Shown: in pieces, positions 1-64,000 of the stretch
Position numbering within the stretch: the first letter of the stretch is position 1
Layout: each line of letters opens with the position of its first letter
NCBI GenBank assembly: GCA_028823855.1
Contig: JAPPFL010000054.1
Location: 62,001-126,000, forward strand
Length of the DNA stretch: 64,000 nt
From: Albidovulum sp.
Lineage (GTDB): Bacteria; Pseudomonadota; Alphaproteobacteria; Rhodobacterales; Rhodobacteraceae
Reading direction: 5' to 3'
The notes under the pieces: model-generated
Databases searched by the model: none
The model's input: the letters and a program-made list of their open reading frames with translations, nothing else
What the model was told of the DNA's origin: nothing
Translations under genes and position numbers: made by a program

Positions 1-276
1 CGCGCAATCCTACGGGCGGCAAACAACGAAATCCTCCGGTCGATGGAAGGAGTCATCTTCTCGGCGCTGCTCAGTTCCATCCGGCTCACGAATTCCGACC
101 CGCGGGAGAACAAGTCTTCGATCCCGTTTCACAGGGAGGTGCTCGAGGCGATTCTTAAACGGGACGCGGCGACGGCCGAGGAGAAAATGTCGCGACACCT
201 CGACGATACCAGCGAGCGCCTGATCGCCGCGGTTGAAGGATTCGCAACGCCAGCGCGAATGCGCGCAGAGCGGTAG
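1..276 (+). CDS. GntR-family regulator, C-terminal FCD domain (5' end outside window)
   Basis: The reading frame is open from base 1 and ends at TAG 274-276, so the gene starts upstream of the window and its DNA-binding domain is not visible. The remaining ~91 residues match the end of an FCD (FadR C-terminal) ligand-binding domain: a helix with PFHREVLEAILKRDA followed by EEKMSRHLDDTSERL, the usual H...LxAIxxRDxxxAxxxMxxHL pattern whose histidines bind a metal or carboxylate ligand. Such proteins are usually local repressors of sugar-acid catabolic genes. Sitting 175 bp upstream of the XylF-like transporter operon on the same strand, it probably controls it; that link is inference. Confidence 0.75.
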   Translation, partial: RAILRAANNEILRSMEGVIFSALLSSIRLTNSDPRENKSSIPFHREVLEAILKRDAATAEEKMSRHLDDTSERLIAAVEGFATPARMRAER

Positions 277-451
277 GTCGCGGAGAAGGCTGCGAGAAGG
301 ACATTTATCACACGAATTCGGAGGGTGGCCGAATTAGTGGCGGTGCCAAGATCCGAACGGACAACTTGGCGGCACCAAGACATGCCAGAGCGGCATTCAA
401 CCACCAGTTCCCGGCGCCGAAGGTCGCCGATTCATCGATAAGGAGGTCATA

Positions 452-1513
452 ATGTATTCCAGTCTCAAGAAAGTGCTATTGGCAGGCTCCGCCTCGGCTG
501 TCTCTTTGGCAGCCGCCGGCGGCGCGCCTGCCGCCGATATGGTTGCTCTGCTTTTGCCAGAGAATGTGAACCCGCGTTGGGAGCAGCAAGACGCGACAGC
601 GTTTGTCGCTAAGATGGGGGAAATCGCTCCCGACGTGGCTGTCGAGGTGTTTAATGCGAACAACGATACTTCGGTTCAGCAGCGCCAAGCCGAGCAGGCT
701 CTAACCCAAGGGGCCAAGGTGCTCATCGTCATTCCGATCGACGGCGAAAGCTCGGCCATCATCGCAGATACAGCCGCCGAGGAAGGCGTACCAACGATCG
801 CATATGATCGCATGGTCAACTCGGCGAACACGACTTTCTGGGTGCAGGCGGACCTCGAGGGTATGGGTTACGACCAGGCAATGCACGTTATTGAGAATAC
901 GAAGGACGGCGATACGCTTGTGCTGCTGAAAGGATCTCCAACCGATCCCAACGCGGCCGTCATACACAATGGTCAGCTACGCGCCTTGACGCCGCTGTTT
1001 GAAAGCGGAGCTCGCATCATGGGCTACGAAAATTGGACGCCCGGCTGGGATCCGGCAATCGCCCGCCGCTCTATGGATCAGGCTTTGACCCAGCTCAACA
1101 ACAATGTGCAGGGAGTAGTGTCTTCCAATGACGGAAACGCGGGCGCGGCCATAGCTGCCATGGAGGAGCACGGCTTGGCCGGCACGGTGCCGGTATCGGG
1201 ACTTGATTGCACGGTTCAGGCGCAGCAGTTGATGTTGCTTGGCAAGCAGACCCAGTGCGGATGGCGTCCGCTCGCCGACATGGCTGCCGCAGCCGCGCAG
1301 GTTACCGCGCGTCTCGTGAAAGGAGAGGATTTCTCGGATCTCGCGCCGCAGACGGTCGTTAACGGCGTTGGCGCCGAGGTGGCCTATGTTCCTGTCGGTT
1401 CCTATTCAGCTATCGGCGCCGAAGGCGTATCATACGTAATCGAGAACGATCCCTCGATAACAAGGGAAATGGTATGCCAAGGCGAAGCTGCAGCAACCGA
1501 CTTCTGCCAGTAG
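452..1513 (+). CDS. XylF-like sugar ABC transporter, periplasmic binding protein
   Basis: This 353-residue periplasmic-binding protein (type I fold) starts with a signal peptide (lysines, then a hydrophobic stretch, cleavage near APAADM). The ATG has a strong ribosome site (AAGGAGG about 7 nt upstream). Segments such as AYDRMVN, LKGSPTDPNAAV and VVSSNDGNAGAAI align by eye with D-xylose-binding XylF. It should capture a pentose or related sugar in the periplasm and deliver it to the ATPase and permease encoded immediately downstream. Substrate is not fixed by sequence: the segment after the NDG motif (around CGWRPL) differs from enterobacterial XylF. Last residues include two Cys, possibly a disulfide. 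Family assignment is firm, sugar identity is not. Confidence 0.88.
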   Translation: MYSSLKKVLLAGSASAVSLAAAGGAPAADMVALLLPENVNPRWEQQDATAFVAKMGEIAPDVAVEVFNANNDTSVQQRQAEQALTQGAKVLIVIPIDGESSAIIADTAAEEGVPTIAYDRMVNSANTTFWVQADLEGMGYDQAMHVIENTKDGDTLVLLKGSPTDPNAAVIHNGQLRALTPLFESGARIMGYENWTPGWDPAIARRSMDQALTQLNNNVQGVVSSNDGNAGAAIAAMEEHGLAGTVPVSGLDCTVQAQQLMLLGKQTQCGWRPLADMAAAAAQVTARLVKGEDFSDLAPQTVVNGVGAEVAYVPVGSYSAIGAEGVSYVIENDPSITREMVCQGEAAATDFCQ

Positions 1514-1526
1514 GCAAAGTCCTAAA

Positions 1527-2342
1527 TTGACGGGCAAAGACTCAGCGGTGGGGCGTTCGGCCCCACCATCACATCTCCGGGTCTACGGTGTCCATAAGCG
1601 ATTTGGCGGCGTGCATGCCCTGCGCGGAGTCGATTTCGAAGTTGCGCGGGGCGAGGTAATGGCGTTGGTCGGCGATAACGGCGCGGGCAAATCGACGCTG
1701 ATGAAAGTTATCGCCGGCGCCCATACCGCCGACGAGGGCGAGTTCTGGATGGATGACCGCCAAGTGACGGTCAACAGTCCGCACGATGCCGCCGAACTGG
1801 GCATTCAGGTCGTCTATCAGGACCTGGCGCTTTGCGAGAACCTGGACGTTTCGGCCAACCTTTCACTCGGAGCCGAGCCCGTAAGTTCCGGGTGGCGCAT
1901 TCTCCCCCGGATGCTGCGCCCGATCGACGACCTGGAAATGGAAGTCAGAGCACAGAAGGCCATCAACCGGCTGGAGGTTCGTACGCTTAAATCGGTTCGC
2001 AGCAATGTTGGCGGCCTGTCGGGAGGGCAGCGTCAGGCTATTGCGATTGCGCGCGCGGTAGGAACTGAAAGCTCGGTTGTTCTACTGGATGAACCGACCG
2101 CGGCGCTCGGCGTCGCGCAGACCCGGCAGGTTCTTGACGTGGTCAAGCGACTGCGCGACACGAACCACGCGGTTGTTTACATCTCGCATAATCTGCGCGA
2201 CGTATTCGAAATCGCGGATCGAATCTGCGTGCTGCGCCATGGCGGAAATGTCGCGACTTGGAGCGTCAAAGACACGGCGCCCGATGAGATCGTCGGCGCG
2301 ATGACGCGTGGATTGGACGTGAGAGACGGGAATGCTGCCTGA
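1527..2342 (+). CDS. Sugar ABC transporter ATP-binding protein, single-domain
   Basis: A 271-residue ABC ATPase with Walker A GDNGAGKST, signature LSGGQRQ, Walker B VVLLDEPTAAL and a switch His in YISHNL. It energises the XylF/XylH-like importer. Classical XylG/RbsA/MglA proteins are about 500 residues with two ABC domains; this one has a single domain like FrcA, so the working transporter would use a homodimer. The start is TTG at 1527, 13 bp after the binding-protein stop; a GTG at about 1548 is an alternative. The end overlaps the permease gene by 11 bp, indicating translational coupling. Confidence 0.9.
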   Translation: MTGKDSAVGRSAPPSHLRVYGVHKRFGGVHALRGVDFEVARGEVMALVGDNGAGKSTLMKVIAGAHTADEGEFWMDDRQVTVNSPHDAAELGIQVVYQDLALCENLDVSANLSLGAEPVSSGWRILPRMLRPIDDLEMEVRAQKAINRLEVRTLKSVRSNVGGLSGGQRQAIAIARAVGTESSVVLLDEPTAALGVAQTRQVLDVVKRLRDTNHAVVYISHNLRDVFEIADRICVLRHGGNVATWSVKDTAPDEIVGAMTRGLDVRDGNAA

Positions 2343-3555
2343 AACAAACCGCACTATTGTCGACCGGTTGCGCGAGTTGCGCCAGACCCGGTTTGGCGCA
2401 TTCGTACCCGTGCTTCTGGCACTTGCGGCGATCTGGTTCTATTTCGGAGTCGCTGTGCCGCTTTGGGACTTCTGGTCCGACCCCGATGCCACCGGCATTC
2501 GGTTCATTTTTCTGAGCCCGCGCAACATCTACAACCTGTTCATGCAGTCTGCAGTGATCGCCACCTTGGCGGTGGGGATTACGATCGTTTTGCTTTTGGG
2601 CGATATCGATCTTTCGGCGGCGGCTACCGCCGGAGTATGCGCCGCATTGCTGGGCGTACTGGTGCTTGCCGGCGTGCCGGGCTGGCTGGCTTGCCTGATC
2701 GTAATGGGGGTTGGAATTGTCATGGGAGCGGCGCAGGGCCTGCTGGTCGCTTACGTCGGCATTCCTTCCTTCGTCGTCACGCTGGCGGGTTTGCTGGGCT
2801 ATCAGGGCCTAATGCAGAAGATTCTGCCGACCGGCAACCTGAACATCGGCGACCCCTTCGTCCGGTCCATTGCGAGAGTGCTGATCCCCGATTTTTGGGG
2901 GCTTGTCCTAGCAACGGCTCTGGTCGCGTTCGTTACAGCTCTGGCGCTTCGCCGCCAGGCTCGCCGGAAGGCAAGGGGGCTGGAACTGGACAGCGGGCTT
3001 GCCATCTGGGGGCAGGTCGCTTTTTTCGCCGTGCTGGTTTACGCGGCCGTAATCACAATGAACAGCTACCGTTCACTGCCCCTGATGATCCTCTTGCTCG
3101 TAGCTCTGACCGCTTTGGTTGGCTGGGTCACCACTTCCACGCCCTTCGGGCGCTCGATCTTTGCCGTGGGCGGAAACGCGGAAAGCGCTCGCCGGGTCGG
3201 GATGAATGTGAAGCGCATTCGGGTTGCCGCCTTCGGCATCGTCGGCCTGATGGCGGCGATCGGCGGGATTTTCGGCGCATCGCGTTTCGGCTCGGTGTCG
3301 TACACGGCATTTGCGGGAGGGTCTCTGCTTCTCGAAAGCATCGGGGCGGCCGTTATCGGAGGCACCTCGCTGTTTGGCGGGCGCGGGTCGGTGTGGAACG
3401 CGATACTAGGCGCTTTGGTGATCGGCTCGCTCGGCAACGGCCTGGATCTGTCGGGAGCAAGCGCTGCGGACAAGCTGATGTTTTCGGGCGCGATTTTGAT
3501 TCTTGCCGTTGCGATAGATTCGATTTCCAGGCCTGCCGGCGGATCGCCGAGATAG
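2332..3555 (+). CDS. XylH-like sugar ABC transporter permease
   Basis: A 407-residue inner-membrane protein of the BPD_transp_2 family (XylH/RbsC type). About ten hydrophobic segments are visible, with the family motif region GDIDLSAAATAGVCAALLG near residue 95 and a C-terminal GGTSLFGGRGSVWNAILGA loop. XylH proteins are typically 390-400 residues, so length fits. It overlaps the ATPase gene by 11 bp and completes the binding protein-ATPase-permease set. A hydrophilic stretch rich in Arg (residues about 205-220) is the predicted cytoplasmic loop. Confident on family and role, not on the sugar. Confidence 0.9.
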   Translation: MLPETNRTIVDRLRELRQTRFGAFVPVLLALAAIWFYFGVAVPLWDFWSDPDATGIRFIFLSPRNIYNLFMQSAVIATLAVGITIVLLLGDIDLSAAATAGVCAALLGVLVLAGVPGWLACLIVMGVGIVMGAAQGLLVAYVGIPSFVVTLAGLLGYQGLMQKILPTGNLNIGDPFVRSIARVLIPDFWGLVLATALVAFVTALALRRQARRKARGLELDSGLAIWGQVAFFAVLVYAAVITMNSYRSLPLMILLLVALTALVGWVTTSTPFGRSIFAVGGNAESARRVGMNVKRIRVAAFGIVGLMAAIGGIFGASRFGSVSYTAFAGGSLLLESIGAAVIGGTSLFGGRGSVWNAILGALVIGSLGNGLDLSGASAADKLMFSGAILILAVAIDSISRPAGGSPR

Positions 3556-3565
3556 GGGCGAATCC

Positions 3566-4012
3566 ATGGTAACGGGCGAGAAAAGGCAGCTACTTGATCT
3601 CATACTGGACGAATTGGTACCTCCTAGCGCGGACGGTAGAATTCCGGGAGCGGGCGAAGCGGGTGTCGCCGAGTTCCTGCCCTCGTCGGAATCGTACGTT
3701 CCGAAACCCCTCGATGCGGTAAATTCGGTACTTTCCAGCGTATCTGCGAAATCCGCGGATTTTTCCGCTCTGGATCGGACGGAGCGCGTGTCGGTTTTGA
3801 AGGCGGTGGAGGCCGACAAGCCGGAATCATTCGAAACGCTCGTCCGCCTAACGTACATGGGCTACTACAGCCAGCCCGGAATCCGCCCGCTGTTCGGAGT
3901 CGGCGCACATCCCGTTCATCCCGAGGGCTACGCGGTGGAACGCGAGAGCGACGAGCTACTGGCTGAATTGACGAAATCGGTGCGTTCGCGCGGTTCGAAC
4001 TATCGCGCCTAG
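3566..4012 (+). CDS. Gluconate 2-dehydrogenase subunit 3-type protein
   Basis: A 148-residue protein matching the gluconate 2-dehydrogenase subunit 3 family (LLDLILDELVPPSADGRIPG near the start, then YYSQPGIRPLFGVGAHPVHPEGY). In known systems this small subunit supports the GMC-type flavoprotein encoded next door. Family members usually carry a Tat signal peptide; here the conserved domain starts almost at the first Met, so no export signal is visible and the complex may be cytoplasmic. It lies 10 bp after the permease and 23 bp before the flavoprotein, so it is part of the same operon. No cytochrome c subunit is present nearby. Confidence 0.75.
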   Translation: MVTGEKRQLLDLILDELVPPSADGRIPGAGEAGVAEFLPSSESYVPKPLDAVNSVLSSVSAKSADFSALDRTERVSVLKAVEADKPESFETLVRLTYMGYYSQPGIRPLFGVGAHPVHPEGYAVERESDELLAELTKSVRSRGSNYRA

Positions 4013-4035
4013 GGAGCAGCCGAGGTGGAAGATGC

Positions 4036-5655
4036 ATGAGTAACGATCCGGTTGATGTTTTAATCATCGGCGCAGGAGCCTCCGGTGCCGCATTCGCCTG
4101 GTCAATAATCGACACCCGCATGCGAATTCTGTGCCTGGAGCAGGGTCCTCGAATCGCCGACAAGGAGTTTCCGAGCCGCCGAGACGATTACGAGCTGGCG
4201 CGGTACGCGGAATTCTCGTGCGACCCGAACGTGCGGAGGCTTAAGCAAGACTATCCCATCAATTCCTCCGATAGCTGCATCGCGCCGGTGAACTGGAACG
4301 GCGTCGGAGGTTCCACGATCAATTTTCTCGGCCATTGGGTGCGGATGAAGCCCTCCGACTTCAAAGCGCGGTCGCTGGACGGCGTGGCCGACGACTGGCC
4401 GGTCGACTATCCTACCCTGGAGCCATTCTACGAATTGAATGATCGCAATACCGGGGTATCGGGGCTAGGCGGCAATCCAGCCTATCCGCCCTACTGTCCC
4501 GAACTGCCTCCGATTCCTATCGGCAAGCTAGGCCAAACGCTGGCGAATGGGTTCAACAAGCTAGGCTGGCACTGGTGGCCCTCGGACGTCGCGATCCTCT
4601 CGCAGGATCACGATGGCCGCCAGAAATGCGTGAACGCGGGCACCTGCGATTTGGGGTGCGCCGCCGGCGCAAAGGGAGGAACCAACTTCACTTATTGGCC
4701 GATGCTGGAGAATGCACGGGTAGAATTGCGCACGGAATGCAGAGTGCGAGAAATCCTGGTCGATCAGTCTACGGGCTTTGCCACGGGAGTGCTCTACCAC
4801 GGACCGGACGGACAAGTGCATGAACAGAAGGCCGAACTCGTCGTCCTCGCCTGCAACGGCATCGGCACGCCTAGACTCCTGCTTAACTCGACATCCAGGC
4901 TTTTCCCCGACGGCCTTGCTAATCGCTCGGGGAAAGTTGGCAAATTTCTAATGTTCCACCCGCTAACCGGAGTTGCCGGCGTATTTGACGAACCGATGAG
5001 GGGCCACGAGGGGCCTATGGCTTGCGCGATCCTGAGTCAGGAATTCTATGAAACCGACCCGAGCAACGACTTCGTTCGCGGTTACGGATTGCATTCCGGC
5101 CGCTCAACCACGCCGATGACCTACGCGCTTGGCGGCTATGGAATCGACGACCCGATACCCTGGGGCGAAGCCCACCGCGAAGTCATGGACGGCCAATATC
5201 CCTATCTTGCCGGCTTGACGGTCGTAACCGAAGACCTGCCGGAAGAGCGAAACTGCGTAACGCTTGATACAGGTTTGACCGACAGCGACGGTATTCCGGC
5301 GCCCAAGGTAGCGTATCGGATAAGCGAGAATACGAGGAAAATGTTGAAGCACGGCGAGGAAAGATCGAAGGAGGCTCTCCTGGCGGCCGGGGCAAAAACG
5401 ATTCTTGCCAAGAATGGCGATAGCGTCTGGCGGCGCGCGGGATGGCACCAGATGGGCACGTGCCGCATGGGGAAGGATCCGGAGACTTCAGTTGTCGATG
5501 GCTGGGGCCGCAGCCACGACGTAAAGAACCTGTTTATCGTGGACGGTTCGATATTCGTAACTTCCGGCGCTGTAAACCCGACTTCGACCATTCAGGCTCT
5601 TGCGCTCTACATCGGCGAGTGCATTAAGTCCAATATCGGTAACCTGTTCGATTGA
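4036..5655 (+). CDS. GMC-family FAD oxidoreductase (gluconate dehydrogenase/choline dehydrogenase-like)
   Basis: A 539-residue flavoprotein with an N-terminal Rossmann motif VLIIGAGASGAAFA (FAD binding), the GMC signature around GGSTINFLGHWVRM, and the C-terminal active-site block GWHQMGTCRMG...NPTSTIQALA holding the His and Asn expected of GMC oxidoreductases. It would oxidise a sugar or sugar-acid hydroxyl, passing electrons to an acceptor. A Cys-rich stretch (CVNAGTCDLGCAAGAKGG, residues about 200-215) is typical of the gluconate-dehydrogenase branch. No Tat or Sec signal is visible. With subunit 3 upstream and a dehydratase downstream, an oxidise-then-dehydrate sugar pathway is inferred. 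Confidence 0.88.
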   Translation: MSNDPVDVLIIGAGASGAAFAWSIIDTRMRILCLEQGPRIADKEFPSRRDDYELARYAEFSCDPNVRRLKQDYPINSSDSCIAPVNWNGVGGSTINFLGHWVRMKPSDFKARSLDGVADDWPVDYPTLEPFYELNDRNTGVSGLGGNPAYPPYCPELPPIPIGKLGQTLANGFNKLGWHWWPSDVAILSQDHDGRQKCVNAGTCDLGCAAGAKGGTNFTYWPMLENARVELRTECRVREILVDQSTGFATGVLYHGPDGQVHEQKAELVVLACNGIGTPRLLLNSTSRLFPDGLANRSGKVGKFLMFHPLTGVAGVFDEPMRGHEGPMACAILSQEFYETDPSNDFVRGYGLHSGRSTTPMTYALGGYGIDDPIPWGEAHREVMDGQYPYLAGLTVVTEDLPEERNCVTLDTGLTDSDGIPAPKVAYRISENTRKMLKHGEERSKEALLAAGAKTILAKNGDSVWRRAGWHQMGTCRMGKDPETSVVDGWGRSHDVKNLFIVDGSIFVTSGAVNPTSTIQALALYIGECIKSNIGNLFD

Positions 5656-6019
5656 AGCGAATGACGGACTTTCCGGTAGGGCAGAATGAGTGCGGCGCGG
5701 CTGCCTGCACCGGCATTGCTTTTCCGCAACCGATCGCCAATTGGCATTTGGAGCGAATGAACCCGGGCGAGCGACGCGAATTAGTTCTTGCGAACGCCGC
5801 CTTCAAACATAGCCGCATCCGCTGCGAGTCAAATAATGAGGCTCGCAATTCCTGCGATAGATTCCTCGGTTGCGAGCGATCCGGAAGATCCAATTGCCAT
5901 TTCGTCCTTCCGCATGGCGGCTTCGAGAAGTCGGGGGACGAGCGAGTTCGGGAGAATCCCGAACCGAGTTTCGATTTTGCAATAAGCTAAGGAGTCCGCG
6001 CCTTGGACCGAGAGGCCAA
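5656..6019. other. Intergenic stretch, no gene seen
   Basis: 364 bp between the GMC gene and the enolase-superfamily gene. An open frame from about 5652 gives 112 residues with no recognisable motif and poor composition; I do not call it. A hairpin lies near its end (5946-5964), and a ribosome site (GAGAGG) sits 6 nt before the ATG at 6020. Confidence 0.6.
5946..5964 (+). terminator. Perfect 8-bp hairpin, possible terminator
   Basis: GTTCGGGA, a 3-nt loop GAA, then TCCCGAAC, followed by a moderately T-rich stretch. It could end the transcript of the GMC gene or attenuate the downstream dehydratase gene. The T-run is weak, so this is tentative. Confidence 0.35.
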
Positions 6020-7189
6020 ATGAAAATTACCAGCGTAAAGAGTCACGTTCTGCAATACGACATGGCCGAGGAACTGGGCTATTCGCAGCAGTTTTACGCC
6101 AAGCGTAGCGCGCATCTCGTCGAAGTGACGACTGACGAGGGAATCACCGGCTGGGGAGAATGCTTCGGACCCGGCAATGTCGCGATAGCCAATAAGGGGA
6201 TCGTAGAGCGCGTCATCCAGCCGATGGTGCTGGGCGACGATCCTTTGGATCGGGATGTCATCTGGCACAAGGTCTACAACCTGTTGCGGGATCATGGCCA
6301 GATGGGGATGCCTATGCAGTCGCTTTCGGGCGTGGACATTGCGCTGTGGGATATTGCCGGCAAGGTTGCGGGAATGCCGCTCCACAAGCTGATCGGAGGG
6401 GCCCATCGGTCTCGCGTGAAAGCCTACGGCTACGGAATGATGCTGAAGCGCGAAAGCGTGCTCGATCATGCCGCCCGATTTCGAGACGAGGCTGCCGCCA
6501 TCCGAGAAAAGGGCTTCGCGGCCGCCAAAATGAAGGTGGGGCTGGGCCCTAGGGAGGATGTTGAACTATGCAAGGCGGTTCGACAAGGTGTCGGCGACGG
6601 TTTCAGGTTCATGGTCGACGCAAACCACTGCTACACGACCTCGGATGCATTCTATGTTGGCAGAGCGCTGGAGGAGCTAGGCGCATACTGGTTTGAAGAA
6701 CCCGTGGCTCCGGAAGACCTTGACGGCTATCGCGAATTGCGCGCGGGGCTCAAAGTCAATATAGCCGGCGGCGAAGCTGAGTTCAATCGATGGCGCTGGC
6801 GGCAGATTCTTGAAAACCGGGGTCTGGACATTGCCCAGCCGGAAGTCTGCGCGATTGGCGGAATTAGCGAATACCTCCGCATTCTAGCCCTTTCCCACGC
6901 CCATTTCACCCCGGTGATCAACCATGTGTGGGGCTCCGCAATAGCCATGGCTACCAATTTGCAGCTGCTGGCGGCTATGCCGTCATTGCCCGGCGGGATG
7001 TTTCCCTGGGAACCGCTTCTTGAATTCGATACTACGGAAAACAAGTTTCGCGACGACCTTCTCGACGATCCGTTAAACGTCCAGCAGCAAGTGAAATCTT
7101 CCAACGGATATGTTGAAGTTCCGCAAGGGCCCGGAATAGGCGCGGAGCCCGATCTAGATTTTCTGAAGCACTACGAAATCGACGTCTGA
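6020..7189 (+). CDS. Mandelate racemase/muconate lactonizing enzyme superfamily protein (probable sugar-acid dehydratase)
   Basis: A 389-residue enolase-superfamily enzyme. Visible catalytic parts: the KxK base motif (K170-M-K172), metal ligands Asp200 (VDANH), Glu226 (WFEEP) and Glu252 (GGEAEF), and a barrel His302 (NHVWGS) as general acid/base. This is the mandelate-racemase subgroup pattern, which mostly dehydrates aldonic or uronic acids to 2-keto-3-deoxy acids. The frame is open 50 codons further upstream, but the ATG at 6020 with GAGAGG six bases before it begins the conserved MKITSVKSHVL start. It fits downstream of the GMC dehydrogenase in a sugar oxidation route. Confidence 0.88.
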   Translation: MKITSVKSHVLQYDMAEELGYSQQFYAKRSAHLVEVTTDEGITGWGECFGPGNVAIANKGIVERVIQPMVLGDDPLDRDVIWHKVYNLLRDHGQMGMPMQSLSGVDIALWDIAGKVAGMPLHKLIGGAHRSRVKAYGYGMMLKRESVLDHAARFRDEAAAIREKGFAAAKMKVGLGPREDVELCKAVRQGVGDGFRFMVDANHCYTTSDAFYVGRALEELGAYWFEEPVAPEDLDGYRELRAGLKVNIAGGEAEFNRWRWRQILENRGLDIAQPEVCAIGGISEYLRILALSHAHFTPVINHVWGSAIAMATNLQLLAAMPSLPGGMFPWEPLLEFDTTENKFRDDLLDDPLNVQQQVKSSNGYVEVPQGPGIGAEPDLDFLKHYEIDV

Positions 7190-7774
7190 ACTGTCGAGCG
7201 AGCGCCTACGCCTGCCAATGAAGGCTTAACCACTGCGGGCAGGCGAGCGCGGCGCGCAGCAGTCCGCAGCGTTTTCGCTGAACAGAAACGTTGGCGGGAA
7301 GCCTCCTGGCCTCGAGCCAATCTCGTCGAACAAGCGATATTCAATGAATGATTTCGCTCGGGCGATATTTCGCTCGATTTACAGAAACGCGGTTTAGGAA
7401 CGCCTCGCCTATTCTTCGACAAGCGATCGGCACGCCTGGAAATTGGCAAGCATATTGCATTGCCGGGCTGCGCAACCCACAAGGCGAGTTCTCTGCGAAC
7501 GCCCGGCAATGCTACGCTATGCGGCGGAATCTGCTAAACTCGCTACATATGAAGTTCAAATTCCGAGCATGCATTCGTTAATTGCGCGGGCGGTTGGACA
7601 ACCGTTAGTTCGGCGCTTGGGCGGGCCCAGATAAGCGTTGCCGTCAATAGCGGCTTTTAGTTCAAATTCAGTTTCGCAATTGATCATATTCAGCCTTCAA
7701 TGCAGCCAAAGAAGGAATTCATGCTGTGGTTTGCCTTCAATTAACCGAAGAAATCATTCCAAATTAAAGATAGA
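7190..7774. other. Intergenic stretch, nothing recognised
   Basis: 585 bp after the dehydratase gene. Short open frames on both strands show no motifs. Base composition drops towards AT near 7650-7770. It ends where the Fic-like remnant begins. Confidence 0.55.
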
Positions 7775-9061
7775 GTGAATCAAGAGATCGATTCTCGGCT
7801 TAAGTCAAGGGCGGCGAATTTTGTCCAGTATCCGGAATCAAATTTCCATTCGCGCCGGGGAGTATGGGTGTCAGCCTATCGGATACAGCGCTTTTTTCCT
7901 GCGCCATTGCCGCCCGATCCTCCGGTAAATTCCGCCCGGAAGTTGCATATGCTTCTTTCCGAAGCCGACGCGGCAAAAGGCCGACTGGACGGTTCAATAC
8001 AGACGCTTCCGCATTAGCATTTGTTCGTATTGATGCTCGTCCGATAGGAAGCCGCGCTTTCAAGTCAAATCGAGGGCACTCGAAGTTCGCCACAGGATCT
8101 TTGCGCAGCCGAAGCCAGTATTTTTGCGCCGAATCAAGCCGGAGACGTGGACGAAGCGCTGCACAGCGTCAAAGCCGCGAAGCACGGGCCAAGAAAATTA
8201 TCTGAAATTCCAGTCTCCGCTCGACAGATGCGGGAAAACCATTCCGAGCTTCCTCAATGTAAGCGAGATTCCAATCTCGCGCCGGGAGAGCTGCGAACTC
8301 GCCAGAACTGGATTGGTCCGGCCGGGTGCGCACTGCATGAAGCGCCCTTGGTTTCGTCGCCATTTCAACAGGTCGCAAATGATATGCCGCTACCGGAGCG
8401 ATTGATTCACGCCGATTCGAAGTCGCCCTTACCGGTCAAAATCGGACCGGCCCAATTCCAGTCCGAAACCACTCGCCCCTTTCTGCACGGCGCCGTTCGC
8501 GTCGGGCCACTGCTCATCACGCTCTTGCAATGCGAGCAGGGCGCGTTGCAAAATCGGTTCTCTGCCCATCCCGGTATTTTAAGCAGAATAGGCGGCGGTA
8601 TAGCGAAGAATTGCAATCGGTTCGCGATGCCGGAACTTGGGAGCAGTGGCTCGCCTTATTCCCTGAAGGAATCGTGTCGGCAAGCGGACAGGCGGTCGAT
8701 ACGCGAGAAGAGTTCTCGTCCTTCGCAAAAAAATCGTCGCGTAGTCACGGGCAGCTTGGGGTATGCCGCCGCCAACGGCCATCGTTTGCCGGAGTACGTA
8801 TTTGTCCGTCCGATCATGCCGGTAATGGACGCGCAGCAGCTGGCAAAAACTTCTTTCGCAACGGCCAACGATCTGGTTGCGCGGATGGTCAAATTCGGAA
8901 TCTTACGCGAAATCGCCGGCCGATCCCGCAACCGGAGTTTCATTTACCAAGATTACGTCGGGCTATTTCATGATTCCCTGGCGTTGAATGACGAAGGATC
9001 TCCCGTTTCGAATCCCAAGAAATCCAAATTTCGCAGCGCGCTGGAATGCCGGACAAGGTAA
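7775..9061 (+). pseudogene. Fic-family AMPylase pseudogene (two amber stops, two frameshifts)
   Basis: Three pieces reconstruct a class II Fic protein. In one frame: FFPAPLPPDPP and LLSEADAAKGRLDGS, then TAG at 8015, FVLMLVR, TAG at 8045, EAALSSQIEGTRSS (the N-terminal inhibitory helix motif, 8060-8080), then GELRTRQNWIG. The catalytic HPFxDGNGRxGR loop is degraded to RPFLHGAVRVGP (8474-8509). Near 8550 the match shifts to another frame (SRYFKQNRRRYSEELQSVRD) and returns near an A7 run at 8727-8733, giving a winged-helix tail with ATANDLVARMVKFGILRE. Intact relatives are about 370-400 residues. The His and Asn of the active site are gone, so no AMPylation is expected. Partners are not visible. 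Confidence 0.85.
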
Positions 9062-9329
9062 GCCGGTTGCTGTTGCAGGAGCGACGGCAGGCGCCGAAGG
9101 TAGAAGCCGAAACCAAAAGGGCGGCTGATTCAGAGAGAATTGACAAAATTGCGAACATTCGCGCCCTTAACGGCAATACCTGAAATTCGGTTGGCCGCGC
9201 GAGTCGCGCAGCCGTTCCGGGAGTTTTCGAAAAGACGATTCTTCAGGTCGTGTCTGCGTGACGCGAAGCGCGCCGGATTGCCGCCTATCTGGCGCTGAAA
9301 ATTTGGAACCGAATTTCGGGGACGAGAAA

Positions 9330-11384
9330 CTACGCAGGTGATTTGCGGGCGCCGGAAATCCACGCCTTGTCGCGTTTGAAATCGAATTTGGATTCCCCTT
9401 CAATTATCGACCGGGCCGTTTGGTGGCCGGAATAGACGGCGGCCTGAATTATTCCGGGGACAAGACAGTCTCCCGCCAGATTTATTCGATCCGCGCCGAT
9501 CGCAGCTTCAATCTCCTGCCTCAGCCCATCGACCGGTATCCGGGCGCCGACAAATACCAGGTTCCGCGAACCTATTTCAGATATTTCGCCCGTTAGACAA
9601 TTCGTTAAAACCGAACTGCCGCCCAGTTTCAAATTCGGCCCGAGAGAGACGCCGGTCTCGTCCAGCCTTTCGATGATCCGCGATTGCTCGAGCGTGTTGT
9701 CGGTCCAGGTGGCGATTTGCGGCAACGGCGTAACATAGGAAACCCTTTGCCCGGCCCTCTGCAGCGCCTCGGCGATTGCGCTGGCGATATAGAAATGGTC
9801 ATCGTCGTAAACAATCGACTCCTCGAAAGCCATTTCTTCAATTCGGCCTTCCAGAATGTCGTCCGGAGTAAAGACTCGCCGCTCGCCAAAGTCGCGTTTT
9901 TGGAAATTCGTCGCGCCCACGCCGTCGCCGCGCCATTTCGCGCCGGTCGCGAGAACCACCGTGTCCGAACCGAAATCCGCGATATCCGAAGCCGCCATGG
10001 AACTGTGAAGGTACAAGTCCGCATCCGGGCTGCGCTCAATAAAGTGCAGCCGATAGTCCCGAACTCTCCGCCAGGTAGCCAAGCCGGGGAGGCGCGCCTC
10101 TTTCGCAACCCGGCCTCCGGGCTCGCTCGAGGAATCCGCGATCGTTACCTTCTCGCCGGCAGCGAGCAATACACGCGCGCATTCAAGTCCGGCAGGACCC
10201 GCGCCTATAACAAGGTGGGAACGTCGACGTTTCGAAATCAGAGGCATTTCGGGATGCCAGCTACGGCGCCATTCCTCGGAAACTGTCGGATTTTGCGTGC
10301 AACGAACCGGAAGGCCGTAGCTATCCATGCTCACGCAGATATTGCACCCGATGCATTCCCTGATTTCTTCGATTCTTCCTTCCTTTATCTTTTTCGGCAG
10401 GAACGGATCCGCGATCGAGGGCCGGGCGCCTCCAATAAGATCCAGCCGCCCATTTTTGACCAGCGAAGCCATGAAATCGGGAGAGGTAAATCGACCGACG
10501 CCGACTACGGGCTTCGTCGTAACCGACTTGACGAAATCGGTGAAAGGCAGCTGGAAACCTTCATCGGAAAACCTTGCGGTGGCGCTGTCGCTGGACCACC
10601 CGGCAATATTGACATCCCAAAGATCGGGAAGTTCGGACAGGGCCTCGACAACATCCCGGCCTTCGCCGCCGCTGGTCAGGCCCATCGGCTTTCCCGGCTC
10701 CGAAACGCTGAATCTCAGAGCGACCGCCCGCTCGCCTGCCGCTATTTCCAGCGTGTCTTCCAGAACTTCGCGAAGCAGCCTGATTCTGTTGTCGAAAGTG
10801 CCGCCGTACTGATCGGCTCGTTGGTTCGTATTCTTCGACAGGAAATGGCTGAGAATCGACAGATCGTGAGCCGCATATACATAAATTATGTCGTAACCCG
10901 CATCCTTGGCGCGTCGCGCGGCGGCTCGGTGCGATGCTCGGAACGCCCTGATTTCCGATAGGCCCATGCCGCGCGCCTGGCACGGAACCTCGGGCCTGAG
11001 CACGGGCAAATGGCTCGGGCCGGCAACCGGCAACCCGGTGGTCATGTTTCGGGCGCGCATACCCCCATGCGCCAGTTCGATCGCCGCTAGGCTGCCATGA
11101 GACTTAATCGCTTCGACCTGGACCGAATGGCGAACGATGTCGCCGTCGTCCCAGATGCGTTCCATAGGATGATTTGCCATATCGGAATCCGGCGCGATTT
11201 CCGTCATCTGCACGGCAACGGTTCCCCATCCTCCCTCCGCCTTGATTGCCCTAAGCGCAATGGCGCCGCTCGGTTGCGTCCAGCCGTGCCCCGTTGCGTG
11301 CGGAACTGCGTAGAAGCGGTTCGGAGCCGTCAGCGGGCCAAGCCCAATCGGCTCGAAAAGTATGGCATGACCGGGATCGGTCAT
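9330..11384 (-). CDS. Trimethylamine-dehydrogenase-like FMN/4Fe-4S/NAD-domain oxidoreductase (OYE family)
   Basis: A 684-residue protein with an Old Yellow Enzyme barrel (ILFEPIGLGPL..., QYGGTFDNRIRLLREVLEDT), a 4Fe-4S site CIGCNICVSM...RCTQN, and a C-terminal FAD/ADP-type domain starting at LVIGAGPAGLECARVL. Its whole length parallels trimethylamine dehydrogenase, including the VYxAH segment with the active-site Tyr and His and GGARPSIADPFLPKK. However, the position of TMADH Cys30 (6-S-cysteinyl FMN) is Ala in VPHATG, and Tyr60 is Met, so flavin is probably non-covalent and the substrate is not trimethylamine. Start ATG 11384 overlaps the preceding stop (ATGA), proving coupling to the UPF0261 gene. 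A catabolic demethylase or reductase role is inferred. Confidence 0.85.
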   Translation of the reverse strand: MTDPGHAILFEPIGLGPLTAPNRFYAVPHATGHGWTQPSGAIALRAIKAEGGWGTVAVQMTEIAPDSDMANHPMERIWDDGDIVRHSVQVEAIKSHGSLAAIELAHGGMRARNMTTGLPVAGPSHLPVLRPEVPCQARGMGLSEIRAFRASHRAAARRAKDAGYDIIYVYAAHDLSILSHFLSKNTNQRADQYGGTFDNRIRLLREVLEDTLEIAAGERAVALRFSVSEPGKPMGLTSGGEGRDVVEALSELPDLWDVNIAGWSSDSATARFSDEGFQLPFTDFVKSVTTKPVVGVGRFTSPDFMASLVKNGRLDLIGGARPSIADPFLPKKIKEGRIEEIRECIGCNICVSMDSYGLPVRCTQNPTVSEEWRRSWHPEMPLISKRRRSHLVIGAGPAGLECARVLLAAGEKVTIADSSSEPGGRVAKEARLPGLATWRRVRDYRLHFIERSPDADLYLHSSMAASDIADFGSDTVVLATGAKWRGDGVGATNFQKRDFGERRVFTPDDILEGRIEEMAFEESIVYDDDHFYIASAIAEALQRAGQRVSYVTPLPQIATWTDNTLEQSRIIERLDETGVSLGPNLKLGGSSVLTNCLTGEISEIGSRNLVFVGARIPVDGLRQEIEAAIGADRINLAGDCLVPGIIQAAVYSGHQTARSIIEGESKFDFKRDKAWISGARKSPA

Positions 11385-12622
11385 TCGACTCTCGTTGATA
11401 CGACACCTTCGGCTACCCAAGCATCGAAAATTTCAAGCGCGGCGTCCGCAAATCCCCGATCGTTAATGTGCGCGTCGATTTCAACCAACTCTGTTGGCGG
11501 CGCTATCGCCTTGCGGGCCTCGTCAAGGAACGCCTCCAAGCCTTCGGGATCATGGGCCGGTTCGCCCGGCTTGTCCCATTCTTCAATGCCGCGCAATGGA
11601 AGAATAACTTTGACGGGCCCCGACGATTCGGAGAGCCTCGCCGCCATCTCGCGCGCCGTTTCTCTCCGCTCTTCATTGTTTAAAGCCGAGCTCTTGATAA
11701 GGCGGTTGTGCGCATGAAACGGCCGGTCGGCGTATTGTTCCGGAATTTTCTGCCAGCCGGCAAAGTCTATAAGGTCAAGGCAACCGGGAGATACAAGCTG
11801 GGGAATTGCCGCGCGACCGGCATTCTTCAATCGATCCGCGCCCGCGTTGACGACGGAGCCCGCGAGCAGGTTGCCCAGTTCGGGAAGCGCGAAATCCATC
11901 GCGCAGCAAAATCCCCTCTGCGAAGCGATCTTCTCGAACGCCATTCCTCCCATGCCGGTGGCGTGAAAGATCGCGACCTCGAAGCCTCTTTTTTCAATTT
12001 CGGGCTTGAGGTGCTTCATATAGGATAGGCAGGACGAGCCAAGCGACGTCATTCCTACGATCGGTCGGGACCGAGTCGGCCTTTCCGCGGCCCTGGCGGC
12101 CCCGAGCACGGCGCCCGCGGCCTGGCTGAGAGAAGACTTGCAGACGGAATTGAGTCCGTAAAGGCCGCCCGCCCAAAGAATCATTTGCAGATCGGGGGAA
12201 AGTCGGTCCGCCGGAATAAGAGGCGAAAACGACACGGTCGAGACTATGAATTTAGGCGTTCCCAAGGGCAGCGCCTGGCAGACATCCAGCGCAAGATCGG
12301 TCCCCATCGTTCCGCCTAGAATAATCGCGCCGTCTATCTCGCCTTGGGCGTGCATCGCCGCGGCCAGCGAAGACGCGCCGCGCGCCATGATCTGCATGGC
12401 CGTATTCTCGTCGCCGCTCGCTATCGCGGATTCAATCGAACTTCCCGCCGCTTCGGCGACGCTATATTTTGAAACGTCGCAGTCATTTTCCGTTTCGCCG
12501 AGTACGCTGACATCCATCGTGATCGCGCCGCCGCCCTGAGCCGCAATCTGCTCCGCCATGTACGAAAGCTCCGGGGACTTCGTATCGTAAGTTCCAACCA
12601 CTAGTATTGTTCTATCTGCCAT
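11381..12622 (-). CDS. Tm-1-like ATP-binding / UPF0261 family protein
   Basis: A 413-residue protein matching the UPF0261/Tm-1-like family: VVGTYDTKSPELSYMAEQI at the start (the family GTxDTK motif), GAIILGGTMGTDLALDVCQALPLGTPK, FHATGMGGMAFEKI and a C-terminal VILPLRGIEEWDKPGEP block. Tm-1 in tomato binds ATP and a viral replication protein; bacterial members have no settled function and tend to occur with catabolic genes. Here it is locked between TctA (11-bp overlap upstream) and the TMADH-like gene (4-bp overlap downstream), which suggests it works on the imported substrate. Family call is strong; enzymatic role is unknown. Confidence 0.9.
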   Translation of the reverse strand: MADRTILVVGTYDTKSPELSYMAEQIAAQGGGAITMDVSVLGETENDCDVSKYSVAEAAGSSIESAIASGDENTAMQIMARGASSLAAAMHAQGEIDGAIILGGTMGTDLALDVCQALPLGTPKFIVSTVSFSPLIPADRLSPDLQMILWAGGLYGLNSVCKSSLSQAAGAVLGAARAAERPTRSRPIVGMTSLGSSCLSYMKHLKPEIEKRGFEVAIFHATGMGGMAFEKIASQRGFCCAMDFALPELGNLLAGSVVNAGADRLKNAGRAAIPQLVSPGCLDLIDFAGWQKIPEQYADRPFHAHNRLIKSSALNNEERRETAREMAARLSESSGPVKVILPLRGIEEWDKPGEPAHDPEGLEAFLDEARKAIAPPTELVEIDAHINDRGFADAALEIFDAWVAEGVVSTRVE

Positions 12623-14108
12623 GATGCGTGATTCCCTTGGTTTTTCGGCTGAGCCAGATTCCGCGAATGTGCGCGGCGACTACCAGAAGGATAATCAGGA
12701 AAAGAATGAACGCGATAGGTCTGCTGATGAAGTCCAGCGGCGTGTCGACCCTCATCATCGATGTCCGCAGCTTGATCTCCATGATGCCGCCCAGGACCAT
12801 TCCGAGAATTATCGGCACGATGGGAAGTGAAAGTCGCTTAAGAACGAATCCGAGAATTCCGAACCCGCCGGCGATTGCGCAGTCGATCGCGCTGTTGCGA
12901 AGCGAGTAAACCCCTACGAAGCTCAATGTTAAAATCGCTACGCCGAGAAACCGCGTCGGAATCTCGATCACGCGCAAGAGTTGATTGGTGGAAACCAGCA
13001 AAAACGCGATGACGAGTACATTGAGAATCAACAGCGCGATATACAGCGCGATTACAAAATCCATCTGGGTCTGGAATAGCTGCGGGCCGGGCACGACGCT
13101 ATGAACGTAGAATACGCTGAGCATCATGGCCGTCAGCGCCTCGCCCGGAATTCCCAGAGCCAATAGCGGGATCATCGCCGCGGCGGGCACCGCGTTGTTC
13201 GACGCCTCCGAAGCCACGAGCCCTTCAGGCGATCCGTTTCCAAATGTTTCCGGGCTCGAGGACGTTCTTTGGGCGTACGTATACGAAAGAAATTGAGCCG
13301 TGAATTCGCCGACGCCGGGAATCATGCCCATCACGACTCCGAAGCTCGACGAAACGGCGGCTACGCGCTTGTGTCGCAAGAGCTCTTTAAATCCGACGAA
13401 CAAGCCGCCGCTGATTCCCTCGGACTTGTTGGCCTTGTCCGGCTCAACTAGCAGCAGAAACGCCTGGCTTAGCGCGAACAGCCCGAGAACGACGACGATC
13501 AGGTCCACGCCGCCGGCAAGCCAGCTTTGCCCGAACGTATATCGCTGCGAATATTTGACGGGTTCGAGCCCGATCGTACCGATCCATATGCCGAAGCTAG
13601 CCGTCATTCCCGCGGCAAGCACTCGCCCCCTGTGTGCCAGAATTACGAGGATGATCCCGAGAAGAGCCGCCAGAAAAATTTCGCGGCTCCCGAACATCGG
13701 AGCGACTATTGCAAGAACCGGAGAGAGCGCGATAAGGCAAATGACCGAAAACACGCCGCCGCAGAAGGACGCGGAATACGCAAGCGAAAGCGCCCGCCTC
13801 GCTTCTCCTCGACGCGTCATCGGCGTGCCCTCGTAAGTGGTCAAGGCGTTTACGGCAGTACCCGGAACGTTGATAAGGATAGCCGGAATCGCGCCTCCGT
13901 ACATCGACGAACCGTAAATTCCCAGGAGAGCTGTCAAGCCCACGATCGGATCGAGCGAAAAAGTCGCGGGAAGAAGGATGGCTATTGCTACGGCAGGTCC
14001 GACCCCGGGTATCGCCCCGATAACAACGCCGCCGACAGACCCGACAAGGAGCGCGAGAACGACGTCCCAGCGGGCGAGGATAGCCAGAGATGAGAAAAGA
14101 ATTTCCAC
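12612..14108 (-). CDS. Tripartite tricarboxylate transporter, large permease TctA
   Basis: A 498-residue inner-membrane protein of the TctA family with about 12 hydrophobic segments. Family motifs are present: GVVIGAIPGVGPAVAIAILLPATF near residue 30, YGSSMYGGAIPAILINVPGTAVNA, and a second GMIPGVGEFTAQFLSY with EASNNAVPAAAMIPLLALGIPGEA. It is the main channel of a proton- or sodium-driven uptake system that takes carboxylates delivered by TctC. It sits 1 bp after TctB and overlaps the UPF0261 gene by 11 bp, in a five-gene minus-strand operon. Confidence 0.95.
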   Translation of the reverse strand: MEILFSSLAILARWDVVLALLVGSVGGVVIGAIPGVGPAVAIAILLPATFSLDPIVGLTALLGIYGSSMYGGAIPAILINVPGTAVNALTTYEGTPMTRRGEARRALSLAYSASFCGGVFSVICLIALSPVLAIVAPMFGSREIFLAALLGIILVILAHRGRVLAAGMTASFGIWIGTIGLEPVKYSQRYTFGQSWLAGGVDLIVVVLGLFALSQAFLLLVEPDKANKSEGISGGLFVGFKELLRHKRVAAVSSSFGVVMGMIPGVGEFTAQFLSYTYAQRTSSSPETFGNGSPEGLVASEASNNAVPAAAMIPLLALGIPGEALTAMMLSVFYVHSVVPGPQLFQTQMDFVIALYIALLILNVLVIAFLLVSTNQLLRVIEIPTRFLGVAILTLSFVGVYSLRNSAIDCAIAGGFGILGFVLKRLSLPIVPIILGMVLGGIMEIKLRTSMMRVDTPLDFISRPIAFILFLIILLVVAAHIRGIWLSRKTKGITHHGR

Positions 14109-14109
14109 G

Positions 14110-14652
14110 CTAGAAATTGACAGTCATGAAATTGCGCAGTCCTCCGGGCAGCGCGTCGTATATCGCCCCTCCGGGAATTTTCACCGACAGGAATGTCTTG
14201 AAAATCAAGACAACGCAGAAACCCGTGACGACCGCGCACGCAAGCGGCCGGACGGTGCGGTAGCCGACGCGCGCGGCGAGAGTCGCCGCGAAGGCAAGCG
14301 TGGCGACAAGGTAACCGATCAATGGCACGATCCATACGTAGGCCATGAACCAAAGGAGGAATTCGAACGCTTGAAGCCAGACGAAGGCTTCTTTCGCGCC
14401 GCCGTGCCGGCTGTTTCGCTGCGCAACAAGATGAAGCGCGCCGAACGATACCATGCCTATCACGCCCACGGCGGGCCAAAACGACGGCCTCGTAAATATC
14501 TGGCTTCCGGGCGACGGCTTCGTTTCGGCCCCAAGCTGCGAAAGTAGAAACGCCGAAAACGCAACGAATATCAACGCGAACGCAAGACCGCCTGCATGGG
14601 GCGATTCATCGAAAAAGGGGGCGTTCTTGCTCACGCGTTTCAGGCCTTCCAA
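14110..14652 (-). CDS. Tripartite tricarboxylate transporter, small permease TctB
   Basis: A 180-residue protein with four predicted membrane helices: GGLAFALIFVAFSAFLL, a PSFWPAVGVIGMVSFGALHL segment, a double hairpin FEFLLWFMAYVWIVPLIGYL, and the C-terminal CAVVTGFCVVLIFKTFL. This layout and length (140-180 residues) is typical of TctB, the small membrane partner of TctA. It lies 42 bp downstream of TctC and directly before TctA. Sequence of TctB is poorly conserved, so the call rests partly on position. Confidence 0.88.
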   Translation of the reverse strand: MEGLKRVSKNAPFFDESPHAGGLAFALIFVAFSAFLLSQLGAETKPSPGSQIFTRPSFWPAVGVIGMVSFGALHLVAQRNSRHGGAKEAFVWLQAFEFLLWFMAYVWIVPLIGYLVATLAFAATLAARVGYRTVRPLACAVVTGFCVVLIFKTFLSVKIPGGAIYDALPGGLRNFMTVNF

Positions 14653-14694
14653 ACCGAAAGGGGCTCGCCGACGGCGGCCCCTCCCGCCAAGCCG

Positions 14695-15630
14695 CTATTC
14701 GAGTATGCTTGCGATGCTCGCCAGAGTCGCGATATCGGCCTCGATTTGCGCCTCCGATGCCTCGGCATCCATCCAATAGACCAGCGCTCCGGTATCTTCG
14801 GCAAGCTTTTGCGCTCGCTCCGACATTACGGTTTCCTTCGCCACCGCGATTATTTTTTCGCGCGCGTCTTCCGGCGTATCCTTGAGCACGAAAAGGCCGT
14901 TCCAAAGAGCGAGATTCAGCGACTCGTCAAGCTCGCCGAGCGTGGGCGTGTCCGGAATCAACGGAATTCGCTGATCCGTAATGGAAGCGAGGAACTGAAT
15001 GTCGTCCATGCACGGCAATACCAGCTGCAAGGTTGTGTTCACGACATCGGCATCGCCGGAAGCGAGGCTGTTGCAGTCCAGCATGTCGAAGGCCGCTTCC
15101 GATCCCCATTCGAATCCGGCGTTCTTCGCATATGCGAAGGAAGTCCTGGTCGGTGCGAGCGCCGCGCCGAAGTGGCCCAGCGCGACCTTGTTGGTCCTGG
15201 CGTATTCAGCGAGTTCCTGCATCGACGAGAAGGGAGCGTCCTTCGAAGCCGCGAGTACGAACGGATAGGTTAGAAAAATTCCGAGAGGATCGAATTTCGC
15301 GGGCTCGAGCTCCGCAATGCCGATCGAATGCCCAATCGTCGGAACGGCGATCACGAATGACCCGATCGTATAGCCGTCGGCCGGTGCGTTGGCCACGAAT
15401 ATGGCGCCGGGAAACGGTCCGCCGCCGCCGCCGGGCTTGTTTACGACGGCTGCCGCGACACCGTAGGTTTCCTGCAGATCTTCGGCAATCATTCTGGACA
15501 ACACGTCCTCCAGGTCTCCCGGGGGCCACGGCACGACGATGCTGATCGGTTTTTCAGGATAGTCCCCGTATGCTGCTCCGGCCACTGAAATTGCGATCGC
15601 GCTTGCAATCGCGGCAACTGATTTTTTCAT
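14695..15630 (-). CDS. Tripartite tricarboxylate transporter substrate-binding protein TctC (Bug family)
   Basis: A 311-residue periplasmic protein with a signal peptide (MKKSVAAIASAIAISVAGAA) and the Bug-family start YPEKPISIVVPWPPGD, followed by VVNKPGGGGGPFPGAIFVANAPADGYT and a C-terminal amphipathic end. It would bind a carboxylic acid and hand it to TctB/TctA. Many Bug proteins have G-G-x-x-D around the first helix; here the loop is WPPGDLED, slightly unusual, so ligand preference may differ. First gene of the minus operon TctC-TctB-TctA-UPF0261-flavoprotein. Confidence 0.93.
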   Translation of the reverse strand: MKKSVAAIASAIAISVAGAAYGDYPEKPISIVVPWPPGDLEDVLSRMIAEDLQETYGVAAAVVNKPGGGGGPFPGAIFVANAPADGYTIGSFVIAVPTIGHSIGIAELEPAKFDPLGIFLTYPFVLAASKDAPFSSMQELAEYARTNKVALGHFGAALAPTRTSFAYAKNAGFEWGSEAAFDMLDCNSLASGDADVVNTTLQLVLPCMDDIQFLASITDQRIPLIPDTPTLGELDESLNLALWNGLFVLKDTPEDAREKIIAVAKETVMSERAQKLAEDTGALVYWMDAEASEAQIEADIATLASIASILE

Positions 15631-16188
15631 ATCTTGATCCTGTAGTTGAGCGCTGCTGTTGCAGGTTGGATGAAATTACCTGCCCGAAACCGGAATAGTC
15701 AACCGAAGGCAGCCGTCGATCGATACGATCGGAAGTTCGTTCGGTTCGTCGGCGCGCTTAACTCGCGCGGCATCCGTCAGGAACCGGGCGATAAATGTCG
15801 AGACGACGCATCCGCCTGCCTTAGCCTTCTTTTCGCGCATGGACTGAATGAATTTCCAAAGTGAAAGCCATTTTGCATCGTATGTCCAGTCGGTATCGCA
15901 TGGCGGAGGGGAGAAGCGGCGGAGCAGGCGGAACTCGCTCGGAAAAGGCTTCAGGGTGAAGTTCTACATTCATGCCTGCCGGGTTGAAAGAATTGATCGC
16001 GTCGTCGCGCCTTGTCCCGCAAATGCGGAAGAAACGCCGTTGATACCGGAATCATAGAAGGCCGCGGGGGATGGCGCGAAGTTTATTTACATATTGGCGC
16101 CCGATTTCGTCCCGCGCGGCAATGCGAAATTTCCGAAGGCAAGCGGGTCGCAGGATGACGAACTTGACGGTTGGAGTACGATTGCCGA
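15631..16188. other. Intergenic stretch, nothing recognised
   Basis: 558 bp between the TctC start and the end of the first Gfo/Idh/MocA gene; it must contain the promoter of the minus-strand Tct operon. Short open frames (for example 15848-16057) have no motifs or sensible start sites. No hairpin with a T-run was noticed. Confidence 0.55.
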
Positions 16189-17262
16189 TCAAGAATGTTC
16201 CTTTGGTAAAAGGCTTCGACAAATCGGAAGTTCTCGGTCGAGCGGCAAGGTTACGACCTGCCGGGTACGCGCTGCCTGGTATATTGAGCTGGCAAGTTCA
16301 ATCGACCGTACGCCGTCTTCAGCCGTTGCCGGCGCCGCGCCGCGGCCGTCCAGATGTGCTCCGAGCGCTTTGAACAGCCCCGCATAGCCGCCTTCAACCT
16401 TTCCGACGCCTTCAACCGCGCGGTCTATCGCTTTTTGGTTCTTGCGGCTTCGGGCGGTGAAACGCCAGCCCCATTGGCCGGGTTCATATGCGGACGTACC
16501 GCTTTCCGCAGTCGCGTGCTCGAACACAATCCTTAGGCGCGACATATTTCCAGCGGACCCGAGTGTTACCGAGCTGGTGAGAAGCGCGCCGTCGTCGGCC
16601 GCAAGGCAGACCGCGGCGCAGTCATCCGTTTCAATCGGGTTGACCCGGGTGCCGAGCATCGCCGCAACCTGTTTTACAGGGCCCACGATCTCGGTCGCCA
16701 GATCGTGGATGTGGACCGCATGCCCCAGCACGGCGCCGCCCAGTTCGCTCCTCCAGCGCCCTCGCCAGGGATTCGCGTAATAGTCATTCGACCTGTCCCA
16801 GTGAGTTTCAAGTGTACCTGCCAGCGGCCTGCCCAAAAGACCGTCTTCCTTAAGGCGAATGAGTGCGGCAAATCCGGCTCCGTACCGGTATTGGAATACC
16901 GGTACGAATAGCCGGTCGCTTTTCGTCGCCGCAGCCGCGACGCGCTCGGCGTCGGAAACGCTTCCGGCAACGGGTTTCTCGCAGATCACGTGTTTTCCGG
17001 CTTCAAGAGCGTTCAATGAAACCGGAACGTGGAGAGCTGGCGGCAGGCAGATGTCGACAATGTCGACATCCGCAGCATCAAGCGCTTCGCCAATTTCGGA
17101 GACGACGCGCGGATGACCTGCTTCGGAGGCGAGCGCTTTGGCTGCCGCCGCATCGGAATCGCAGATGCATGTAACTTCGAATCGATCATCGAGCGCCCGA
17201 TAGCCCGCCAAGTGCCTGGCGCCGACCCCGGAACCGAGAATTGCAACTCGGTGCCGCATCAA
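16189..17262 (-). CDS. Gfo/Idh/MocA-family oxidoreductase (1 of 3 in this operon)
   Basis: A 357-residue NAD(P)-dependent dehydrogenase. The Rossmann motif VAILGSGVGARHLAGY is at the start, the catalytic lysine motif is CEKPVA at about residue 96, and the C-terminal domain has GGAVLGHAVHIHDLATEIVG with the His/Asp of the substrate pocket. Such enzymes oxidise hydroxyls of sugars, inositols or sugar acids in the cytoplasm. It starts 1 bp after the stop of the preceding homologue, and is the last gene of the MalK-plus-three-dehydrogenases operon. Substrate unknown. Confidence 0.9.
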   Translation of the reverse strand: MMRHRVAILGSGVGARHLAGYRALDDRFEVTCICDSDAAAAKALASEAGHPRVVSEIGEALDAADVDIVDICLPPALHVPVSLNALEAGKHVICEKPVAGSVSDAERVAAAATKSDRLFVPVFQYRYGAGFAALIRLKEDGLLGRPLAGTLETHWDRSNDYYANPWRGRWRSELGGAVLGHAVHIHDLATEIVGPVKQVAAMLGTRVNPIETDDCAAVCLAADDGALLTSSVTLGSAGNMSRLRIVFEHATAESGTSAYEPGQWGWRFTARSRKNQKAIDRAVEGVGKVEGGYAGLFKALGAHLDGRGAAPATAEDGVRSIELASSIYQAARTRQVVTLPLDRELPICRSLLPKEHS

Positions 17263-17263
17263 C

Positions 17264-18277
17264 CTATTCGAGATTCCCGAGGCGTATGGCTTTCGCTTGC
17301 GCGATCAATGCAAGTTCCGTCACTTGGAAACAGTGCTCCTGCGCCATCGCGGTTTCGGTTCTGTTTACAACATCATAGGCAAGGTTTCGAAAATACGGTA
17401 GGTCGCATCCGCTGGCATCGATATGCTCGCACCGGGTGTCGTTAACCAGGAATATGTGGTCCTTGCCCGGCCGGCCGCTTATATCAACGTATTTTCGCAG
17501 TTCGATGTATCCTTCGGTGCCAAGGATGGTCAGTCGTCCGTCGCCCCAAGTCGGGAGCGCATCGGGCGTATACCAATCGACGCGAATATAGCCCTGGCCG
17601 CTGTCGCCGCGAAGCAGGACTTCGCCGAAATCCTGCAAGCCCGGTTCATCCGGGTTAGCGAAATTTCCGACGACGGCGGACACTATCCGTACTTCCGACG
17701 ATCCCGTGAAATGGAGGAACTGGTCGATTTGGTGCGACGCGATGTCGCACAAGATACCGCCGTACTGGTCTTCCTGGAAGAACCAGGGCGGTCGAGTCGC
17801 GCGATTTAGGCGGTGCGGGCCGAAACCGGCGGTCTGAACTACATTCCCGATCGCACCGTCGCGCACTAGCTCGAAGGCTTTCGTCACCGCGGGCACTTCG
17901 AATCTTTCCGAAAAGTCGACCGACCATATGCGGCCGGTTTCGGCGACAGTCGCGCGCAGGTCTTCGAGCTGTCCTAGCGTAGTGCATCCCGGCTTGTCCG
18001 TCATCACGTCCTTGCCCGCGCGCATTGCTTCGATGGCCCGGCAGGCGCGTCGAGCGGGAATGTCCGCTATGAGAATGAGGTCGACCTCGGGGTCTTCCAA
18101 AAGATCCCGCCGGTCGTGAACTCGCGGAACGCCGGGAAACCGTTTGCGGAGTCCCGCTACCTGGCGGGGGTCGCCTTCGGTCCACCACCCCTTGCAGGCG
18201 CAACCGGCCTCGAGCATTCCGGCAAGCTGGCCGTATATGTGTCGATGATCGACTCCTATGATGCCTATTCCCAGCAT
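17264..18277 (-). CDS. Gfo/Idh/MocA-family oxidoreductase (2 of 3), DKP variant
   Basis: A 337-residue member of the family. It starts LGIGIIGVDHRHIYGQLAG, a Rossmann loop in which the usual GxGxxG is altered to GVDHRH. The catalytic motif reads TDKPGCTT rather than EKPxA, retaining Lys. The C-terminal part has GGILCDIASHQIDQFLHFTG and an IRVDWYTPDALPTWGDGR loop seen in a sub-branch of these proteins. The altered cofactor loop suggests it may bind NAD(P) differently or act on a different step from its neighbours. 9 bp downstream of the next homologue. Confidence 0.85.
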   Translation of the reverse strand: MLGIGIIGVDHRHIYGQLAGMLEAGCACKGWWTEGDPRQVAGLRKRFPGVPRVHDRRDLLEDPEVDLILIADIPARRACRAIEAMRAGKDVMTDKPGCTTLGQLEDLRATVAETGRIWSVDFSERFEVPAVTKAFELVRDGAIGNVVQTAGFGPHRLNRATRPPWFFQEDQYGGILCDIASHQIDQFLHFTGSSEVRIVSAVVGNFANPDEPGLQDFGEVLLRGDSGQGYIRVDWYTPDALPTWGDGRLTILGTEGYIELRKYVDISGRPGKDHIFLVNDTRCEHIDASGCDLPYFRNLAYDVVNRTETAMAQEHCFQVTELALIAQAKAIRLGNLE

Positions 18278-18286
18278 GCGCGGTCC

Positions 18287-19321
18287 TCAATCCATCTCGG
18301 GCAGAGCTACTCTGCAGCCCTGCGCGGATGAACGGATCATCGCGGCAATCAGGCGCTGAACGGCGATCGAGTCGCTTCCCGAAATCTCCGGGGCTTCGCC
18401 GGCGCCGACTCGATCGACGAATGATTCAATCAGGTCGCGATGCCAATCGAACGGAAATGCCATCGGGTCGGCGCCGGCGCCTGTTTCTGCTTCGGAACCA
18501 AACGTCTCCGTGCCGCCGGAGCGCCAGCGAACGGTCAGAACGCCGGCTTTCAGCAGCACGCCGGCCTTGTCGCATTCAAGGGCTATGGATTCCGCTTCTC
18601 CCGGAAAAGTCGCTGTCGTCGCCACTACGGAGCCCACGGCGCCATTGGCGAATTTGAGGCCGGCGCAAGCGAAATCCTCCGATTCCATCCTGTGAAAGGC
18701 GGTGGTCGCCGCCACGGCCTGCACCTCCTGCACGGGTCCAGCGAAACTGAGCATCAAGTCGAGCGTGTGGATGGCTTGGCTGATCAGGACTCCGCCGCCG
18801 TCCCGGGCAATAGTGCCGCGTCCCGGCTCGTCGTAGTAGGCCTGGTCCCGCCACCAGGGAACTTCGACCCGCGCAACCCGAACGTCTCCAAGAACGCCGT
18901 CGGCTAGTAGCGCCCTAAGTTGGCGCGATGCGGCCCGGAACCGGTGCTGAAACACGATTCCGAGCTCGACTCCGTTGAACCGGCAGGTCGCCGCTAGTTC
19001 CTCGGCGGCCGTAACGGTTCGCTCTAGGGGCTTTTCGCAAAGGATGTGCTTGCCGTTGGCTGCAAACAGATTGATCAGGTCCGCTCTCGCATTCGGGGGA
19101 GTGATTATTATCGCCGCGTCGACCGACGGGTCTTCCGCAAGCGCCTCCACGCATCCGGCCGCGGGAAGCCCGAATTCTGACGCAAACCTATCCCGCCGTT
19201 CCGCCGTGCGCGAATACACGCCGATAACCCCGGCCTTTTCGGAAAGCGCCTGCAATGCTCGAGCGTGCGGCGGAGCCGCCATTCCGGTTCCGACAACAGC
19301 AAATCCGAATCGTCCGTTCAT
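18287..19321 (-). CDS. Gfo/Idh/MocA-family oxidoreductase (3 of 3)
   Basis: A 344-residue dehydrogenase with FAVVGTGMAAPPHARAL as cofactor loop, CEKPLERTVTAAEEL as catalytic-lysine region and GGGVLISQAIHTLDLMLSFAG in the substrate domain. Its ATG overlaps the stop of the upstream MalK-type gene by 4 bp, so it is translationally coupled to the transporter ATPase. This ties the three dehydrogenases to the sugar imported by the adjacent divergent ABC system. Confidence 0.92.
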   Translation of the reverse strand: MNGRFGFAVVGTGMAAPPHARALQALSEKAGVIGVYSRTAERRDRFASEFGLPAAGCVEALAEDPSVDAAIIITPPNARADLINLFAANGKHILCEKPLERTVTAAEELAATCRFNGVELGIVFQHRFRAASRQLRALLADGVLGDVRVARVEVPWWRDQAYYDEPGRGTIARDGGGVLISQAIHTLDLMLSFAGPVQEVQAVAATTAFHRMESEDFACAGLKFANGAVGSVVATTATFPGEAESIALECDKAGVLLKAGVLTVRWRSGGTETFGSEAETGAGADPMAFPFDWHRDLIESFVDRVGAGEAPEISGSDSIAVQRLIAAMIRSSAQGCRVALPEMD

Positions 19322-20394
19322 GCGGGCAGTCCGTTGACAATCGCCTGCCCCTGGGCATCAAACAGATGCAGTTTGCTTCGGTCGATCGACAAATTCAGAG
19401 ATTCGCCTTCTTCAACCGGAAGCTGGCCGATCTGATGCACGGTGAGCTGCGGCAGTCCGTCGGCGGAACAGTAAATATAGGTTTCGCCGCCCAGCTGCTC
19501 AAACGAGTCGATAGTGACTGCGATATCGGCCTTTTCCGAACCGGTTATCCCGATGTGTTCGGGACGAATTCCCAGGGTTACTTGCCGATCAGCCTCCAGA
19601 CCGCCGACTCCGTTGACGCCAATCGAACCGGCTCGGGTTACCAACGTACCGTCCTCAACGCGGGCATCAAGCAAATTCATGCGCGGAGAGCCAATAAAGC
19701 CGGCGACAAACATGTTCGTTGGCCGATTGTAAAGTTCGAGCGGCCGACCCACCTGCTCCACGATGCCGCCCTGGATAACGACAATTCTGTCTGCCAGCGT
19801 CATCGCCTCCGTTTGGTCGTGCGTGACGTAGATCATCGTCCCGCCGATTTTCTTGTAAAGCGACGAGAGTTCCTTGCGCATGGTTACGCGCAGCTCGGCA
19901 TCCAGATTCGACAGCGGTTCGTCGAAAAGGAAAGCCTTAGGATCGCGCACGATCGCTCGTCCGATGGCGACGCGCTGGCGCTGCCCGCCGGACAGCGCTT
20001 TCGGCTTGCGCTGTAGGTACGGCGTAATCTGCAGCATCTCCGCCGCGTCCCGGACGAGCCCGTCGATTTCGGCACGCGAAAGTTTCGCGTTCTCCAGGCC
20101 GAACGCCATGTTTTTGTAGACCGTCATGTGCGGGTAGAGCGCATAGGACTGAAATACCATCGCCAGCCCGCGCTCTGACGCGCTAACATCGTTGACGGTC
20201 TCACCGTCGATCAGAACCTCGCCGCTGGTAACTTCCTCAAGGCCCGCGATTATCCTCAGCAGCGTCGACTTGCCGCATCCCGACGGGCCGACAAAAACGA
20301 CAAACTCGCCGCTGTCAATGTGCAGATCGATGCCATGGATTACTTCGACATCGCCGTAGACTTTGCGGACATTCCTTAATATGATTTCCGTCAT
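19318..20394 (-). CDS. MalK/UgpC-type sugar ABC transporter ATP-binding protein
   Basis: A 358-residue ATPase: Walker A GPSGCGKST, Q-loop FQSYALYPHM, signature LSGGQRQRVAIGRA, Walker B AFLFDEPLSNLD, then a C-terminal regulatory TOBE/OB domain (residues about 240-358) typical of CUT1 sugar importers. It lies on the strand opposite to the binding protein and two permeases at 21.6-25.1 kb, which lack their own ATPase, so it is almost certainly their motor. The 130-bp divergent gap at 20395-20524 would hold both promoters. Confidence 0.93.
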   Translation of the reverse strand: MTEIILRNVRKVYGDVEVIHGIDLHIDSGEFVVFVGPSGCGKSTLLRIIAGLEEVTSGEVLIDGETVNDVSASERGLAMVFQSYALYPHMTVYKNMAFGLENAKLSRAEIDGLVRDAAEMLQITPYLQRKPKALSGGQRQRVAIGRAIVRDPKAFLFDEPLSNLDAELRVTMRKELSSLYKKIGGTMIYVTHDQTEAMTLADRIVVIQGGIVEQVGRPLELYNRPTNMFVAGFIGSPRMNLLDARVEDGTLVTRAGSIGVNGVGGLEADRQVTLGIRPEHIGITGSEKADIAVTIDSFEQLGGETYIYCSADGLPQLTVHQIGQLPVEEGESLNLSIDRSKLHLFDAQGQAIVNGLPA

Positions 20395-20524
20395 GTGGTC
20401 TACCTCTCGGAGGAAGCAGTAAACGAATTCCAGCTAGACTTGAACAAACGCGCTGCGAATTAGAGCCTGCGCTTCAAGAATTCCAAACCAAGGCGGCTTC
20501 ATAGCATAAACGATCCCCGCCACA

Positions 20525-21484
20525 ATGACCAAAAGACGCAATCAGGCGGGGGAGCATTCCGGACTCTTCCCGAAACCGACCGGAATCGACCGGGAACTTC
20601 TCTGGTCTCTACTCGGCGGGCGCCCCGGCCCGGTTTCCACGCTGAACTGCCGCGCGAATAGAAGGTGGACGCATTCCGGCATCGACGTTGCCGAAATAGA
20701 CATCATATCCGGGCATCGCCGCATCCCCGCCTATCGCCTGTCCCCTCGGAATCAGTCAGCGGCCAGGCCCGGTATTGTCTACGCCCATGCGCACGGGCAC
20801 CGCTACGACATAGGCAAAGCGGAAGCCGTAAGCGGCAGGCCGTCACTGCTGGAGCCGCCGCCGGGCATCGCCCTGGCGCAAGCCGGATTCGTCGTAGTTT
20901 GCCCGGACATGCCGGGATTTGGAGCTCGGCAGCTGTCGCAGTCGGAGGATGCGCGAGCGAAAGCCGCGTGCTGGAAGGGCATTACGCTTCTTGGAGAAAT
21001 GCTTATCGATCTGCTAGCCGCATTCGAGACGCTCTCTATGGATCCTCTTGTGCGGAATGCCGGAATCGCCAGCTTCGGAATGTCCATGGGCGGAACGCTC
21101 GCTTACTGGCTAGCTGCGCTCGAACCTAGAATCGCGGCCACGGCGCATTTTTGCGTTCTTGCCAGCATCGAGTCGCTGATCGCCAAAGGAGCACACCACC
21201 TGCACGCACCTTACATGACCGTTCCCGGGTTGCTTCGCCATGGGGACATGGGAGATGTTGCCGCCTTGGTTGCGCCGCGCTCGCAGCTCGTTTGCGCAGG
21301 AGCAACTGACCCGCTCACGCCTCCGGAAGCTTTGGTTCCGGCAATCGAATCCGCACGCCGGGGATACGCCGCTGCCGGAGCGACCGACAAGCTGGAGGTG
21401 TTCATCGCCCCAAATTCGGGGCATGCGGAAACAAATGAGATGCGCGCGCGACTGGTCGGATTTCTCCGCGCCGCAACATCTTGA
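20525..21484 (+). CDS. Alpha/beta hydrolase (dienelactone hydrolase/acetyl-xylan-esterase-like)
   Basis: A 319-residue cytoplasmic hydrolase; no signal peptide is seen. The nucleophile elbow is GMSMG within FGMSMGGTLAYW, the acid is in CAGATDPLTPP, and the His in NSGHAE near the C-terminus, completing a Ser-Asp-His triad. An HAHGHRYDIGK segment supplies the oxyanion-hole region. It is the first gene of the plus-strand sugar-uptake cluster and may remove an ester group (for example acetyl) from the imported sugar or open a lactone; this is inference. Confidence 0.82.
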   Translation: MTKRRNQAGEHSGLFPKPTGIDRELLWSLLGGRPGPVSTLNCRANRRWTHSGIDVAEIDIISGHRRIPAYRLSPRNQSAARPGIVYAHAHGHRYDIGKAEAVSGRPSLLEPPPGIALAQAGFVVVCPDMPGFGARQLSQSEDARAKAACWKGITLLGEMLIDLLAAFETLSMDPLVRNAGIASFGMSMGGTLAYWLAALEPRIAATAHFCVLASIESLIAKGAHHLHAPYMTVPGLLRHGDMGDVAALVAPRSQLVCAGATDPLTPPEALVPAIESARRGYAAAGATDKLEVFIAPNSGHAETNEMRARLVGFLRAATS

Positions 21485-21615
21485 TCCCGTTTCGGCCGGC
21501 GCCGAGCGCATGGGCTCGCGAAGGAAACCGCGCGAACGCGTTAGTATTCGTTTGACAAATGATTACTCCGTGAACTAGTTGCCGCCTTGTCCAAATTTAG
21601 AAAGGAGTAAATAAT

Positions 21616-22899
21616 ATGCGAACTCGCAAGACCACGTTCATGTCCGCCGGCGCCCTAGCGCTTGCCATGGCCGCAACATCCGTCGCGGCAGAAACCAATC
21701 TACGGATGACGTGGTACAACGACGGCATAGAAGGCGAGGTCATGAGAGACCTTCTTGACCGATTCGAGGCCGACAATCCCGATATTACCGTTACATTGGA
21801 TGTCGTGCCCTACAAGGCTATACTAGAGAGCCTCCCGGTTCAGCTCGCGGCAGGCGAAGGACCGGATTTGGCGCGGGTCACCGATTTGGGCGGCCTGTCC
21901 GAACATTATCTTGATCTTACGCCGCTTATTTCCGACCCGGCTTACTGGGAAGACAGTTTCGGACCATTCTTGAAATGGCTTCGCCAGCCGGGCGACGATT
22001 CGAGCATTTCCGGATTCATGACGCAGCTCACGGTTACGGGCCCGTACGCGAACCGTACGCTTTTCGAACAGGCAGGCATCGACCTTCCCGGCGAAGGCGC
22101 CACCTGGGATGACTGGGCGAAGGCGGTCAACGAGGTCGCCGATGCGCTCGAAATACCGATCCCGATGGCCTGGGACCGTTCCGGCCACCGCGTTTCGGGA
22201 CCGGCGATCTCCATGGGCGCGATGATGTTTGATGCCGACGGCAACCCGGCGCTTGTCGACGATGGCCTCAAGGCCATGACGCAACGCCTGTACGATTGGC
22301 ATCAGGACGGGACGATGGCCAAGGAACTCTGGGGATCGGTCTCGGGGTCCAGCTATCTCGGCGCCAACGAAGATTTCGCCAATGCCCAGGTCGTAATGTA
22401 CATGAGCGGGTCCTGGCAGATTCCGCAGTTCGCGGGTACGATCGGCGATGCCTTTGACTGGTGGGCGGTGCCGGCGCCCTGCGGCCCGGCAGCATGTTCC
22501 GGCATGCCGGGCGGCGCGGCCCTAGTCGCCATGAAGGATACCGAACACCCCGAGGAGGTTGGCACGCTCATGGACTATCTTTCCAGCGAGGATGTTCTCG
22601 CCGAATTCTACGGCCGCACCCTGTTCATTCCGGGGCATCTCGGCCTCGCGTCCGGCGGGGTGGAATTCGATACCGAGGATCCGCGCGCCAAGCATGCGCT
22701 CGAAACCTTTGCCGGCGCAGTCCCGACCATCTCGTCCATCGCGTTTGATCTCCAAGGCTATCCGAGCAATCGCGTGATGTTCAATGCGCTCATTTCTCGC
22801 TTGGGCGAGGCGATCGTGGGCGAGATTTCGCTTGAAGACGCCTACGATAGGATGGAGCAGGACATCGAACAGCAGCTCGCCGAAAAGGCGCGCAACTAG
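21616..22899 (+). CDS. Sugar ABC transporter substrate-binding protein (family 1, CUT1)
   Basis: A 427-residue periplasmic protein: signal peptide up to about TSVAAE, then NLRMTWYNDGIEGEVMRDLLDRF and the family-1 solute-binding fold with QVVMYMSGSWQIPQF and a C-terminal VMFNALISRLGEAIVGEISLEDAY helix. A good ribosome site (AAAGGAG) stands about 8 nt before the ATG. It binds an oligosaccharide or sugar derivative. Two Cys pairs in APCGPAACSG could form a disulfide in the mature protein. Confidence 0.92.
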   Translation: MRTRKTTFMSAGALALAMAATSVAAETNLRMTWYNDGIEGEVMRDLLDRFEADNPDITVTLDVVPYKAILESLPVQLAAGEGPDLARVTDLGGLSEHYLDLTPLISDPAYWEDSFGPFLKWLRQPGDDSSISGFMTQLTVTGPYANRTLFEQAGIDLPGEGATWDDWAKAVNEVADALEIPIPMAWDRSGHRVSGPAISMGAMMFDADGNPALVDDGLKAMTQRLYDWHQDGTMAKELWGSVSGSSYLGANEDFANAQVVMYMSGSWQIPQFAGTIGDAFDWWAVPAPCGPAACSGMPGGAALVAMKDTEHPEEVGTLMDYLSSEDVLAEFYGRTLFIPGHLGLASGGVEFDTEDPRAKHALETFAGAVPTISSIAFDLQGYPSNRVMFNALISRLGEAIVGEISLEDAYDRMEQDIEQQLAEKARN

Positions 22900-22969
22900 A
22901 GGCGAATTCTAGCCTGGCCGGGTTCGGGGCCGTTCCCGCCTCCGGGCCTGGCCGCAACCGATACTGGAG

Positions 22970-23977
22970 ATGCGCCCGGAAACGCACCGGTTGACCGTCG
23001 GCGCAGCTGCCGCTGCGCCGATGAACCTGCTCGGTTCGCTGATCGAGCTTCCGTTCAAGGCAATCCAGCGCTTGGTCGGAATTCGAGGAATGCCCTATAT
23101 ATTCCTCGTGCCGAACCTTGGATTTTTCGGCATATTCGTTGTCATTCCGCTTTTCATAAACTTCGCTTTCTCCCTGACCGGGGGAACCAATCTTTTTCTT
23201 TCGGATCGGGTCTACACCGGCACCGAACAGTACGGATTCCTGCTTGACTGCGAAAACTTCGCCGACTCCGGCTCGTGTCGCGAAGACCGGTTTTGGCGCG
23301 GAATTTACAACACCATGGTCTTCGTTGTATTTCAGGTTGGCTTTCTCGTGCTTTTTTCCCTTGTTACCGCGCTTATCCTCAACCGCAAAATCCGCGGACG
23401 AGGTTTTTTCCGCGCCGTCTATTTCTTTCCGGTACTTCTGTCCCCGGTCGTAGTCGCCCTGATCTGGAAATGGATTCTTTTGCGCGACGGCATCCTGAAC
23501 GCCTTCCTCGTAACCATCGGGCTTGAGAAAATCCTTTTTTTCGTAAGCCCTCAGTGGGCGATGTTCTGGGCGATCTTCGTCTCGATCTGGGCGCATATGG
23601 GCTTTTACACTCTGATCCTGCTTGCGGGCCTGCAAGCTATCCCGCCCGACCTGTACGAAGCGGCGGAGATGGACGGAACCAGCAAGGAACGAATCTTCTG
23701 GCGAATTACGCTCCCGCTGCTCTGGCCCAACATGTTGGTCGTGATCGTCCTCGCCCTGATCAAGGGCGTGCAGATATTCGACGAAGTGTATGTATTGACC
23801 GGAGGCGGGCCGGGAACGGCCACGCAGTTCATCGTGCAGTATATCTACAATACAGGTTTTACCAACCAGGTTCAAAATTTCGGGCTGGCCTCAGCCGCGT
23901 CCGTCATCCTGGGAGCAGTTCTTTTCGCCCTTACTCTCATGCAGCTAGCGGCAGTGCGCCGCAAAGACAGTGCCTGA
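22970..23977 (+). CDS. Sugar ABC transporter permease (MalF/UgpA type)
   Basis: A 335-residue membrane protein with six hydrophobic helices and the EAA loop EAAEMDGTSKERIFWRITLP that docks on the ATPase. A non-standard periplasmic insertion follows the first helix (about residues 70-105, YTGTEQYGFLLDCENFADSG) and contains two Cys. It partners the MalG-type gene that overlaps its 3' end by 8 bp. The N-terminus has about 40 residues before the first helix. Confidence 0.92.
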   Translation: MRPETHRLTVGAAAAAPMNLLGSLIELPFKAIQRLVGIRGMPYIFLVPNLGFFGIFVVIPLFINFAFSLTGGTNLFLSDRVYTGTEQYGFLLDCENFADSGSCREDRFWRGIYNTMVFVVFQVGFLVLFSLVTALILNRKIRGRGFFRAVYFFPVLLSPVVVALIWKWILLRDGILNAFLVTIGLEKILFFVSPQWAMFWAIFVSIWAHMGFYTLILLAGLQAIPPDLYEAAEMDGTSKERIFWRITLPLLWPNMLVVIVLALIKGVQIFDEVYVLTGGGPGTATQFIVQYIYNTGFTNQVQNFGLASAASVILGAVLFALTLMQLAAVRRKDSA

Positions 23978-25052
23978 AGCATTCGCATCAAGCCCGCCCC
24001 CGCGAACAATCGCCGGCCTCCTGACGGCGCGCCGCGGGCGCGGGCGGCTGCACTGGACCGACGTCTTCTCCTATGCGTATCTGGGCTTGGGGGTTCTGCT
24101 GATGTTCGGCCCGGTGGTCTGGCTGACGCTTTCCTCCTTCAAGACCGCCTCAGGTCTGCTGGAGTTTCCGCCGACTCTCTTTCCGCTGGGCCAAATCGAG
24201 GTCGAAGTGGAAGGATACGACGACCCGTTGCCCCTCTACCGCGTTACCGAAGAAGATGGCACGGCGCGGGAACTTGCCCAGATCCGGCGCATCGGAATAA
24301 TCGCGCAGATGGTTGACCCGGCCGATCCGGACACCACCATCAAGGTTCCTATCCGCCAACGCGAGGCGGTTCGGGAGTTTCGCGTCGCCTGGGAAAACTA
24401 TTCGGCTCCCCTGCAGCGATTCAATTTCCTGACCTATCTCCAGAATTCAGTCGTAGTGACGGTGGCCGCGACAATCGTGACCCTGCTTATAAATTCAATG
24501 GCCGCATACGGGCTGGCAATCTATGAATTCAAGGGTCGAAACGCGATCATGCTGTTCGTGATCGGCACCCTGATGATTCCGATCACGGTGATTCTGGTGC
24601 CAGTTTACCTGGTGGTGACGGAATTGGGGATGATCAACTCGCTCTGGGGCGTCATCCTTCCGGGGGCGGCGACTCCTACGGGCGTTTTCTTGCTCCGCCA
24701 GTACATGCTGACAATTCCAAGAGATCTCATCGAGGCGGCGCGCATGGACAAGGCAAGCGAATGGGTGATCTACTGGCGAGTCGTGCTACCGCTGGCGACC
24801 CCGGCAATCGCGGTGCTGGCGATCTTTTCCATTATGTGGCGGTGGAATGATTTCCTTTGGCCGCTGATCGTACTCAACCGCAGCGAGGTCTATACTCTGC
24901 AAGTCGGTCTCAACGCCTTTCAGGGCGAGCTGGATGTCCAATGGCACTTTGTCCTGGCGATGACCGTTGTGACCTTGATCCCGGTCGTCCTCGTCTTCGC
25001 CTTCCTGCAGCGTTTCATCACCACTGGAATTGCCAGCACCGGAATGAAATGA
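23970..25052 (+). CDS. Sugar ABC transporter permease (MalG type) with periplasmic insertion
   Basis: A 360-residue permease starting with GTG at 23970, overlapping the previous stop by 8 bp. After the first helix comes a hydrophilic stretch of about 80 residues (FPLGQIEVEVEGYDD ... REFRVAWENYS), longer than the usual 270-280-residue MalG. The EAA loop EAARMDKASEWVIYWRVVLP is intact. The insertion should face the periplasm and may contact the binding protein. The stop overlaps the ATG of the next gene (ATGA). Confidence 0.92.
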   Translation: MPEAFASSPPPRTIAGLLTARRGRGRLHWTDVFSYAYLGLGVLLMFGPVVWLTLSSFKTASGLLEFPPTLFPLGQIEVEVEGYDDPLPLYRVTEEDGTARELAQIRRIGIIAQMVDPADPDTTIKVPIRQREAVREFRVAWENYSAPLQRFNFLTYLQNSVVVTVAATIVTLLINSMAAYGLAIYEFKGRNAIMLFVIGTLMIPITVILVPVYLVVTELGMINSLWGVILPGAATPTGVFLLRQYMLTIPRDLIEAARMDKASEWVIYWRVVLPLATPAIAVLAIFSIMWRWNDFLWPLIVLNRSEVYTLQVGLNAFQGELDVQWHFVLAMTVVTLIPVVLVFAFLQRFITTGIASTGMK

Positions 25053-26065
25053 TGGCGGACGGCCATTTAATTTTCCTGGATCCCCATCCGCGAACCGAAG
25101 CAATCGTCTACACTCCGGATGCAGCTCGGCGACTCGCTGAAATGGGCAGGGTGGTGACACATTTCGGATCACGGGCTCCGAACGCGCTCGTCGACGAAAT
25201 CCTGCCGGACGTCTCCGTCATCATAGGACAGACGGCCATGCCGAGAGAACGGCTGTGCCGAGCTCCGAACCTACTTGCGATACTGAACGTGAAGGCGAAC
25301 TGGGAACCGAACATCGACTATGCCGAGGCTCACGCGCGCGGCATTCATGTGCTTTCCGCCGCCCCGGCGATCGCCCCCGCCGTTGCGGAGTACTGCCTGG
25401 CCCAGGCAATCGCCCTCTCGCGCCGTTTCGGAGAGGGCGACCGGCTTTTTCGAAAGGGCGCGGAAGCCTACGGCATAGCCGGAAACCGGCTAGCCTACAG
25501 CCTTTACGACGCCAAGGCGGGTTTGATCGGATTCGGAAACGTCGGACGGGCGCTGGCGCCGCTTCTGAAACCATTCGGATGCATAGTGAGCGCCTATGAT
25601 CCCTGGGTTTCCGACGAAATCCTGAACGCGCTCGAAATCAGGCCGGCCGGCCTCGACGAAATTCTCTCCGAAAGCCGGTTTCTGTTTTTCCTTGCCGGAG
25701 CAACTACCGAAAACGCGGGTTTCCTCGATCGACAAAAGTTGTCCAGGATCCAGGACGACGCCTGCGTGATTTTGGCGAGCCGTGCCGAGATCGTGGCGTT
25801 TAGCGATTTTGTTCAACTCGCCGCCGCCGGCCGGTATCGAGCCGCTATCGATGTCTTCCCCGAGGAGCCGGTCGCCGAACGTTCTATGCTTCGCGATGCG
25901 CCTAACATCCTTTTTACCGCCCACCTCGCCGGCGGAATTGAGGCTTCGTACCGGCGAATCCGAACCATTATGCTTGATGATGTCGGGCGAATTCTTCGCG
26001 GTTGTCCGCCGCGCCGGATGCAGCCCGCCGATCCGGATCGCGCAGCGAGGATGCGAAGCCGATAA
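25049..26065 (+). CDS. D-isomer-specific 2-hydroxyacid dehydrogenase
   Basis: A 338-residue NAD-dependent dehydrogenase. The cofactor motif is GLIGFGNVGRALAPLLKPFG; catalytic Arg (ASRAEIV), Glu (VFPEEP) and His (FTAHLAGG) are present in order. It starts at ATG 25049 (or the adjacent ATG 25052), overlapping the permease stop. The frame is open 64 codons upstream but that part lies inside the permease gene. It likely reduces or oxidises a hydroxy/keto acid formed from the imported sugar; the substrate cannot be read. Confidence 0.88.
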   Translation: MMADGHLIFLDPHPRTEAIVYTPDAARRLAEMGRVVTHFGSRAPNALVDEILPDVSVIIGQTAMPRERLCRAPNLLAILNVKANWEPNIDYAEAHARGIHVLSAAPAIAPAVAEYCLAQAIALSRRFGEGDRLFRKGAEAYGIAGNRLAYSLYDAKAGLIGFGNVGRALAPLLKPFGCIVSAYDPWVSDEILNALEIRPAGLDEILSESRFLFFLAGATTENAGFLDRQKLSRIQDDACVILASRAEIVAFSDFVQLAAAGRYRAAIDVFPEEPVAERSMLRDAPNILFTAHLAGGIEASYRRIRTIMLDDVGRILRGCPPRRMQPADPDRAARMRSR

Positions 26066-26209
26066 TTCCGCCGGAAGCTGCGAATGGCGTGCGCTTGAAT
26101 ATTTGTCTAGGGCCGGTGCTTCGCTTTGCAATGCATGCATTTTCAATGCCGATTAGGTGCTTCCCCGCGTTTCGAGCTACGCCATCCGGATGCAAACACT
26201 CGGTCGGAA

Positions 26210-26620
26210 CCTCTTGTCGACGGCAGCAAGATCACGCTGCCCAGGCCGCTGGCCGTGCGCGGCGCCGAGCAGGAGCTCTACGTCGCCTTCTCCCTGATCG
26301 CCGTCTCGCGGCTGTTCGCCAACCCGTGCAAGGCCAATACCGATTGTGGCGGCGGCGACCTGCCGGACATGCGCGCCAACTTCAAGAACGGGATGCGTCT
26401 GCTCGGCCGCGAGATCGAAGCGATGTTCCTCGCGCACTGCGCCTTCGTCTCCGAATCCGTCGCGCGGATTACGGCCGGGCTTTCCCGCCGCCTTAAGACG
26501 ACTAGCCGGGACAGGCCTCCCGACTGCCGCGGAAAGGCCGGAATCAGGGGCTTGCCTTACCCGAACGGCGAATATCCTAAACCGAATGCCGTTGGGCGGC
26601 GGGTCTACGAGTACGTCTAG
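26210..26620 (+). pseudogene. IS4-family transposase, 3' remnant
   Basis: The frame from about 26126 becomes transposase-like at LVDGSKITLPRP and contains EQELYVAFSLIAVSRLFAN, then DMRANFKNGMRLLGREIEAMFLAH and VARITAGLSRRL, which match the C-terminal end of IS4-family transposases. The catalytic DDE core is missing, so this is a 5'-truncated fragment. After RRL the sequence loses the family ending and runs to a stop at 26620. A related but distinct tail occurs at 39569-39680 on the minus strand. It borders the DUF4338 element, marking the start of the mobile-DNA zone. Confidence 0.65.
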
Positions 26621-26687
26621 GGCTGGGCGCAGCCCCATAAGCGTTAACTAGTTTGACATAATCCGATACTCTGCCACTATGCCGCAT

Positions 26688-26725
26688 CCTGGGCCTATCA
26701 ACCACTCACTCTTCACTCCGTCGTG
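26688..26725 (+). repeat. Left terminal inverted repeat of the DUF4338-transposase element
   Basis: Begins CCTGGGCCTATCAA and ends TCCGTCGT; 27 of 38 positions agree by eye with the reverse complement of 28997-29034, with solid blocks at both ends and a weaker middle. Confidence 0.6.
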
Positions 26726-26747
26726 ATTCCGTGCGAATCGCGGGGCC

Positions 26748-29024
26748 ATGCAAATCGGACTTCGCCAAGTATCGTCGGAAACGGTGGAATGGTTCAAGGC
26801 GGCCTGCTCGGGCAAGGTCCCGGGGCCGCCGTCGCGGACTGCGCTGGCGCGCGAACTGTGCGAGCGCGAGGGGTAGCTCGATTCGCGCGGCGAGCCGCGC
26901 CGCGCCTCGGCGCGGAAGCTCCTTCCGAGGCTGGCGGCTTCGCTGGGCTCGGACCTTCCCGCGCCCCGTCGCCGTCCGCCCGGCTCGCACCGCCGCCCGG
27001 TCGCGGGCTATCCCGACAGGGCCCTCGCCTGCGGCCTCGCGGCTCTCGGCGAGGTATCGCTTGAGCCGGTTCCCGAGGGCGAGCGGCGGCGCTGGGAGTC
27101 GATGGTGGAGAGCCACCATCCGAAGGGCTGGCGCCGCGCTCCCGGCGGCCGGATGCTGTACTGGATCCGCTCGTCCCGGCGCGGAATCCTCGGCGGGGCC
27201 GCCTTCGCGTCCGCGGGCTGCCAGCTGGCCCGGCGCGACCGCTTCGTCGGCTGGAGCGCCGACGCTCGGCTGGCCAACATCGGCCTGGCGGTATGCAACA
27301 GCCGCCTCCTGATCCTGCCCTCGGTGCGGGTCCGGGGCCTGGCCTCGCGGGCGCTGCGGCTGGCGGCGGCGCGGATCGCCGGGGACTGGGAGAGGAAGTA
27401 CGGGTCGCGCCCGGCCCTCGCCTACAGCTTTACCGGGCCGGGGCATTCCGGGCCGGGCTACAGGGCGGCGGGATGGATCCGCTGCCGCGACGAGACCTCC
27501 GGCCGCCGCTCCGGCGAGAGGCTGGCGGTGTGGGCGAAGCCGCTTGAAGAGGGCTGGCGCGAGCGGCTATGCAGGGAGCCGAGGCGCGTCCTCGGCCGGG
27601 CGCCGCCGCTCTGGTGCGAGGGCGAATGGGAGGACCGGGAGTACGCGCGCGGCAGCCACCCGGACGGCCGCGCGAGGAGGCGCATCGCGGCGATGGGCGG
27701 GGCCTGGCTGGAGCGGCCCGGCGAGGAGCTGCCGAAGATCTTCCCGGGCAAGGCGGAGCAGCAGGCCGCCTACCGCCTGCTGTCGAGCGAGAGGGTGGCG
27801 ATGGAGCACGTTCTGGATTCCCGCTTCGAGGCGACGGCGGAGCGCTGCCGGCTGGAGAAGCTCGTCCTGGCCGTGCAGGTTGCGACGACATTGAACTGCG
27901 ACGGGCTGGAGGCGACCTCCGGCCTCGACGACCTCGGCGGCGGCGGCAAGGGCGTCGACGGGATCCTGGCGCACTGCTCGGTGGCGATCAACGCCGCCGG
28001 CCGTCCGCTCGGGCTGCTGGCAATCGACGCGAGCTTCCGCCGCGCCGAGGAGAAGGACAGCGCCCGCCGGGTCGCGGGGCTGGACCGGGCGCGCGAGCTG
28101 TCGGCGGCCTGCCCGGACGCGCGGGTGGTGAGCGTCTGCGACCGCGAGGGCGACTTCCGGGCGCTGCTGGCGAGGGCGAGGGAGACCGGCGCGGCCCTGC
28201 TGGTGCGGGCCAGCCGGTCGGCGCAGCGGCGGGTCGAGCTGCCGGGCGGGAAGACGGAGGATCTCTGGACGCGCATGGGCGAGGCGCCGTCCCTGGGCGC
28301 GCGGAAGGTCGAGGTGCCGGCGCGCGGCGGCCCGCACCGGCGCAAGGAGCGGACCGCCCGGCTGACCGTCCGCTGCGAGGCCGTCGACCTGGTTCCGCCG
28401 AAGAAGACCGGCGGCGAGCCGATCCGCATGGCCGCGGTGTCGGCGAAGGAGGAGAGGCCGCCGCGGAGCGTCCTCCGAAAGAAGAAGGACGGGCCGCTGC
28501 ACTGGCTGCTGCCGGCGACCGAGGGCGGGCCGGACGCGGAGACGGCGAAGACGGCGCTGCGATGGTACGAGCTCCGCTGGCGGATCGAGCGGTTCTTCCA
28601 CGCCCTGAAGGTCGGCACCCGGATCGAGGACCGGCGCCTCGACGACGCCGACGATCTGAGGAAGTGCCTCGCCTTCGACGCGATCACCGCCTTCCGGGTC
28701 TGGGATCCGGCGCTGCTCGCGCGAGAAAGGCCGGACGACCCGGCGCGGCTGCATGTCGCGAAGGACCACGTCGGCATGGTCTGCGCCCTCGCCGCGCGGC
28801 GAGGCTTCAAAGTCCCCCGGGGGCCGCCGGAGATGGACATCCGGACCTTCGTCGTCCTCGCGGCCGGCCAGGCGGGGTTCCACCCCTCGAAGCGCCAGCC
28901 GCTTCCGGGCGCGCAGAAGGTCTGGGAGGGCGTGAGGATCCTCTGGACCTCGGTAATCGGCCACAGCGCCATGCGCGAATGGATGAAGGACAACGAAACG
29001 ACGGATTCAAGTACGATACATTGA
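26748..29024 (+). pseudogene. DUF4338 (DruA-type)-Tn5-like transposase fusion, amber-interrupted
   Basis: The full frame would be 758 codons from ATG 26748. Codon 43 is TAG (26874-26876) where relatives have Trp (CEREG-stop-LDSRGE); the next usable ATG is 27102. Domain 1 (about residues 15-250) is DUF4338: MLYWIRSSRRGILGGAAF, RDRFVGWSADARLANI, VCNSRLLILPSVRV. Domain 2 (about 290-758) is a Tn5/IS50-type transposase with SHPDGRARRRIAAM, catalytic Asp in CDREGDF and the YREK signature YELRWRIERFFHALK. The first catalytic Asp, expected in VQDTT-like text, is Val here (VQVATTLN, codon 27879-27881). Two independent lesions make it a pseudogene. DruA is known from Druantia defence; here the domain travels with a transposase. 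Confidence 0.8.
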
Positions 29025-29034
29025 TAGGGCCAGG
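28997..29034 (-). repeat. Right terminal inverted repeat of the DUF4338-transposase element
   Basis: Reverse complement begins CCTGGCCCTATCAA. It contains the transposase stop codon and abuts the second DUF4338 fragment directly. Confidence 0.6.
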
Positions 29035-29603
29035 GCGCCGGAGGCCTCGAACATCAGGCAGCCGAGACGGCGGCCGGAGGCGTCGGCGACGAAGTATCTC
29101 ATGTACTGCCCGATCGGCGAACTGTAGCCGAGATAGTGGTGGCGGTCGACCAGCTCGGTCCATTCCGCCGCCGCCGCCCTGTCGAAAGCCGGCTCCGGGG
29201 AGATCGGCTCCAGATCCCTCAGGTCGCAGGCGACTTCCGGCCCCGGGTACGAGCGCGCCGCATGCGCGGGCCGCTTCCGGAGCCCGCCGCGCTTGCGCTT
29301 CGCCGGAAGCTCCAGAACGCCGAGCGCCTCCAGCTACTCCAGCACCCGCAGGGCCAGCTGCTCGCGGTAGCCGCCGCCCCGCATGCGCCAGTCAAGGTGC
29401 TCGCAGATCGTGCGCGCCAGCTCCCGGCGGCTGTTCTTCGGCAGCAGCTCGACGGTTTCCTGGATCTGGGCGATCGCGCGGCGGGCCGGCCTCTTGCCGA
29501 AGAACGTCGCGGACTTGAGGTCTTCGATGCGCGGATCCATCGCGATTCTCCCGTGGCGCGGACTAGCTCGACCCTTCATGCCCGATTCGCGCTCGTGAGT
29601 CAA
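29035..29603 (-). pseudogene. Second DUF4338 (DruA-type) fragment, truncated and amber-interrupted
   Basis: On the minus strand a frame beginning near MDPRIEDLKSATFFGKR (about 29540) continues LPKNSRRELARTICEHLDW, meets TAG at 29334-29336, then goes on in the same frame: LEALGVLELPAKRKRGG, EWTELVDRHHYLGYSSPIG, MRYFVADASGRRLG, CLMFEASG. HYLG is the DUF4338 hallmark. The frame is cut exactly at the right end of the neighbouring element. It is clearly homologous to the N-terminus of that element's protein but diverged, so it comes from another copy or a stand-alone druA-like gene. The missing half is not found on the other side of the element. Confidence 0.7.
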
Positions 29604-29646
29604 CCCCCTTCGGCATCGGCCCGCCCATCCGGAAAAGCATTCCGGA

Positions 29647-30576
29647 TCAACAGGTTGCCGGCAGACAAATAATCCGCGTTCGATCGCCTGAGACTAAAGA
29701 AATGCCATTGGTGCGAGGGAGGCCCCTCAGCACCTCAGCCGCGGCCGATGCCATCGGCACCGTGCGCGCACCCGTCTTGCTGTCGCGGAGCCGCATCTCG
29801 CCAGCGTCGAAGTTCAGGTCGTCCCAACGCAGACACAGGATTTCGTTGCGCCGGCAGCCGGTCAGCACGAGAAGACGGATTGCCGCCGCCGCGTGGACGG
29901 ACGCCAGGCGCTCGGCCGGTGCCGCCCGCAACGCTTCTCCGAGCCGGTGGAGCTCTTCGCGAGTCAGGAACCGCTCGTGCTTCTCGACCTTGGAGCGGGC
30001 TACGCCCCGGCACGGGTTGCTTCCGGCGGGACGCCATCCCCAGCCATCCGCCAGATTGAACATCTTGACCAGGATGTCAACGGCGCGGTTCGCCACCGTG
30101 GGCATGTGATGCAGCCCGTTGTGTAAGCTTAGGATGTCCTAATATTCCACGTCCGCGACGAGGCGGTCGCCGAGTGCCGGCACGATGTGCTTGCGGAGCA
30201 TGAGCCGATAGTGCGAGATCGTGGCCGGCTTGCAGTGCATCTCGACGTATTCGCGCTGATAGCGCTCCGCGAGATCGGCAACGGTGGGAACCGGCGCCGG
30301 CTCCGGCGGAACCGGGGGCTGGCCCTTCTTGATTCGGGTGATGACCGCAGTGGCGTCCTTGCGGGCTGCGTCTGGAGTGAGCGCGGGATACCGGCCGAGC
30401 GTCACGCGCTTCGACCGACCGAACGCTCGGGTCTGGACGACGAAGACCTTCTTGCCCGACAGATAGACTCGGATGCGGAAACCGGCAAGATCGCGGTCCC
30501 AGAAGATGGCATCCTTACCATTGACGGACAGGCGGTTCACGACCCGTTTGGAGAGTGTGCGGAACTGGGCTTCTGC
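29647..30576 (-). pseudogene. Tyrosine recombinase/integrase pseudogene
   Basis: Reading on minus: KAEAQFRTLSKRVVNRLSV (no clear ATG), IFWDRDLAGFRIRVYLSGKK (DUF4102-like arm-binding domain), core-binding AERYQREYVEMHCKPATISHY, then TAG at 30139-30141 (VADVEY-stop-DILSLHNGL), then the catalytic domain with the first active-site Arg in LTGCRRNEILCLRW. It stops at 29647 before the HxxR, LGH and Tyr motifs, so the catalytic nucleophile is missing. Intact relatives are about 400 residues and integrate genomic islands, often at tRNA genes; none is adjacent here. Confidence 0.8.
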
Positions 30577-31478
30577 CTTGATGCGGTGCTCCTACGAGGC
30601 GGATCCGACGGGTCTCGATCGTTTTCGGTACCGTAAGCGTCTGGGTAGCGCGAGGGGGTCACAAATGGGGTCTAGATGCGGTTGAGCGAGGGTGTTCGTG
30701 TCGAGCGAGATATATCCTAGCGGGCCATAAAACCGCGTCAATACAGCGAGTTAAGTGTCACATGCGCATCCCTGTGGGCGCACGCGAACTAGGCGATTAG
30801 GTTTGAGTTACCTAATCGACACAAACATCGTCCGACCGATCGAGTCTAGGGCCACAGGGTGCTCTCGGCGAGTGGCTGTTGCAGCCGGTCGATGGGCCGC
30901 ACGTCGATCCCGTCCCCAGTACGGATAACCGCTTGCCACTGTCGACCAGGACGCGCCGCGCTATTCCTGATGCGTTGACCGGCGTGCTCGCTACCGCTTG
31001 CGCCGGTTCGTCGAGTGGCTAAATAACGGCGGTAATCGCGAGTCTGCACTTCATCAGCTGGACGAGCGAACACACCAGTGCGTCGGCTTGCCGTTCTGGA
31101 CTGCCTGCAGTAATGGGTTCCTCCACGACGGCTCGGGGGTCAAACCGAAACTCTCGTTCTGCCGTTTGCGACGGCTCGTCGAGTTGCTTTTCGCTGGCGA
31201 TTTTCTGCCTGATCAACCGTGAGCAGACACACATAGGCATCGGCTTGCTGCCTAAGTATAACCGCGGCGACGAGATTCTTGAAGAAGGTGAGGGTATCGA
31301 GCCGGATTCTGCGCCGTTCCATGTGCGCATTCTAATCTCGCTGTTCACCGATTGGGAACGAGCGATCCGATTCGGATCCGTTCCAGCAGGCTGGCGGCCT
31401 TCAGGAAGTGGAAGACCCAGCACCGCATGGGCTTATGTCCGCGATCGCGTGCAGCGAGTGTGCGATGCGGAGCGATCG
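30577..31478. other. Non-coding stretch of the mobile zone
   Basis: About 900 bp upstream of the integrase remnant. Open frames exist on both strands (for example minus 31019-31423) but none shows a domain, and codon use is erratic. A short palindromic sequence, TTAGGTTTGAGTTACCTAA, sits at 30798-30816. I see no tRNA or attachment-site duplication. Confidence 0.5.
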
Positions 31479-31805
31479 TCAGTCCCGAGACTCGCGCTCG
31501 GCGATGCCGGAAAGCTCCACTGGCGGCCGGTCAGGAAACCTAGCGATGAGCGACAGGCTCCCGCCCATCGCCTCGACCGTCCTGCGCAGCGTCGAGAGCA
31601 GGAGATCGCTGCGCTGCTCCATCCGCGACACGGCGTCCTGACTAATGCCGAGCTCGCGGGCGACGCTGACCTGGGTAAGGTGGCGGGCCTTGCGCAACTC
31701 GCGCAGTGTCATCTCCTCGGAGATGAACTCCGCGGCCAACTCCTCGACCTTACGTCGCTCGGCGGGATCGAGCCCGGCGATCACGTCTTCGACATTGAGA
31801 CCCAT
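31479..31805 (-). CDS. Xre-family antitoxin (helix-turn-helix)
   Basis: A 108-residue protein with a helix-turn-helix: LRELRKARHLTQVSVARELG then ISQDAVSRMEQ, followed by a short tail SLSLIARFPDRPPVEL. It overlaps the upstream toxin gene by one base (TGATG), the usual arrangement for HigB/HigA-like pairs where the toxin gene comes first. It should neutralise the toxin and repress the operon. The frame is open further upstream but the ATG at 31805 gives the family-length protein. Confidence 0.85.
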   Translation of the reverse strand: MGLNVEDVIAGLDPAERRKVEELAAEFISEEMTLRELRKARHLTQVSVARELGISQDAVSRMEQRSDLLLSTLRRTVEAMGGSLSLIARFPDRPPVELSGIAERESRD

Positions 31806-32170
31806 CACGATTCTCCTTCGTTCGGGAGCCGGGCAAGGTGGCGGTCGAAGCGCTCGTCGGCCTTGCGCAGTAGGGTACTGTAGAAGCGCCTGGCACTGCC
31901 GCCCGACTTTTCGCCCGCAACCAGCAGGATGGCGTTGCGCGCGGGGTCGAATGCGAAGGCGAGACGCCATTCGCCGCCAGCCGCGCTGAACCGCATCTCC
32001 TTCATGTTCGCATGCCGCGACCCGTTCAGCGTGTCCACGCGCGGCCGCCCGAGCTGCGGTCCGAACTCGCCCAGCATGCGCGAAAGCGCGAGGATCGTCC
32101 TGCGCACCTTCAGCGGCAGCGCGAAGAACTCCTGTTCGTACTCGTCGTGGAACTCGACCGCCCATTTCAT
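31805..32170 (-). CDS. RelE/ParE-family toxin (HigB-like)
   Basis: A 121-residue protein with the phage-derived Gp49/HigB-like pattern: VEFHDEYEQEFFALPLKVR, LGRPRVDTLNGSRHANMKEMRF, EWRLAFAFDPARNAILLVAG and a C-terminal KADERFDRHL. Such toxins cleave mRNA at the ribosome. All segments are in one frame with no stops, unlike every mobile-element gene around it, so selection appears to hold this pair. It may stabilise the surrounding island. Confidence 0.85.
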   Translation of the reverse strand: MKWAVEFHDEYEQEFFALPLKVRRTILALSRMLGEFGPQLGRPRVDTLNGSRHANMKEMRFSAAGGEWRLAFAFDPARNAILLVAGEKSGGSARRFYSTLLRKADERFDRHLARLPNEGES

Positions 32171-32714
32171 CGCCAGAATATGTATTTGTAGTCATATGAA
32201 GTCAAGTTCATTGCGATAATCTTCCTGGCCGGCCGTGGTGAACGGAACACGCCACGACGCCGTTCAACGTGCGGATGCCCTTCACGCGTTCCTACAAGAC
32301 ATCATGGCCCGCGCTCGCAATCCGCCGTGATTCCAAGCCTACGGACACCGCGACACCGATCAATCAACCTCACACAACGCGGGTCTCGAACACGAGGTCC
32401 CCGGCACGGCCTCCTCGATACGGTTCGCGGAACTTCGGTGGCGCGGATCGGTAAGCGGCTAATCTGGGACGTAGCGATTTGTCCGAATTTCTCCGGCTTC
32501 GGGTTCCGTTCGGGGGATCGGAGGCGCGGAATTCGACTCCGGTTCCGAGGTCCGGCTTTATCGGATCGCCGGCGAGCGAACCCTTCCTCCGCCTCGGTGC
32601 GGGTTCGCCGACGCGGCTCGACGGGTGGACCGAGACCCGCCGGAGCACGTCCTCCAGGCAGGCGCACGTGTCGACGCCCTGCGGCCGGCAGGTCGCGACC
32701 GGGCTCCGGGCGAT
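32171..32714. other. Non-coding stretch between toxin gene and inverted-repeat element
   Basis: 544 bp, no recognisable gene. The open frames here are long only because the DNA is GC-rich. The toxin-antitoxin promoter should lie at 32171-32230, an AT-rich patch. Confidence 0.5.
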
Positions 32715-32857
32715 CCCGACGGCCTCCGCTCCGACCTCCGTACGGCGGAGAGGTTGGGCTCAACCTTTCCGCTGCAATGTTGAACGAACGGAAATGTCGA
32801 GTCGCGTGGCCCCGGCCACGCCCTGCAAGGCGGCAGGGCCGGAATCGCTCAGCATTG
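32715..32857 (+). repeat. Left 143-bp inverted repeat of RIT-like element
   Basis: Pairs with 34315-34457 in inverted orientation, about 126 of 143 bases matching. It contains an imperfect palindrome at 32744-32773 (GGCGGAGAGGTTG / CAACCTTTCCGCT) and the stop codon of the inner recombinase remnant. Confidence 0.85.
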
Positions 32858-33496
32858 CCGCGTCGCGCGCACGTCTTTCGGAATTGCCGGAAGACGGTCG
32901 GGAGCGTCTCTGAACCCACCCCCGGCGATCGTCGGAGGCCGGTTGCCGGCCAGGACGTCAAGCTTGCCGACGGGGTCCGCCCGCAGGTAGACTTCCGCGC
33001 TCTGGATGCCGGCATGGCCGAGCCATAGGGAGGCCATTCGAATGTCGCCGGCGGCCTCCGGGACGCGCTCCCTTTTCCCCTTGCCCATGACGGGGACGCC
33101 GTCGAGACCGGGCTGGCCGAGATCCCGCATCGTCGCGCCCGCCGGTTCCGGCACCCGAAGGCCCGCTGTATAGCCGAGATGGAGCATGGTCCGGTTCCGC
33201 AGTCCGGCTGGCGTTTTGGCATCCGGCGCGTCCAGCAAGACCCGGATCTCCTCGCGATCAGGGTACCGGACGACCGCCTGGCCATGCCTCTTCATCGGGA
33301 TGGCATGGAACTGCCGGGCGAGATCGAGACATGACGGCAGGCGATACTCGAGATACCGGGCAAAGGACTTGATCGCGCTCAATCGAACATTGCACGCGCT
33401 GGCGCGGTTCCCCCGGTCCGCCTCGAGATGGTCGAGGAAGTTGCGGACCGCGTCCGCCGCCAGCGGCTCGACCTTCTCGGGGGCGATGTAGCGCGG
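32849..33496 (-). pseudogene. Tyrosine recombinase remnant, internally deleted (RitC-like)
   Basis: Minus-strand translation gives VRNFLDHLEADRGNRASAC, NVRLSAIKSFARYLEYRLP, AIPMKRHGQAVVRYPDREEI, then the catalytic Arg region YTAGLRVPEPAG and MGKGKRERV. It jumps straight to DIRMASLWLGHAGIQSAEVYLRA, so the segment with the HxxR motif is deleted while the late His and the nucleophile Tyr remain. The N-terminal arm is missing too. Normal length is about 330 residues. It cannot be a working recombinase. Confidence 0.72.
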
Positions 33497-33641
33497 CGGG
33501 GACGCCAGCCGCCGTGCGATTGCGGCTGGAACGGCATCAACCAGGGACGGCGACCGGATGCCGGAGCCATTCCTCGAACTGCCCCGTCGCCGAGTCCGTA
33601 GCCGGCTCGGGTGCCATGTTCTGAACGGACGCAGCGCCGGT

Positions 33642-34300
33642 CTAGTTGAGATGATGCAGGAAGGACCGGACCCGCGACACCGGGCGGGCGCGGCGCCGAT
33701 GCGAGTTCCCGCGCATCCCGGGACAGACGCAGTCATGCTGCCGGAAGCGCTCCGGCGTTCCGGCATCAACATCCGCGATTGGGATGCGTGGCCGATGCGG
33801 CCAGATCGGGAAGCTGCGGCAGCCGCTCCGACAGTTGCGGATCCCTTCCGGTCCGTAGCCTTCTTCTCCGCAACGGGCGAAAAAGTCATCCAGATGACGC
33901 AGGCTGACCTCAAGCTCTCCGGGATGAGCAGCGTCGCCGCGATCCTCCACGAACTGGATCAGCCTCGACGCGCCCGCCGGGAACGCCCGTTCGTCGGAAG
34001 CGAACGCCTTCCGCCGCTCCCCTTCCGTGCCGGGGCATTGGCAGTCGCGGCGACGGAATGCGCACGGCGCGGCGCCATCGACGGACCCGACGGCAATCCT
34101 GCGGAGGTCCAGCCGGATCGGGAACTGCCGCGCACCGCGCCGGAGACGGCGGGCATGTTCCGCGCAAGGGCCCGCTGTGCGCGGGTCTGCGGAGAATTCG
34201 CCGAAGATGTCCGCCGGCAGGCCGGAGCTCGCTTCCGAACCCGCAAGGCGCGAAGTTGGATGGTTCATGCCTGTTCTCCCGTCAGTTGAAGCAGGTGAAG
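33642..34300 (-). pseudogene. Probable second tyrosine recombinase remnant (N-terminal half)
   Basis: A frame on minus with FGEFSADPRTAGPCAEH, GASRLIQFVEDRGD, DVDAGTPERFRQHDCVCPGM and RARPVSRVRSFLHHL, resembling the N-terminal SAM-like regions of the larger recombinases found in recombinase trios. It stops at 33642, and after the stop a related sequence (GQFEEWLRH) continues. No catalytic residues are visible. The call leans on position between the inverted repeats and next to the other remnant. Confidence 0.4.
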
Positions 34301-34314
34301 GAAGGAGCATATCC

Positions 34315-34457
34315 CAATGTCGGGCGATTCCGGCCCTGCCGCCTGTCAAAGCGGGGCGGGGGCCACGCGACTCAACATTGCCGTTCGCTCAACATTGCAG
34401 CGGAAAGGTTGAACTCAACCTTTCCGCTGGACGGAGGTCGGAGCGGAGGCCGTCGGG
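34315..34457 (-). repeat. Right 143-bp inverted repeat of RIT-like element
   Basis: Inverted partner of 32715-32857. Inside, 34399-34428 is a near-perfect 30-nt palindrome (AGCGGAAAGGTTGA, two bases, TCAACCTTTCCGCT), a plausible recombinase-binding core. Confidence 0.85.
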
Positions 34458-34560
34458 AGGTCAGGTCATCCAGATGATGCGGAACTGGATGCAATCAGAA
34501 TCTGATCTGGATAAAAATGACTTCGAAACAAGGAGCTATCCCCGCCAGGTTCCGAAAACG

Positions 34561-34598
34561 CGGGAAATCGGAACGTTCTGATTTCCCGAGCTTTTTTA
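34561..34598 (+). terminator. Long palindrome followed by T-run
   Basis: 34561-34588 is a 28-nt palindrome (CGGGAAATC ... GATTTCCCG, with an inner GAACGTTC core and one G/T pair), followed by CTTTTTT at 34591-34597. As RNA on plus it has the form of a rho-independent terminator, yet no plus-strand gene lies upstream. It may insulate the IS5 remnant from outside transcription or be an element end. Confidence 0.4.
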
Positions 34599-34609
34599 AA
34601 ACCGTCGAC

Positions 34610-34870
34610 ATGCCGTCCACCTGCGCCCTCTCGAGTTCGAACGAACCGGACAACGGCTTGAAAACGCCTTCGAAAACCCCCTTCCCAGTCCAGCGCCGAA
34701 AGCGAACGAAATCGCTGTTCCAGTTGCCGAATTCCGATCGGAGATCCCGCCTCGGCAATCCGGTTCGAACCCGCCAAAGCACCGCTTCCAATAACAGGCG
34801 GCTGTCGGCCGCCGTCATTCCCGGCGAGCCCTGCCTTCCGGGAGGCATGTCCTTGATCCCTTCCCGCATT
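34610..34870 (-). pseudogene. IS5-family transposase, N-terminal remnant
   Basis: Minus-strand residues IKDMPPGRQGSPGMTAADSR, LLLEAVLWRVRTGLPRRDL, RSEFGNWNSDFVRFRRW and VFEGVFKPLSG match the DUF4096 N-terminal region of IS5-family (IS402/IS1031-like) transposases. Similarity ends at QVDG, just where the first catalytic Asp would follow; the downstream text is unrelated. The catalytic part is missing. Confidence 0.7.
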
Positions 34871-35099
34871 CGGCCGGCCGGGGCAAACCTGCTGGATTTC
34901 GCGAATATGCCTCAATTTTCCTGCCTCGATTCTTGCCTTTTCGGCTATTGTAGGTGAAAATTTCCGGACTCGAAGCGTCGAATCAAGCCCATTCGTCAAC
35001 TGGCCCTAATGCGGCACACGCATTGGAATTGCGCAGCAGGCGACAAGAACTAAGCTCAGTTACAATGGCTGCAAATTTTCCTTTAGGCGGCGAGCGAGA

Positions 35100-35640
35100 G
35101 CTTGAACATCATTGCCCCGGTCCCAGGGGTTGCCGGCTTTGGCCGCGCTTCCGGTTCTGCGCCTGCCCAAGTGGACGTACCTGTCGTCCCTATCGAATCC
35201 TATTGCCGGAAATGCCGGGCTGTCCATTGTCTTTTTTGCGATTGCCGAGACGGGACCGGCAATCGGTGCGCCGATATTTCACAATCGCGCTGGTTCAATA
35301 CACAATTGTTCCCGCCTTCGTCGCCGATTCGACCGTGCTGCTCAGCGGGATCATGGTCCCGGCGATGCTGATCCCGCTAGGGTCGGCGCTAGCGCGGCTG
35401 AAGGTCCGCGATACCGAATGCTGGCATTGCTTGCGGGCGTATGGCCGGCGGTCGGAATCGCGACCGGCCTGACGCTGGGCGCGATCTTTCTCCTGTCGGT
35501 GATTCCTATATCGTTGAACTCCTGTTTGACCGCGGAGCTCTTTGGTCGCAACGCGAAGCCTCTAGCCGGGATTGCCGTCAACTCGCCGTTCTAAAAGTCA
35601 CTTACCTGCCGTTCTTGATCACGGCGGCAATCTATGCGAC
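35100..35640 (+). pseudogene. AEC-family (auxin efflux carrier-type) transporter pseudogene
   Basis: Three frames join into one membrane protein. About 35120-35268: LPKWTYLSSLSNPIAGNAGL, SIVFFAIAETGPAIG. About 35268-35418, other frame: YFTIALVQYTIVPAFV, LLSGIMVPAMLIPLGSALAR, LKVRD. From 35418 back in the first frame: LLAGVWPAVGIATGLTLGAI, IPISLNSCLTAELFGRN, then a third frame with YLPFLITAAIYAT. The order matches helices 4-10 of AEC permeases, which move organic acids; full proteins are about 310 residues. The N-terminal third is absent. It stands beside a dehydrogenase cluster it may once have served. Confidence 0.72.
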
Positions 35641-35652
35641 CGGACTGCAAAG

Positions 35653-36513
35653 TCAGGATTGCGCCATCCGCGAAACGGCGAGAAACACCGCCGAATTGTC
35701 GAGATCGCTGTCTCCTGCCTGTTCGGCGTTCTCCATCACCTCGAGGTAGCGATTGACCATCGGCATGTTCCCGTGCCCGTTGCGCACGGCAATCTCGCGG
35801 ATCAGTTTGAAATCCTTTTGAGACTGTGCGATCCGGCCGAGTGGCGAGAAGTCGCGCGCGACCATCATTGGACCCTTCGCGGTCATAACGTCGGACCGCG
35901 CTGCGGAACGCATTGCTGTTTGCAGGTAATTCGCTGGGTCAAGGCCCAGCGCCTCGGCGAAAACAAGGCCTTCGGCGACAGCGACCCGGTTCAGCCCGAG
36001 AACGCAATTGATCGCCAGTTTGGTCTTGTTCCCGTTGCCAATGGCTCCGACCCGTTCCCGATTGGGCGAAATCGCATCGGCAACCCTTTCGAAGGCGTCG
36101 AGCCCTGCCGGGTCGCCGGCAAGCAACAAGAGCGCAGTGCCTTCCAGAACCTGACGGCTCGTGCCCGAGATCGGGGCCTCGACGAGCACGATTGAACGTT
36201 TTCGGGCGGTATCCGCCAATTCTGCGATCTGGTCTGGGTCGCAAGTGCTCATCGCGACGAGCACGATGTCGGTGACGTCCGGCGCGGCCGCAATTATGTC
36301 GGCCAGTTGGCCACCGCTGAAAACGGCCGAGAGAATGATATCGCTTTTCCAGATCGCTTCGGGATCCGCGGGCATCCCGCCCTTTTTCCGCAGTAGCGCT
36401 CCCCGCCCTTCGTCTACATCGTAGCCAACGACGCCATGACCTGCCGCCAGAAGCCGTTCCGCCAGAGCCATGCCGATCAGCCCCAGACCGAAGATCCCGA
36501 CGGGCTTGGTCAC
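35653..36513 (-). CDS. NAD(P)-dependent 3-hydroxyacid dehydrogenase family protein (HIBADH/GarR-like)
   Basis: A 286-residue beta-hydroxyacid dehydrogenase. The cofactor motif is GIFGLGLIGMALAERLLAAGH; the substrate-binding segment is EAPISGTSRQVLEGTALLLL; the catalytic Lys lies in IGNGNKTKLAINCVLGLN. These match the 3-hydroxyisobutyrate/tartronate-semialdehyde reductase family. It lies 6 bp after the Gfo/Idh/MocA gene on the same strand, so the two form an operon in the small catabolic islet. Substrate unknown. Confidence 0.9.
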   Translation of the reverse strand: MTKPVGIFGLGLIGMALAERLLAAGHGVVGYDVDEGRGALLRKKGGMPADPEAIWKSDIILSAVFSGGQLADIIAAAPDVTDIVLVAMSTCDPDQIAELADTARKRSIVLVEAPISGTSRQVLEGTALLLLAGDPAGLDAFERVADAISPNRERVGAIGNGNKTKLAINCVLGLNRVAVAEGLVFAEALGLDPANYLQTAMRSAARSDVMTAKGPMMVARDFSPLGRIAQSQKDFKLIREIAVRNGHGNMPMVNRYLEVMENAEQAGDSDLDNSAVFLAVSRMAQS

Positions 36514-36519
36514 GCCGCC

Positions 36520-37593
36520 CTACTCCGCCGACTTGATGTCGGCCAGTTGCGCGATCGAATAGTTCGACAGCGGCAGCGAGACGGGCTCGCCAATCTCGGC
36601 CGACAAGTCTGCGGCCGAATACGCTTCCATGACCAGCCGCGCATGGGTCGGATCGACCATTGCGGGGCGGTCCATCAGCACTGCCTCGAGGAAATGGATC
36701 GTCTCCGGCCCCATCTGCCCGGCAAATACGTGATCCACGTGTTCACCCGGCATGGTCGACATCGAAAACTGCGTGCCCCCGGACACCGTGTTCAACCAAT
36801 GATCGCGCGCGGTGTCATCTAGGATCAGCGCGCCCTCGGTCCCCGTAATCTCGATCCAGGTCCCGCAATAGTTTGGATAGCTTGGCGGCAAGTTCCAACC
36901 ACCGCCAATGACGACTAGCGTTCCGTCATCCATTGTTACCGTCGTCCACATGCAATCATAAGAACCGTTCAGTTCCTTCATATAGCCATATGCGCCTTGA
37001 GCGTAGATCTTGACGGGCTTGGCGGGTTCCAGCAACCAGAAGACAAAGTCGAGATCATGCGTGGATTCCATCGCTGCAGGCGATAGCTTCACCCGATTGG
37101 CGACCTTTTTGCCGAGGTTCCGCGACACGTTGCGGCTTACCAAGACGTTTACCACTTCGCCGAGTTTGCCTTCGGCAATGGACTTCTTGGCATAGGCGAT
37201 CTTGGGGTTGAAACGCTGTGAATAGCCAATCGTAAATTTCAACTTGCCGTCTCTAGACAGAGCGATCAATTCATCGGCTTCCCAGAACTCTAGCGCAACC
37301 GGCTTTTCAAGGAGAACGTGCTTGCCCGCCTTTAGGCAGTCACGCGCGATCGGGTAGTGGGTCTGTTCGGGAGCCGTCGAGATGTAGACCACGCGAATGG
37401 CCGGGTTGGCGACGATGTCCCGATAGTCGAGCGTTGCCGTCGCCGGCCTAGTCAGCGCACGAACCTCTTCTAGTCGTTCAGGGCAGATTTCACAGATATG
37501 CAGTGAGTCAACCAAAGCCGAATTGGCCAGCGTCTCCGCCCTGATCCCACCGCACCATCCGGTCCCGATGACCGCCACCTCCGTCGTAGGCAT
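36520..37593 (-). CDS. Gfo/Idh/MocA-family oxidoreductase
   Basis: A 357-residue dehydrogenase with VAVIGTGWCGGIRAETLA (cofactor loop), LEKPVALEFWEADEL (catalytic Lys), YSQRFNPKIAYAKKS, and a late THDLDFVFWLLEP in place of the usual HxxD pair. The C-terminal SLPLSNYSIAQLADI tail resembles that of the divergent homologue at 38296-39420 (EPVSLPPD), implying the two are related and may act on the same substrate series. First gene of a two-gene minus operon. Confidence 0.92.
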   Translation of the reverse strand: MPTTEVAVIGTGWCGGIRAETLANSALVDSLHICEICPERLEEVRALTRPATATLDYRDIVANPAIRVVYISTAPEQTHYPIARDCLKAGKHVLLEKPVALEFWEADELIALSRDGKLKFTIGYSQRFNPKIAYAKKSIAEGKLGEVVNVLVSRNVSRNLGKKVANRVKLSPAAMESTHDLDFVFWLLEPAKPVKIYAQGAYGYMKELNGSYDCMWTTVTMDDGTLVVIGGGWNLPPSYPNYCGTWIEITGTEGALILDDTARDHWLNTVSGGTQFSMSTMPGEHVDHVFAGQMGPETIHFLEAVLMDRPAMVDPTHARLVMEAYSAADLSAEIGEPVSLPLSNYSIAQLADIKSAE

Positions 37594-37779
37594 TTCGTTC
37601 CTCCCGTCTTTTCGAAAATGCGGGCGTCCTGCCTCAGCTATCCTGCCGAAGACCAGCCCGCCAGCAATAATAGTTAATGCCCGCCATCAAACAAGTCCAT
37701 CGAGTTGCCGCCTGAAATGGGCCGGCGGATCCCCGCCAGCGTGAACGCCACGGCTAACCTCGGGCGCTGTCGAAAAAAC

Positions 37780-38278
37780 TGGCATTCCGCACCTTCGAAT
37801 CCGGCAATCCAGATCAGATCTGTTTCATCCGCTTGGCACTGATCGTGGCGAGCTTCCTGATGTTCAGGGCCGCCTCGGCATTGATCGGGCCGTGCCAAGA
37901 GCTGTTGGCTTGCCATGCGGCATCTCGATGCCGTTGATCCTTCCCGAATGCGCTTTCGGCGCCTGCGTCGCGAAACTACCGTTGTTCGACATCTGGATCA
38001 TGTTCGCGACAAGCGTGATCGGCTGGCTGCTCTGGGCCTTCAAATTTTCGGTCGGAATAGCGTCGCCGGGTGCTATACTCGCCCCGCTCGCAGATGAAAA
38101 CTACCGATGAGCGCTTTTGTGTTCGAGGACAAGATGCTAGGCTTCGTGCTATCGCAAAGGAGCGGATCCTTTCTTATGCTGGCGGCGCTTTTCGTCATGA
38201 TCGAAGGGATGCTCCGCGTCTATTCAAACGCTCGGGCAGGTCGCGAGACCGGCTCCGGACGGGCGCGACCCGAAAAAT
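37780..38278 (+). pseudogene. TctA-family permease, C-terminal remnant
   Basis: Plus-strand pieces: FIRLALIVASFLMF (about 37825), then in another frame RAVGLPCGISMPLILPECAF, GACVAKLPLFDIWIMFATSV, IGWLLWAFKFSVG and ILAPLADENYR. After a stop at 38106-38108 the neighbouring frame gives LSQRSGSFLMLAALFVM. This order fits the last third of TctA tricarboxylate-transporter permeases, which end with GPLxEENxRRALLLS. The rest of the gene is missing. It directly precedes a dehydrogenase gene. Confidence 0.62.
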
Positions 38279-38295
38279 AAGAGAGAGGAGCGGAC

Positions 38296-39420
38296 ATGCG
38301 CGATCGTAGCGAAATTGGTCTGGCCGTCGTCGGCTGCGGGACTATCGGCCGGATCCGGGCAGTATTGGCCCGAGCATATCCCGGTGTCGGCTGGATCGGC
38401 CTTTGCGACGTGAAGCCGGACATCGGCGAGCGTCTGGCCGAAGACATTCAGGCCGATTTCCTTACGAACGATTATCGCGAATTGCTACGGCGCCCGGAAG
38501 TGACCTCGACCATCGTCGCGACGGACGAGAACTTCCACTTCGACCCGACGATGAACGCCATCGAAATGGGGCATTCGCTCTTTATCGAAAAACCGCTAGC
38601 CACCGACGCCCGGCAGTCTGCTCAGATCCTGTCCGCGGTCGAAGAAGCCGGTCTGGACGCCGTGATCGGATACACTCAGCGCTTTCGCCGCCGGTTCCTG
38701 GCCGTCAAGGAACGGCTCGCTACCGGGCAGATCGGCGAAGTCCACACTGTCGTGACCCGCGCCTTCATGAACCGAATGGTGCCCATCGCAACCGTCCGAC
38801 GCACCCAGGACCGGACTACTCTGACGCCGATGGTCGTCTCGGGCACGCATAGCCTCGACATGTCGCTGTGGCTGATGGAAGGGAAGACCCCCGTAAGCGT
38901 CTATGCGCAGTCCACGGACAAGGTCCTGAGCGAGTGGGGCACCCATGACTCCACCCTCGGCGTATTTACGATGGATGACGGCTCGATATTTTCGATGAAC
39001 ATTTCCTGGGCCTTGCCCGAAGTGTGGCCCGGCGCGGTCTATGGGATCGAGATTGGGATCGTCGGCAGTCAGGGCGTGATCGATATCGAGGACACGCACC
39101 GCGATCTTGTAATGGCAACCAATGTCGCGCAAGGCGCAGGCTACGCGCCCGAGGGCTACGAAGCGCCCGAGCGGCACGTCGACTTCCTGACGAGCTATCC
39201 GCCGGGTGATCTGCATGGCGGCCAGCTGTGGGGGCCGATGCGCGAGGAAACGAACGCCTGGTATCAGCGCCTCTATACCGGGCAGGACACGCCCCATGCC
39301 ACGGCGGCGGAAGGTCATCGCAACCTGCTGCTAACCATGGCAATGGACCTGTCGGCCAAACGCAGCGAGCCTGTCTCGTTGCCGCCCGATCCTTCGGAAC
39401 TAATGAACGAGCTTACGTGA
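38296..39420 (+). CDS. Gfo/Idh/MocA-family oxidoreductase (inositol dehydrogenase-like)
   Basis: A 374-residue protein. Cofactor loop LAVVGCGTIGRIRAVLA, catalytic IEKPLATDARQSAQIL, then YTQRFRRRFLAVKERLATGQ and VVSGTHSLDMSLWLM with the His/Asp pair. These features fit the myo-inositol 2-dehydrogenase-like branch. A strong ribosome site (AGAGGAG) lies just before the ATG. It stands divergent to the 36.5-kb homologue with a TctA remnant in between. Confidence 0.92.
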   Translation: MRDRSEIGLAVVGCGTIGRIRAVLARAYPGVGWIGLCDVKPDIGERLAEDIQADFLTNDYRELLRRPEVTSTIVATDENFHFDPTMNAIEMGHSLFIEKPLATDARQSAQILSAVEEAGLDAVIGYTQRFRRRFLAVKERLATGQIGEVHTVVTRAFMNRMVPIATVRRTQDRTTLTPMVVSGTHSLDMSLWLMEGKTPVSVYAQSTDKVLSEWGTHDSTLGVFTMDDGSIFSMNISWALPEVWPGAVYGIEIGIVGSQGVIDIEDTHRDLVMATNVAQGAGYAPEGYEAPERHVDFLTSYPPGDLHGGQLWGPMREETNAWYQRLYTGQDTPHATAAEGHRNLLLTMAMDLSAKRSEPVSLPPDPSELMNELT

Positions 39421-39460
39421 AGATGCCATATCGTTTGAATTGAGAATAGGCGGCTGCCAA

Positions 39461-39535
39461 GGGGGCTAATTCGGACTCGCCGGAATGCCTGGCAATTTCA
39501 TTCGTTAGAGTCTGTCGCCGTTCGGATTAGCCCCC
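39461..39535. repeat. Inverted repeat pair, possible IS end
   Basis: GGGGGCTAATTCG at 39461-39473 is repeated inverted as CGGATTAGCCCCC at 39523-39535, with 49 bp between (one mismatch). It lies just outside the IS4-type remnant and could be an element terminus or a terminator for the dehydrogenase gene, though no T-run follows. Confidence 0.45.
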
Positions 39536-39568
39536 TGGACACCGGGGGTTTGGCCCGGGTAGTCGTTC

Positions 39569-39680
39569 TCAGGCGGCCTTTCGCCTCATCCACTTGCTCT
39601 TCGGCTCCATCGAAACCCTCGGGTACGATTTCCCGGGCCGCTCGCGCCGCAGGCAGCGAGAGAGTCCGGCCGTGATACGC
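39569..39680 (-). pseudogene. IS4-family transposase, C-terminal tail remnant
   Basis: Minus-strand residues VARITAGLSRCLRRERPGKS then YPRVSMEPKSKWMRRKAA and stop, the standard PGRSYPR...KW ending of IS4-family transposases. Related to the plus-strand fragment at 26.2-26.6 kb (shared VARITAGLSR) but not the same copy. Everything upstream of the tail is replaced by ATPase-like sequence. Confidence 0.6.
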
Positions 39681-39739
39681 GCGACGGGTTCGGCGGCGAA
39701 GGCGCCGAGCGGGTCCGGGCCGGCATCGTTCTCTCGGGA

Positions 39740-40015
39740 CAGCCCGACGAGCATTTCAATCTCGCCGCGGTCGCCGAAGGCCGGCCAGAATCAGGCCGTC
39801 CCGGATGGGCGCGACCATGCCCCATCCGTTTGCTTCAAGGCGTCCCTCCGACTCGCGGAGGATACTCGTCATTCACATGCGCCGCTGCCCAGTCAACAGC
39901 AAATGATAGCGGTCGCGAATCCAGGCTTCCAGCATGTCCAGCTCGCGCTCGCGGCCGAACAAGCCCTCCCCTCTTGCCGAGCAATCGGTAGACGATCCCA
40001 GGCCTGGCACCGATC
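39740..40015 (-). pseudogene. AAA-type ATPase remnant with broken P-loop
   Basis: On minus: IGARPGIVYRLLGKRG, then in a shifted frame GLFGREREL, DMLEAWIRDRYHLLLTGQRR followed by M-stop-MTSILRE and RLEANGW. This resembles the start of AAA ATPases (FxGREREL...LLTGPRRxGKTSLLREL). The stop TGA falls where the Gly-Lys of the Walker A loop should be. No further ATPase motifs survive. Confidence 0.4.
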
Positions 40016-40210
40016 AAGAAACTTGCTTTGCGAAATTAGATTGCGAACGTGTTGTCCACGAAATTGTCGTCAACCGGTTCGTTGCCGGCCTACCTGCCCC
40101 CGATCGCATCATTCCGTTACGAGTACTCGTTCGCGCTCCCTCGGCGCGGCCAAGAAGCCCGCCATTCGGACACAAGTAAGGCTCGCCGAAGTTCCGAGCA
40201 AATAACGGGC

Positions 40211-40906
40211 TTATACGCCAAGATGCCTTAAGGCGATTTCGGGCGTCAGCTCTTCGAACGTGCCGGTCCATGCGTCTCGCCCTCGTTCCAGCACGACGCA
40301 GCGGTCGGCAACCTTCGCCAATTCTCGCGGTGATTTATCAACCAGCAGAATCGTAAGGTCCCTTCCCTTCCTTAGCTCCGCAACCGCCGACCAGATTTCC
40401 TTTCGCACGAGCGGCGCCAGTCCCTCCGTGGCCTCGTCCAAGAGCAGAAGCCGCGGATTAGTCATGAGAGCGCGCCCTATTGCGAGCATCTGCTGCTCTC
40501 CGCCGGACAGGGTCCGAGCCGACTTGCCCTTCCGGTCGCGAAGCTGCGGAAACAATCGGTATACTTGCGCCAGATTCCAATGGCCCGTCCTAGCGGCGGC
40601 GACCAGATTTTCCTCGACCGAGAGCGTCGCAAAGCACCTCCGGCCTTCCGGTACAAGTCCGATGCCGAGTCGCGCCGCGCGATGCGAGGTCAGCGGATCC
40701 AGGTCCGTGCCGCAGAATAGAATTTCTCCCTCCTTGTGCCGAATCATTCGGCAAATGGTCTTGATCGCCGTCGTTTTCCCGGCTCCGTTCCGGCCCATCA
40801 ATGCGACGACTTCGCCTTGATGCACCTGCAGACTCAGTCCGTAAAGCGCTTGAGATCCCCCATAGAATGCGGTGACATTCTTCATGGACAGGAGCGAATT
40901 CGTCAT
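40211..40906 (-). CDS. livF: Branched-chain amino acid-type ABC transporter ATP-binding protein LivF
   Basis: A 231-residue ATPase with Walker A GRNGAGKTT, signature LSGGEQQMLAIGRAL and Walker B LLLLDEATEGLAP. The hallmark LVPEGRRCFATLSVEENL of LivF is present. The usual VEQN segment after the Walker B strand reads VDKSPREL, a variation often seen in amide/urea-type members. Its start overlaps livG by 4 bp. Last gene of livKHMGF. Confidence 0.93.
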   Translation of the reverse strand: MTNSLLSMKNVTAFYGGSQALYGLSLQVHQGEVVALMGRNGAGKTTAIKTICRMIRHKEGEILFCGTDLDPLTSHRAARLGIGLVPEGRRCFATLSVEENLVAAARTGHWNLAQVYRLFPQLRDRKGKSARTLSGGEQQMLAIGRALMTNPRLLLLDEATEGLAPLVRKEIWSAVAELRKGRDLTILLVDKSPRELAKVADRCVVLERGRDAWTGTFEELTPEIALRHLGV

Positions 40907-41655
40907 TCGTCGCCAAAGCCGAGATAGGCTCTTCGCACTTCGTCGCTGCGCCGTATTTCCGCAACGCCGCCGGTCGAAACCACCCGCCCGCTAACGAGAA
41001 CGGAGATTCTGTCAGCCAAGGCGAAAACGGCATCCATGTCGTGTTCAATCAACAATATCGGAGATTCTTCTCGGATTTCGCTTAGTAGTTTCGTCAGTTC
41101 TCTTGTTCCCTCGGCTCCGACGCCTGCCATGGGCTCGTCGAGAAGCAGGGCCTTCGGACGCATAGCCAATGCCATTGCAACTTCGAGCCTGCGACGTTCC
41201 CCGTGCGACAATTCCGAAGCGACGGTACCCGACCGTGCGCTTAGTCGCACGCGATCGATCTGCGCGGATGCGCGCCCGGAAAATTCCGAATTCGACAGCG
41301 CGCGCCGGAAAAACCGGTAGGTTTTTCTTTCTGCGCCCTGAACAGCCAGAAATACGTTTTCAAATACCGTAAACTCCGGAAATATCGACGAAACCTGAAA
41401 ACTCCTGGCTAGACCGCGGCTAGCGCGTTCCGCGGACCCGAGAGCGTCGATGCATCGGCCTTCGAATTCGATCGATCCGGAATTTTGACGGAGCTCGCCG
41501 ACAATCAGCTTTACCAACGTCGACTTTCCCGCTCCGTTAGGTCCGATAAGCGCGTGTATTTCGCCGGGCCAGAGGTCGAGAGAAACACTGTCCGTCGCCT
41601 GAAGCGCCCCGAATCTTTTGGTCAGGTTGAATAGTCTAAGAATCGGCTCAGCCAA
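40903..41655 (-). CDS. livG: Branched-chain amino acid-type ABC transporter ATP-binding protein LivG
   Basis: A 250-residue ATPase: Walker A GPNGAGKST, LARSFQVSSIFPEFTVFENV (LivG-type Q-loop), signature SHGERRRLEVAMALA and Walker B ALLLDEPMAGV, then LLIEHDMDAVFALADRISVL. The signature reads ELSHGERR instead of LSxGQ, common in this family. Overlaps livM by 8 bp and livF by 4 bp. Confidence 0.94.
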   Translation of the reverse strand: MAEPILRLFNLTKRFGALQATDSVSLDLWPGEIHALIGPNGAGKSTLVKLIVGELRQNSGSIEFEGRCIDALGSAERASRGLARSFQVSSIFPEFTVFENVFLAVQGAERKTYRFFRRALSNSEFSGRASAQIDRVRLSARSGTVASELSHGERRRLEVAMALAMRPKALLLDEPMAGVGAEGTRELTKLLSEIREESPILLIEHDMDAVFALADRISVLVSGRVVSTGGVAEIRRSDEVRRAYLGFGDE

Positions 41656-42628
41656 GGCGACGGTCCAATACGGCTCCGATCAAGCCGCCTCGCGCGTAAA
41701 GCACGACGCATAGCAGCAGCAATCCTAGGAATATTTGCCAGTAGTCGCTCACTTCTCCAAGCGACTGCTCGAGTATAATATAGAGAACCGCGCCGGCCAC
41801 GGGTCCGAATAGTCTTCCTGCGCCTCCTAGAATAATGAATACCATGATTTCACCCGACATATGCCAGCTCAGCATCTGCGGACTGACAAATCGGTTGAGA
41901 TCCGCGTAAAGCGCTCCCGCAAGGCCTGTGATGGCTCCCGACAATACGAATGCGGCCAATCGCAGGCGAAAGACCTCTATGCCAAGACTCGCGACGCGGC
42001 CGGGATTTTGCCTCGATGCGCGCAGCGCAACTCCGAAGTTCGAATTCCGCAATAGGGAGAATAGAGCGAGCGCAATGAGCAAGACCGCGTACGAAATCAG
42101 AAAGAATTGTACCGGATCCAGCGTATTCAAGCCGGGAAAACTGTTGCGGACATAGACTGGCAAGCCGTCTTCGCCTCCGTAAGCCGGCCAGCTTACCGCG
42201 AAATAGTAGAGCATTTGAGCGAATGCGAGCGTTATCATGATAAAGTATACGCCCGTCGTACGCAGGCTGAGAAGCCCTATTAGAAATGCGGCCAATCCGG
42301 CCGCAAAAACCGCAACCAGCCAAATCGTCGGCATAAACGTAGTCCCGCCAAGTTCAAACGGCCAGTCAAGTATCGCCTGCCCCTTCAGAGCGTGATTGGC
42401 GAGTATTCCTGCGGCGTATCCTCCCAGACCGAAATACGCGGCATGCCCAAACGACACCAGCCCGCCCAATCCAAGCGCGAAATTCAAGCCGACGGCAGCT
42501 ATGGAAAGGATGGCAATGCGCGTCGCCAGCGTCAAATAGTAAGGTTCGCCCATGTACGCCGCGATCAAAGGCACGGCCAGAAGAAGCGATGCCAGTCCAA
42601 AGTTGAACCCGCGTTCAGGCGCCGACAT
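41648..42628 (-). CDS. livM: Branched-chain amino acid-type ABC permease LivM
   Basis: A 326-residue permease with about nine hydrophobic segments. It has the LivM block ALGLGGLVSFGHAAYFGLGGYAAGI near residue 50 and GALYADLNRFVSPQMLSWHMSGE in the C-terminal half. Overlaps livH by 14 bp and livG by 8 bp, so the five genes are tightly coupled. Imports hydrophobic amino acids, amides or similar together with LivH. Confidence 0.94.
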   Translation of the reverse strand: MSAPERGFNFGLASLLLAVPLIAAYMGEPYYLTLATRIAILSIAAVGLNFALGLGGLVSFGHAAYFGLGGYAAGILANHALKGQAILDWPFELGGTTFMPTIWLVAVFAAGLAAFLIGLLSLRTTGVYFIMITLAFAQMLYYFAVSWPAYGGEDGLPVYVRNSFPGLNTLDPVQFFLISYAVLLIALALFSLLRNSNFGVALRASRQNPGRVASLGIEVFRLRLAAFVLSGAITGLAGALYADLNRFVSPQMLSWHMSGEIMVFIILGGAGRLFGPVAGAVLYIILEQSLGEVSDYWQIFLGLLLLCVVLYARGGLIGAVLDRRLG

Positions 42629-43538
42629 TGCCGAACAGTCCTCGAGGTCTGAACACGAGCACGACCGCCATCAACAAATAGATCAGCATGGAAGCAAGAG
42701 CTGAACCGATCGAAGTTGCCGAGGATGCGTCCATAAAGGCCCCGAACAAGACCGGAAACAGGAACCTTCCGAGAGTATCGGCCAATCCGACTAGTATCGA
42801 GGCGACAAATGCGCCCTCTACGGACCCGATTCCACCAATGACGATGACGACAAACGCCAGAATCAGCACGGGCTCGCCCATGCCGACCTGCACCGATTGA
42901 ATCGATCCAACCATTGCTCCCGCCAGACCGGCGAGACCGGCCCCCAAGGCAAACACCAGCGTGTAAAGAATTCCGATGTTTACGCCGAGAGCGGCGATCA
43001 TTTCCCGATCGCATTCGCCAGCTCTGATGCGTATTCCGAGCGTCGTTCTTCCAATGAGCCAGAACAGCCCGGCCGCTACCGCGAGACCTGCGACGATTAT
43101 CGCCAGGCGAAACTTGGGGTATTCGATTCCGCCGGGCAGTACCACCGTTCCCAAAAGCAGTTCCGGCGGATTCAAATAAAGCGGAAACGAGCCGAAAATC
43201 CAACGCGTTCCTTCCGAAAATACCAGAATGAGCGCAAACGTGGCGAGCACCTGATCAAGATGGTCCCGCCTATAAAGCCGCCTGATGACGGTAATCTCCA
43301 CAATCGCGCCGGCGGCGGCGGCGGCCGCCAATCCCGACAGGAGTCCCAGCCAGAATGAACCGGTGGCCGTCGCGACGCCCGCGCAAGCGAATGCGCCAAT
43401 CATGTAAAGGGAGCCATGGGCAAGATTGATAAGGCCCATCACCCCGAAAACAAGCGTCAATCCGGCGGCCATGAGAAATAGCATGACGCCTAGCTGGAGG
43501 CCGTTCAGGATTTGCTCTGCAAATAATATTGCCGACAT
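42615..43538 (-). CDS. livH: Branched-chain amino acid-type ABC permease LivH
   Basis: A 307-residue membrane protein with LQLGVMLFLMAAGLTLVFGV, GLINLAHGSLYMIGAFAC (LivH N-terminal motif), and the EAA-like region VLILAFVVIVIGGIGSVEGAF. Separated from livK by 196 bp that contain a strong hairpin next to livK (43702-43724). Role: pore half with LivM. Confidence 0.94.
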   Translation of the reverse strand: MSAILFAEQILNGLQLGVMLFLMAAGLTLVFGVMGLINLAHGSLYMIGAFACAGVATATGSFWLGLLSGLAAAAAAGAIVEITVIRRLYRRDHLDQVLATFALILVFSEGTRWIFGSFPLYLNPPELLLGTVVLPGGIEYPKFRLAIIVAGLAVAAGLFWLIGRTTLGIRIRAGECDREMIAALGVNIGILYTLVFALGAGLAGLAGAMVGSIQSVQVGMGEPVLILAFVVIVIGGIGSVEGAFVASILVGLADTLGRFLFPVLFGAFMDASSATSIGSALASMLIYLLMAVVLVFRPRGLFGNVGA

Positions 43539-43701
43539 AGGAAGAGATTTAGATTGTCCGCTCGCCCTTCAATTCGTGTAACAGGCTATGGAAACCACGT
43601 AGGCGCACTACATTCCGGGTACGCTAGAAATCCAGACCGGCGCGAGCCCGCCGAGGCTCTCGCTACTGTACGAACAATCGATAAATGCGGCAGGAAAATA
43701 T

Positions 43702-43724
43702 GCGGGCCGGGATCGCCGACCCGC
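43702..43724 (-). promoter_or_regulatory. Intercistronic hairpin between livK and livH
   Basis: On the transcribed minus strand: GCGGGTCGG, 5-nt loop, CCGGCCCGC; 9 bp with one wobble pair, 10 nt after the livK stop, followed by a T-rich ATATTTTCC. It could partly terminate transcription or protect livK mRNA, raising binding-protein output over permeases. Confidence 0.5.
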
Positions 43725-43734
43725 TAGGCGTTAA

Positions 43735-44874
43735 TCACATGGAACAGTCGCCGACATAGGCATTCGATCGATCTTCCATTGCAAGACCAACGATACGGTT
43801 GGTCAAGACCTCGCCTTCCCTGACGACTTCCCTAACGTAGATGTCCTGCACGGGATGTTGGTTGGTATCGAATGCGAAGCTTCCGCGCACGGAATCGAAT
43901 TCCGCTTCGCGCAACGCCGCCCTAAACGCATCCGCATCCGATACTTCCGCTTTCGCCATTGCGGATATCAAAAGGTTTGCGGTGTCGTAGCCCTGGCTAG
44001 CATACAAGGACGGCAATCTTCCGTACTCCGCCTGGAACGCTTCCACAAAGGCCGCATTCGCTTCATTGTCCAAATCCTTGGACCATTGCGAGGTGTTTAT
44101 GACGCCTAGCGCCGCATCGCCTACGGCTTGCAGGATTCCTTGGTCAAACGAAAAGGCCGGCCCGAGAAGAGGAATATCGATACCCGACTGCGCGTATTGC
44201 TTTAGGAATGCGATACCCATTCCCCCCGGCAAAAAGAAAAAGACGCTGTCGGCGCCCGATGCGCGGATAACGGCAAGCTCGGCCGCATAGTCGTCCTGGC
44301 CGAGCTTGGTGTAATGCGAATTTGCTATTTCGCCTTCAAAGAATCGCTTGTAGCCGTTAAGGGCATCGATTCCGGCCGGGTAATTCGGCGCGACCAGGTA
44401 CGAGTTCGAATATCCGGCCGAATTTGCGTAGGCGCCCGCTGCCTCATGCAAATTGTCGTTCTGCCATGCGACATTGAAATAGTTTTCGTGGCAGAGTTCG
44501 CCGGCAAGCGCCGACGGCCCGGCATTCGGCGAAAGATAGAATTTTCCTTGCTGGACTGCGCTTGGCACGACAGCCAATGCAAGATTCGACCAGATTATTC
44601 CGGTAAGGACATCCACCTTGTCGGACTGGATCATCTTGTCCGCAATTTGAACCGCTATGTCGGGCTTCCGCTGGTCGTCGTCGACGACCACTTCGATTCC
44701 CGGATCGTTCGCCTGCATGACGGCAAGCATGAACCCGTCGCGCACGTCGATACCAAGCGACGCGCCTCCGCCGGAAAGGGTCGTAATCATTCCCACTTTC
44801 AACGAATTCGCGGCGGCGATTGCCGGAAAGGCTAATCCAGTTATCGTCGCCAATACTAGAGCGATCTTTTTCAT
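43735..44874 (-). CDS. livK: Branched-chain amino acid-type ABC substrate-binding protein LivK
   Basis: A 379-residue periplasmic protein. The frame is open 84 codons upstream, but the ATG at 44874 starts a clean signal peptide (MKKIALVLATITGLAFPAIA) and the mature start NSLKVGMITTLSGGGASLGI. Further on: VVDDDQRKPDIAVQIADKMI, YASQGYDTANLLISAMAKA and a C-terminal DQ-like HPVQDIYVREVV. Type I binding fold of the amino acid/amide family. First gene of livKHMGF; ligand unknown. Confidence 0.93.
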   Translation of the reverse strand: MKKIALVLATITGLAFPAIAAANSLKVGMITTLSGGGASLGIDVRDGFMLAVMQANDPGIEVVVDDDQRKPDIAVQIADKMIQSDKVDVLTGIIWSNLALAVVPSAVQQGKFYLSPNAGPSALAGELCHENYFNVAWQNDNLHEAAGAYANSAGYSNSYLVAPNYPAGIDALNGYKRFFEGEIANSHYTKLGQDDYAAELAVIRASGADSVFFFLPGGMGIAFLKQYAQSGIDIPLLGPAFSFDQGILQAVGDAALGVINTSQWSKDLDNEANAAFVEAFQAEYGRLPSLYASQGYDTANLLISAMAKAEVSDADAFRAALREAEFDSVRGSFAFDTNQHPVQDIYVREVVREGEVLTNRIVGLAMEDRSNAYVGDCSM

Positions 44875-45714
44875 GTCTCCGATTCCATTCAATTGACTCA
44901 AAAGTCGCGCCGAAAAATGGCGTTCGACCGCGAGCATAGCGGAAATTCGAACGTTCGGAAAGACATTATGGCTTATCGACAAGCCGCCTTGAGGAGCGGC
45001 GACCGCGAGCGCGGCGCTTTGCGGCTGCCCCGCAGTCGAATTGCGGCAAATAAAGCAATCAAGCGCAGGCTCCAAGATGACGGGGGCTCCGCGAAATAGT
45101 TGCCTTTTTCCTTGCTTCGGAATCAATGGCGCGCTTACCCGTTATCCATGCGCTGCGTTGATAACTCGAGACATCGTTGAGGTTTTCCCCTCGCCGAAAA
45201 CAGCGCCTTCGCGCCACGGTGGTTTGCTCGCCGTCCTCATTACCCAATTTGGCGGTCGCAGCCGAAGCGAATGGGCGGCGCGGCGGGCACGGCCCATGTT
45301 CCTTGACTATTGACGGGCGAAAGGCAACGTTCTTGGCGAGTCGTCGCTCGTTTCCCGCCCAGGCTGTTATATTCGTCCGTATTTGGACATGAAGAAATCC
45401 CCGCCAACAGTTCAACCGCGCATTCCGGCAGCAGCGCTCGAACCCAAAATCTTGGCGATTCCGGATACTTTGCGCACACGCAAAAATTGCTTCGGCAACT
45501 TGAACCAGCCAAATCGGAAATCTACCTTCGGCCAAATGAACGCGAAGTAAAACAGAACCCGATTCCGAGTTACACTGATTTCAGAAGCCAGCTGATTTGA
45601 GCCTCCCGGTATCGGGGAAGGCTATGTTTTTTCGCAGGCGGCATCGATCAAAAGGAGCCTGTCGCCGCGAGGAAATACGGAGCTTTTCCTCCAGCGGACT
45701 AAGGAATGCAATCT
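44875..45714. other. Long intergenic stretch, nothing recognised
   Basis: 840 bp upstream of livK and downstream of the CDGSH gene. It must contain the livK promoter. A 53-codon plus-strand frame at 45390-45551 begins ATG but shows no motif. No hairpin with T-run and no RNA gene was noticed. Confidence 0.5.
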
Positions 45715-45966
45715 CTAGTCGCTTTCTCGCAGCATATTGTGGCTACCATCGCAGATCGGTGCGGAAGCCGATTGCTTGCATCCGCAAAAGAAAACGCGCC
45801 TATCTTCCTCGGAATCGAATTTGACGGGAACTATATCGGTGCTCTTGTGGCTTCCGTCGCAGAACGGTTGATTGCCGCTCCTTCCGCAAGCGCACCAGAA
45901 ATAGGACCTGCCGGATTCTACATCTATTTCGAAAGGCCCTTTCTGGGCGACTACGGGGTCTGTCAT
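45715..45966 (-). CDS. Double CDGSH iron-sulfur domain protein
   Basis: An 83-residue protein with two CDGSH-type clusters: FWCACGRSGNQPFCDGSH and FFCGCKQSASAPICDGSH, each with the C-x-C-x(n)-C-x-x-x-H ligand set for a 2Fe-2S cluster. Such tandem CDGSH proteins are redox or cluster-transfer factors in the cytoplasm. It lies downstream of and on the same strand as the cytochrome b561 gene, 33 bp apart, suggesting a shared redox theme. Complete and free of defects. Confidence 0.93.
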   Translation of the reverse strand: MTDPVVAQKGPFEIDVESGRSYFWCACGRSGNQPFCDGSHKSTDIVPVKFDSEEDRRVFFCGCKQSASAPICDGSHNMLRESD

Positions 45967-45999
45967 GGCGGTCTCCTAGGTAGAGTTCAATTCGAAAGG

Positions 46000-46530
46000 C
46001 TAGAGGCGTTTGCCGAACCACATGCGGCGCAGTAAATTGTCCTTTAAGACAAGCTGGTGGTAGAAAGCCGCCGCAATATGGAGCGCGATTAACGCCAAAA
46101 GTAGTTTAGAAATAATCCCGTGGGCAGCCCTCTGCGGCAAAGTTGATAGTTCGGACGGTAGCGTATCCGCCGCGCCGAGATAAACGATCGGAAATAGACC
46201 AGCGCCAATTGCCGTCGCGAGACCGGTCGCTACCATTCCCGCCAAAAGCATGTAGAAGCCCCAATGAGTAGCGACGCCGATTCTGTCGAGAACTTCATTG
46301 CCAGTGCTGGCGCGCGGAGGATGTTGGGTGCGCAAGCGAGTTGCAAGGCGCAAAATCAACAATGCTCCAATCGCCATTCCGAAAGCCATGTGCCCGCCCA
46401 GACCCTGCAGCTTTTGGGCGCTGTCGGGAGGCATGTTGGCAAGAAACACGCCGCCCGCCGCAAGCGACAGGAGCACCATCAGCGCCATCAGCCAGTGCAG
46501 CGCGACCAAAAGGGGGTGGTATCTTTGCAT
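46000..46530 (-). CDS. Cytochrome b561-family membrane protein
   Basis: A 176-residue protein with four membrane helices. Heme-ligand His candidates: HPLLVALHWLMAL in helix 1, GGHMAFGMAIGALL in helix 2, THWGFYMLLAGM in helix 3 and ALHIAAAFYHQLVL in helix 4, then RMWFGKRL. This is the bacterial b561/NikB-like fold that moves electrons from quinol. The frame is open upstream to 46659 but MQRYHPLLVALHW (46530) is the conserved start. Confidence 0.9.
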   Translation of the reverse strand: MQRYHPLLVALHWLMALMVLLSLAAGGVFLANMPPDSAQKLQGLGGHMAFGMAIGALLILRLATRLRTQHPPRASTGNEVLDRIGVATHWGFYMLLAGMVATGLATAIGAGLFPIVYLGAADTLPSELSTLPQRAAHGIISKLLLALIALHIAAAFYHQLVLKDNLLRRMWFGKRL

Positions 46531-46659
46531 CGCGAACACTCCGTCCATTCCGGCCGGCACTAATTGGCATGGCCCGCTAAACGGCGCAAGTTCTGAAACG
46601 CAAGCAGTACGCGCTATTCCGCCAAGTCGATGTCGGTCCGCGATTAGTCCCCGGCGCAT

Positions 46660-47110
46660 TGCCGGCGCGATTGAAGCGGATCATCTTGCGGCGCGCGGTG
46701 CGTTTGCCCGCTAGTGCCGGCATAGCGATTCAATCGGGAGCCCGTGCCGAAAATTCTGCATATGGCTCATCACGTGAAATTCAATCCGAGACCATCGTTC
46801 GATCACTTTGTCGCGCCGACGCAAGCGGAGCCTTCCGATAGCCCGCCGAGTTGCTGCCATATTTGGCGCGGCATGCGTTGCCTGGACGCGGCCGTTGCAG
46901 CTGAAACATTCGGATTCGCCGATGATGCGAGTTTCAGTCGAATATGTGCTGGAATTTGCTAGCGAAGCGCAACAAAGCCAAGTTCCGTGCATCGGAACTG
47001 AGGCCTTAGGACAATGAGCGGGCAAGCCATTTGAGGAAAACGTCGCCAAACCCGTTCCCCGAGGTAAAAGGGCAATGCTCCCGACCGATGAAACCTTATC
47101 GACCTGAAAG
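46660..47110. other. Intergenic stretch, nothing recognised
   Basis: About 450 bp between the cytochrome b561 gene and the VOC gene. Open frames on both strands are compositionally poor and lack motifs. Confidence 0.5.
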
Positions 47111-47560
47111 CTATCGTCTCGGCGCCATGCCTTTCTTGGCAAGCTCCGCGATGGCTCTGGGCGTTTTCTCGAGATGGCTCAGACCCATGCCTTCCAAAAC
47201 GTGATCCGCTTTGGTGAACTGGATATCCGTATAGGTCGTGAGTTCGATTCTGTTGCCCCATGGATCGCGAAAGTCCGTAAACGGGCCGTCAAGCAGTTCA
47301 ATCCCCAATTCCTCTAGGCGCTCGATAGCGAGCGGCTTGTCGTCGACGGCGATGCCGAAATGCCGTTTTTGGTCGGGATCCCGATTCCGTCCCGCCGAGA
47401 AGTTGATGAATTGATCGCCGAAATAGACAAAGGCTGCCTTTTCGCTTTGCGAGGCGACTTCGAAATCCAGAAAGCGCCGGTAGAAATCGATGGCCTCCTG
47501 AATGTCGCCGACCTCAATTGCAACATGATTGATACCCACAGGTTTTGCCTTGCGCTTCAT
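47111..47560 (-). CDS. VOC (glyoxalase/extradiol dioxygenase) superfamily protein
   Basis: A 149-residue single-VOC-fold protein: INHVAIEVGDIQEAIDFYRRF at the start (metal-ligand His in INHVA), HFGIAVDD in the middle (second His), and DPWGNRIELTTYT near the end (metal-ligand Glu). All ligands typical of glyoxalase-like enzymes are there. A C-terminal tail LEKTPRAIAELAKKGMAPRR extends beyond the fold. Substrate unknown. Confidence 0.88.
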   Translation of the reverse strand: MKRKAKPVGINHVAIEVGDIQEAIDFYRRFLDFEVASQSEKAAFVYFGDQFINFSAGRNRDPDQKRHFGIAVDDKPLAIERLEELGIELLDGPFTDFRDPWGNRIELTTYTDIQFTKADHVLEGMGLSHLEKTPRAIAELAKKGMAPRR

Positions 47561-48417
47561 TGCTCCCTCCCAGGATCATTCATGGTTGCAGGTCATGGAT
47601 TGGCTCTTCGGCAACGTCAAGTACGGCGGCGCGACTCTGCGATCATTGGAATCGGGCGGGCGCGATTGTTTTTGATTGGCTGCCTCGCCGGCTCCCAATT
47701 GCGCCGTCCCCTAATTAGCGAAACGATCCGATAAAGCGGCTCTCCTGCCGGCCAGCACTCTATGAATTCGATCATTCGTCCGGCTACGCTGCCTCGACCT
47801 TGGAATATGTTCCGATGCGCGCATCAATCGCTTGCTAATCGTCGGCTCGACAGCGTTCTCTATCGGCGCCGCGGAATTCTTGCCGAGAAATTAAAGGCAT
47901 CGCTTCCGGTCGCGTCTTAAGCGTAGAATCTCGTCGACTAACCTCGGTTGCTGCCGGATTCTTGGAGACACGCCGCAAGTCGTTTCGGTAGAAGCGCGAA
48001 ATCCGGGCCAGAAGGCGTCGCCGGATTTATGATGCTCGGCAATGCCAATCGTCGCCTCGAGCACAATTCTACTAGTCGCCGCGGACGCGCCGCGACCTTT
48101 GTTCGGCATGCGCGGCGCGCGGCGATATGGGTGCCCGGCCTAGCGTGAGCCAGCTTGCGCAACAAATGCTTCGATCTCTAATCTCGCTATTGAAACCGCA
48201 ATTCAAAAATATGGAATGCGAAGGCAATCGCCGCTCGCAAACCGCTGTTTTCAGGGATTACGGTGCGGGCATGCGGGTCGAACCGAAACGCTAGCCGAAA
48301 CCGAACGGTTAGAAGCCAAAATTCAGAATTCGGCCACGATTCGGCGACCCGAGCGATATTGCGGTCCTGGAGCACGGCTGCAGATGACGAGCACGACCCG
48401 GCATTCGCTAGGCGAAT
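47561..48417. other. Long intergenic stretch, nothing recognised
   Basis: 857 bp upstream of the VOC gene. Several short frames but no domain. Could be a fully eroded gene; the sequence alone gives no hint of which. Confidence 0.5.
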
Positions 48418-50004
48418 TCAATAGCCAATGGCGCAGCCGTCCTTTCGGGGATCGGACGCGCCAAGAAGAACCCCGGTATCGCGATCGATCCAGATCGCCT
48501 GGCCGCCGCCCAGGGGCGTTTCCGGCACAGTCGGCATATGCCCGATTTCCGCAAGCCGCGCGCGAACTTGGTCGCTATAGCCTCGTTCCATTTTCAGTGC
48601 GCCCGCATCCGGAAAACTTCTCGGGCCGTCGATAGCTTCCTGCGGGTTCATGCCGAAGTCTGCGATATTCGCGACAATTCGAAGATGCCCAGCCGGCTGG
48701 TAGTGCCCCCCCATGACGCCGAAAGGCATCGTCACTTTTCCGTCGACGGCAAGCATCGCGGGAATTATGGTATGCAAGGGGCGCTTGCCCCCTCCGGCTT
48801 CATTCGGGTGCCCCTCCTCCAGGGCAAATCCGGATCCCCGACTTTGAAAATTGATTCCAAATTTCTCGGACGCCAGGCCGGAGCCGAAGCTGTGGAATAT
48901 AGAATAGATCATGGAGACGGCCATTCGGTCCCTGTCGACGACGCAAAGGTAAACTGTCTCCTTGTGCACGGCATCTGCCGCTAGACCGGGCCTTTCCATG
49001 GCCCGTCCCGGATCGATAAGAGCCGCGAGCCTGACGGCAGTCGCCATCGACAGCATGTGGTCCAGATGATCGGTATGGTCGGGGTCGGCAAGGAATCGAT
49101 CGCGGGCGTCCATGGCAAGCTTTACCGCCTCCGCTTCCAAATGGGTCCGTTCGGCCCCGAACGGTTCCAAATCGCCGATACTGAACTGAGCAGCAATTTT
49201 GGACGCCAGAAGCGCTGCGGCTCCTTGGCCATTGGGCGGATGCTCGAATATTTCGAATTTCTTGTAATTCTCGGAGATCGGCCTGCCGTAATCGCAGCGC
49301 GTGGCCGCAAAATCTTCCAGAGTGTGAGAACCGCCGCTAGCCCTCAGGCTTGCGACCATGTCTTCCGCAACTTCGCCGTCGTAAAAGGCCGATCGCCCGA
49401 TTCTTGAAATTCGCCTCAGCACTTCCGCCTGGCCGGGCGCGCGAAACAGCGAGCCGGGAGTCGGAGGCATGCCGTCCAGCAAATAATGCCGCCGCGCCGC
49501 GCCCTTTAGGGAATCTGCCGCGCGGATCCAATCGAAAGACACTCTAGGCGCGACGGGCACGCCTTCTTCGGCGTACCGAATTGCTGGCGCAAGGCTGGCG
49601 TCCAGTCCGCTGCGGCCCCAATCACACGACAGTTGGCAGAATGCGTCGATGGCTCCGGGAACGGTGACCGATTCGACCGAGTCTTCGGATATGCGTTCAA
49701 ATCCCTTTTTACGCAGCGAAGCCGCGGAAAGAGCGCCGGGAGCTCGTCCCGAACCGTTCAGAGCAATAATTCGTTCTTCGCCCGGAGGGCTGAAAAGAAC
49801 GAAGCAGTCGCCGCCTAATCCCGTGGACTGAGGCTCGCAGATTCCAAGTAGGACTGCAGCCCCGATGGCCGCGTCGACGGCGTTTCCTCCGCCCTTCAAA
49901 ATATCGACAGCCGCGGCGGCGGCGAGCGGATGCGACGTCGCGCACATTCCGTTTGACGAATATACTGCAGATCGACCAGGCAGCTGGAAGTCTCGCATTT
50001 GCAA
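48418..50004 (-). CDS. Gamma-glutamyltransferase family protein
   Basis: A 528-residue Ntn-hydrolase. N-terminal MCATSHPLAAAAAVDILKGG and GNAVDAAIGAAVLLG, GLGGDCFVLF; the putative autoprocessing point is in KETVYLCVVDRDRMAVSMIY, where Thr would become the new N-terminus of the small subunit; later FGVMGGHYQPAGHLRIVANI. Relatives have D-T before the cleaved Thr region; here it is E-T. No signal peptide, so it may be cytoplasmic and process gamma-glutamyl compounds or an analogue. Confidence 0.9.
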   Translation of the reverse strand: MQMRDFQLPGRSAVYSSNGMCATSHPLAAAAAVDILKGGGNAVDAAIGAAVLLGICEPQSTGLGGDCFVLFSPPGEERIIALNGSGRAPGALSAASLRKKGFERISEDSVESVTVPGAIDAFCQLSCDWGRSGLDASLAPAIRYAEEGVPVAPRVSFDWIRAADSLKGAARRHYLLDGMPPTPGSLFRAPGQAEVLRRISRIGRSAFYDGEVAEDMVASLRASGGSHTLEDFAATRCDYGRPISENYKKFEIFEHPPNGQGAAALLASKIAAQFSIGDLEPFGAERTHLEAEAVKLAMDARDRFLADPDHTDHLDHMLSMATAVRLAALIDPGRAMERPGLAADAVHKETVYLCVVDRDRMAVSMIYSIFHSFGSGLASEKFGINFQSRGSGFALEEGHPNEAGGGKRPLHTIIPAMLAVDGKVTMPFGVMGGHYQPAGHLRIVANIADFGMNPQEAIDGPRSFPDAGALKMERGYSDQVRARLAEIGHMPTVPETPLGGGQAIWIDRDTGVLLGASDPRKDGCAIGY

Positions 50005-50422
50005 TCCTTTTCTGACGGCTCAGCTCAGCTGCCGCCGATTATCGAAGCCCGCACAGGAATAGCGCCTAGGCAAAAAAATTGGTATGAAGGCGCGACGACG
50101 AATTGACCCATCCTCGCAATTTACAGGCGGAACAGTTCCCTGATCAACAGCCACGCTGTGCGGCCGGCGCAAGCGCGATAAAATTGTCGCCGTTAAACGC
50201 ATTCGCGTCTTGCAAGCTTCCCGATTCGTATCCTATATTTAAAGTATGAGCCGGTTCCGCCGAAACGCGTTTGCGATCAACGATGCAAACCGGGATGCCG
50301 CCTGCGGACGGGCTATAGTCAATTCCAATATTCATTCTCGAACCGCGAATCGGTCGCGCGTTGAAGCTTGATTCGCGTTTGCCAGGCAAGTGAGCAATCG
50401 AGCGGGAAAAAAGTGGAGCTAC
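50005..50422. other. Divergent intergenic region, no gene seen
   Basis: 418 bp between the gamma-glutamyltransferase start and the DUF2794 gene; likely holds both promoters. No clear -35/-10 pair stands out. Confidence 0.45.
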
Positions 50423-50788
50423 ATGAGCCAAAACAATTCAATTGCCCAATTGCGGCCTTCGTCGCGCGACAACGGCGACGCGCCGCCCAAGATAATCAGC
50501 TTCGATCGCCGTGAACTATTCCTAATTCTGAACACCTACGGCAGAATGGTGGCCGCGGGTCACTGGCGAGACTACGACATTTCCCACATGGAGGACTTCG
50601 CCGTGTTTTCCATATTCCGGCGAACCGCCGAATACCCGATCTACCGAATTGTAAAGCGTCCGAACTTAAATTCGAAACGGGGCATGTACGCCATCCTCGG
50701 CATGGACGGCCGCATTCTGCGCCAAGGCATGGATCTCGGGCAGGTCCTGAAAATGTTCGAACGAAAATTGATGCGAGTGGTCAACTAG
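50423..50788 (+). CDS. DUF2794 protein
   Basis: A 121-residue protein of the DUF2794 family, found almost only in alphaproteobacteria; function unknown. Conserved text: ISFDRRELFLILNTYGRMVA, HWRDYDI, YRIVKRPN and a C-terminal VLKMFERKLMRVVN. The ATG at 50423 has GGAG about 5 nt upstream; an in-frame GTG at 50390 would add 11 residues. It stands convergent to the NlpC/P60 gene, a neighbour often seen with it. Confidence 0.92.
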   Translation: MSQNNSIAQLRPSSRDNGDAPPKIISFDRRELFLILNTYGRMVAAGHWRDYDISHMEDFAVFSIFRRTAEYPIYRIVKRPNLNSKRGMYAILGMDGRILRQGMDLGQVLKMFERKLMRVVN

Positions 50789-51612
50789 ATCCGGCGAACG
50801 CCCAGAAAAGGGTGGCTTTCGAGCGAATCGATCCGCTTCCTGACTCTCGCGAACGGTTCAACGGCAACGTCCATCGTATGAGCCGTCGCATGCAGGATGG
50901 TGCCGGTATCTAAAAAAATGCCGACATGCCCTTTCCAAAACGCCAGATCGCCGCGCTTGCCGGATTCGCATTTCGCGACCCGAGTGGAGAATTCCCTTTC
51001 CTGCAGATCGCTGTCTCGCGGGCATTGGAGACCCGTTTCGTGCATCGCCAATTGAACAAGTCCGGAGCAATCGATTCCGAAGCAGGTCTTGCCGCCCCAT
51101 AGGTACGGAGCGCCCGCGAATTTCTCCGCTACGGAGACGTAGTCCGTTGGCCGATCGATCAGTTCACTCGCCTGCCTCGACGGAATAAAGCCCTGGTTTT
51201 CGACTTCGAGAAAACCGTTCCTTTCCGCTACCGCGCGTAATTCTCCGCCAAGCGTCGGACCCTGTCGGACGGGGCTCCTGAGATCCGGCGCAGAATAGAA
51301 ATGCGACGACAGGACGGTGATTCGATGCGTGCTTGACTTTACCGCGCCTAGGAATTTCGAAGGCGCGTACCCGACGTATCCGTCCCTCGACAGCTGCCCG
51401 AACGCGCGGCCGCCCCTGTCGTCTAGAATCCGGAAGCGCTCGCCGAAAAGAGCCTGCGTCGCCGTTTCATCGCCGGAAAGGCTTGTCAGCGGCGTGAAAG
51501 GCCCCGTGAATTGGCCCTGTTCGCCGTCGACGAATCGCTTGGCCTCGACGATGCCCCGAAGCTCGCTGGCGGCGACTTCGCCGTTGCATGCGAAAAATCT
51601 CGGATCCCTCAC
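50785..51612 (-). CDS. NlpC/P60-family cell-wall peptidase
   Basis: A 275-residue protein: SH3-like N-terminal part (about 30-155), then an NlpC/P60 domain with catalytic Cys in FGIDCSGLVQLAMHETG and His in GDLAFWKGHVGIFLD. It cleaves peptide stems of peptidoglycan. No signal peptide, which is common for this alphaproteobacterial subgroup that ends with FLGVRRI. Its ATG overlaps the aminopeptidase stop by 4 bp. Confidence 0.92.
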   Translation of the reverse strand: MRDPRFFACNGEVAASELRGIVEAKRFVDGEQGQFTGPFTPLTSLSGDETATQALFGERFRILDDRGGRAFGQLSRDGYVGYAPSKFLGAVKSSTHRITVLSSHFYSAPDLRSPVRQGPTLGGELRAVAERNGFLEVENQGFIPSRQASELIDRPTDYVSVAEKFAGAPYLWGGKTCFGIDCSGLVQLAMHETGLQCPRDSDLQEREFSTRVAKCESGKRGDLAFWKGHVGIFLDTGTILHATAHTMDVAVEPFARVRKRIDSLESHPFLGVRRI

Positions 51613-52994
51613 AGCGACAGGACTTCGGGAAGCGCTTCGAACACGGCGCGTGCGGCCTGGCCTACGCCGCCTTTAGGACGCCCAGGCGCCTTGCTTGGCT
51701 GCCATCCGTAAATGTCGAAATGCAGGAACCTGCTCGTGCGCGTCGCGAAACGCGCGAGAAACATCGCGGCGGTCACGGACCCGGCCAATCCGGAGTCCGT
51801 GGCATTTGCGAGATCCGCGACTCCAGGTTCAATCATTTTTTCATAGGGCGGCCAAAGCGGCATTCTCCAGATCGGATCGCTTACCAAAGCAGATGCTTTT
51901 TCGAGGCATGCCGCCAGTACGTCGCTGCTAGTGTAAAAAGGTACGATGTCGGGTCCCAGCGCGACGCGCGCGGCTCCGGTCAGGGTCGCCATGGACACTA
52001 TCAAATCGGTGTCGCTTTCGTCGGCATAGGCTATGGCATCGGCCAGAACCAGCCGACCTTCGGCGTCGGTATTCGCGATTTCGACAGTCAGCCCCTTTCG
52101 CGAACGCAAAATATCCCCGGGCCTGAACGCTCCTGCGGACACCGAATTTTCCACTGCCGGAACAAGAAGGCGCAAATTGACCGGCAGGCCGCTCGCCATA
52201 ATCATGTGCGCCAGCCCCATTGCCGTCGCCGCGCCGCCCATATCCTTTTTCATAAGGCGCATCGGTCCGGCAGGCTTGAGATTCAGGCCGCCGGTATCGA
52301 AGCATACGCCTTTTCCTACCAAAGTGACTGCGGGATCATTTTGCCGGCCCCAGCTCAATTCCAGCAGCCTCGGGTTCTGGTCCGAAGCCCGTCCGACGGC
52401 ATGAATCATCGGAAAGCCCCTGCGAAGGAGATTTTCTCCCCTGACTGCCGAAAATCGAGCGCCGAACTCGCCGGCAAGATCCGAAAACATTACTTCCAGC
52501 GCTTCCGGACCCATGTCGGATGCCGGAGCGTTGATTAAATCTCGCGTCAAAAATTCGGCCGCCGCGATGCTCTCGAGCCGCGGTGCGTCTATGCCGTCAG
52601 GCGCGACGAGTACGGCCTTGTCGGTAGCGGCCTCATTATACCGGTCGAAACGGTACTGGCTAAGCAGTGCCGCCAATGCGATTTCGTCGCTCTCGCCCGA
52701 CGGGATGCTGCCGGTAATTTTGTAGATGCCGCCTGGCAATTTCGCCATGATGTCGGAAAATTGGAATCGCCCCGCTTCGCGCGACTTGCGATCGCCCCAT
52801 CCGGCGATAACGCTTTCAATCGAGCCATCCGGGCGGGGCATGAGCAAAACCTGTCCGAGATCGGCTCGGAATTCATTTGCCTTTATCCAGGACGCCGATG
52901 GGCCGGGCTTGCCGGTCCACTCCGCGAGCCCTTCGCGTTCGACCAGGCGAATAGCCTTCGCTTCAGTCGAATCCGATGCAAACTTCGGCTTCAT
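51609..52994 (-). CDS. Leucyl aminopeptidase family protein (M17)
   Basis: A 461-residue metallopeptidase. Metal-site blocks: VGKGVCFDTGGLNLKPAG, MKKDMGGAAT and the M17 signature NTDAEGRLVLADA. It trims peptides in the cytoplasm. The frame is open to 53159, but the ATG 52994 (MKPKFASDSTEAKAI) gives a family-length protein. Coupled to the NlpC/P60 gene, so both may recycle cell-wall or other peptides. Confidence 0.94.
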   Translation of the reverse strand: MKPKFASDSTEAKAIRLVEREGLAEWTGKPGPSASWIKANEFRADLGQVLLMPRPDGSIESVIAGWGDRKSREAGRFQFSDIMAKLPGGIYKITGSIPSGESDEIALAALLSQYRFDRYNEAATDKAVLVAPDGIDAPRLESIAAAEFLTRDLINAPASDMGPEALEVMFSDLAGEFGARFSAVRGENLLRRGFPMIHAVGRASDQNPRLLELSWGRQNDPAVTLVGKGVCFDTGGLNLKPAGPMRLMKKDMGGAATAMGLAHMIMASGLPVNLRLLVPAVENSVSAGAFRPGDILRSRKGLTVEIANTDAEGRLVLADAIAYADESDTDLIVSMATLTGAARVALGPDIVPFYTSSDVLAACLEKASALVSDPIWRMPLWPPYEKMIEPGVADLANATDSGLAGSVTAAMFLARFATRTSRFLHFDIYGWQPSKAPGRPKGGVGQAARAVFEALPEVLSL

Positions 52995-53345
52995 GGGATG
53001 ATCCAAAAACCTCGCAAGGGAAATTCCGCAATTCCCGGATGCGCGAATTTGCGCGAACCCGCAATGCGAAGGGGTATAGCGATCCGGATACGATTGCCAG
53101 GGAATACGTCTCTCATCAAAAAAAGCCCTCGCATTATCGGGCGGCGAAATCTTCGCCAAATCGGACGCAACGCGCGCGACTCGGCGGTCGCTCGCGCCGC
53201 GTTTTCTTTCACGCGTAATTTGGACAAGTAGGAGATTCCAAGTTGACGCCCGCCGGTCGCTACTCGATCCCGCCTGCCCGGCCGCAGCGGCGAGGCAGGC
53301 GTTGACTTTAGGCGGCCGCGATCTCCCTTGAGATACCCGAAGATT

Positions 53346-54953
53346 CTATCTACTAGCGATGCGTCCGTCGGTATACGGCTCGTAGGGGCTGTTCGCGGCC
53401 AAATAGTCGGCCACGACTTCTTCGAGATTCGGCCCGTAGTCGTAAGCGTTTTCGGCGGTCGCGAACATATCGTAGCCGTCCCCGCCTTGGCGCACATAGT
53501 TGTTCGAAACAACCCGGTACACGGCATTGGCATTGATCGGCGCCCATTCGCCGTTGCTTAAGACCAGCACCTCCTGGATTCGGCCTTCGTTCGGAGCGAC
53601 GCTTGGGTCCCAAGTATATTTCAACCCGGAAACTTGAGGAAATCGTCCCTTGACGCCCTCGACCTGGCTTACGCCGTTTTCCAGAGCGTCGACAATAGTT
53701 TGTCCCGTAGCGTCAAAGGTCGCCAAAGTGTTCTGGAACGGCAATACGGCCAAAACGTCACCCATAGTGATTTCGCCTTCGCTGAACGATGCGCGCAAGC
53801 CCCCGCCGTTCTGAATGGCGATTTCGCCCCCCTGTTCCATGACGCTAGCCAGCATCGCATCGGCCACGAGATTTCCCATTGCGCATTCTTCGACCCGGCA
53901 AACCGACCTGTCACCTTCGACTTTCGAGGCTGCGGAGGCGACAACGAGGGACTTCAATTCTTCAATCGGCCCGGCCAGTTCCGCGACTCTAGCGACGATG
54001 TCCGCGTTTGGTTCGACCGAAGCGTCCAAAACCAAAGTATCGCCTTCGGCGCGGAGCAATGCTCCTTCGGCATCGAATTCAAGAATCAGGTGGCCGACAT
54101 ACTTCGAATAGGCAAAGGCTTGGACGACAGGAATGCGATTCCCGCCCGCCGACTCTACCCAAGTCGGATATTCTCCGTCGGCATCGGGATCCGACGATGA
54201 AAGATACGTGTGGGAATGCCCGCCTACGACCGCGTCGATACCTTGGACAGCGGACGCAATTTCAATGTCCACCGGCAGGCCGACATGCGTAAGGGCAATA
54301 ATCTTGTTGACGCCCGCCTCCTCCAGCGCGGCGACATCTTCGGTCAAGCTAGCGATTTCATCGTCGAAGCCCACGTTCGGACCGGGCGAAGAAGTTTCGC
54401 TGGTGTCGGTCGCCAAGGCAGAAACTATGCCGATCTTTTCACCTCCCACTTCAAGCACGACATGGTTTTCGATTCGGCCGCGCAGCAGTTCGGAGCGATC
54501 CAAATCCAGATTGCCGGAAACAACGGGAAAACTGACCATGTCGACAAACTCCGCCAGCGCCTGCGGACCGTCGTCGAATTCGTGGTTGCCAACCGCCATT
54601 GCGTCGAATCCGATTTTCTCCATGAATTCCGCTTCGGCGGCTCCCTTGTAGGTCGTGTACATCAGCGATCCCTGGAACTGGTCGCCGGCATCGAGGACGA
54701 TGTAGTTTTCGCCAGCCGCCGAAAGGGAGTTTCGAAGTTCGTCAATTTTTGTCGCAACGCGGGCAACGCCTCCGAAACACTTGCCTTCGGCTTCGGATTC
54801 GCTGTCGCACGATCCGTTGAATCGCGAAATCGACTCGATTCTGCTGTGCAGGTCGTTGATGTGGATAATGTTCAGCTTGTACTCTGATGCTGCCGTCTGC
54901 GTCGAAATCGCAAGCGCAGCAGCAGCAACGGATATGTTTCCCAAAAATCGCAT
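53346..54953 (-). CDS. 5'-nucleotidase/UshA-type metallophosphoesterase, exported
   Basis: A 535-residue protein with a signal peptide (residues 1-22) and the metallophosphatase motifs in order: NIIHINDLHSRIE, DAGDQFQGSLMYT, AVGNHEFDDGP, LTHVGLPVDIEIA, VVGGHSHTYLS. The C-terminal 5_nucleotid_C domain has IAIQNGGGLRASFSEGEI and RQGGDGYDMF. It cleaves nucleotides or related phosphoesters in the periplasm to recover phosphate and nucleosides. Single gene with clear spacing. Confidence 0.95.
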   Translation of the reverse strand: MRFLGNISVAAAALAISTQTAASEYKLNIIHINDLHSRIESISRFNGSCDSESEAEGKCFGGVARVATKIDELRNSLSAAGENYIVLDAGDQFQGSLMYTTYKGAAEAEFMEKIGFDAMAVGNHEFDDGPQALAEFVDMVSFPVVSGNLDLDRSELLRGRIENHVVLEVGGEKIGIVSALATDTSETSSPGPNVGFDDEIASLTEDVAALEEAGVNKIIALTHVGLPVDIEIASAVQGIDAVVGGHSHTYLSSSDPDADGEYPTWVESAGGNRIPVVQAFAYSKYVGHLILEFDAEGALLRAEGDTLVLDASVEPNADIVARVAELAGPIEELKSLVVASAASKVEGDRSVCRVEECAMGNLVADAMLASVMEQGGEIAIQNGGGLRASFSEGEITMGDVLAVLPFQNTLATFDATGQTIVDALENGVSQVEGVKGRFPQVSGLKYTWDPSVAPNEGRIQEVLVLSNGEWAPINANAVYRVVSNNYVRQGGDGYDMFATAENAYDYGPNLEEVVADYLAANSPYEPYTDGRIASR

Positions 54954-55044
54954 ATTTGTCCTCCTGCGATTGGTAAGCCGAACGGATTCGGTTCGGCTTC
55001 CGCTTGCTTAATTGGCAAGTCGCCAATCGGGTCGGGCGACCCGC

Positions 55045-56067
55045 TCAGCCTTGCCTCAAGATACGGCGGCCGAATAGTTCAGCTATTTGAACAGCATTCA
55101 GCGCCGCGCCCTTCCGCAAATTATCCGATACGCACCATAGGTTTAGTCCGTTGGCTATGGTCTCGTCCTGGCGTATCCGGCTAATGTATGTCGCGTATTC
55201 ACCTACGCAGTCTCGCGGAGTGACGTAACCGCCGTCTTTTCTCTCGTCGACTACCATAATTCCGGGTGCTTCGCGCAGTATGCTTCTGGCGTCGTCCGCG
55301 TCCAATCTTTCTTCAAATTCGATGTTAAGAGCTTCCGAGTGGCCGAAAAACACAGGTACTCGCACGCAGGTCGCGGTCACTTCAATTTCCGGATCAAGAA
55401 TTTTTTTGGTTTCGGCCGACATCTTCCATTCTTCGCGGGTGGACCCGTCATCTAAAAAGGAATCAATGTGGGGAATGACGTTAAAGGCTATCGTTTTCGG
55501 ATAGACCTTGGGCTCGACTGTTTTGTCTTGGGCGAAAACGGCTTTGGTCTGCTCGAACAGCTCGTCCATTGCCGCCTTGCCCGATCCGGAAACGGACTGG
55601 TACGTGGACACGACCACCCTTTTGATTCTGGCTCTGTCGTGCAGCGGCTTCAACGCAACGACCATTTGAGCGGTGGAGCAGTTCGGATTGGAGATAATGT
55701 TCCGATTCCGGAATTCCTCTATCGCGTCCGGGTTTACTTCGGGGACGATTAACGGAACGTCCTGTTCGTATCGGTAGAGCGACGAGTTGTCGATTACGGT
55801 GCACCCCGCGTCCGCCGCTTCAGGTGCGTACGTCCTCGTAGCCGCGGACCCGACCGCGAAAAGCGCAAAGTCCCACCCTTCGAAATCGAAACCGTCCAAA
55901 TCCTCGGCGTAGATCGATTGGTTCCCGAACTCGACGTCGGTTCCGACCGACTTGCTTGAAGCCAGCGCAGCAACCTCGTCTACGGGAAATCTTCGCTCGT
56001 GCAGGATGTTGAGCATTTCACGGCCGACATTGCCCGTCGCTCCCGCCACCGCAATCCTGTAACCCAT
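55045..56067 (-). CDS. asd: Aspartate-semialdehyde dehydrogenase
   Basis: A 340-residue NADPH-dependent enzyme of the lysine/threonine/methionine pathway. GATGNVGREMLNIL (cofactor) at the start, catalytic Cys in SNPNCSTAQMVVAL, and FFGHSEALNIEFEE with the substrate residues. It follows the tRNA-Pro and leuB on the same strand, as often in alphaproteobacteria. Core gene. Confidence 0.97.
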   Translation of the reverse strand: MGYRIAVAGATGNVGREMLNILHERRFPVDEVAALASSKSVGTDVEFGNQSIYAEDLDGFDFEGWDFALFAVGSAATRTYAPEAADAGCTVIDNSSLYRYEQDVPLIVPEVNPDAIEEFRNRNIISNPNCSTAQMVVALKPLHDRARIKRVVVSTYQSVSGSGKAAMDELFEQTKAVFAQDKTVEPKVYPKTIAFNVIPHIDSFLDDGSTREEWKMSAETKKILDPEIEVTATCVRVPVFFGHSEALNIEFEERLDADDARSILREAPGIMVVDERKDGGYVTPRDCVGEYATYISRIRQDETIANGLNLWCVSDNLRKGAALNAVQIAELFGRRILRQG

Positions 56068-56206
56068 ATCTTCCTCGCAACTGAACCTTAATCGCGCAGT
56101 TCCGTTAATCTAACCGCGATACAATTGAAACTTCCAAGATTCAAATTCGGAGTGAGCCGAGAATTGTATCCTACCGGCTACAGACCCCGAATTCGATAGG
56201 ATCGCT

Positions 56207-56283
56207 TGGTCGGAGTGAGAGGATTTGAACCTCCGGCCCCTGCCTCCCGAAGACAGTGCTCTACCAGGCTGAGCTACACTCCG
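56207..56283 (-). tRNA. tRNA-Pro (anticodon CGG)
   Basis: Reading minus: acceptor CGGAGTG pairs with CACTCCG; D arm GCTC/GAGC; anticodon stem CTGTC/GGCAG around loop TTCGGGA, giving anticodon CGG; T arm GGAGG-TTCAAAT-CCTCT with one G-T pair. Discriminator A at 56210 and an encoded CCA at 56209-56207. It lies between leuB and asd. Confidence 0.95.
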
Positions 56284-56550
56284 ATCGCCGCAATGCCCGA
56301 AATAGCCTTGCGTTCGACAAATGGCAAGCGTTTTGGAATCCGCCTCGCCGCCCGATCCCGGCGCGCTGCGAACTCGAAAACCACGGGGAGCGGCTGCATT
56401 TGAGGGAACGAGGCCGCGGCGATCGATAGCCTGCAAGGCATCGTAAACGGCTCGTTCCAGTTTCCGACAGGCATTGTCGGGCATCTCGGCTAGATGGCTG
56501 CGGCCGCGCCTGCGATTCGTCCTTGCAGGAAGCACGGCGTATTTGCCGGC

Positions 56551-57666
56551 CTAGTCGCTCAGCGATTCTTCTAGCGCGTCCAATACGCAGTCGCCTACGT
56601 CCGAAGTCGACGCGGGTTCCATATCCTCGACCTGAAGGAGGTCGGCGGTGCGGATTCCCATTCCAAGAACGCTTTCCACGGCATTCTCGATGCGCGCGGC
56701 TTCCTCGCCTTCGTCGAAGGAGTACCTGAGGGCCATGGCAAGTGAAAGAATGCAAGCGCATGGATTCGCCTTGCCCTGGCCGGCTATATCGGGAGCGGAG
56801 CCGTGAACGGGCTCGTACATCGCCTTCGGCCTTCCGTTCACGCCCTTGTCGCCAAGGGATGCCGATGGAAGCATTCCCAGAGATCCTGTCAGCATCGCGG
56901 CGGTATCCGACAAGATATCGCCGAACAGATTGTCGGTAACGATGACATCGAACTGCTTGGGCCAGCGGACAAGCTGCATTGAACCTGCGTCCGCATACAT
57001 ATGCGACAGCTCAATCTCCGGGTATTCCCTATCGCCAACCCACTGAACTTCCTCGCGCCACAGAATCCCGGATTCCATTACGTTCGCCTTTTCCATCGAA
57101 CAAAGTTTTCCGCTGCGTCGCTTAGCCAATTCGAACGCCGAACGAGCAACACGGCGAATCTCGTTCGTCGTGTATCTCTGGGTGTTGACTCCGATGCGCC
57201 CGCCCTCGTTGTCGTCAGTAATTCCTCGCGGTTCGCCGAAATAGACGCCCGAAGTCAATTCCCGCACGATAAGAATGTCCAGGCCGGCGACGACTTCCTT
57301 TTTCAGCGAGGAAAAATCCGCAAGCGCGTCGAAGCATATGGCGGGTCGGAGATTCGAAAACAGATCCAGTTCCTTCCGCAATCTCAGCAGGCCGCGTTCC
57401 GGCTTGACCGAAAATTCCAGATTGTCGTATTCGGGCCCGCCGACCGCCCCGAGCAGAACGGCATCGACCGACAATGCCTTGGACAGCGTATCGTCGTGCA
57501 GCGGAACGCCATGAACGTCGAAGGCTGCTCCGCCGACCAAGTCTTCCGTTACGTCGAATGACATGCTGCGCTTCGCTTCAAGCCAATCGATCACTTTTGC
57601 GACTTCGGCCATCACTTCGGGGCCAATGCCGTCGCCTGGAAGAATCAGTAAACTATACGCGCCCAT
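56551..57666 (-). CDS. leuB: 3-isopropylmalate dehydrogenase
   Basis: A 371-residue isocitrate/isopropylmalate dehydrogenase. [14 protein letters not shown] at the start, [13 protein letters not shown]-like [21 protein letters not shown], the signature [27 protein letters not shown], and [15 protein letters not shown]. It oxidises 3-isopropylmalate in leucine synthesis. leuCD are not visible in the window. Core gene. Confidence 0.97.
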
Positions 57667-57898
57667 CTCGCTGTCTCCGCAATTTTCGATATGATTTGCC
57701 TAATCACTTGCCGAATTGCGGTCAAGATCGACATGCATTTTCGCCGGCCGCGCCGTTCGACGGCAGTCTAAATTCCCGCTTCAAAAAATTGATATCGGGA
57801 TAACGCCGCATTCCTGGCGGCACTAGCATTGCGGGGGTGCCAAACTACGATGGAATCCGCTACTGTCGCGTTTGAAAGGCAATCGAGGTGTCGCGCCA

Positions 57899-58351
57899 AT
57901 GATAGAAAGCAAATCCGGGGATCTTTTAAGCGACGACGCGGATGCGCTGGTCAATGCAGTAAACTGCCAGGGCAGCATGGACGGAGGAATCGCAAGGCAG
58001 TTTAAAATCAGGTTTCCGGAATATTTCCGCGCCTACGCCCGCTCCTGCGAACGAGGCGAAATTCGACTGGGCGAAGTAAATCTCCATGCGATCGGCAATC
58101 CCGAGCCGCCGTTCTACATCGCTAGTTTTCCCACAATGGCTCTACCGGGGCAGAAGGCCAGAATCGAGGATATCGATAGCGGCCTTTCGGATCTCGGCCG
58201 CAAAATTCAAACGAAGAGGATACGCTCTGTAGCCATTCCGGCGCTGGGCTGCGGCATCGGCGGGCTGGAATGGAGCTCTGTACGCAAAAGCATAGAAACC
58301 GCGCTCGGCGACATAGACGGGCTGCGGGTTTTGCTATTCGAGCCGCGATGA
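57899..58351 (+). CDS. Macro-domain protein (DarG-like ADP-ribosyl hydrolase fold), stand-alone
   Basis: A 150-residue single macro domain. SGDLLSDDADALVNAVNCQG, SMDGGIARQFKIRFPEYFRA, YIASFPT, SRIEDI-like ARIEDIDSGLSDLG and AIPALGCGIGGLEWSSVRKS match the DarG/ALC1-like macro family that removes ADP-ribose from DNA or carries it. ATG 57899 has GAGGTG about 8 nt upstream; a TTG at 57872 is less likely. DarG normally pairs with the DNA ADP-ribosyltransferase DarT; none is adjacent. Complete domain, no lesions. Confidence 0.85.
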   Translation: MIESKSGDLLSDDADALVNAVNCQGSMDGGIARQFKIRFPEYFRAYARSCERGEIRLGEVNLHAIGNPEPPFYIASFPTMALPGQKARIEDIDSGLSDLGRKIQTKRIRSVAIPALGCGIGGLEWSSVRKSIETALGDIDGLRVLLFEPR

Positions 58352-58403
58352 ACGCAGCAGGCGGCGGGATTTGCGGAATCGAACAGATTCGCGGGGAAGC
58401 TAT

Positions 58404-59153
58404 TCAGGACACGGGAATTTTGGGATCGTCGAGTCGAAGAGGGAACGTTCTCGGCGAAAGCGCCGACTGAAACCACGTAATAAATCCGTGGACCGAAAAA
58501 ACGGGCAGGCCGGTTTTCTTGCGGATATCCGCCGCGTACGGCACCATGTTCGTGCATTCCAGTATGATCGCACCAAGGTCGGAGTTGGCCTCCACCAGAT
58601 CATCCGCGGCTTGCAAGAGATCGACCCTGCATTGCGCGAAGTCGATTTCCGGCGAATCCCGAATAATTTTGCGGGCGAATTCCTTGCCTCCCTCCGTGCC
58701 AGCTACGGGAGTCGCTTCGGGTACTCCGGCGGCGCTCAAATGCTCGGGCGACAGGTCCTTTTTTGAAATCGTTAGGACACCTGCCCTCTTGCCGGTCGGC
58801 AGCAGCGAATTGACGAACGGCACCTGCATCAGCGGCGAGGCGGCGACCGGCACGCCCGCAGCATCCTTGATTTTGTCCTGGAATAAAGACAGGTAGCCGC
58901 AATTCGTCGTCAAGCCGTCGACCCCGTGCGCGACCAAGTCCTTGGCGGCGTCAATGAATGCACCTTCGAGGCCTTCCGCCCTTTGGCAAATGACTCGTTC
59001 CGGCGACGCTCCGCGCACGATTCTGAATTGAACCGGAAAAGGCCACGTATTCGCATTCGCCATATCGCCGTGGATTCTGGGAAACCTAGTTTCCAGCATC
59101 AGTATTCCGACGCTAGCTCCGTAAACGGATTTCCCGCCATATTCGAGTGTCAT
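58404..59153 (-). CDS. Aspartate/glutamate racemase-family protein
   Basis: A 249-residue protein with both catalytic-type Cys: TTNCGYLSLFQ and ILECTNMVPYA. MTLEYGGKSVYGASVGILML begins the family homology, and ATG 59153 has AGAGG 6 nt upstream. The frame also opens at 59297 (MDKFENSG...) behind a very good GGAG site, so a 48-residue longer form is possible. Divergent from a TPP enzyme gene. Substrate could be Asp, Glu, or hydantoin-type compounds. Confidence 0.85.
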   Translation of the reverse strand: MTLEYGGKSVYGASVGILMLETRFPRIHGDMANANTWPFPVQFRIVRGASPERVICQRAEGLEGAFIDAAKDLVAHGVDGLTTNCGYLSLFQDKIKDAAGVPVAASPLMQVPFVNSLLPTGKRAGVLTISKKDLSPEHLSAAGVPEATPVAGTEGGKEFARKIIRDSPEIDFAQCRVDLLQAADDLVEANSDLGAIILECTNMVPYAADIRKKTGLPVFSVHGFITWFQSALSPRTFPLRLDDPKIPVS

Positions 59154-59391
59154 GCCAACCTCTGTTCGCGACGCCGATCCTTCCGGAGCCCGCCCGCTCG
59201 CAAGCCCGGTCTCGAATCCGGCGCCGGCGCGCAATGATCTCCAATTGACTTTCGTTTCCTGAAACCGATCCTTGCCGGAATTTTCAAATTTGTCCATAAG
59301 AGTCTCCTGCCGTCAAATACGTTTCGCGGCAATTGAACCGTTCCTGCGCCTGACTGCGCTGTTTCGATAGGTCTCCCAGGAGAATTTCATC

Positions 59392-61095
59392 ATGAGTCAC
59401 GCGCCGCCAAACACTTTGAACGGAGCCGAATCCTTCGTGCGCATGCTGCAAGCCTACGACGTGACTCACATTTTCGGCCTGTGCGGAGACACTACGCTTC
59501 CGTTCTACGACGCTCTGTATCGACTTGATCATGGAATTAGGCACGTTCTGACGCGCGATGAGCGCACTTCCGCCTATATGGCCGACGGATATTCGCGTAT
59601 TTCCGGCAAGCCCGGAATTTGCGAGGGGCCATCGGGAGGCGGCGCCACCTATATTCTTCCCGGCCTCATCGAAGCCAGTGAATCGTCGTCCGCCGTCCTC
59701 GGCATCACGACCGATATCTCCGTAGCGTCGTACGGTAAATATCCGCTGACCGAAGTCGACCAGTCCGCGCTAATGCGTCCCTTGACGAAATGGAATACCG
59801 TAATTGCCCGCGCGGACCATATACCTCGAATGGTGCGAAAGGCATTCAGGGCTATGACGACCGGGCGTCCCGGCGCGGCTCACCTCGGGCTTCCCTACGA
59901 TATACAATACGACGCGGTGGACTCTTCGGATATCTGGGCGGAGCCGAGCCACAAAACTTATCCCGCGTGGCGCGCCGCTCCCGAGCCGGGAGCTGCCGAG
60001 GCCGCCGTCGACGCGATATTGTCCGCAAAAAAACCCTTGATTGTTTGCGGCGGCGGCGTCGTGGCATCGGGAGCGACCGGCGCGCTCGATCAATTGGCGT
60101 CCATGCTGGACATACCGGTTGCAACTTCGATTTCCGGTCAAGGCAGCCTCGCCGACGCGCATCCAAACAGCCTGGGGGTCGTTGGATCGAACGGCGGCAC
60201 CGAACCGACCTGGGAATTCATGCTGCAATCCGACCTCGTGGTCTTCATGGGCTGCCGCGCCGGTTCTACCACAACGGCGCGATGGGAGGCTCCGCCGCCG
60301 AATGCGAGAATTGTGCACTTCGACTGCGATCCTATGGCGATCGGCGCAAACTATCCGACGGAAGTCGCGGTCGTGGCCGACCTCAAACTCGCGCTCGAGG
60401 CAGCTGTCGCATATTTGGAATCAATTTCGGGTCGAACCAAGAGATTTGAGGGCGCAGCCGAGATTTTGAAAGCCAAGAGCCGCAAATTCGAAGAATTCGA
60501 TCGTATCGCCGACAGCGGCGAAAAACCGATCAGACCGGAAGCCGTGGTCAAGGCGATGCAGCGATCGATTCCGGAAGACGCAATTATCGTTTCCGACCCG
60601 GGAACATCCTGCCCGTACCTCTCGGCATACTATTGCCAAGCTAAGCCGGGCAGGCATTTCATTACAAACAGGGCGCACGGAGCTCTAGGGTACTCGCTCG
60701 GCGCAGCTCTCGGCGCGTGGTTTGCCTGCCCTTCCCGCAAGCCGGTCGCCGTCATGGGAGACGGTTCGTTCGGATTCACTTGCGGCGAACTCGAAACGGT
60801 AGTGCGAACGAAGGCGCCGCTTGCGATCATAGTATTTTCCAACAGCAGCTTCGGCTGGATCAGGGCGAGCCAGCATGATGACTGCGGCAGGCGCTACCAC
60901 AACGTCGATTTCGATCGAACGGACCACGCCGCTGTCGCATCCAACTATGGAATCAAGTCCTGGCGCGTCGAAGATCCCGCCAAGTTGCATTCGACCATCA
61001 GCGAAGCGGTAGAACGCGACGGCCCGGCGCTTGTCGACATCGTGTGCCAGCCGCTTGAAGAATCGAACGCGCCGGTGCGCAGATGGATGGGATAG
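59392..61095 (+). CDS. Thiamine-pyrophosphate enzyme (acetolactate synthase/oxalyl-decarboxylase-like)
   Basis: A 567-residue TPP enzyme. N-terminal pyrimidine domain with the active-site Glu in TRDERTSAYMADGYSRIS; central nucleotide-like domain with PLIVCGGGVVASGA; C-terminal PP domain with VMGDGSFGFTCGELETVV then FSNSSFGWI (the GDG...N motif). It decarboxylates or ligates a 2-keto acid. ATG 59392 follows AGGAGAA. Divergent from the racemase-family gene; both may belong to one amino- or keto-acid pathway. Confidence 0.9.
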   Translation: MSHAPPNTLNGAESFVRMLQAYDVTHIFGLCGDTTLPFYDALYRLDHGIRHVLTRDERTSAYMADGYSRISGKPGICEGPSGGGATYILPGLIEASESSSAVLGITTDISVASYGKYPLTEVDQSALMRPLTKWNTVIARADHIPRMVRKAFRAMTTGRPGAAHLGLPYDIQYDAVDSSDIWAEPSHKTYPAWRAAPEPGAAEAAVDAILSAKKPLIVCGGGVVASGATGALDQLASMLDIPVATSISGQGSLADAHPNSLGVVGSNGGTEPTWEFMLQSDLVVFMGCRAGSTTTARWEAPPPNARIVHFDCDPMAIGANYPTEVAVVADLKLALEAAVAYLESISGRTKRFEGAAEILKAKSRKFEEFDRIADSGEKPIRPEAVVKAMQRSIPEDAIIVSDPGTSCPYLSAYYCQAKPGRHFITNRAHGALGYSLGAALGAWFACPSRKPVAVMGDGSFGFTCGELETVVRTKAPLAIIVFSNSSFGWIRASQHDDCGRRYHNVDFDRTDHAAVASNYGIKSWRVEDPAKLHSTISEAVERDGPALVDIVCQPLEESNAPVRRWMG

Positions 61096-61464
61096 GAGAT
61101 CGACGCGATTTGGCTGACAAGCCCGGCGATTTCAGAGTTTGTCCTTGAATTCGCACCTGTCGCCGTCGTCCCGCCGTCGCGACGTCAAATCAGCATGGTG
61201 ACAGCAAATCGACGGATAGCTTCGCCTCATGCTCGCGGTCTGAAGCTCCTGGCCCGTCGCGGCCGAGCATGCAGCGATTTCGAGTTCGACCGATTCCCTG
61301 CTTCAACGCGGAAACAACGATCGATTTCGATCGAATTGCGGCCTTCGAATTGTCGTGGCTCGAAACGCAACCGGCTTGGAACTACCGAATTTTGCTTTTC
61401 ACATTTTATGTTCCCGAAATTTCAACTATTAGGGCGCTTATCCAACCATCCTAGGAGTAAACAA
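61096..61464. other. Intergenic stretch upstream of a sugar-uptake operon
   Basis: 369 bp with no gene. The frame of the next gene is open here, but the segment lacks a signal peptide and motifs. A GGAG site lies at about 61454. Promoter of the ABC operon is expected here; a cluster of TTTT/AATT near 61390 could be part of it. Confidence 0.5.
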
Positions 61465-62790
61465 ATGACAATCGTACGACGCTACTTGCTTGCCGCTTCG
61501 GCGACAGCTTCAATTCTCGCGGCTTCGCCGTTCACGCTTGCGGACGAGATGAAGTACAGCCTTTTGCCTGGAAAGCCCTTTGAAGGAACCACGCTCAACA
61601 TTCTTTCGGTTGTGACACCGCAGTTCGACGGTTTAATGCTTCGCGATGACGAGTTCACGGAATTGACCGGCATCGAAACAGAATGGACATTCATACCCTT
61701 CGTTTCGCTTCAGGAAAAAGTCGCGGCCGAAGGCATCGCGGCGACCGGCACGTACGATGTTGTCAACTATCTCGACAGTTGGGGGCCCGCGAATAGCCAC
61801 TGGCTGGTAAAAATCGACGAGTTGATGGAGAGAGACGGAATATCCATGGACCGCTATCCAGCCGCGTTCGCGCGGTCGGCGCAGTTCGAAGGCGAAACTC
61901 TCGGTTTTCCCCTTAGAGCCCATCCGCAGCTTCTCTTCTACCGCAAGGACTTGATTCCCAACCCGCCCGAGAGCTGGGAAGAAATTATCGAGGCCGGAAA
62001 GGCTCTCAAGGAATCCAACCCGGATATTGCGCCTCTAGCACTCTACTACTTTAACGACGGCAACCGCCAAAACCTGTTCATTTGGCTTAATTTCCTGTGG
62101 GCGGCAGGCGCGGACATCTTCAACGAAGACTGGTCCCCCGCATGGACGACCGAGGAAGCTCTCAAGGCGACCGAAGACTACATCGCCCTGCATACCGTCC
62201 ACGGAGTCACCAACTCAAATAGCGTGTCCTTTGTCGAACAGGATGCGCGCCAATCCTTTATGCAAGGCAACTCAGCGATGATTCCCGTATGGTGGTGGGC
62301 CTATTCCGGCTTTTACAACCCGGATGCCTCTACTTTGACGAAGGATCAAGTCGGCTTCACAGGCATGCCTACGTATCAGGGAAAAACCAAATCCTACGCC
62401 ATTTCTATGCCGTTCTCGATTTCGGAATATTCGAAGCAGCAAGGCGCGGCATGGGAGTTCCTGAAATGGCTTTCAAATCCTGAAATGGACCGGGCAAACG
62501 CCATTGAGCGGGAAGTCAAAGGAAAGAAAATCGTCAATAACGTCGTGACCCATATTTCAAGCCTGACCGACGCCGAAGTCAACGCCGCAAACGACGGTAT
62601 TCAGTCCGCGGCATGGGAGTCGCTGCGCGATTCCGACATCATGCCTCAGATCACGGAATGGCCGGAAGTCGGCGACATAATTTCCGCGGCGATCGCGCGC
62701 GCCGCCGCCGGAGGCGACGTTAGGGAGCTGATGATCGAAGCCGCCGAGCAGTCCGAACGCATTCTTCGCCGTTCAGGACGAATCGAATAG
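61465..62790 (+). CDS. Sugar ABC transporter substrate-binding protein (family 1)
   Basis: A 441-residue periplasmic protein. ATG 61465 follows TAGGAG and starts a signal peptide (MTIVRRYLLAASATASILAA, cut near TLADE). Then LNILSVVTPQFDGLMLRDDE, FRLGFPL-like TLGFPLRAHPQLLFYRKDL and SAMIPVWWWAYSGF. The frame runs 90 codons further upstream but without homology. It captures an unknown sugar or polyol for the two permeases that follow. Confidence 0.92.
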   Translation: MTIVRRYLLAASATASILAASPFTLADEMKYSLLPGKPFEGTTLNILSVVTPQFDGLMLRDDEFTELTGIETEWTFIPFVSLQEKVAAEGIAATGTYDVVNYLDSWGPANSHWLVKIDELMERDGISMDRYPAAFARSAQFEGETLGFPLRAHPQLLFYRKDLIPNPPESWEEIIEAGKALKESNPDIAPLALYYFNDGNRQNLFIWLNFLWAAGADIFNEDWSPAWTTEEALKATEDYIALHTVHGVTNSNSVSFVEQDARQSFMQGNSAMIPVWWWAYSGFYNPDASTLTKDQVGFTGMPTYQGKTKSYAISMPFSISEYSKQQGAAWEFLKWLSNPEMDRANAIEREVKGKKIVNNVVTHISSLTDAEVNAANDGIQSAAWESLRDSDIMPQITEWPEVGDIISAAIARAAAGGDVRELMIEAAEQSERILRRSGRIE

Positions 62791-62807
62791 CGACCTCAAA
62801 TTGTTGA

Positions 62808-62840
62808 GCCGCCCGGCGCGAATCGATCGCGCCGGGCGGC
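62808..62840 (+). promoter_or_regulatory. Perfect intercistronic hairpin after the binding-protein gene
   Basis: GCCGCCCGGCGCGA, loop ATCGA, TCGCGCCGGGCGGC: a 14-bp perfect stem 17 nt after the stop codon and 21 nt before the permease ATG. No T-run follows, so it is more likely an mRNA-stabilising structure that raises binding-protein output than a terminator. Confidence 0.7.
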
Positions 62841-62861
62841 GCGCGCGACTAAGGTGCCGAC

Positions 62862-63734
62862 ATGCGCGACCGAACGCTGAAATACTTGCTCGTGGCGCCC
62901 TCCATAGCGGTTGTTTTCGCGACAGCGATTTGGCCGCTGATCCAGTCGTTCAATCTTTCGCTCTACCTTGGGCTGCTAACGAAGCCGAAATTTCCTCAAG
63001 GATTTATCGGCATCGAGAACTATGAATGGGCTGTTCTCGAGGAACCTGCGTTTTGGAATGCTGTCGCCGTTACCGGCATCTATACGCTCGCCACGGTTTC
63101 ATTGACCGTTGTCGCTGCGCTCGGCCTGGCGCTGCTTCTCGCTCCGGGAGGGCGCCTGCGCGCCTCCGTTCAGACGCTTCTGATACTGCCGTTTGCGATG
63201 TCGCCGGCACTGGTGGGAGTTTCTTTCCGGTTCATGTTCAATCCCGAATTTGGATTGTTCGACGCATTTTTCGGCCTGATCTTTCCGCCGCTCGCGCACT
63301 TGAACTGGCTAGCGGATCCCATTCTCGCATTCTGCGTTTGCGTCATGGCCGACGTTTGGGGATGGATCCCCTTCCTGACTCTTGTGCTGATTGGCGGGCT
63401 GGCGACAGTACCGCGCGATACGATCGAAGCCGCCCAGGTCGACGGCGCGTCGGGATGGCGAGTGCTTAAGGATGTAACCCTTCCGCAGCTACTCCCGGTG
63501 CTCGCGGTAGTCATCATCCTGAAATCGATTTTTTCCCTAAAGACATTCGATCAGATCTACATGCTCACAAACGGCGGCCCGGGCACGGCAACGCAGACGC
63601 TAAGCCACTACATTTACTTTAACGGATTCAAATACGGCCAGATCGGGTATTCCGCATCCGTTGCCTGGCTGATGGTTGTTCCGATGATTTTCCTGACCTA
63701 CGCCTACGCCAGGCTCGTTTTCAGAAAGCAATGA
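62862..63734 (+). CDS. Sugar ABC transporter permease (MalF/UgpA type)
   Basis: A 290-residue membrane protein with six hydrophobic segments. The EAA loop is IEAAQVDGASGWRVLKDVTL near residue 190. It has the expected TNGGPGTATQTL segment in the last periplasmic part. The stop overlaps the ATG of the next gene by 4 bp (ATGA). Confidence 0.94.
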   Translation: MRDRTLKYLLVAPSIAVVFATAIWPLIQSFNLSLYLGLLTKPKFPQGFIGIENYEWAVLEEPAFWNAVAVTGIYTLATVSLTVVAALGLALLLAPGGRLRASVQTLLILPFAMSPALVGVSFRFMFNPEFGLFDAFFGLIFPPLAHLNWLADPILAFCVCVMADVWGWIPFLTLVLIGGLATVPRDTIEAAQVDGASGWRVLKDVTLPQLLPVLAVVIILKSIFSLKTFDQIYMLTNGGPGTATQTLSHYIYFNGFKYGQIGYSASVAWLMVVPMIFLTYAYARLVFRKQ

Positions 63735-64000
63735 CCATGTCTTTCGGAAACATGCGAAAATTTTGGAAAGCCGTACAGGTGCTCGCGATCCTTTCCGCGG
63801 CGGCGATCATGCTGGTTCCTATCATCTGGATATTCCTAGCCGCTTTCAAAACCCACGTAGACGTCTATCAGCTCAAGCTGTTTTTCATTCCGACGCTCGA
63901 GAATTTCGGAACCGTGTTTTCCGACCCTTACCGTTTGGGCGACAAGCTGTTCAATTCGACGATCGTCTCACTGGTAACTGTCGCTATCGCGATACCGGTG
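63731..64000 (+). CDS. Sugar ABC transporter permease (MalG type), 3' end outside window
   Basis: ATG 63731 overlaps the upstream stop. The 90 visible residues contain one strong membrane helix (VLAILSAAAIMLVPIIWIFL), then FKTHVDVYQLKLFFIPTLEN and the start of helix 2. This is the N-terminal pattern of MalG-type permeases. Gene continues beyond the window; an ATPase is probably further on. Confidence 0.88.
   Translation, partial: MTMSFGNMRKFWKAVQVLAILSAAAIMLVPIIWIFLAAFKTHVDVYQLKLFFIPTLENFGTVFSDPYRLGDKLFNSTIVSLVTVAIAIPV

Follow-up and report, generated by a model that had tools for sequence, protein, structure and literature searches.

Analysis of the window (the whole stretch of DNA under study, 64,000 nucleotides) identified a five-gene operon on the minus strand that couples a complete tripartite tricarboxylate transporter (TctA, TctB and TctC, all within the single operon) to a UPF0261 protein and to a trimethylamine dehydrogenase (TMADH)-like Fe-S flavoprotein (Table 1). 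Our preferred reading, to which we assign a probability of about 0.55, is that this operon serves the uptake and first breakdown of a small carboxylate carrying an N-alkylated, probably N-methylated, amine. It is a conserved and apparently undescribed assembly of enzymes of known kinds, and we found no description of this gene set in the literature consulted. The arrangement proposed in an earlier note, with TctB and TctC just upstream of three overlapping genes, was confirmed: the TctA stop and the UPF0261 ATG overlap by 11 bp (12612-12622), and the UPF0261 stop and the flavoprotein ATG by 4 bp (ATGA, 11381-11384). The flavoprotein ORF as listed begins at TTG 11420, upstream of ATG 11384, and a start at the latter gives a gap-free alignment with TMADH. 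The intergenic gaps are 1 bp between TctB and TctA and 42 bp between TctC and TctB. The Pfam domains above cut-off were Oxidored_FMN, both UPF0261 domains (N and C), TctA, TctB and TctC.

Table 1. Genes of the operon, in order of transcription, with their positions in the window.
Gene product	Position	Strand	Evidence
TctC, the transporter's periplasmic solute-binding protein, encoded first in the operon	14695..15630	(-)	Pfam TctC 8.2e-17
TctB, small membrane subunit	14110..14652	(-)	Pfam TctB 2.3e-12
TctA, large permease	12612..14108	(-)	Pfam TctA 1.8e-124
UPF0261 protein, Tm-1-like, NF002676 type	11381..12622	(-)	Pfam UPF0261 5.1e-44, UPF0261_C 6.5e-64
TMADH/histamine-dehydrogenase/Pno-like FMN and 4Fe-4S amine dehydrogenase, Ala30/Met60 type	9330..11384	(-)	phmmer, residue table, clade, model

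The gene set recurs in other genomes. Among the 80 closest UPF0261 loci, which come from Alpha- and Gammaproteobacteria, a TMADH-like gene lies directly downstream of UPF0261 in 31, in both classes, and TctA lies within 9.5 kb in 31 of the 80; TctA orthologues sharing 68-92% identity stand beside many UPF0261 genes, and the hosts of the recurring set are dozens of marine and soil bacteria. Cultured strains are among them: Phaeobacter sp. J2-8 and Ruegeria sp. HKCCD8929 have the set, Mesorhizobium sp. M8A has UPF0261 with the flavoprotein, and Neptunicoccus sediminis and Leucothrix pacifica have UPF0261 with Tct. Since it recurs in 31 of these 80 loci and in two proteobacterial classes, the adjacency of UPF0261 and the flavoprotein exceeds chance. 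The earlier note had named an association confined to this genome as the outcome that would speak against a coupled catabolic set; the survey found the set to be widespread, which supports that idea. Nevertheless, no member of nine tallied partner families was found in 18 of the 80 loci, where the sampled neighbours were mixed and had no common theme, and UPF0261 is therefore not tied to the proposed pathway. These loci, which have neither Tct nor TMADH genes, and the occurrence of TctABC with other partner sets, would be expected if the flavoprotein and UPF0261 merely shared regulation beside TctABC and acted on different molecules. We consider this explanation highly improbable, because adjacent, translationally coupled genes are seen repeatedly in both classes (a start giving the 4-bp overlap is available in 18 of 33 loci), because the UPF0261 tree implies many gains or losses of the association (17 changes, of which at least 11 are forced), and because, across the genomes sampled, the flavoprotein clade marked by Ala30 plus an aliphatic residue 60 (see below) never occurred apart from UPF0261 of this type.

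The flavoprotein consists of an Oxidored_FMN TIM barrel (PF00724), 4Fe-4S cysteines and then a pyridine-nucleotide-reductase-like domain (PF07992). Searches with phmmer against proteins of known structure returned 3K30 (4.4e-181), 6L6J (9.8e-175) and 1DJN (1.8e-132), and the best structural match of its model was 6L6J (6-HPON amine oxidase), with 3K30 and 2TMD also matched; by sequence and by fold, amine dehydrogenases ranked far above ene-reductases. Alignment to TMADH (1DJN) bore out the earlier description of an Ala30/Met60 enzyme that keeps its cluster and active-site residues: Cys30 is replaced by Ala, Tyr60 by Met and Tyr174 by Leu, and Cys345/348/351/364 and Tyr169/His172/Asp267 are retained, as is Trp264, with Asp in place of Trp355 as in histamine dehydrogenase. 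The UPF0261-linked flavoproteins form a single clade (SH-aLRT 100) in which Ala30 and an aliphatic residue 60 (Met, Ile, Leu or Val) occur in 33 of 33 sequences; the corresponding counts for unlinked relatives are 1 of 40 and 0 of 40. The four cysteines, Tyr169, His172, Asp267 and Trp264 are likewise invariant in all 33 linked enzymes, and position 355 is the histamine-dehydrogenase-type Asp in 31 and Glu in two.

Domain order, the 4Fe-4S cysteines and the Tyr169/His172/Asp267 triad place the enzyme in the family of TMADH, histamine dehydrogenase and Pno. It shares with TMADH (1DJN) the fold, Tyr169, His172, Asp267, Trp264 and the four Fe-S cysteines, but the identity is 36% and Cys30, Tyr60 and Trp355 are replaced; it is not a TMADH proper, having Ala30 (33/33 in the clade) and an incomplete aromatic bowl in which Trp264 alone is kept. 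Histamine dehydrogenases (3K30, 6DE6; 43-46% identity) have the same active-site Tyr/His, an equivalent of Trp264 and Asp at the Trp355 site, and also lack Tyr60 and Trp355, but they carry Cys30, with cysteinyl-FMN, and Gln60, both absent here. Pno/HisD (6L6J) is similar over its full length (44% identity), with the same domains, Ala30 and the 4Fe-4S cysteines, but has Glu at residue 60, where Met, Ile, Leu or Val is found here, and its known genomic setting is nicotine degradation. The 6L6J protein is a secondary-amine dehydrogenase with non-covalently bound FMN (PMC7688666), and Pno, 82% identical to it, uses ETF as acceptor and yields methylamine and a semialdehyde (PMC7688666). Because this characterised Ala30 relative binds FMN non-covalently, the cysteinyl-FMN bond is very probably absent in the window flavoprotein, as the earlier note had supposed; the C30A mutant of TMADH (1DJQ) folds. 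The further supposition that loss of Cys30 and Tyr60 ends amine chemistry fails, since neither Tyr60 nor Trp355 is present in histamine dehydrogenase, and the amine dehydrogenase 6L6J itself carries Ala30. ETF genes occur in the host genome.

The UPF0261 protein scored 602.7 bits against NF002676 (cut-off 556), and its N- and C-terminal domains and its fold are those of the family. Its AlphaFold model (pLDDT 89.7) matches Saro_1862 (9MPY, crystallised with acetovanillone) and Tm-1 with Z of 32.7-38.4. Weaker fold matches (Z about 9-12; PurE, DHAD, LarB and epimerases) covered mostly the N-terminal domain alone and were left unused. The two-domain fold and the motifs DTK, FHxxGxGG, HxHN and HxND are common to the window protein, Saro_1862 and tomato Tm-1 (3WRW), although identity is 26-29%. 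For Tm-1, a TIM barrel at the C-terminus has been described; in the window operon the flavoprotein occupies the neighbouring place. A tblastn search found no PF09370 partner in the 80 loci, and the same search was positive beside two UPF0261 paralogues of the host genome. No settled biochemical role for UPF0261 was found in the literature consulted; as a homologue binds acetovanillone, it is plausible that the protein activates a small substrate using ATP.

The only small-molecule complex of a UPF0261 protein that we found is that of Saro_1862, and acetovanillone is an aryl ketone without an amine. This invites a nitrogen-free route, akin to the carboxylate route suggested in the earlier note, in which UPF0261 would activate, for example phosphorylate, an imported aromatic or keto acid and the flavoprotein would be an ene-reductase or a C-C dehydrogenase. 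According to PMC13101465, acetovanillone catabolism in N. aromaticivorans begins with a single-component kinase, MarK; the OYE-type TIM barrel is also found in 2-naphthoyl-CoA and dienoyl-CoA reductases, and a class II aldolase adjoins one host UPF0261 paralogue. We nevertheless regard this route as unlikely, given the ranking of amine dehydrogenases far above ene-reductases, the invariant amine-dehydrogenase triad and Trp264, and the N-demethylase, phospho-lyase and transaminase that accompany the genes in relatives.

These partner genes, labelled by homology, are known from relatives only, and the window operon itself has no demethylase, deaminase or ALDH gene. A dimethylglycine dehydrogenase (DMGDH)-like FAD/GcvT enzyme lies immediately upstream of UPF0261 in 16 of the 80 loci; its best match is human DMGDH (9.2e-126), and it shares with dimethylglycine dehydrogenases (5L46, 4P9S) the FAD (DAO) and GcvT domains, the TWHAAG motif and the folate-domain Asp. 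Related loci also carry a BADH/PuuC-like ALDH, a class III transaminase, or a phospho-lyase (best match 5G4I/6TOR) adjoining an APH kinase; this last pair lies between TctA and UPF0261 or adjoins them in L040, L076, L077, L090 and L106, most of which also have the ALDH and/or the transaminase. Since genes for demethylation and deamination are found in related loci, an amine-containing substrate is indicated. The host orthologue of the transaminase lies elsewhere in the genome and shares an operon with genes of the hpaD/hpaE type; this hint of an aromatic amine speaks against the preferred reading.

A narrower form of the preferred reading takes the substrate to be a methylated beta-hydroxy or omega-amino acid (for example carnitine, norcarnitine, GABOB, gamma-butyrobetaine or N-methylated hydroxylysine), which would undergo stepwise N-demethylation, then phosphorylation and phospho-lyase action (or transamination) to a semialdehyde, and finally aldehyde dehydrogenase action. 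The kinase and phospho-lyase pairs fit such a course, as do the gamma-butyrobetaine-dioxygenase-like TauD proteins and the formaldehyde-activating enzyme beside UPF0261 in L072, L082 and L088, but the dioxygenase similarity is weak (3.9e-08), the loci showed no recognisable enzyme for taking the first methyl group off a quaternary amine, and the evidence would suit several other amino alcohols just as well. The 30 TctC orthologues of UPF0261 loci share a PWPPGDxEDVLTRM motif and other pocket-like blocks; a conserved Asp, which is Gly in the only three host paralogues with a readable canonical motif, would suit a cationic ligand group, a weak point in favour. We hold this narrower form to be rather doubtful. 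Homarine degradation, considered in view of the marine hosts and the N-methyl chemistry, was set aside, as the kinase and phospho-lyase genes have no obvious fit in it.

For the broader reading of an N-alkylated amino-carboxylate, we envisage that TctABC would import the compound and that the flavoprotein, a putative amine dehydrogenase with non-covalent FMN, a 4Fe-4S cluster and an ADP domain, would oxidise its C-N bond to an imine and pass the electrons to ETF. Hydrolysis of the imine would give either an aldehyde and (methyl)amine, or the demethylated amine and formaldehyde. UPF0261 would act on a small molecule within this pathway, probably using ATP. In relatives, the route may continue through folate-linked demethylation by the dimethylglycine-dehydrogenase-like enzyme, and further through transamination or the kinase and phospho-lyase, together with aldehyde dehydrogenase. 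The analysis establishes the operon and its conservation, the residue signature, the family to which the enzyme belongs and the partner genes. From these we infer the amine oxidation, ETF as acceptor and the substrate class; the use of ATP by UPF0261 and the reaction it catalyses are suggested more weakly. Tentatively, and as something we think possible rather than probable, a new route may be proposed in which UPF0261 is an ATP-dependent activator (e.g., a kinase) of the imported N-methylated amino-carboxylate or of its deamination product, and works together with its own non-covalent-FMN amine dehydrogenase, which takes the place held by the PF09370 TIM barrel next to other UPF0261 genes.

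The gene set points to an undescribed catabolism of methylated amino acids, and the Ala30 signature marks an amine-dehydrogenase clade predicted from sequence to lack covalent flavin. Through the operon, one branch of UPF0261, with the Tm-1 fold, is linked to an uptake system and a putative amine dehydrogenase, and so to a testable substrate class in several cultured hosts. Should the compound prove to be a methylated amino acid of high abundance, its breakdown by this route would contribute to nitrogen and one-carbon cycling in marine Alpha- and Gammaproteobacteria. If UPF0261 is indeed an ATP-dependent activator, a physiological function could be assigned to one branch of the family to which the plant virus-resistance protein Tm-1 also belongs.

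The gene set and the overlaps described in an earlier note were confirmed from the sequence and from Pfam assignments. Five genes form the operon (see the table), and the overlaps, read directly, are 11 bp between TctA and UPF0261 and 4 bp (ATGA) between UPF0261 and the trimethylamine dehydrogenase (TMADH)-like flavoprotein. The UPF0261 protein also scores 602.7 bits with the NCBIfam model NF002676, above the threshold of 556. The downstream enzymes of related loci are absent alongside the five window genes.

Coordinates of the operon and of adjoining features in the window
Feature	Position	Strand	Remark
TctC	14695-15630	minus	Above Pfam cut-off; first transcribed of five
TctB	14110-14652	minus	Above Pfam cut-off; second transcribed
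TctA	12612-14108	minus	Above Pfam cut-off; third transcribed
UPF0261	11381-12622	minus	Above Pfam cut-off; fourth transcribed
TMADH-like flavoprotein	9330-11384	minus	Above Pfam cut-off; fifth transcribed
Three Gfo/Idh/MocA-family dehydrogenases and a UgpC/MalK-like ABC ATPase	16189-20394	minus	Upstream on the TctC side; probably belong to a sugar or polyol operon of their own
304-aa ORF	8147-9061	plus	Flanked by the flavoprotein gene and one for an enolase-superfamily dehydratase; no match in Pfam or NCBIfam

A neighbourhood survey revealed that the set of UPF0261, Tct and TMADH-like genes is not confined to the window genome. An alignment scan for UPF0261 over about 85,000 species genomes gave 336 relatives; among the best 80, which were analysed with their surroundings, a TMADH-like gene lies directly downstream on the same strand in 31, TctA lies at most 9.5 kb away in 31 and a DMGDH-like gene lies directly upstream in 16, counts that are minima because contig ends cut many loci, and that are valid for the nearest relatives only. 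The hosts are alphaproteobacteria (Rhodobacteraceae, Rhizobiaceae, SAR116 and others) and gammaproteobacteria (Granulosicoccaceae, Thiotrichaceae). Across the UPF0261 tree, presence of the TMADH neighbour changes 17 times, at least 11 of them forced by well-supported branches, so that the association recurs and is not a single inherited block. Of 33 loci, 18 offer a start that allows the 4-bp overlap. The linked type of flavoprotein is rare in the order of the window, since a search of 391 genomes with the window flavoprotein yielded, beyond the window genome, one other genome (G325) as the sole close match (63%).

Alignment to solved structures and the family alignment, from which the flavoprotein residues were read, bear out the replacement of TMADH Cys30 by Ala and of Tyr60 by Met. 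The flavoprotein keeps Tyr169, His172, Asp267, Trp264 and all four Fe-S cysteines, and the Trp355 position holds Asp, the same residue as in histamine dehydrogenase; two of the three residues of the aromatic bowl are thus lost. Ala30 occurs in all 33 UPF0261-linked flavoproteins, with Met, Ile, Leu or Val at residue 60 (33/33), whereas 39 of 40 distinct unlinked relatives of the same order and class carry Cys30 and all 40 have Glu, Tyr or Gln at residue 60; because the Fisher test of this contrast ignores relatedness, it is not independent evidence, and the sounder statement is that a tree branch with full support separates the linked flavoproteins from the others. The window genome encodes a second full-length TMADH-family enzyme (contig C18, locus L041, 8001-10079) with Cys30 and Gln60, the histamine-dehydrogenase type, with an ABC ATPase gene nearby. 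Rhodobacterales genomes (L045, L046, L047, L049, L054, also L050, L051, L053) hold two or three TMADH-family genes in tandem, of the types Cys30/Glu60 and Cys30/Tyr60/Tyr264/Glu267, and several of these arrays lie near ABC transporter genes.

The earlier note had deduced from the loss of Cys30 and Tyr60 that the enzyme should lack the cysteinyl-FMN bond and the aromatic bowl for amines. The inference on covalent FMN is supported and the one against amines is not. In structure, the flavoprotein model comes closest to 6L6J, an amine oxidase from Pseudomonas geniculata that acts on 6-hydroxypseudooxynicotine, and next to histamine dehydrogenase and TMADH, including the C30A mutant 1DJQ. 6L6J likewise has Ala30, and its FMN is not covalently bound according to a review (PMC7688666). 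The same review gives ETF as the electron acceptor of the Agrobacterium Pno, 82% identical to 6L6J, and names methylamine and a semialdehyde as its products from a secondary methylamine (PMC7688666). Histamine dehydrogenase lacks the same two bowl residues and yet oxidises an amine. In view of 6L6J and Pno, the loss of Cys30 predicts non-covalent FMN, not lost amine oxidation, and amine chemistry is likely for the flavoprotein. The window genome also has genes for ETF.

Structural matches of the UPF0261 model (pLDDT 89.7) are tomato Tm-1 and Saro_1862 of Novosphingobium aromaticivorans, whose crystal structure includes acetovanillone; the motifs DTK, FHxxGxGG, HxHN and HxND are common to all three, which suggests a retained active site. 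Acetovanillone catabolism in N. aromaticivorans begins with the single-component kinase MarK (PMC13101465); together with the acetovanillone complex of Saro_1862, this makes the ATP-dependent activation proposed earlier a plausible hypothesis for UPF0261. Two further UPF0261 genes of the window genome adjoin a PF09370 TIM barrel and another adjoins a class II aldolase. PF09370 was found by tblastn in none of the 80 UPF0261 loci, and in linked loci the place beside UPF0261 is taken by the flavoprotein, also a TIM barrel. On contig C76 of the window genome (L042, 8907-11069), next to a PF09370 gene and further ABC genes of the urea/branched-chain type, a 720-aa ORF may be a fusion, with a LivF/UrtE-like ABC ATPase (residues about 10-235) followed by UPF0261 (314-710).

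Related loci supply partner genes. In L040, the nearest relative within the order (flavoprotein 61-63% and UPF0261 72% identical), the operon is the same except that TctA and UPF0261 are separated by three further genes, for an aldehyde dehydrogenase, a class III PLP enzyme and an APH-family kinase. The best solved matches of the PLP enzyme are the phospho-lyase 5G4I and human ethanolamine-phosphate phospho-lyase 6TOR, and the trio fits amine removal from an amino alcohol. Other loci encode an IclR regulator, a metallo-beta-lactamase-fold protein and a transaminase that most resembles omega-transaminases. They also encode an FAD/GcvT enzyme that keeps the TWHAAG motif and has human dimethylglycine dehydrogenase as its top hit (9.2e-126). 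In L072, L082 and L088, UPF0261 comes after genes for a glutathione-dependent formaldehyde-activating enzyme and for a TauD-family protein with weak similarity to gamma-butyrobetaine dioxygenase. In two Tateyamaria loci (L089, L092), UPF0261 of the same type has ABC transporter genes on its upstream side, together with one of the endonuclease/exonuclease/phosphatase family, and downstream genes for a family III CoA-transferase and an FAD monooxygenase (read in L089).

Elsewhere in the window genome there are an orthologue, 65% identical, of the transaminase from the UPF0261 clusters, a 994-aa PRK06148-kind protein with a phospho-lyase-like C-terminal part, and several DMGDH-like genes, all of which are no more than candidate partners of the operon. 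The transaminase, of the PRK07481 kind, shares a tight operon on contig C7 (190511-194791, L163) with HpaE, HpaD and a 127-aa ORF, which suggests entry of an aromatic amine into the homoprotocatechuate pathway.

TctC is well conserved over 30 loci, which points to a shared ligand, and its motif Asp, in contrast to Gly in three paralogues of the window genome, would be compatible with a ligand bearing a cationic group. The best-supported reading is that an N-methylated amino-carboxylate would be imported and undergo oxidative deamination or demethylation, and that UPF0261 would be an enzyme associated with the route that probably uses ATP. The components of the operon are of known kinds; their assembly and the Ala30/UPF0261 clade appear to be undescribed in the literature searched.
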